DNA of 16,782 bases. It comes from Demequinaceae bacterium UBA4004. GTDB taxonomy: Bacteria > Actinomycetota > Actinomycetes > Actinomycetales > Demequinaceae. The stretch lies in contig DGBM01000083.1 of the NCBI GenBank assembly GCA_002384765.1, forward strand, positions 1 through 16,782, read 5' to 3'. The notes beneath the pieces were generated by a model. It saw only the letters and a program-made list of their open reading frames with translations. It searched no databases and had not been told where the DNA came from. Positions 1 through 16,782 of this stretch are shown here, piece after piece. Both the position numbers and the translations under genes were made by a program. Within the stretch, counting starts at the first letter, position 1. Each line of letters begins with the position of its first letter.

Positions 1-920
1 CGATCATGTCCTGCGACAACATCCAGGGCAACGGCCACATCGCTCAGCAGGTGTTCAGCGCTTTCGCGCAACTCAGGGATCCAGCGCTCGGTGCCTGGGT
101 TCGCGACAACGTCGCGTTCCCAAACTCGATGGTGGACCGCATCACGCCCGTGACGGCGCAGGACGACATCGACGAACTCGCGAGTCAGTTCGGGGTGACC
201 GATGCGTGGCCCGTGGTTTGCGAGCCATTCTTCCAGTGGGCGCTCGAAGACAACTTCCCGATGGGTCGCCCGCCGTTCGAGGAGGCGGATGTGCAGGTGG
301 TCGAAGAGGTGCTGCCCTACGAGTTGATGAAGTTGCGTTTGCTTAACGTCGGCCACCAGGCCATCTGCTACTTTGGCTTCCTGAGTGGTTATCGCTACGC
401 TCACGAGGCAGCGTCGGATCCCGCGATCGCGGCGTTCACGCTCGCCTACATGGACCGTGAGGCCACGTCCACGTTGCGCCCCCTTCCAGGGGTCGATCTC
501 GACGAGTACAAGCGCACGCTGATCGAACGTTTTTCGAACCCGGAGGTCCGGGACACGCTCGCGCGATTGTGCGCGGAGTCGTCGGATCGTATTCCCAAGT
601 GGCTTGTGCCCGTGATTCGGGAGCGCCGAGCACAGGGAGGGGACGTCTCCCTGTCGGCCGCCATCGTCGCCAGTTGGGTGCGGTACGCGCTCGGGGTCGA
701 CGAGCAGGGTGAGCCGATCCACGTGGTCGATCGACTCAAGGATCAGTTGATGCCGCTCGCCCAGCGTCAGCTCGAGGATCCCCTTGCGTTCGTGTCCGTA
801 CCGTCGCTCTTCGGAGAACTGGCCAGCGATCCGGGCTTTACCGAGCCCTATCTTGCGACTCTCGATTCGCTACACCGCGTCGGAGCGCATGCGACGGTGG
901 TCACTTTGGCGGACTCCTAG
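1..920 (+). CDS. Mannitol/polyol 2-dehydrogenase family protein, C-terminal part (5' end outside window)
   Basis: NAD(P)-dependent long-chain dehydrogenase of the mannitol 2-dehydrogenase / fructuronate reductase family, which interconverts polyols and ketoses in the cytoplasm. The reading frame is open to the left edge, so the N-terminal Rossmann domain is missing. The visible part begins with the family motif SCDNIQGNG. It carries the catalytic pattern K-x4-N-x2-H in KLRLLNVGH (Lys codon 330-332, Asn 345-347, His 354-356), with the same spacing as Lys295/Asn300/His303 of Pseudomonas fluorescens mannitol dehydrogenase. Adding about 186 missing residues gives about 490, the normal family length, so the C-terminus looks complete. 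The stop codon (918-920) lies inside the CTAG target duplication of the adjacent insertion sequence. Mannitol, arabinitol, sorbitol or fructuronate-type substrates cannot be told apart from this fragment. Confidence 0.9.
   Translation, partial: IMSCDNIQGNGHIAQQVFSAFAQLRDPALGAWVRDNVAFPNSMVDRITPVTAQDDIDELASQFGVTDAWPVVCEPFFQWALEDNFPMGRPPFEEADVQVVEEVLPYELMKLRLLNVGHQAICYFGFLSGYRYAHEAASDPAIAAFTLAYMDREATSTLRPLPGVDLDEYKRTLIERFSNPEVRDTLARLCAESSDRIPKWLVPVIRERRAQGGDVSLSAAIVASWVRYALGVDEQGEPIHVVDRLKDQLMPLAQRQLEDPLAFVSVPSLFGELASDPGFTEPYLATLDSLHRVGAHATVVTLADS
917..920. repeat. Left target-site duplication CTAG of the IS element
   Basis: CTAG directly precedes the left IS end and matches CTAG at 1853-1856. 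Its TAG is the stop codon of the upstream dehydrogenase gene. Removing the element and one copy restores an uninterrupted junction with the same stop codon. Confidence 0.75.
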
Positions 921-1852
921 GGCGTGTCTTTCTAGTGCCTTGAGTCAGATGGTGATGGCCCTAAGGACTGTGCCGCCGCGGTAGGTGATGGCGAGTTTGT
1001 CGTAGCGGGTGGTGATGCCGCGCCACTGCCTCTGGTCGCAGAAACTGCGCTCGATGACGTGGCGACCCTTGTAGTCGTCAGCATCGAACACGGGCGGGCG
1101 GCCTCCGGCCGAGCCTCGGCGTTTTCGGTGCTCGATCTGGTCCGATCGCTCGGGAATCACGGCGACGATCCCGCGGTCGCGAAGGTGCCCGCGGATCGCC
1201 CGTGACGAGTGTGCCTTGTCGTCGCGCAAACGGTCGGGTCAGGTGCGTGCCCGCACGGGGCCGGTCTGGGCGACTCGCAGTTGCCCCATCAGCAACGGGA
1301 ACATCGGAGCGTCGTCCCCGTGCCCGGGATCGATCAGCACAACCAAGGGTCGGCACTTCTCGTCGGTCAGCGCATGATTCTTGGTGCTCAAACCGCCCCG
1401 GGAGCGGCCAATGGCATGATCAGGAGGCTCGGCCTGAGGATTCGTGTAATTCGACAGGTCCCGCTGTGTGACGCGGCAGGTTCGTGGCGTGTTGGTGAAC
1501 ACGGTTGACCGTGGAGTCCACCGAAGCCGTCCAATCCGCCATCTGCGAGTCGTCCGCCTCGGCCAGCAACTGCGCCAACAGACGATCCCAGGTTCCGTCA
1601 CCGCTGTAGCGGCGGTGACGCCTCCACAGCGTTTGCGGGGGTCGAACGCGGGCGGCCCATCACGCCAGGGCAACCTGCACCGATACCGGTAGATGATTCC
1701 CTCGGCCACCCGCCGGTCATCCCGGAACGGACGCCCAGGACGACCCACCCACGACGGCAACATCGCCTTCACACGAGCTCATCGGACATCACTCAAAGCA
1801 GCGGTACGAGACACCACCCCGCCACCCCCGCAAACGGCTAGGAGACGCGACC
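921..1852 (-). mobile_element. IS5-family (IS427-like) insertion sequence, 932 bp, with CTAG target duplication
   Basis: The element is bounded by CTAG at 917-920 and again at 1853-1856. A CTAG/YTAR target and short duplication are typical of the IS427 group of IS5. The ends are imperfect inverted repeats: the left end begins GGCGTGTCTTTCTAG, and the right end read inward begins GGTCGCGTCTCCTAG. They align over about 15 bases with one-base gaps. The inside is filled by a minus-strand transposase gene that is no longer intact. The element sits between the stop codon of the polyol dehydrogenase gene and a strong hairpin that was probably that gene's terminator. The exact terminal base could be off by one or two because the CTAG can be assigned to either side. 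Confidence 0.8.
945..1772 (-). pseudogene. Degenerate IS5-family DDE transposase
   Basis: The translated pieces match IS5/IS427 transposases: an N-terminal RPGRPF...EGIIYRYRCRLPWRD segment, SVDSTVNRVHQH around the first catalytic Asp (codon 1516-1518), NYTNPQAEPPDHAIGRSRGG, DDKAHSSRAIR with the second Asp (1218-1220), and DDYKGRHVIERSF with the Glu (1050-1052). They are not in one frame. The N-terminus and the NYTN-to-C-terminus part share a frame, but the segment from QTLWRRHRR to TNLPRH (about 1460-1655) is in another. A TGA at 1239-1241 interrupts RART-PDRLRDDK, where relatives usually have Arg (CGA). The C-terminus stops early at 945-947. One frame change could be a natural orfA/orfB junction, but the TGA and the second shift make the gene very likely inactive. 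The GTG at 1772 is only the most upstream plausible start in frame. Confidence 0.8.
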
Positions 1853-1856
1853 CTAG
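1853..1856. repeat. Right target-site duplication CTAG of the IS element
   Basis: This is the second copy of the CTAG duplication, directly after the right inverted repeat. The sequence following it (from 1857) is most simply the original continuation of the region downstream of the polyol dehydrogenase gene. Confidence 0.75.
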
Positions 1857-1870
1857 GAGACTGCTGAAGA

Positions 1871-1907
1871 GTCGGGCCGCTTCTGCTCTGTGGGTGAGCG
1901 GCCCGAC
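1871..1907 (+). terminator. Strong GC-rich hairpin, probable terminator of the polyol dehydrogenase gene displaced by the IS
   Basis: The arms GTCGGGCCGCT (1871-1881) and AGCGGCCCGAC (1897-1907) are perfectly complementary over 11 bp with a 15-nt loop. There is no T-run, which is common for actinobacterial terminators. Without the IS it would lie about 15 bp after the dehydrogenase stop codon, the usual place for a terminator. It could also end the minus-strand tetR transcript (stop at 1998). The rest of 1857-1997 shows no gene. Confidence 0.6.
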
Positions 1908-1997
1908 GCGGTACAGAGAACTCACGCCCAGGATGTGCCGCCGAAGCCCAGCTCCACCATCCCGCGACATAGCCCTACGGCGCGTCACGGTCTGGGC

Positions 1998-2687
1998 TCA
2001 CGCTGGCGACGGGCTGGTGGGGTGCAGTTGGGCGTGCAGGCCCGTGAACAAAGTGTCCATGCCTCGCTCGAGTTCCGCTGCTCCGTCGTAGGCGGCCAGG
2101 ACGGATGCGAGGGCGCGAAGTCGAGGGAACTCGCGTAGCGGGAGCCGATGCAGACCCAGTCGGAGCAGATCGTCGGTCTCCTCGGGGTTCTCCACGATTT
2201 CCTGGAGTTCGTTCAGGACATGGCCCTGGATGAAGCCGAAGAACGAGCGGTACACGTGCAGAGCGTCGACCTCGGAGAATCCCGCGCGGATGAGCAGTTC
2301 GAGGATTGCTTCCAGAGGTCGCAAGGTGCCCAACGGCCGCATGGCGAGTGGAGTGCTCAGCGGTCGGGTGACCAGGAGCGGAATCACGTTGGGGTGGGCG
2401 AGCGCGAGGCCTCGGAACTGGCGGGCCACGGTGCGCAGTTGGGCCTCCCAGTCGCCGGAGGCGGTGTCGACGGTCAGTTCCGCGAGGACCGTTTCGGCGA
2501 CGCCATCGAGAAGCTCAGCCTTGGTGGTCGCGTGGCGGTAGAGCGACATCGGGTCGCGCCCAAGGGCGCGACCGAGCCTGCGCATGGACAGCCCCTCGAC
2601 ACCATCCTCATCGATGATCTCCAGAGCCGCGCGAAGGGTGGACTCCCGGGTCAGGGCGACGTTCTTTGGAGTAGTGCGGGGTGTCAC
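1998..2687 (-). CDS. TetR/AcrR-family transcriptional regulator with TetR_C_1-like ligand domain
   Basis: A DNA-binding repressor of 229 residues from the chosen start. The N-terminal helix-turn-helix is clear: ALEIIDEDGVEGLSMRRLGRALGRDPMSLYRHATTKAELLDGVAE, with the recognition helix around MSLYRHATTK. The remainder is a long helical C-terminal domain (HPNVIPLL, GFSEVDALHVYRSFFGFIQGHV) resembling the tetracycline-repressor type. The frame extends to a GTG at 2723. I prefer the GTG at 2685-2687 because GGAGG (minus strand, 2696-2700) stands 7-8 nt upstream, while 2723 has no ribosome binding site. It is divergent from the small membrane-protein genes at 2880 and 3132, and the intergenic region carries several palindromes, so control of these genes and of itself is likely. 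The ligand is unknown. Confidence 0.88.
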   Translation of the reverse strand: MTPRTTPKNVALTRESTLRAALEIIDEDGVEGLSMRRLGRALGRDPMSLYRHATTKAELLDGVAETVLAELTVDTASGDWEAQLRTVARQFRGLALAHPNVIPLLVTRPLSTPLAMRPLGTLRPLEAILELLIRAGFSEVDALHVYRSFFGFIQGHVLNELQEIVENPEETDDLLRLGLHRLPLREFPRLRALASVLAAYDGAAELERGMDTLFTGLHAQLHPTSPSPA

Positions 2688-2733
2688 CTTGAAATCCTCC
2701 ACTTTCACAGCGGCCTCATGCACGGGTTCTTGG

Positions 2734-2811
2734 CTACACCGTATACCAACAATGTAGCCCTACACATTGACAGATGTCGGCAATGGGAGTTCAATGACAT
2801 CTACACCGTAG
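2734..2811. promoter_or_regulatory. Cluster of TetR-type operator-like palindromes in the divergent promoter region
   Basis: Three related sites are visible. The word CTACACCGTA occurs at 2734-2743 and is repeated exactly at 2801-2810, where the following G makes CTAC-ACC-GTAG a palindrome. Between them TGTAG-CC-CTACA forms a perfect spaced palindrome at about 2755-2766. In addition AGATGTC (2772-2778) and GACATCT (2796-2802) form a 7-bp inverted repeat that flanks the candidate promoter spacer. Such GTAG/CTAC palindromes resemble operators of TetR_C_1 repressors, and the adjacent tetR gene is the natural candidate to bind them. Binding itself is inferred. Confidence 0.55.
2767..2795 (+). promoter_or_regulatory. 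Candidate sigma-70-type promoter for the small membrane-protein genes
   Basis: A perfect -35 box TTGACA (2767-2772) is followed after 17 bp by TTCAAT (2790-2795), which matches four of six -10 bases. It points towards the gene starting at 2880 and lies among the operator-like palindromes, which fits repression by the divergent TetR protein. Confidence 0.5.
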
Positions 2812-2879
2812 GTCTACTGTGCAGAACGAGTCCCCGGTTCAGTGCAGTCCTACGAACGCCGCCTCGGCTTGGAGTCGAC

Positions 2880-3035
2880 ATGATCATCTTTGGCATTGTC
2901 CTGTTCCTCATGGGGATTATCGCCGGCATCCCCCTCCTCGAGACGGTCGGCGTGATTCTCGTGGTCGTGGGAGTCGTCTTAGCCATCCTCGGCATGATCG
3001 GTCGTGGTGTGGGCGGTCGCCGCCACTACTGGTGA
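2880..3035 (+). CDS. Small hydrophobic membrane protein, DUF6131-like (51 aa)
   Basis: A 51-residue protein starting MIIFGIVLFLMGIIAG and ending with the Arg-rich tail GRGVGGRRHYW. Two hydrophobic segments (about residues 1-18 and 22-42) are separated by a short PLLET turn, suggesting two membrane passes. Length, segment layout and the GGRRHYW ending match the actinobacterial DUF6131 family as I remember it; no function is established. The ATG at 2880-2882 is preceded by GGAG at 2871-2874 with good spacing. A longer open frame reaches back through the tetR gene, but only this 3' part looks like protein. It is followed 96 bp later by another small membrane protein, and both are probably transcribed from the TetR-controlled promoter. 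Confidence 0.8.
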   Translation: MIIFGIVLFLMGIIAGIPLLETVGVILVVVGVVLAILGMIGRGVGGRRHYW

Positions 3036-3131
3036 CCCCGGCGCCACTGCTTCGCAACACCGTCGGCTGAGCGATTCTTGAGCGAATCTGCGAGTCGACC
3101 GGAGATCCATTCCCCCAACGAAAGGAACATC

Positions 3132-3395
3132 ATGGGCATCGGCATCAACATCTTCTTGATGGCAGTCGGAGCAATTCTCACGCTGGCCGTCGACGCAACA
3201 GTGGCCGGGTTGGACATCAAGGCGGTCGGCGTCATCCTGATGGTGGCGGGCGCCGTGGGCCTCATTCTCACCCTGTTCGTGTTTTCGCCGCGACGTCGCC
3301 AGACGGTTACCGAGACCCACCAGACCCCGGCGGCGCCCAACGCGGCCTCGTCAGTGGTAACCACCGACGACGTCACCGGGCCGCCGATGCCGTGA
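3132..3395 (+). CDS. Small membrane protein, DUF6458-like (87 aa)
   Basis: An 87-residue protein beginning MGIGINIFLMAVGAILTLAVD, with a second hydrophobic segment around residues 33-55 (VGVILMVAGAVGLILTLFVF). A basic SPRRRQ boundary follows, then a Thr/Ala/Pro-rich hydrophilic tail. This layout resembles the actinobacterial DUF6458 family, which has no known function. The start at 3132 is supported by AAAGGAA (3121-3127) upstream; the open frame before it is not protein-like. It probably belongs to the same transcript as the DUF6131-like gene. Confidence 0.8.
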   Translation: MGIGINIFLMAVGAILTLAVDATVAGLDIKAVGVILMVAGAVGLILTLFVFSPRRRQTVTETHQTPAAPNAASSVVTTDDVTGPPMP

Positions 3396-3539
3396 CGGCG
3401 CCGTCGGGTGACCGTTCCGGCCGGGGGCTCGGGGACTTAGACTGGTTCGCGGATCTGACGCGTGGGCGTAGCAGCGGCCTTCCGCGCGCGTGCCGCGTGC
3501 CAGCTCGGGCCATCGGTTGCTACGGGGATTGTGAGGGAC

Positions 3540-4481
3540 ATGGACGTCCGACAACTAGAGTTCTTCCTCGCGGTGGTGGACGAGCGTAGCTTCACGAAAG
3601 CGGCCGAGACCGTGTTTGTCACGCAGTCGGGCTTGTCCGCGTCGATCCGCGCGCTTGAGCGAGAACTCGGGGTTCGGCTGTTTGACCGCGGTCCACAGGG
3701 CGCAACGCTCACCAGGACCGGCGAGGTGTTCTTTCCGCGGGCGCGGCGAATGCTCGCCGATGCTCGGGCGGCGCAACGGGAGCTGCTCGAGGTCTCCCAG
3801 CGGGAGGCCAGACTGGTCAGGGTGGGGTCCGAACAATGCGTGGGGGACCTCGTCGACCTCGTGGATCTCATGGCGGCATTCCGGATCGACGAACCGCAGG
3901 CGGAGATGTCCTTCGAGCAGTCCTCGACGGGAGCGCTCGTCGCGGGTCTGTCGGAAGACGACCTTGACATTGCGTTGATAGCCGGTCCGGTGGTGGGCGA
4001 ACCCTGGCAGAGGAGTTCGGGCTTCAGTTCGGTGGTACTGCGCCGCGAACCCTTTGTGCTCCTGACGCACCCTGGCCACCCCCTGGCCACCGAGCGATCC
4101 CTGGCCTGGCGGGACGTGGTCGGGCAGAAGTTTGTGGACTTCCAGCCGACGTGGGTGGTCAGACGAGTGCTTGACGCGGCGACGGAGGCGCGTGGGCTCA
4201 TCCGCCGGAGCGTCGTGACCGTGGATGACGTGCACATGCTCATCGACATGGTGCAACGCGACTTCGGTGTCGCGGCGCTGCCCGTGTCTCTGGCGCACAA
4301 AGAGTCCGCCTCAGGACTGGCAAAGGTCGAGTTGGTCGACGACGATCTGGGCTGGGAGATCAGGGTTGCGGTATCCGACCGAGCGGGCTCGACGGCGCGC
4401 GCCTTCGAAGCCATGCTGGTTCCGAGCGTGCTCGTGTCCGAGGTGCGCACCGAACTTTCGGCGGTGCCCCGAGCGTCATAG
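3540..4481 (+). CDS. LysR-family transcriptional regulator
   Basis: A 313-residue LysR-type regulator. The winged helix-turn-helix is at residues 1-62 (MDVRQLEFFLAVVDERSF, then AAETVFVTQSGLSASIRALE and LFDRGPQGATLT). A LysR substrate-binding domain follows from about residue 90, with DIALIAGPV, PFVLLTHPGHPLA and GVAALPVSLA segments typical of the family. The ATG at 3540 gives the normal LysR N-terminus; an in-frame GTG at 3531 is possible. A TAGACT at 3438-3443 could be a -10 box. It lies 85 bp upstream of the zinc alcohol dehydrogenase gene in the same direction, and a palindrome lies between them, so it may control that gene or itself. Its C-terminal half strongly resembles that of the second LysR at the right edge. 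The inducer is unknown. Confidence 0.92.
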   Translation: MDVRQLEFFLAVVDERSFTKAAETVFVTQSGLSASIRALERELGVRLFDRGPQGATLTRTGEVFFPRARRMLADARAAQRELLEVSQREARLVRVGSEQCVGDLVDLVDLMAAFRIDEPQAEMSFEQSSTGALVAGLSEDDLDIALIAGPVVGEPWQRSSGFSSVVLRREPFVLLTHPGHPLATERSLAWRDVVGQKFVDFQPTWVVRRVLDAATEARGLIRRSVVTVDDVHMLIDMVQRDFGVAALPVSLAHKESASGLAKVELVDDDLGWEIRVAVSDRAGSTARAFEAMLVPSVLVSEVRTELSAVPRAS

Positions 4482-4525
4482 TGCCGTCCGCAACCACAAT
4501 CAGTTGTCGCCGCCTCAACAATTCC

Positions 4526-4547
4526 TTGTTGGCGGAGCCACCAACAA
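4526..4547. promoter_or_regulatory. Inverted repeat upstream of the alcohol dehydrogenase gene (candidate operator)
   Basis: TTGTTGG (4526-4532) and CCAACAA (4541-4547) are perfect inverted arms around an 8-nt spacer. An overlapping shorter repeat uses CAACAA (4516-4521) with the same TTGTTG. There is no T-run after it, so it looks like an operator rather than a terminator. A TACAGT at 4554-4559 could be the -10 box, putting transcription start at or next to the ATG at 4567. No good -35 is present, as expected for an activator-dependent promoter. LysR or DeoR binding is inferred. Confidence 0.4.
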
Positions 4548-4566
4548 AAGTCGTACAGTCGGTGGC

Positions 4567-5592
4567 ATGACAACGATGCGCGCAAACCTCCTGTTCACCC
4601 CGGCTCCCCTCGCAGAGCACCCGCTTGCATGGCAGGAGACCGACCGTCCCGAGCCCGCTGCCGGCCAACTCCTCATTAAGGTCGTGGCGTGTGGGGTGTG
4701 CCGGTCGAACCTTCACACCGTCGAGGGCGACTGGGTTGACGGCGGGGTGCCCGCCATCAGCCCGATCATCCCCGGGCACGAGGCCACGGGCCGGGTGGCC
4801 GGCATCGGCGAGGGAGTCACCGGTTTCAAGGTGGGCGACCCGGTGGGCGTCCAGCCCATCTGGTGGGCGTGTGGAACCTGCGAGTTCTGCGCCAGTGATC
4901 GGGAACAGCTGTGTCACGAACGCAAAGTTGCGGGCGAGCACGTGAACGGCGGTTACGGCGATTACATGGTGTCGTGGGCCGACTACACGTATCACGTTCC
5001 TGAGAGCCTCGACCTGGTCGACGCCGCTCCCCTCTTCTGCCCTGGAATCACGGCCTACGGAGTCATGGACAAGGTCGACGTGGGACCGGGCGACGTGGTG
5101 GCGCTCTTTGGCCTCGGCGGAGTGGGTCACATGGCTTTGCAGATGGCGCTCCTCACGGGCGCCGAGGTGGTGGCCGTCGGACGCAATGCAGCGCACCGTG
5201 ACGTCGCCACGGAACTGGGCGCCACGCGCGTCGTCGATTCCACGGACCCCGCAGCGATGGAGGCCATCGCGGACTCCGCCGACGTGGTGCTGACCTTTGC
5301 CGCCTCCGACGAGGTGACGGCGCAGGCGATGAACACGCTCAAGTGGGGTGGGACGTTGGTCAACGCCGTGCCGATCAATGTCGAAGAATTCCATTTCAAC
5401 CGGGCGCAGACGATCAAGGGCTCAATACTCGGCAACCGCGCTCAGATGCGGGCAGTGCTTGAACTTGCCGCGGCAGGCAAGATCCGCACCGTCGTCGAAC
5501 GCTTCCCGATGGAGCAGGCCGACGTGGCGCTCGGCAAGCTCGCCGCCGGTGAGTTGCGATCGCGCGCTGTGCTGTTCAACTCCGAGGCGTAA
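4567..5592 (+). CDS. Zinc-dependent medium-chain alcohol dehydrogenase
   Basis: A 341-residue medium-chain dehydrogenase/reductase. Catalytic zinc ligands are visible at Cys45 (in ACGVCRSNLH) and His71/Glu72 (PGHEATG). The four structural-zinc cysteines are Cys102, 105, 108 and 116 (ACGTCEFCASDREQLC). The nucleotide-binding motif GLGGVG is at 182-187; the second strand ends in VAVGRN with no acidic residue, which suggests NADP(H) preference. It oxidises an alcohol or reduces an aldehyde/ketone; the substrate is not evident. It follows a LysR gene and converges with deoR, overlapping its 3' end by 17 bp. Proximity to the sugar operon suggests a polyol or sugar-aldehyde redox step, but it may belong only to the LysR. 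The ATG at 4567 has almost no leader; an ATG at 4576 is an alternative start. Confidence 0.9.
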   Translation: MTTMRANLLFTPAPLAEHPLAWQETDRPEPAAGQLLIKVVACGVCRSNLHTVEGDWVDGGVPAISPIIPGHEATGRVAGIGEGVTGFKVGDPVGVQPIWWACGTCEFCASDREQLCHERKVAGEHVNGGYGDYMVSWADYTYHVPESLDLVDAAPLFCPGITAYGVMDKVDVGPGDVVALFGLGGVGHMALQMALLTGAEVVAVGRNAAHRDVATELGATRVVDSTDPAAMEAIADSADVVLTFAASDEVTAQAMNTLKWGGTLVNAVPINVEEFHFNRAQTIKGSILGNRAQMRAVLELAAAGKIRTVVERFPMEQADVALGKLAAGELRSRAVLFNSEA

Positions 5593-6346
5593 CGGCGGCC
5601 AAGGTCTCCTGCGAGCGGACCCTGATGAGAGGTATGGGGAACTGCGCCGCCCGCATGGGTTCGATGTAGTCGTCGGTGATTCCGGCACTGAAGGAGTCCA
5701 GATCGAAGACCTTGAAGAGTGCTTCCCTGCCAAACTTTGAGCTATCGGCAACGAAGAACGCTTCCGTGGCGACCGATCGCATCGTTCTCTTGATCTCGAG
5801 TTCGTAGCTCGACGTGTTGAAGACGCCGTTCTCCGTGACGGTGTCAGCACCGAACACGGCAACGTCGACGCGCAAGTTTTCGAGTTGCTGGATCGAGGTC
5901 GGACCCCACATCGTATATACATTCGGTAACAATTCTCCGCCGATGAAAACGAGGTGCGCGTTCTGCTTTTCGGCGATCGTGGCGCCCACGAGGAGGTCGT
6001 TGGTCACGACCGTAAGTTGCCGACCTCTGAGGTTGCGCGCCACCTCGAGGGTTGTCGAACCGCTGTCAAGCAGCACGGTCTGACCGTCCAGAATCCGATG
6101 AGCCATGGCCTTGCCGATGGCTTCCTTCTCGGGTCGGTGAAGTGACTGTTTGAGGTCAAAAGGAGCGTCTACCTGGCCCACTGGAAGCGCGCCGCCGTGG
6201 GTCCGCTGAACCAGGTCGCGCGCCTCCAACTCGGTCAGACTGCGCCGGATTGTCGACTCGGTGACGTCGAAGTGAGACGCCAGGTCGGACACGGAAGTGA
6301 ACCCTCGCTCAAGGAGCAACTCGACGATCTGTGCCTGTCGAGACAT
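5576..6346 (-). CDS. DeoR-family transcriptional repressor of sugar metabolism
   Basis: A 256-residue DeoR/GlpR-type regulator. The N-terminal helix-turn-helix spans residues 1-55 (MSRQAQIVELLLERGF, DLASHFDVTESTIRRSLTEL, LVQRTHGGALP). The C-terminal sensor domain has the sugar-phosphate pocket motifs LLDSGSTTLEVA and VVTND, then FIGGELLPN and AVFGADTV, ending with a KVFDLDSFSAGITDD segment. Family members usually repress sugar operons and are released by a phosphorylated intermediate. The ATG at 6346 is preceded by an excellent Shine-Dalgarno AAAGGAGG. It is transcribed divergently from the ABC transporter operon at 6545, its probable target. Its 3' end overlaps the convergent alcohol dehydrogenase gene by 17 bp. 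Confidence 0.93.
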   Translation of the reverse strand: MSRQAQIVELLLERGFTSVSDLASHFDVTESTIRRSLTELEARDLVQRTHGGALPVGQVDAPFDLKQSLHRPEKEAIGKAMAHRILDGQTVLLDSGSTTLEVARNLRGRQLTVVTNDLLVGATIAEKQNAHLVFIGGELLPNVYTMWGPTSIQQLENLRVDVAVFGADTVTENGVFNTSSYELEIKRTMRSVATEAFFVADSSKFGREALFKVFDLDSFSAGITDDYIEPMRAAQFPIPLIRVRSQETLAAVTPRS

Positions 6347-6372
6347 GACGACCTCCTTTGGTCTGATGCACG

Positions 6373-6378
6373 AGTCTA
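6373..6378 (-). promoter_or_regulatory. Possible -10 box of deoR
   Basis: On the minus strand TAGACT lies here, about 27 bp before the deoR start codon, matching four of six consensus bases. The -35 (TCGTTT at 17 bp) is weak. The assignment is tentative. Confidence 0.3.
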
Positions 6379-6421
6379 GCCGCCCGGCTGCGCGAAAACG
6401 AGCAGCAAAGTGAAGGAAAGC

Positions 6422-6436
6422 GCGCACTGGGTGCGC
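6422..6436. promoter_or_regulatory. Perfect palindrome in the deoR / ABC operon intergenic region (candidate DeoR operator)
   Basis: GCGCAC (6422-6427) and GTGCGC (6431-6436) flank TGG. The palindrome lies nine bases before the candidate -35 of the ABC operon and upstream of deoR, a suitable position for a shared operator. The neighbouring A-rich stretch (6392-6418) repeats GAAA/GAAG words, which some DeoR-family proteins also recognise, so the true site may be there. Confidence 0.45.
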
Positions 6437-6444
6437 AGTTGTGA

Positions 6445-6474
6445 TTGACAGCGGCGCAAACCCAGGCATATGGT
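6445..6474 (+). promoter_or_regulatory. Candidate promoter of the sugar ABC/catabolic operon
   Basis: TTGACA (6445-6450), a perfect -35, is followed after 18 bp by TATGGT (6469-6474) as -10. The predicted transcript would begin near 6481 and have a leader of about 65 nt before the binding-protein gene at 6545, whose ribosome binding site AAGGGAG is at 6531-6537. Confidence 0.6.
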
Positions 6475-6544
6475 CCTGTTACTGCCACTGCAGCTTCGAC
6501 GAAGGCGTAGAGGCGCAGGGTGCTCGATCACAAGGGAGTGAAAT

Positions 6545-7588
6545 ATGAAGCACAAGAAACTTTCCGGCGGACTGTTGGCCAGTGCCCTTGCCGTGACCCT
6601 CATCGGTTGCAGCTCGACAGCCGAGACGCCAACCACGTCAGCCACCACCGGCACCACGAGCGCTGGCGGCGGAGACGGCGCGTACGTGGTCATCGTGAAG
6701 GCGACCGGCATCGGTTGGTTTGACCGCATGGAAGTCGGCGTCAAGGAATGGGGCGCAGAAAACGGCCTTGACGCACGTGAAGAGGGACCTGCAGAGGCGA
6801 CGAATGAGGGTCAGGTCGCCATCATTCAGAATCTGATCGCACAGAAGCCAGTCGCCATCGGCATCGTTCCCAATGACCTTGAGGGTCTCGCGGCCGTGGC
6901 TCAGCAGGCACGCGACGCGGGAATCATCGTGGTGGGTCACGAAGCAGCCGGCATGAAGAACATCGACATTGACATTGAAGGCTTCGAGAACCGTGCCTAC
7001 GGTGCGCAGATCATGGAGAACCTTGGCCAGTGCACCGGTGGTACCGGCAAGTACGTCCAGTTCGTCGGGCGACTGACCAACGGATCTCACATGGACTGGG
7101 TGGGCGGCGCTTACGACAAGCAGCAGGCCGACTTCCCGGACATGACTCGCGTGGAAGACCCCATCGAGTCGGAGGAGAACGAGGAAACGGCCTACAACAA
7201 GGCCAAGGAGATCCTCGCGAAGTACCCGGACATCGCGGCATTTGAGGGCTCGGCGGGCACCGACGTCGTCGGTATCGCGCGTGCGGTCGACGAGGCCGGT
7301 AAGGCCGACTCGGTGTGCGTCATGGGCACCTCGATTCCCTCCGTTGCCGGAAGCTACCTCGAAAGCGGAGCAATCGACAAGATCTTCTTCTGGGACCCGG
7401 CCATGGCCGGCAAGGCACAGTTGGAGATCGGCCGCATCCTCGCCGAGGGCGGCACCGTTGAAGAAGGCACGAACCTGGGAATCCCTGGCTACGAGTCCCT
7501 CGTGAAGCTTGAGGGCTACGACAACGTGTTCGCCGGCAACGCCGGTGTCGCGGTTGACCTCAGCAACGTCGGCGACTACAACTTCTAA
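6545..7588 (+). CDS. Sugar ABC transporter substrate-binding lipoprotein, LsrB/RhaS-like
   Basis: A 347-residue periplasmic-binding-protein type 1 (Peripla_BP_4 fold) lipoprotein. Residues 1-22 are a lipoprotein signal with lipobox LIGC; Cys22 would be lipidated. A Ser/Thr/Gly-rich linker (23-45) follows. The mature domain has GIGWFDRMEVGVKEWG, IIQNLIAQKPVAIGIVPND and the closing NVGDYNF. The order of segments (GIGWF, EGPAE, WDPAMAG, NVGDYNF) resembles LsrB (AI-2) and RhaS (rhamnose) rather than RbsB. It captures the substrate outside the cell and delivers it to the two permeases encoded downstream. It is the first gene of the operon and is followed by a strong hairpin, which probably allows its higher expression. 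The ligand is unknown. Confidence 0.92.
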   Translation: MKHKKLSGGLLASALAVTLIGCSSTAETPTTSATTGTTSAGGGDGAYVVIVKATGIGWFDRMEVGVKEWGAENGLDAREEGPAEATNEGQVAIIQNLIAQKPVAIGIVPNDLEGLAAVAQQARDAGIIVVGHEAAGMKNIDIDIEGFENRAYGAQIMENLGQCTGGTGKYVQFVGRLTNGSHMDWVGGAYDKQQADFPDMTRVEDPIESEENEETAYNKAKEILAKYPDIAAFEGSAGTDVVGIARAVDEAGKADSVCVMGTSIPSVAGSYLESGAIDKIFFWDPAMAGKAQLEIGRILAEGGTVEEGTNLGIPGYESLVKLEGYDNVFAGNAGVAVDLSNVGDYNF

Positions 7589-7612
7589 GTCGCTCGACTC
7601 CTTCACACACCA

Positions 7613-7656
7613 TTCCCGGGTGGGTTGGACCCTCATCGGTCCGGCCCACCCGGGAA
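7613..7656 (+). terminator. Long intra-operon hairpin between binding-protein and ATPase genes
   Basis: TTCCCGGGTGGG (7613-7624) pairs perfectly with CCCACCCGGGAA (7645-7656). Inside, TT/GG can form two wobble pairs and GGACC (7627-7631) pairs with GGTCC (7638-7642). The result is a nearly continuous 19-bp stem with a 6-nt loop. No T-run follows. Such hairpins after binding-protein genes commonly protect the upstream mRNA 3' end or cause partial termination, giving more binding protein than membrane components. Confidence 0.75.
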
Positions 7657-7684
7657 CTTGGAAGCACTAGGGATGTAGCAAACC

Positions 7685-9184
7685 ATGACAGTGGTCGCCG
7701 AACCCGTCCTCGAGGTCCACAACATTGTGAAGACTTACGGCGGAGTCCATGCCCTGAAGAGCGTGTCGATTTCGCTACTCCCGGGTGAAGTGCACTGCCT
7801 CGCCGGAGAAAACGGGAGCGGAAAGTCAACGCTGATCAAGATCATCAGCGGCGTCGAGCGACCAGACTCCGGGAGCATCTCGATCGGCGGCAGTCGGCGA
7901 TCACATCTCACGCCCAATGAGGCGATTCGCAGCGGAGTCCAGGTGATCTACCAGGACTTCTCCTTGTTTCCGAACCTCACCGCCGCCGAGAACATTGCCA
8001 TGCTCAGCGAACTCGCGGAGCGGCGGAGGTTCTCCTCCCGCAAGCGAATCTATGCGGAGGCCGACCGGATCGTCAGAGAACTGGGCTTGAAGATCGATCT
8101 GGGCGCGGAGGTCGAGAGCCTGTCGGTGGCCGACCGCCAGCTTGTGGCAATCTGCCGAGCCCTCGTCGGCGACGCCAAGGTGCTCATCATGGATGAACCC
8201 ACCACGGCCCTGACCCATACCGAGGTTGACCGGCTCTTCACGATCGTGCGCAGGCTCCAGGAGCGCGGCGTTGCGGTGATGTTCGTCAGCCACAAGTTAG
8301 ACGAGGTGCTCCAGATCGCTCAGCGCCTCACCATTCTTCGTAACGGTGAACTTGTCGAAACCGGCCCAGCGTCGGATTACACCGGGCGCAGCGTCGCCAA
8401 AGCGATGACCGGCCGAGAGGTGTCGGAAGACAGGCTCGTCGCGCCGGTCGACAAGGACGCCGCACTCCTGCTTGATGTGAAGAACCTGACGCGGTCCGGC
8501 GACTTCCACCACATCGACCTGCAGCTCCGCGTCGGCGAGATTCTGGGCATTACGGGGCTGCTGGGTTCGGGACGATCAGAGATCGCCGAGGCGATATTCG
8601 GCATTCGACCCGCCCACAGCGGCGAAGTGATCGTCGCGGGGCAGTCTCACAAGATCGACTCGATCCGCGACGCGGTGAGGGCCGGAATCGGCTACGTGCC
8701 CGAGGATCGGCTGACGCAGGGTCTCTTTCTTGACGCCTCCATTGCGGACAACATGGTCGCATCGTCCCTGGACTCCTATCGCACAAAGTTCGGCCTGCTC
8801 AACCGCAAGCGGATTCGGGACTCGATCGCAGACCTGTTCAAGCGCCTGCGCATTCAGGCACCGAACGTCGCCGCCGTCGTGCATAGCCTCTCGGGTGGCA
8901 ACGCCCAACGCGTCGTGCTCGCCAAGTGGCTTGACCGGAAGCCGACCATCCTCGTCCTCAACGGACCAACGGTGGGCGTCGACATCGGATCGAAGGAAGA
9001 GATCCTCACGATCCTGCGCGAACAGGCCGCCGCCGGGATGGGCATCATCGTGATCTCGGACGACATTCCGGAACTCGTCTCCAGTTGTCATCGGGTACTG
9101 ATCGTTCACGAGGGACGCATCGTGTCCGAGTTCGTCGGTGAAGACATCAATGCGAACGAGATTCACAAGAGGATGGCGGCATGA
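7685..9184 (+). CDS. Sugar ABC transporter ATP-binding protein (RbsA/LsrA-type, two ABC domains)
   Basis: A 499-residue fused double ABC ATPase that powers import. The N-terminal domain is canonical: Walker A GENGSGKST (41-49), Q-loop IYQDFSLF, signature LSVADRQ (146-152), Walker B LIMDEPTT with Asp170/Glu171, and H-loop VSHK. The C-terminal domain has a degenerate Walker A (LGSGRSE, 293-299), as usual for this family, and signature LSGGN (402-406). However, the Walker B/catalytic acidic pair is replaced: LNGPT at 425-429 instead of LDEPT. Domain two should therefore bind but hardly hydrolyse ATP. I believe related sugar ATPases share this variant, but cannot check. The gene overlaps the next permease gene by four bases (ATGA), indicating translational coupling. 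The ribosome binding site before the ATG is weak. Confidence 0.95.
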   Translation: MTVVAEPVLEVHNIVKTYGGVHALKSVSISLLPGEVHCLAGENGSGKSTLIKIISGVERPDSGSISIGGSRRSHLTPNEAIRSGVQVIYQDFSLFPNLTAAENIAMLSELAERRRFSSRKRIYAEADRIVRELGLKIDLGAEVESLSVADRQLVAICRALVGDAKVLIMDEPTTALTHTEVDRLFTIVRRLQERGVAVMFVSHKLDEVLQIAQRLTILRNGELVETGPASDYTGRSVAKAMTGREVSEDRLVAPVDKDAALLLDVKNLTRSGDFHHIDLQLRVGEILGITGLLGSGRSEIAEAIFGIRPAHSGEVIVAGQSHKIDSIRDAVRAGIGYVPEDRLTQGLFLDASIADNMVASSLDSYRTKFGLLNRKRIRDSIADLFKRLRIQAPNVAAVVHSLSGGNAQRVVLAKWLDRKPTILVLNGPTVGVDIGSKEEILTILREQAAAGMGIIVISDDIPELVSSCHRVLIVHEGRIVSEFVGEDINANEIHKRMAA

Positions 9185-10200
9185 GGACTGCACTGGGGCG
9201 ATTGCGCGGCGCCAACAACGAAGGACTTCTTGTCGCGGTCATCATCGTGGTGGCGGTGGCGATGTCCATCGCGTCGCCAGCGTTCCTTACGCCCGGCACA
9301 TTTTTTGCGCTGGTGCGCAGCTCGATGGTGCCGCTCGTCTTCGCGCTCGGCGTGCTGCTCGTCATGATCTCCGGTGGCATTGACGTCTCGTTCCCCGCCA
9401 TTGCCATCTTCGCGGCGTACACCACGGTGAGATGGGCCAAGGATGGCAACCTTGATCCGGGACTCGTGCTGATCTTTGTCATTGCCATGGTCGTGGGTGG
9501 GTTGCTTGGCCTGTTCAACGGCGTGGTGATCGCGCGGTTCAGGCTGCCGACCCTGATCGTGACTCTCGGCACTCAAACCATCTACAAGGGCGTTCTGCTC
9601 ACCTACATCGGCTCGCTGTATATTTCCGCGAGCGAGCTGCCCAAGTCGATCACCAGGCTCTCAGATGTTCACCTCTGGGATGTTCCGGGCGGCGGCTACC
9701 TGCACTTCATGATTATCCCGGTGGTGCTGGTGGCGGTGTTCATCGCCTGGATGCTGAGGTGGACGATGTTCGGCCGCAGCATCTACGCCATCGGCGGCGA
9801 CGCAGAGGCGGCGCGGCGCGTCGGCATCCGTGTGGTCAGGACGCAAGTCTGGCTCTACACCCTCGTGGGCGCCCTCGCGGCCCTCGGCGGGGTGGTGTTC
9901 GTGATCCTCGGCAAGAATGCAAATCCTCAGGCGATCGTCGGTACCGAACTCGACATCATCGCGGCCGTGGTGCTCGGAGGGGCATCGATCTTCGGTGGCC
10001 GCGGCTCCGTGGTCGGCACCGTGCTGGGCGTCGTTCTCGTCCAACTCATCAACAACAACCTCGTGCTGGTGGGAATCCCCAGCACATGGCAGAGGGCCGC
10101 GGTCGGGATGTTGCTGCTGCTCGGCGTCACTGCTCAAGCACTCGGCCGTACTCGCGCGCGAAAACGCCCGGTCATCGTGCAGAAGGAGGTTGAGGCATGA
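9181..10200 (+). CDS. Sugar ABC transporter permease 1 (RbsC family)
   Basis: A 339-residue inner-membrane permease of the BPD_transp_2 (RbsC/LsrC/RhaP) family. Several hydrophobic segments are clear, starting with LLVAVIIVVAVAMSIASPAF (about 16-35). The family motif MISGGIDVSFPAIA is present, as is the later ARRVGIRV...GGASIFGGRGSVVGT region that contacts the ATPase. It forms the translocation channel together with the next gene product. It overlaps the ATPase gene by four bases and the next permease gene by four bases, so three transporter genes are translated in coupled fashion. Predicted length and topology (about 8-10 helices) are normal. Confidence 0.93.
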   Translation: MRTALGRLRGANNEGLLVAVIIVVAVAMSIASPAFLTPGTFFALVRSSMVPLVFALGVLLVMISGGIDVSFPAIAIFAAYTTVRWAKDGNLDPGLVLIFVIAMVVGGLLGLFNGVVIARFRLPTLIVTLGTQTIYKGVLLTYIGSLYISASELPKSITRLSDVHLWDVPGGGYLHFMIIPVVLVAVFIAWMLRWTMFGRSIYAIGGDAEAARRVGIRVVRTQVWLYTLVGALAALGGVVFVILGKNANPQAIVGTELDIIAAVVLGGASIFGGRGSVVGTVLGVVLVQLINNNLVLVGIPSTWQRAAVGMLLLLGVTAQALGRTRARKRPVIVQKEVEA

Positions 10201-11294
10201 GCGATCCGTCACGCGGCTCCCTGAGTCAGATCAATCAGCGAGTCGAGACAGCGTACAACGCGGCCATTGCCCGAATCCACGTGCAACGGGGTGTGGGTCG
10301 CATGGCCCTGCTGCTCGTCGCGACCTTCGTCCTGTTCGCGGCCCTGAACCCCGGCGTCTTCCTCAGCGAGGTCAACCTTCAGAACATCGGCCTGGTCGCG
10401 CCGGAGATCGGCCTTCTCTCACTCGCCGTCATGATGGCGATGCTGACTGGCGGCATCGACTTGTCGGTGGTGGCGATCGCCAATGCCACGGCCATTACCG
10501 TGTCTTCCCTCTACACGTCCGTGCTGAACTCACAGGGCCAGGGGGCGGCGGACTCGATGACGCCCCTGATTCTGCTCGCCGGGGTGGCGGTGGGCGTTGC
10601 CTTGGGTGCGATCAATGGAGTGCTCGTGAGCGTGGTGGGAATCACTCCGATCCTCGTGACCCTCGGCACGATGCAGCTCTACAACGGCCTGGCGCTGGTG
10701 TGGACCGGCGGCGTCACCATTTCGGGCGCTCCGGGCGGGCTGACCTCGATGGGATCGACGGCGATACTCGGCGTTCCCGTGCTGTTGCTGATTCTGATCG
10801 TGGCCGCCGTCGCGATCGCCGTCCTCATCAACCGCACGGCCATCGGCCGAAAGATCGCCCTGCAGGGTGCCAACCCGGTGGCGAGCAAGTACTCGGGCAT
10901 CAGCGCGCGATCGACCCTGATGATGACCTACATCACCAGCGGCCTGCTCTCCGCGGTGGCAGGTCTGGTGTTCCTCAGCCGGAGCCCGTCAGCGAGCGCC
11001 GACTATGGCTCAAGCTACGTGCTGTTGGTGATTGTGATCGTGGTGCTTGGCGGCACGAACCCCAACGGCGGGTTCGCGACGGTGCTCGGTGTGGTGCTCG
11101 CAACGCTCACACTCCAAGTGCTCTCCAGCGGATTTACGGCCATGAGGTTGTCGGCCTATGAGTACGCGATCGCTCAGGGCCTCATCTTGGTGGGCGTGAT
11201 GGTCCTTGATCAAGTGAAAATCAAAACGAGGAAGCGACGACCGAGCACCGATGGTGAAAAGCAGGACGCCGTGGCCGAAGCAACAACAAAGTGA
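10197..11294 (+). CDS. Sugar ABC transporter permease 2 (RbsC family)
   Basis: A 365-residue BPD_transp_2 permease, partner of the preceding one. The cytoplasmic N-terminus (about residues 1-33) is hydrophilic. Hydrophobic segments begin with MALLLVATFVLFAAL, and the family motif LTGGIDLSVVAIA is present. The GVLVSVVGITPILVTLGTM segment and ALQGANPVASKYSGI cytoplasmic loop are typical of the family, as is VLGGTNPNGGFATVLG. The C-terminus is a basic/acidic tail (KIKTRKRRPST...). The start overlaps the previous stop (ATGA). Two different permeases beside a single double ATPase imply a heterodimeric channel, as in LsrC/LsrD or RhaP/RhaQ. Confidence 0.93.
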   Translation: MSDPSRGSLSQINQRVETAYNAAIARIHVQRGVGRMALLLVATFVLFAALNPGVFLSEVNLQNIGLVAPEIGLLSLAVMMAMLTGGIDLSVVAIANATAITVSSLYTSVLNSQGQGAADSMTPLILLAGVAVGVALGAINGVLVSVVGITPILVTLGTMQLYNGLALVWTGGVTISGAPGGLTSMGSTAILGVPVLLLILIVAAVAIAVLINRTAIGRKIALQGANPVASKYSGISARSTLMMTYITSGLLSAVAGLVFLSRSPSASADYGSSYVLLVIVIVVLGGTNPNGGFATVLGVVLATLTLQVLSSGFTAMRLSAYEYAIAQGLILVGVMVLDQVKIKTRKRRPSTDGEKQDAVAEATTK

Positions 11295-11306
11295 ACGGAT
11301 AAGACC

Positions 11307-12308
11307 ATGAAGAAGATCATCAACAACCCGGATAGCTTCGTCGACGAGTTTGTCGAGGGGATTCTGCTGGCTCACCCCGACCTCGTGAAGACGCCAGGGG
11401 ACGACATCCGGGTTCTGGTCCGGGCCGACGCTCCGCTGGACGGCAAGGTCGGCATCGTCACCGGCGGTGGGTCGGGACACCTGCCGCTGTTCAAGGGCTA
11501 CGTCGGCAAGGGCCTGTGTTCTGGGGTGGCAATCGGCAACGTCTTCAGCTCGCCAAGCTCCGACCAGATCTTCCAGGCAACCAAGGCCGTCAATGGCGGT
11601 GCCGGAGTGCTGTACCTCTACGGAAACTATGGCGGCGACGTCTTCAACTTCGACCTTGCGGTCGACCTGGCCGAACTCGAGGACATTGACACCAAGACCG
11701 TGCTGGGTCGCGACGACGTCGCAAGCCAGCCCCACGAGCGCAAACTCGATCGGCGCGGTGTTGCCGGGATCTTCTTTGCCTACAAGACCGCTGGGGCAGC
11801 CGCCGAGAGAGGCGACTCCCTCGAGCAGGTCGCCGCCATCGCGGAGGACACCGTCGAGCACACGGCAACCATCGGCATCGGACTCGCTCCGACCATCCTT
11901 CCGACCACGGGAAAGCCAAGCTTCGAGCTTCCCGAGGGTGAGATGGAGTTCGGGATTGGCATCCACGGGGAGCCGGGAACGCGGCGCGGCGCCCTCGAGA
12001 CGGCCGACGAGATCGCCGAACACCTCACCTCGGCGCTCGTCGATGACCTGGGACTGGGTGAGGGTTCGCGAGTCGCGGTGCTGGTCAACGGGATGGGGGC
12101 AACGCCTCTCGAGGAGCTTTACGTGCTCTATCGCAAGACCCACACGTTCCTGGCTGAACGCGGAATTGAGGTCGCAAAGAACTATGTGGGCGAATATGCG
12201 ACCAGCCTCGAAATGGCAGGCGCGTCCATCTCCATCTTGGATCTGAATGATGACCGACTGGAGTTGCTCAACGCGCCCGCCCAGTCGCCGTTCTTTCGAG
12301 AGGGCTGA
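11307..12308 (+). CDS. dhaK: Dihydroxyacetone kinase family, DhaK-like subunit
   Basis: A 333-residue DAK1-domain protein that binds a short ketose or aldose covalently and orients it for phosphorylation. Family residues are conserved: GGGSGHLP with His58 (substrate-binding His56 of E. coli DhaK), NYGGDVFNF with Asp111 (Asp109), DDVASQ, and FGIGIHGEPG with His220 (His218, the hemiaminal-forming histidine). Length is near the usual 330-356. The DhaL-like partner gene follows after 6 bp. There is no DhaM-like phosphotransferase gene in the window. Some DAK-family kinases act on erythrulose or other C4 ketoses rather than dihydroxyacetone, so the substrate may be a tetrose-type sugar or a triose released by cleavage. 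The symbol denotes family only. Confidence 0.92.
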   Translation: MKKIINNPDSFVDEFVEGILLAHPDLVKTPGDDIRVLVRADAPLDGKVGIVTGGGSGHLPLFKGYVGKGLCSGVAIGNVFSSPSSDQIFQATKAVNGGAGVLYLYGNYGGDVFNFDLAVDLAELEDIDTKTVLGRDDVASQPHERKLDRRGVAGIFFAYKTAGAAAERGDSLEQVAAIAEDTVEHTATIGIGLAPTILPTTGKPSFELPEGEMEFGIGIHGEPGTRRGALETADEIAEHLTSALVDDLGLGEGSRVAVLVNGMGATPLEELYVLYRKTHTFLAERGIEVAKNYVGEYATSLEMAGASISILDLNDDRLELLNAPAQSPFFREG

Positions 12309-12314
12309 TCCGCC

Positions 12315-12938
12315 ATGGAAAGCAAGGAACTCAAGGACCGCATCTGTCGAAGTCTCACCATCCTGATCGAGTCTTCCGATGAACTGCGCGACCTCGACCA
12401 GGCGCTTGGCGACGGCGACCTCGGAATCACGATCACGGCGGGTTCGCGCGCGGTGATCGCGGCGCTCGAGGAGTTGCCGGACGACACCACGCCGACCGAG
12501 ATTGCCCGTACCTGCGCCAAGGCCTTCGCCAACGCCAATCCGTCGACGATGGCGGCCTTGGTCGCAGGCGCGCTCTTGTCCGGCTCCCGGGTCTGGGAGG
12601 GCCAGCGCAACATCGGCGTTGCGGAGGCGGCCAAGTTCACCAAGGCCGCCGCCGACAGCATCGCGCAACGAGGCAAGACCCAGGTGGGCGACAAGACGAT
12701 CCTCGATGGAATCGCCGCGGCGTCGGACGCACTGGAATCCGCCACCGATCCCGGCGAGGCGACGGAGGCCGCGAAGGCAGCGGCGGCTCGCGCGGTGCGG
12801 GACACCACCTCATTGCAGTCTCGGAGGGGCCGTGCGTCATGGTTGCAGGAACGAAGCATCGGACTCGCCGATCCTGGGGCCACGGCGTTCCAGAGGTTCG
12901 TCGAGGCGTGGGCGGCGGCCGGCGTCACCAAGGACTGA
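12315..12938 (+). CDS. dhaL: Dihydroxyacetone kinase family, DhaL-like nucleotide-binding subunit
   Basis: A 207-residue DAK2-domain protein. The Mg-nucleotide binding aspartates are present in LDQALGDGDLG (Asp28, Asp33, Asp35; compare Asp30/35/37 of E. coli DhaL). The second family motif GKTQVGDKTILD is at about 120-131, and SLQSRRGRASWLQERSIGLADPGA gives the typical C-terminal region. It supplies the phosphoryl group to the substrate held by the DhaK-like subunit. PTS-type DhaL keeps bound ADP that DhaM recharges; no DhaM is encoded here and the transporter is ABC-type, so direct use of ATP with nucleotide exchange is more likely, though a DhaM elsewhere cannot be excluded. It is encoded 6 bp after dhaK, clearly co-transcribed. 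Confidence 0.92.
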   Translation: MESKELKDRICRSLTILIESSDELRDLDQALGDGDLGITITAGSRAVIAALEELPDDTTPTEIARTCAKAFANANPSTMAALVAGALLSGSRVWEGQRNIGVAEAAKFTKAAADSIAQRGKTQVGDKTILDGIAAASDALESATDPGEATEAAKAAAARAVRDTTSLQSRRGRASWLQERSIGLADPGATAFQRFVEAWAAAGVTKD

Positions 12939-12972
12939 ACACACCACTTCAACGACGAATGGGATACCGCTC

Positions 12973-13779
12973 ATGACAACCTGGCTCGACGACGTCTTCG
13001 ACGTACGCAAACCGATCATCGGAATGTGTCATCTGCCTGCTCTGCCCGGCGACCCCGGGTATGACGCCGCGGGAGGAATGGCCCGGATTCTCGCCCATGG
13101 GCGTCAAGAGATCACAGCACTTCAGGACGGCGGCATCGACGGCATTCTCATTTCGAATGAGTTCAGCCTTCCCTACCTGACGGAGACGGAGCCGATCACT
13201 GCGATCTCCATGGCGAGGGTCATCGGTGAACTCCGAGCGGAACTGACCGTCCCGTTTGGTGTCAATGTGCTGTGGGACGGGGTGGCCTCGATCGATCTCG
13301 CGATCGCGACGGGAGCCTCGTTCGTGCGGGAGGTGTTCACCGGCGTCTACGCATCTGACTTCGGTCTGTGGAATACCGATGTCGGGCGGGCGGCGCGGCA
13401 TCGCGCCAAGGTTTCGGCCAAGGACGTCAAACTGCTCTACAACATCGTGCCGGAGGCCGCCACGTACCTCGGCGGCCGGGATCTTGGACAGATGACGCGG
13501 TCAACGGTGTTCAACGGCGTTCCCGACGGCCTGTGTGTCTCGGGGTTGACCGCCGGTGCGGCCACCGACACCCCCACCCTCAAGATGGTGAAGGAGAACG
13601 CGGGCGACACCCCTGTCTTCGTCAATACCGGTGTGAGGCCGGATACCGTCGTGGAGAGCCTCAAGTACGCGGATGGGGCGATCGTGGGCACCTGGTTCAA
13701 GCGTGACGGCAAGTTCGAGAACGACGCGGAGTCGGCTCGAGTCGCCGAGCTCATGGAAGCGGTGAGGACGGTTCGATAA
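12973..13779 (+). CDS. BtpA/SgcQ-family TIM-barrel protein
   Basis: A 268-residue cytoplasmic protein of the BtpA/SgcQ family. Supporting segments are PIIGMCHLPALPGDPGY near the N-terminus, GIDGILISNEFSLPY, VPFGVNVLWD, GASFVREVFTGVYASDFG, GLCVSGLTAGAATD and VFVNTGVRPDTV, ending in IVGTWFKRDGKFEN; their alternating strands and helices fit a (beta/alpha)8 barrel. Cyanobacterial BtpA was linked to photosystem I accumulation, and E. coli SgcQ lies in an uncharacterised sugar operon; the enzymatic reaction is not established. Between the two kinase systems here, an isomerase, epimerase or aldolase-like step on a sugar phosphate is plausible but inferred. The ATG at 12973 follows GGGA at moderate spacing. 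The stop overlaps the next start (TAATG). Confidence 0.85.
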   Translation: MTTWLDDVFDVRKPIIGMCHLPALPGDPGYDAAGGMARILAHGRQEITALQDGGIDGILISNEFSLPYLTETEPITAISMARVIGELRAELTVPFGVNVLWDGVASIDLAIATGASFVREVFTGVYASDFGLWNTDVGRAARHRAKVSAKDVKLLYNIVPEAATYLGGRDLGQMTRSTVFNGVPDGLCVSGLTAGAATDTPTLKMVKENAGDTPVFVNTGVRPDTVVESLKYADGAIVGTWFKRDGKFENDAESARVAELMEAVRTVR

Positions 13780-15275
13780 TGTCCTTCATCGGCATCGACG
13801 TCGGCACCTTTGAGAGCAAGGGTGTGCTGGTCGATGCCGAGGGCGAGGTGCTGGCGATGGCTCGCCGTCGCCACGGCCTGTCCACTCCCCGACCCGGCCA
13901 TGTTGAACACGATCCGGAATCGGATTGGTGGGCAGGAGTCGCGGCCATCTCGAGAGAGTTGATGGCTCACCCCGAGGCGCGCCACGTCCGGGCCGTAGGG
14001 GTCAGCGCCATTGGCCCCTGCGTGGTCGCGACCGACGCCGGACTGGTGCCGCTGAGACCAGCGATCCTGTACGGCGTCGATACTCGCGCGACCCGGCAGG
14101 GCGAGGCGCTGACGGCGACGCTGGGCGCCGATGAGGTGTTTCGTCGCGGCGGGAATCCGCTCACCAGCCAGTCTGCAGGACCCAAGATCGCCTGGCTCAA
14201 AGATGAGGAGCCCGAGGTCTGGCGGGCCGCTCGGTGGTTCATGACGAGCCAGTCGTGGATCGTCGCAAGGCTCACCGGGGAGGTGGTCATCGATCACGGT
14301 ACCGCCGGTTACTTCCACCCGCTATACGACCTTGGAGAGAAGCGCTGGGACCTGACCGGCTGCGAGGGCTTCATCGACGAGGAACGCCTGCCGCGCCTGG
14401 CCTGGAGCACAGAGGTGGCCGGTCATATTCACGCAGGGGCCGCGGCGGCAACGGGTCTGCCCGCGGGAACTCCCGTCATCGTCGGCACCACAGACTCACC
14501 CGCTGAGGCGGTTGGCGCTGGGGTGATCTCTGACGGCGCGCTCATGGCGCAGTACGGGTCTACCGGGTACTTCATCCGGGTCAGCACCACGCCCATCACT
14601 CACCAAGACCTGTGGGCGGCGCCCTTCGTTTTCGAGGACACCTACGTGCTCGCCGCCGGCACCGCCACGCTCGGGACTGCGACACGGTGGATCTCGGATG
14701 TGCTCGACATCACGGACGCGGAGGACGACGTCACGTTCGGGCGGCTCTTGGCGTTGGCCGCCGACTCGCCTCCGGGAGCCCGTGGCGTCCTGGCGGTGCC
14801 GCACTTCTCCGGCGAGCGGACGCCCTTCCAGGATCCGCACAGCCGTGGCGCACTCATCGGCCTTGGGCTTGGGCACTCGCGTGCGGACATTGCCCGCGCC
14901 GTGCTCGAGGGTCTGGGGCACTCGGTGGCCGAGGCGCTGCTGACCTATGGGCGGGCCGGGGTTTCGATCGACCGGGTGATAGCGATAGGTGGCGCGACCC
15001 AGAATGACGTGATGATGAGCACCGTCTCGACGGTGACGGGGCTCGACCAGCACGTGACGGTTTCCCCCGGGGCCGCTTTTGGCGACGCCTTCCTCGCGGC
15101 CGTGGGCGTGGGCACGATCTCCGACCCGTCTGCTCCTGATGGCTGGCGGCACTCACGCCGCACGATCAGTCCAAATCCGGACGATGCCGCTCAACTACGC
15201 GCCGACCACGAGGACTTTGTCGCGGCGTACCGTGCCCTGGCGCCGATCCATCGCGGCCGGTTTAGCGATGACTGA
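13779..15275 (+). CDS. FGGY-family carbohydrate kinase
   Basis: A 498-residue two-domain sugar kinase (xylulokinase/rhamnulokinase/erythritol kinase superfamily). The N-terminal phosphate-1 motif is GIDVGTFESKGVL. The catalytic base is Asp239 in VIVGTTDSPAEA, and the adenosine motif is near AIGGATQNDVM with GAAFGDAFLAAVG close to the C-terminus. Length is normal. It phosphorylates a sugar or polyol with ATP; specificity cannot be read from the motifs. Start and upstream stop share one base (TAATG), with GAGGA upstream, so it is translationally coupled to the BtpA-like gene. A second kinase system (DhaK/DhaL) in the same operon suggests two separate phosphorylation steps. Confidence 0.94.
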   Translation: MSFIGIDVGTFESKGVLVDAEGEVLAMARRRHGLSTPRPGHVEHDPESDWWAGVAAISRELMAHPEARHVRAVGVSAIGPCVVATDAGLVPLRPAILYGVDTRATRQGEALTATLGADEVFRRGGNPLTSQSAGPKIAWLKDEEPEVWRAARWFMTSQSWIVARLTGEVVIDHGTAGYFHPLYDLGEKRWDLTGCEGFIDEERLPRLAWSTEVAGHIHAGAAAATGLPAGTPVIVGTTDSPAEAVGAGVISDGALMAQYGSTGYFIRVSTTPITHQDLWAAPFVFEDTYVLAAGTATLGTATRWISDVLDITDAEDDVTFGRLLALAADSPPGARGVLAVPHFSGERTPFQDPHSRGALIGLGLGHSRADIARAVLEGLGHSVAEALLTYGRAGVSIDRVIAIGGATQNDVMMSTVSTVTGLDQHVTVSPGAAFGDAFLAAVGVGTISDPSAPDGWRHSRRTISPNPDDAAQLRADHEDFVAAYRALAPIHRGRFSDD

Positions 15276-15287
15276 AACGGGACTGTG

Positions 15288-16400
15288 ATGCAGGGAATTG
15301 ACTGGGATGAGATCGTCCGACTCGTTGCCGATGGCGTTGAGATGTCCGCGGGCGACCGCGTGTCAGTGTTCGTGACGGACGTCTCGGTCATGGATGCGGC
15401 AGCCGCCCTCGTCGAAGAGGGGTGGCGGCGCGGCGCGGTGGTGCAGGTCATCGCGACGGACGAGCGCTTTGACGCGAGCGCCCTGAGATGGGCCCAGCCC
15501 GACACCCTTGCGCAGGCGCCGGCGCTCGAGGCGGCGGCGATGGAGTGGTCCAATGTCCACGTCTCGTTTCGAGCGATGGTGAACCCGGTTGTCGACGCCG
15601 ACCCGGAGCGCATCGCCGCCCTGCGTCACGGTCGCGGAATCGTGTCGACCATGCGGTGGAAGGGCACCAGATGGGCCCTGGTGCGCGTCCCCACCCCCGC
15701 GTGGGCGCAGGCCATGTCCCTCGATCCCGGTGAGTTGATGGCGGAGTGGTCGGCGTCCTTCGACGCGAACTGGCCCGAAGCGGCAAGCAGGATGCAGGTC
15801 CTGTGTGACAGGTTCGCCTCGGCCCGCACTGCGGTCATCGAGGACGAGTGGGGCACGCTTGAGCTCGGTGTGGAGGGGCGGACCTGGGTGCCGTTCTCGG
15901 GCAAGGCGAACTGGCCCGATGGCGAGATCGCCACGGCGCCGGTCGAAGACGACATCTCCGGGCGCATTCGCTTTCCCGGCGTGTTCTCCTTTGGCGGCGT
16001 GAAGGTGGAGGATCTCGAGTTCGAGTTCGAGGGCGGACTGATTGTGAAGGAGAACGCGGCCGACGGTCTCGCGTTTGTGCGCAAACTCCTTGATGGAGAC
16101 AAAGGCGCGCGTCGCGTCGGCGAACTTGGCGTGGGCACAAACTCCGCCTTGAAGCAGATGACGGGAGACCTGCTGATCGACGAGAAGATCCTCGGCACCG
16201 TCCACATCGCTCTCGGTCGCGCCTACCCAGAATGCGGTGGCGTCAACTCTTCCGCGCTGCATTGGGACATCGTGAAGGACCTGCGCGGTACCGGCGGCGC
16301 CCCTCAGGGTTCGTTCCGCATGGACGACGAGTGGCTCATCCGCGACGGAGTGGTGCAGCCGGTGTTGAGCGAGGTCGCGGTTCCACGCTCGTCTCGTTGA
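15288..16400 (+). CDS. M29-type metallo-aminopeptidase homologue
   Basis: A 370-residue protein of the thermophilic aminopeptidase (AmpS/AmpT, peptidase M29) family. The family signatures with probable metal ligands are conserved: NWPDGEIATAPVED (Glu213), GELGVGTN (Glu279), TVHIALGRAYPECGG (His306, Tyr313) and SALHWDIVKDLR (His325, Asp327). It should therefore be a cytoplasmic enzyme with a two-metal site that removes N-terminal residues from peptides or hydrolyses a related amide. It is the last operon gene, 12 bp after the FGGY kinase gene; the ATG at 15288 (or GTG at 15285) is the start. A peptidase is unexpected in a sugar operon and may act on an amino-sugar or amino-acyl conjugate; this is inference. 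The gene ends 13 bp before the convergent lysR fragment. Confidence 0.88.
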   Translation: MQGIDWDEIVRLVADGVEMSAGDRVSVFVTDVSVMDAAAALVEEGWRRGAVVQVIATDERFDASALRWAQPDTLAQAPALEAAAMEWSNVHVSFRAMVNPVVDADPERIAALRHGRGIVSTMRWKGTRWALVRVPTPAWAQAMSLDPGELMAEWSASFDANWPEAASRMQVLCDRFASARTAVIEDEWGTLELGVEGRTWVPFSGKANWPDGEIATAPVEDDISGRIRFPGVFSFGGVKVEDLEFEFEGGLIVKENAADGLAFVRKLLDGDKGARRVGELGVGTNSALKQMTGDLLIDEKILGTVHIALGRAYPECGGVNSSALHWDIVKDLRGTGGAPQGSFRMDDEWLIRDGVVQPVLSEVAVPRSSR

Positions 16401-16413
16401 CGCGGCCCCGCTC

Positions 16414-16782
16414 CTAGCCCGCCGACGCTGGGATCGCTGCGTCAGCGCGGACCACCACAGCCCCGCGACAAGCGGGCGCATCGGCCAGCAGTTCCATCAG
16501 GTGCGGGGCCGCCGAATCGGACCCGGCCTTGCGGGATTGCACCACGGACACCTCCCACCGGGGGGCGTCGTGCGGCAGGGGGACCGTGACCAGCCGCGCG
16601 GCCTGCGGCTTGTTGGACACGTGGCGCGGCACGATCGCGACGCCCAAGCCGCGGTCTACGAACTCGAGCAGCGTGTGGACGTCGCTGACCTGGAACCGCA
16701 CGCGGCGCATCATCCCGCGCGACTCACACGCCGCATCGGTCAGCGGCCGTACGCCCCAGGTGGGGTCGAAGTCCACGTGATC
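16414..16782 (-). CDS. LysR-family regulator, C-terminal part (5' end outside window)
   Basis: The frame is open to the right edge, so only the last 123 residues are visible. They match the end of a LysR substrate-binding domain: VDFDPTWGVRPLTDAACESRG, SDVHTLLEFVDRGLGVAIVPR and a final helix HLMELLADAP. It is strikingly parallel to the LysR at 3540-4481 (VDFQPTWVVRRVLDAATEARG, DDVHMLIDMVQRDFGVAALP), so the two belong to the same subfamily. It converges with the M29-type gene, with only 13 bp between the stops and no evident terminator. Target and inducer are unknown. Confidence 0.88.
   Translation of the reverse strand, partial: DHVDFDPTWGVRPLTDAACESRGMMRRVRFQVSDVHTLLEFVDRGLGVAIVPRHVSNKPQAARLVTVPLPHDAPRWEVSVVQSRKAGSDSAAPHLMELLADAPACRGAVVVRADAAIPASAG

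Follow-up and report, generated by a model that had tools for sequence, protein, structure and literature searches.

A conserved operon joining a BtpA/SgcQ barrel with a sugar ABC importer, DhaK/DhaL, an FGGY kinase and an M29-type metallohydrolase in Demequinaceae bacterium UBA4004

Described systems related to the locus

In the available text of a 2017 paper, the Escherichia coli sgc operon is presented as a PTS whose sugar is unknown (PMC5797941). According to the accessible part of a 2026 study, sgcABCEQX includes genes for a BtpA homologue, SgcQ, and for a hydrolase, SgcX; the operon is reported to be induced on poor carbon sources that contain nitrogen, its mutants lacked any growth defect, also on 190 Biolog carbon sources, and its substrate and functions are treated as not established (PMC13343008). 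The E. coli K-12 operon (sgcXBCQAER) and the window, by which we mean the whole analysed stretch of 16,782 nucleotides from Demequinaceae bacterium UBA4004, both hold a BtpA/SgcQ barrel and a zinc-hydrolase-like protein in a sugar-uptake operon. The window differs in having an ABC importer and an FGGY kinase rather than a PTS, an M29 rather than an M42 protein (we take SgcX to be an M42 hydrolase), and DhaK and DhaL in addition; neither PTS EII components nor ribulose-phosphate 3-epimerase (RPE) was found among the window proteins scanned. With M29 in the place of M42, the locus was not classed as an sgc-type operon.

The rhizobial rhamnose operon (rhaSTPQ-rhaK) and the lsr operon, like the window, combine an importer of this class with an FGGY kinase and a sugar-responsive regulator. 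However, the nine genes of the window include no isomerase or mutarotase and, by Pfam, no LsrF or LsrG homologue, and the binding protein and kinase fall far below the curated cut-offs. The binding protein was rejected as RhaS (TIGR02637, 86.5 bits against 342.25) and as LsrB (84.8 against 384), and the ATPase and kinase were rejected as the lsr equivalogs (LsrA 420 against 586, AI-2 kinase 114.6 against 528). Uptake and breakdown of an AI-2 type signal, analogous to lsr, is suggested by the lsr-like relatives of the binding protein, ATPase, permeases and FGGY kinase; it is nevertheless highly improbable in view of these scores, the absence of LsrF and LsrG from the nine genes and the small number of presumed AI-2 contact positions that appear to be kept in the alignment with SmLsrB. 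The solved chain closest to the binding protein is 5bra (241.8 bits), and its nearest homologue from an isolate is that of Actinotalea fermentans (L001). Relatives of the binding protein adjoin ribokinase genes, and two of the three are also near DeoC.

No paper describing this gene set was found in the literature searched, which lay outside subscription journals, and within that coverage the statement of the first-pass annotation that no described pathway has exactly this set agrees with our search. Such a gene context goes without mention in the accessible part of a survey of the FGGY family (PMC3245297). The published papers and databases searched gave no assigned reaction for BtpA/SgcQ. 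The cyanobacterial photosystem I BtpA belongs to the same Pfam family as the barrel, but the gene context in the window is sugar uptake, not photosynthesis; identity with the photosystem I biogenesis protein was rejected (NF045918, 160.1 bits against a cut-off of 400).

Gene order, protein families and control region

Nine genes occupy positions 6545-16400 of the plus strand, and all nine ORFs match Pfam families above the gathering cut-offs, in keeping with the operon and the families named by the first-pass annotation. The importer consists of a substrate-binding protein of the RhaS/LsrB-like group (6545-7588, Peripla_BP_4), a sugar ABC transporter ATPase (7685-9184, ABC_tran) and two sugar ABC permeases (9181-10200 and 10197-11294, both BPD_transp_2). 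These genes are followed by those for a DhaK-type kinase subunit (11307-12308; Dak1, 384.5 bits), a DhaL-type subunit (12315-12938, Dak2), the BtpA/SgcQ (beta-alpha)8 barrel (12973-13779), a xylulokinase-like FGGY-family carbohydrate kinase (13779-15275, FGGY_N/C) and an M29-type metallohydrolase (15285-16400, Peptidase_M29). Successive genes are separated by 96, -4, -4, 12, 6, 34, -1 and 9 bases; overlaps and very short gaps, as originally described, are thus the rule overall, the exceptions being the 96 bases after the binding-protein gene and the 34 before btpA.

A gene for a DeoR-family regulator (5576-6346, minus strand; DeoRC and HTH_DeoR) is divergent from the nine genes, as had been noted, with its ATG start at 6346 and AAAGGAGGT immediately upstream of this start. 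The candidate control region (6420-6474, plus strand) contains the inverted repeat GCGCAC-TGG-GTGCGC, a candidate operator, and a single promoter-like site, TTGACA-18-TATGGT at 6445-6474, matching the one promoter candidate seen earlier; 0.2 such sites are expected in the 1.5 kb scanned. In all six aligned upstream regions TTGAC is kept, and palindromes like TGCGCG/CGCGCA occur in several of the six. Convergent with deoR lies a gene for a Zn-dependent alcohol dehydrogenase (AdhP/Ahr-like; 4567-5592, plus strand; ADH_N and ADH_zinc_N), outside the range covered by the first-pass annotation, which probably belongs to the operon set.

Membership of the barrel in the BtpA/SgcQ family is clear from both curated models (PF03437, 276.3 bits against a cut-off of 30; TIGR00259, 286.3 against 153.4). 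Its AlphaFold2 model (pLDDT 89.9) has phosphate-binding barrels as fold neighbours, namely HisF, PcrB/GGGPS, hexulose-phosphate synthase and KDPGal aldolase, and all 32 aligned rows share residues E63, N98, R119 and N157. The FGGY protein was rejected as the xylulokinase XylB (TIGR01312, 265.2 bits against 380.25).

The M29 protein, 99% identical to a Demequina sp. entry, has the peptidase family M29 fold and an intact metal-ligand set. All 35 aligned rows keep the ligands, whose assignment draws on an alignment to AmpT/AmpS that stops before H326/D328 and is in part presumed. Compared with the PepS/AmpS/AmpT aminopeptidases and the dioxygenase NicX, the M29 protein is about 20% identical, and it is some 40 residues shorter than PepS.

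Recurrence and substitution among BtpA loci

A BtpA alignment search gave at least 583 confirmed matches, and we analysed the loci of the best 80, which are the nearer relatives of the window, counting a family as present at 40 bits or more. Among these best 80 loci, 58 carry FGGY, 38 M29, 29 the importer binding protein, 22 SDR, 15 DhaL, 13 Zn-alcohol dehydrogenase, 10 M42, 9 RPE and 7 PTS EIIC-GAT. The exact nine-gene order on a single strand recurs in 11 of the 80 (L001-L005, L007, L008, L016, L019, L026 and L033) and is therefore not due to chance. In six of these 11, dhaL directly precedes btpA; the other five have one extra gene in between, which is 3-hydroxyisobutyrate-dehydrogenase-like in L008, L016, L019 and L026, and DeoR-like on the opposite strand in L033. 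FGGY is present in every one of the 38 M29-bearing loci among the best 80, and the joint recurrence of barrel, FGGY kinase and M29 bears out the earlier view of a co-inherited catabolic operon.

A sample of 246 Actinomycetes genomes gave the same association. BtpA scores above its cut-off in 14 of the 246 and the close M29 subfamily (>500 bits) is found in three, in each of which BtpA lies about 1.5 kb from the M29 gene, although two of the three (G045 and G209), from which L022 and L013 come, also supplied rows for the M29 profile. With profile A2 at >400 bits, the close M29 subfamily is on the BtpA contig in seven of seven genomes (G002, G045, G209, G010, G011, G549 and G595). The complete set including DhaKL was found in only one of the 14 BtpA-bearing genomes (G002), and two genomes, G134 and G031, combine BtpA and M42 with the importer and DhaKL. 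From these counts the association of BtpA, FGGY and M29 is real and the full nine-gene set is one version among several, so that the first-pass annotation is upheld for the core and not for the set with DhaKL, which is a minority arrangement. Gene content, order, conservation and co-occurrence are direct observations, and the nine genes are a real, conserved catabolic operon.

The PTS-type BtpA loci, which resemble sgc, are differently composed. All seven loci with EIIC-GAT among the best 80 carry RPE, against two of the other 73, and five of the seven carry M42. FGGY is present in none of the seven, as against 58 of the 73 others (p 5e-5, the loci being treated without kinship correction). 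The ten M42 loci divide into five with PTS and five with FGGY. M29 is absent from all ten within the fetched stretch, but the L064 contig has an M29 gene farther along and so holds both hydrolases, which weakens the M42/M29 contrast to one contig with both among the 48 loci bearing either (p 0.015, kinship ignored). Against a substitution reading, 20 of 54 loci with ample flanks have neither M29 nor M42, and 8 of 54 have neither FGGY nor PTS.

Since FGGY and PTS exclude each other, and in view of the M42/M29 pattern, FGGY is probably the source of the phosphate for which sgc-type loci rely on the PTS, and the barrel would act on the phosphorylated sugar. We read the arrangement as one in which either a kinase with an ABC importer or a PTS delivers phosphorylated sugar to the barrel, and in which the BtpA barrel is often accompanied by a peptidase-like, metal-dependent hydrolase. 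The earlier proposal that one kinase primes the sugar and the barrel acts next fits this exclusion and the phosphate-type fold of the barrel, its steps being predictions.

DhaK/DhaL, competing routes and the proposed pathway

The DhaK and DhaL proteins of the window share their families with the PTS-dependent DhaKLM system but depart from it in sequence and context. At the position of the GHEP-type motif of canonical DhaK, the alignment shows GHLPLFKGYVG, and in DhaL the motifs GDGDLG and NPSTMAAL replace GDxDHG and GGxxGPL, while the three Asp of the GDxD region align with PTS-type DhaL. The DhaL loop reads NPSTM in 14 and VPSTM in one of the 15 DhaL-bearing loci among the best 80; all four DhaL proteins taken from loci with an adjacent EIIA-man gene have GDxDHG and GGAxGPL. 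Assignment to the DhaKLM equivalogs was rejected (DhaK1 387.1 bits against 406.25, DhaL 123 against 138.3). There is no EIIA-man (DhaM) gene in the operon, and a search of 17 related draft genomes gave no match in seven, each of which has operon DhaKL; where EIIA-man does occur in G006, G007 and G015, it adjoins a different DhaL. The missing EIIA-man in seven of 17 genomes and the altered loop together indicate that the operon DhaKL is probably not PTS-driven. Judged by its altered DhaL loop, it is an add-on of a separate subfamily.

The importer binding protein is present in 15 of 15 DhaL loci of the best 80, and 14 of the 29 importer loci have no DhaL. All but one of the 15 DhaL loci are actinobacterial, the other being a Mycoplasmatota locus (L073) with dhaKL on the opposite strand. 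Genome G164 has a DeoR-importer-DhaKL arrangement of the same kind in which a BtpA match is absent, an Alloyangia plasmid carries the importer and DhaKL with a different FGGY, and a Caballeronia operon (GntR-MtnK-MtnA-class II aldolase-ABC-DhaKL) contains the same DhaKL subfamily and the most similar DhaK in the plasmid collection (66-68%). Since DhaKL always accompanies the importer in the 80 loci and elsewhere occurs without the barrel, it is probably no obligatory step after the barrel.

The first-pass annotation had proposed such a step, the rescue by DhaK/DhaL of a released dihydroxyacetone-like or tetrulose-like product. Spelled out, FGGY would first phosphorylate a ketose, BtpA would split the product into an aldehyde phosphate and free dihydroxyacetone or a tetrulose, and DhaKL would phosphorylate the released ketone. 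One operon does hold all three proteins, and the barrel's modelled fold has aldolases among its neighbours. Moreover, 17 of the 22 BtpA/FGGY/M29 genomes without operon DhaKL carry Dak1 elsewhere. The 22 are drawn from the 38 M29 loci of the best 80, and in one of them, L041, a Dak gene stands apart, 6 kb away and on the opposite strand. On the other hand, the remaining five (L006, L017, L048, L051 and L063) gave no Dak1 match anywhere in the genome; two of these, L048 and L063, come from possibly incomplete metagenome bins, but the five include isolates of Pedococcus, Streptosporangium and Bifidobacterium. A rescue role is thus not general, and the occurrence of the subfamily without BtpA in G164 and beside MtnK, MtnA and an aldolase in Caballeronia speaks against its being tied to the barrel. 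The DhaL loop, furthermore, is unlike that of DhaL beside EIIA-man genes. The five genomes without Dak1 and the occurrence of DhaKL without BtpA lead us to regard the rescue step as unlikely.

The Zn-alcohol dehydrogenase bears on two further routes. It is 76% identical to its homologue in L001 and as a query scores 499-609 bits in L001, L002, L003 and L005, lying beside deoR in the first three and downstream of M29 in L005; the same query search found no homologue in L004. Matches of 334-372 bits stand beside DhaKL in L204 and L205, which are BtpA, M42 and DhaKL loci. The best NCBIfam model, adh_fam_2, gives 212.7 bits, below its cut-off of 283.5. In one route the dehydrogenase would oxidise an imported pentitol or tetritol to a ketose; after phosphorylation by either FGGY or DhaKL, an epimerisation or isomerisation catalysed by BtpA would lead into the pentose phosphate pathway. 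Both the dehydrogenases of the best 80 loci (Zn-alcohol dehydrogenase in 13, SDR in 22, at 40 bits or more) and the galactitol-family EIIC and RPE of the PTS-type loci are in line with polyol chemistry, and the accessible part of the 2026 E. coli atlas likewise suggests pentitol chemistry for sgc (PMC13343008). We nevertheless consider this route doubtful: it leaves M29 and M42 without a role, and the dehydrogenase is nearer to AdhP/Ahr than to galactitol-1-phosphate dehydrogenase (64.4 bits against an NCBIfam cut-off of 550).

In the other route, salvage of a deoxy sugar similar to the 5-deoxyribose pathway, a deoxypentose would be converted to a C3 phosphate and a small aldehyde, which the dehydrogenase would reduce. 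The Caballeronia operon with its closely similar DhaK points in this direction, as do the ribokinase and DeoC neighbours of the binding-protein relatives. However, Pfam finds none of MtnK, MtnA and class II aldolase among the operon genes of the window, and the published pathway, in the accessible part of its description, gives DHAP directly and does not name DhaKL (PMC6079011). This makes the deoxy-sugar route quite unlikely.

The pathway we prefer, although we give it no better than an even chance, is a DeoR-controlled operon for the import and degradation of a small sugar, polyol or sugar-amide compound, each catalytic step, the sequence of the steps and the class of substrate being predictions. 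The ABC importer would take the compound up. Given its intact ligand set, the M29 protein is probably a hydrolase acting on a bond of this compound, most likely one of an amide or aminoacyl type. FGGY would phosphorylate the sugar, which is the job of the PTS in sgc-type relatives, the barrel would isomerise or cleave the sugar phosphate, and the Zn-alcohol dehydrogenase may act on an alcohol or aldehyde end. DhaK/DhaL would be a specialised ketose kinase that probably uses ATP and occurs mainly in the actinobacterial versions.

More tentatively still, we speculate that BtpA/SgcQ together with interchangeable metal-dependent amide hydrolases (M29; M42 in the sgc type; proteins annotated M20 or PIG-L in some proteobacterial loci) might define an undescribed class of pathways for conjugates of sugars with amino acids or for other amide-linked sugar conjugates. 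In such pathways the hydrolase would unblock the conjugate, a kinase or PTS would phosphorylate the sugar and the barrel would break it; sgc would then be the variant with a PTS, and DhaKL of the NPSTM type would represent a new kinase specificity. As an observation in its own right, the induction of sgc on nitrogen-containing carbon sources, reported in the accessible part of the 2026 study, is consistent with an amide-conjugate reading and is no proof of it (PMC13343008).

The main value of the operon lies in its link to the sgc problem. That FGGY and an ABC importer stand in for the PTS, and M29 for M42, is a testable rule for sgc. The binding protein of the window, unlike a PTS, is open to direct ligand screening, and its ligand could point to the class of the sgc substrate, while the DhaKL subfamily with its changed loop offers a second, independent target for kinase assays. 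Relatives in which the BtpA barrel lies beside other kinases or transporters and other peptidase look-alikes, some of them sgc-like, thus make the sgc puzzle easier to test.

Genes flanking the operon

The left edge of the window carries a mannitol/polyol dehydrogenase gene (6-920, + strand), which encodes Mannitol_dh_C and part of Mannitol_dh; its N-terminal portion is absent or lost at the window start. A fragment resembling IS4/5-family transposases (1239-1772, - strand) scores 32.3 bits against DUF4096, slightly below the cut-off of 34.3, and overlaps with further short frames. It is perhaps a decayed insertion element. Regulator genes lie on both sides of the operon: a TetR-type regulator (1998-2723, - strand), a LysR-type regulator (3537-4481, + strand) directly upstream of the alcohol dehydrogenase gene, and a second LysR substrate-binding domain (16414-16776, - strand), truncated by the window end.

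DhaKL and M29 homologues in other settings

An MtnK homologue is encoded together with NPST-type DhaKL, the type whose DhaL in the window has NPSTM in place of the loop GGxxGPL, on two Caballeronia plasmids (L200, L210) and at locus L207 (genome G173). In Caballeronia these loci also carry an ABC importer alongside MtnA and a class II aldolase. The available part of the account of the 5-deoxyribose pathway does not name DhaKL among the components (PMC6079011).

Short M29-like proteins are numerous in Chloroflexota genomes, with scores of 295-326 bits in 27 loci (L129-L155); BtpA was not found in the short stretches around these genes.

Variation among BtpA operons

Four related operons (L008, L016, L019, L026) contain an additional 3-hydroxyisobutyrate/tartronate-semialdehyde-reductase-like gene between dhaL and btpA; the L008 copy falls under the cut-off of each NCBIfam model listed for it. 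In Rhizobium tumorigenes (L160) and Pantoea dispersa (L161), a distant BtpA is accompanied by a ribokinase/PfkB kinase, a phosphotriesterase and a glutamine amidotransferase, with a further gene annotated as a Zn-dependent hydrolase in the former, and one of M20/ArgE-DapE type as well as TenA in the latter. This set represents another BtpA operon.
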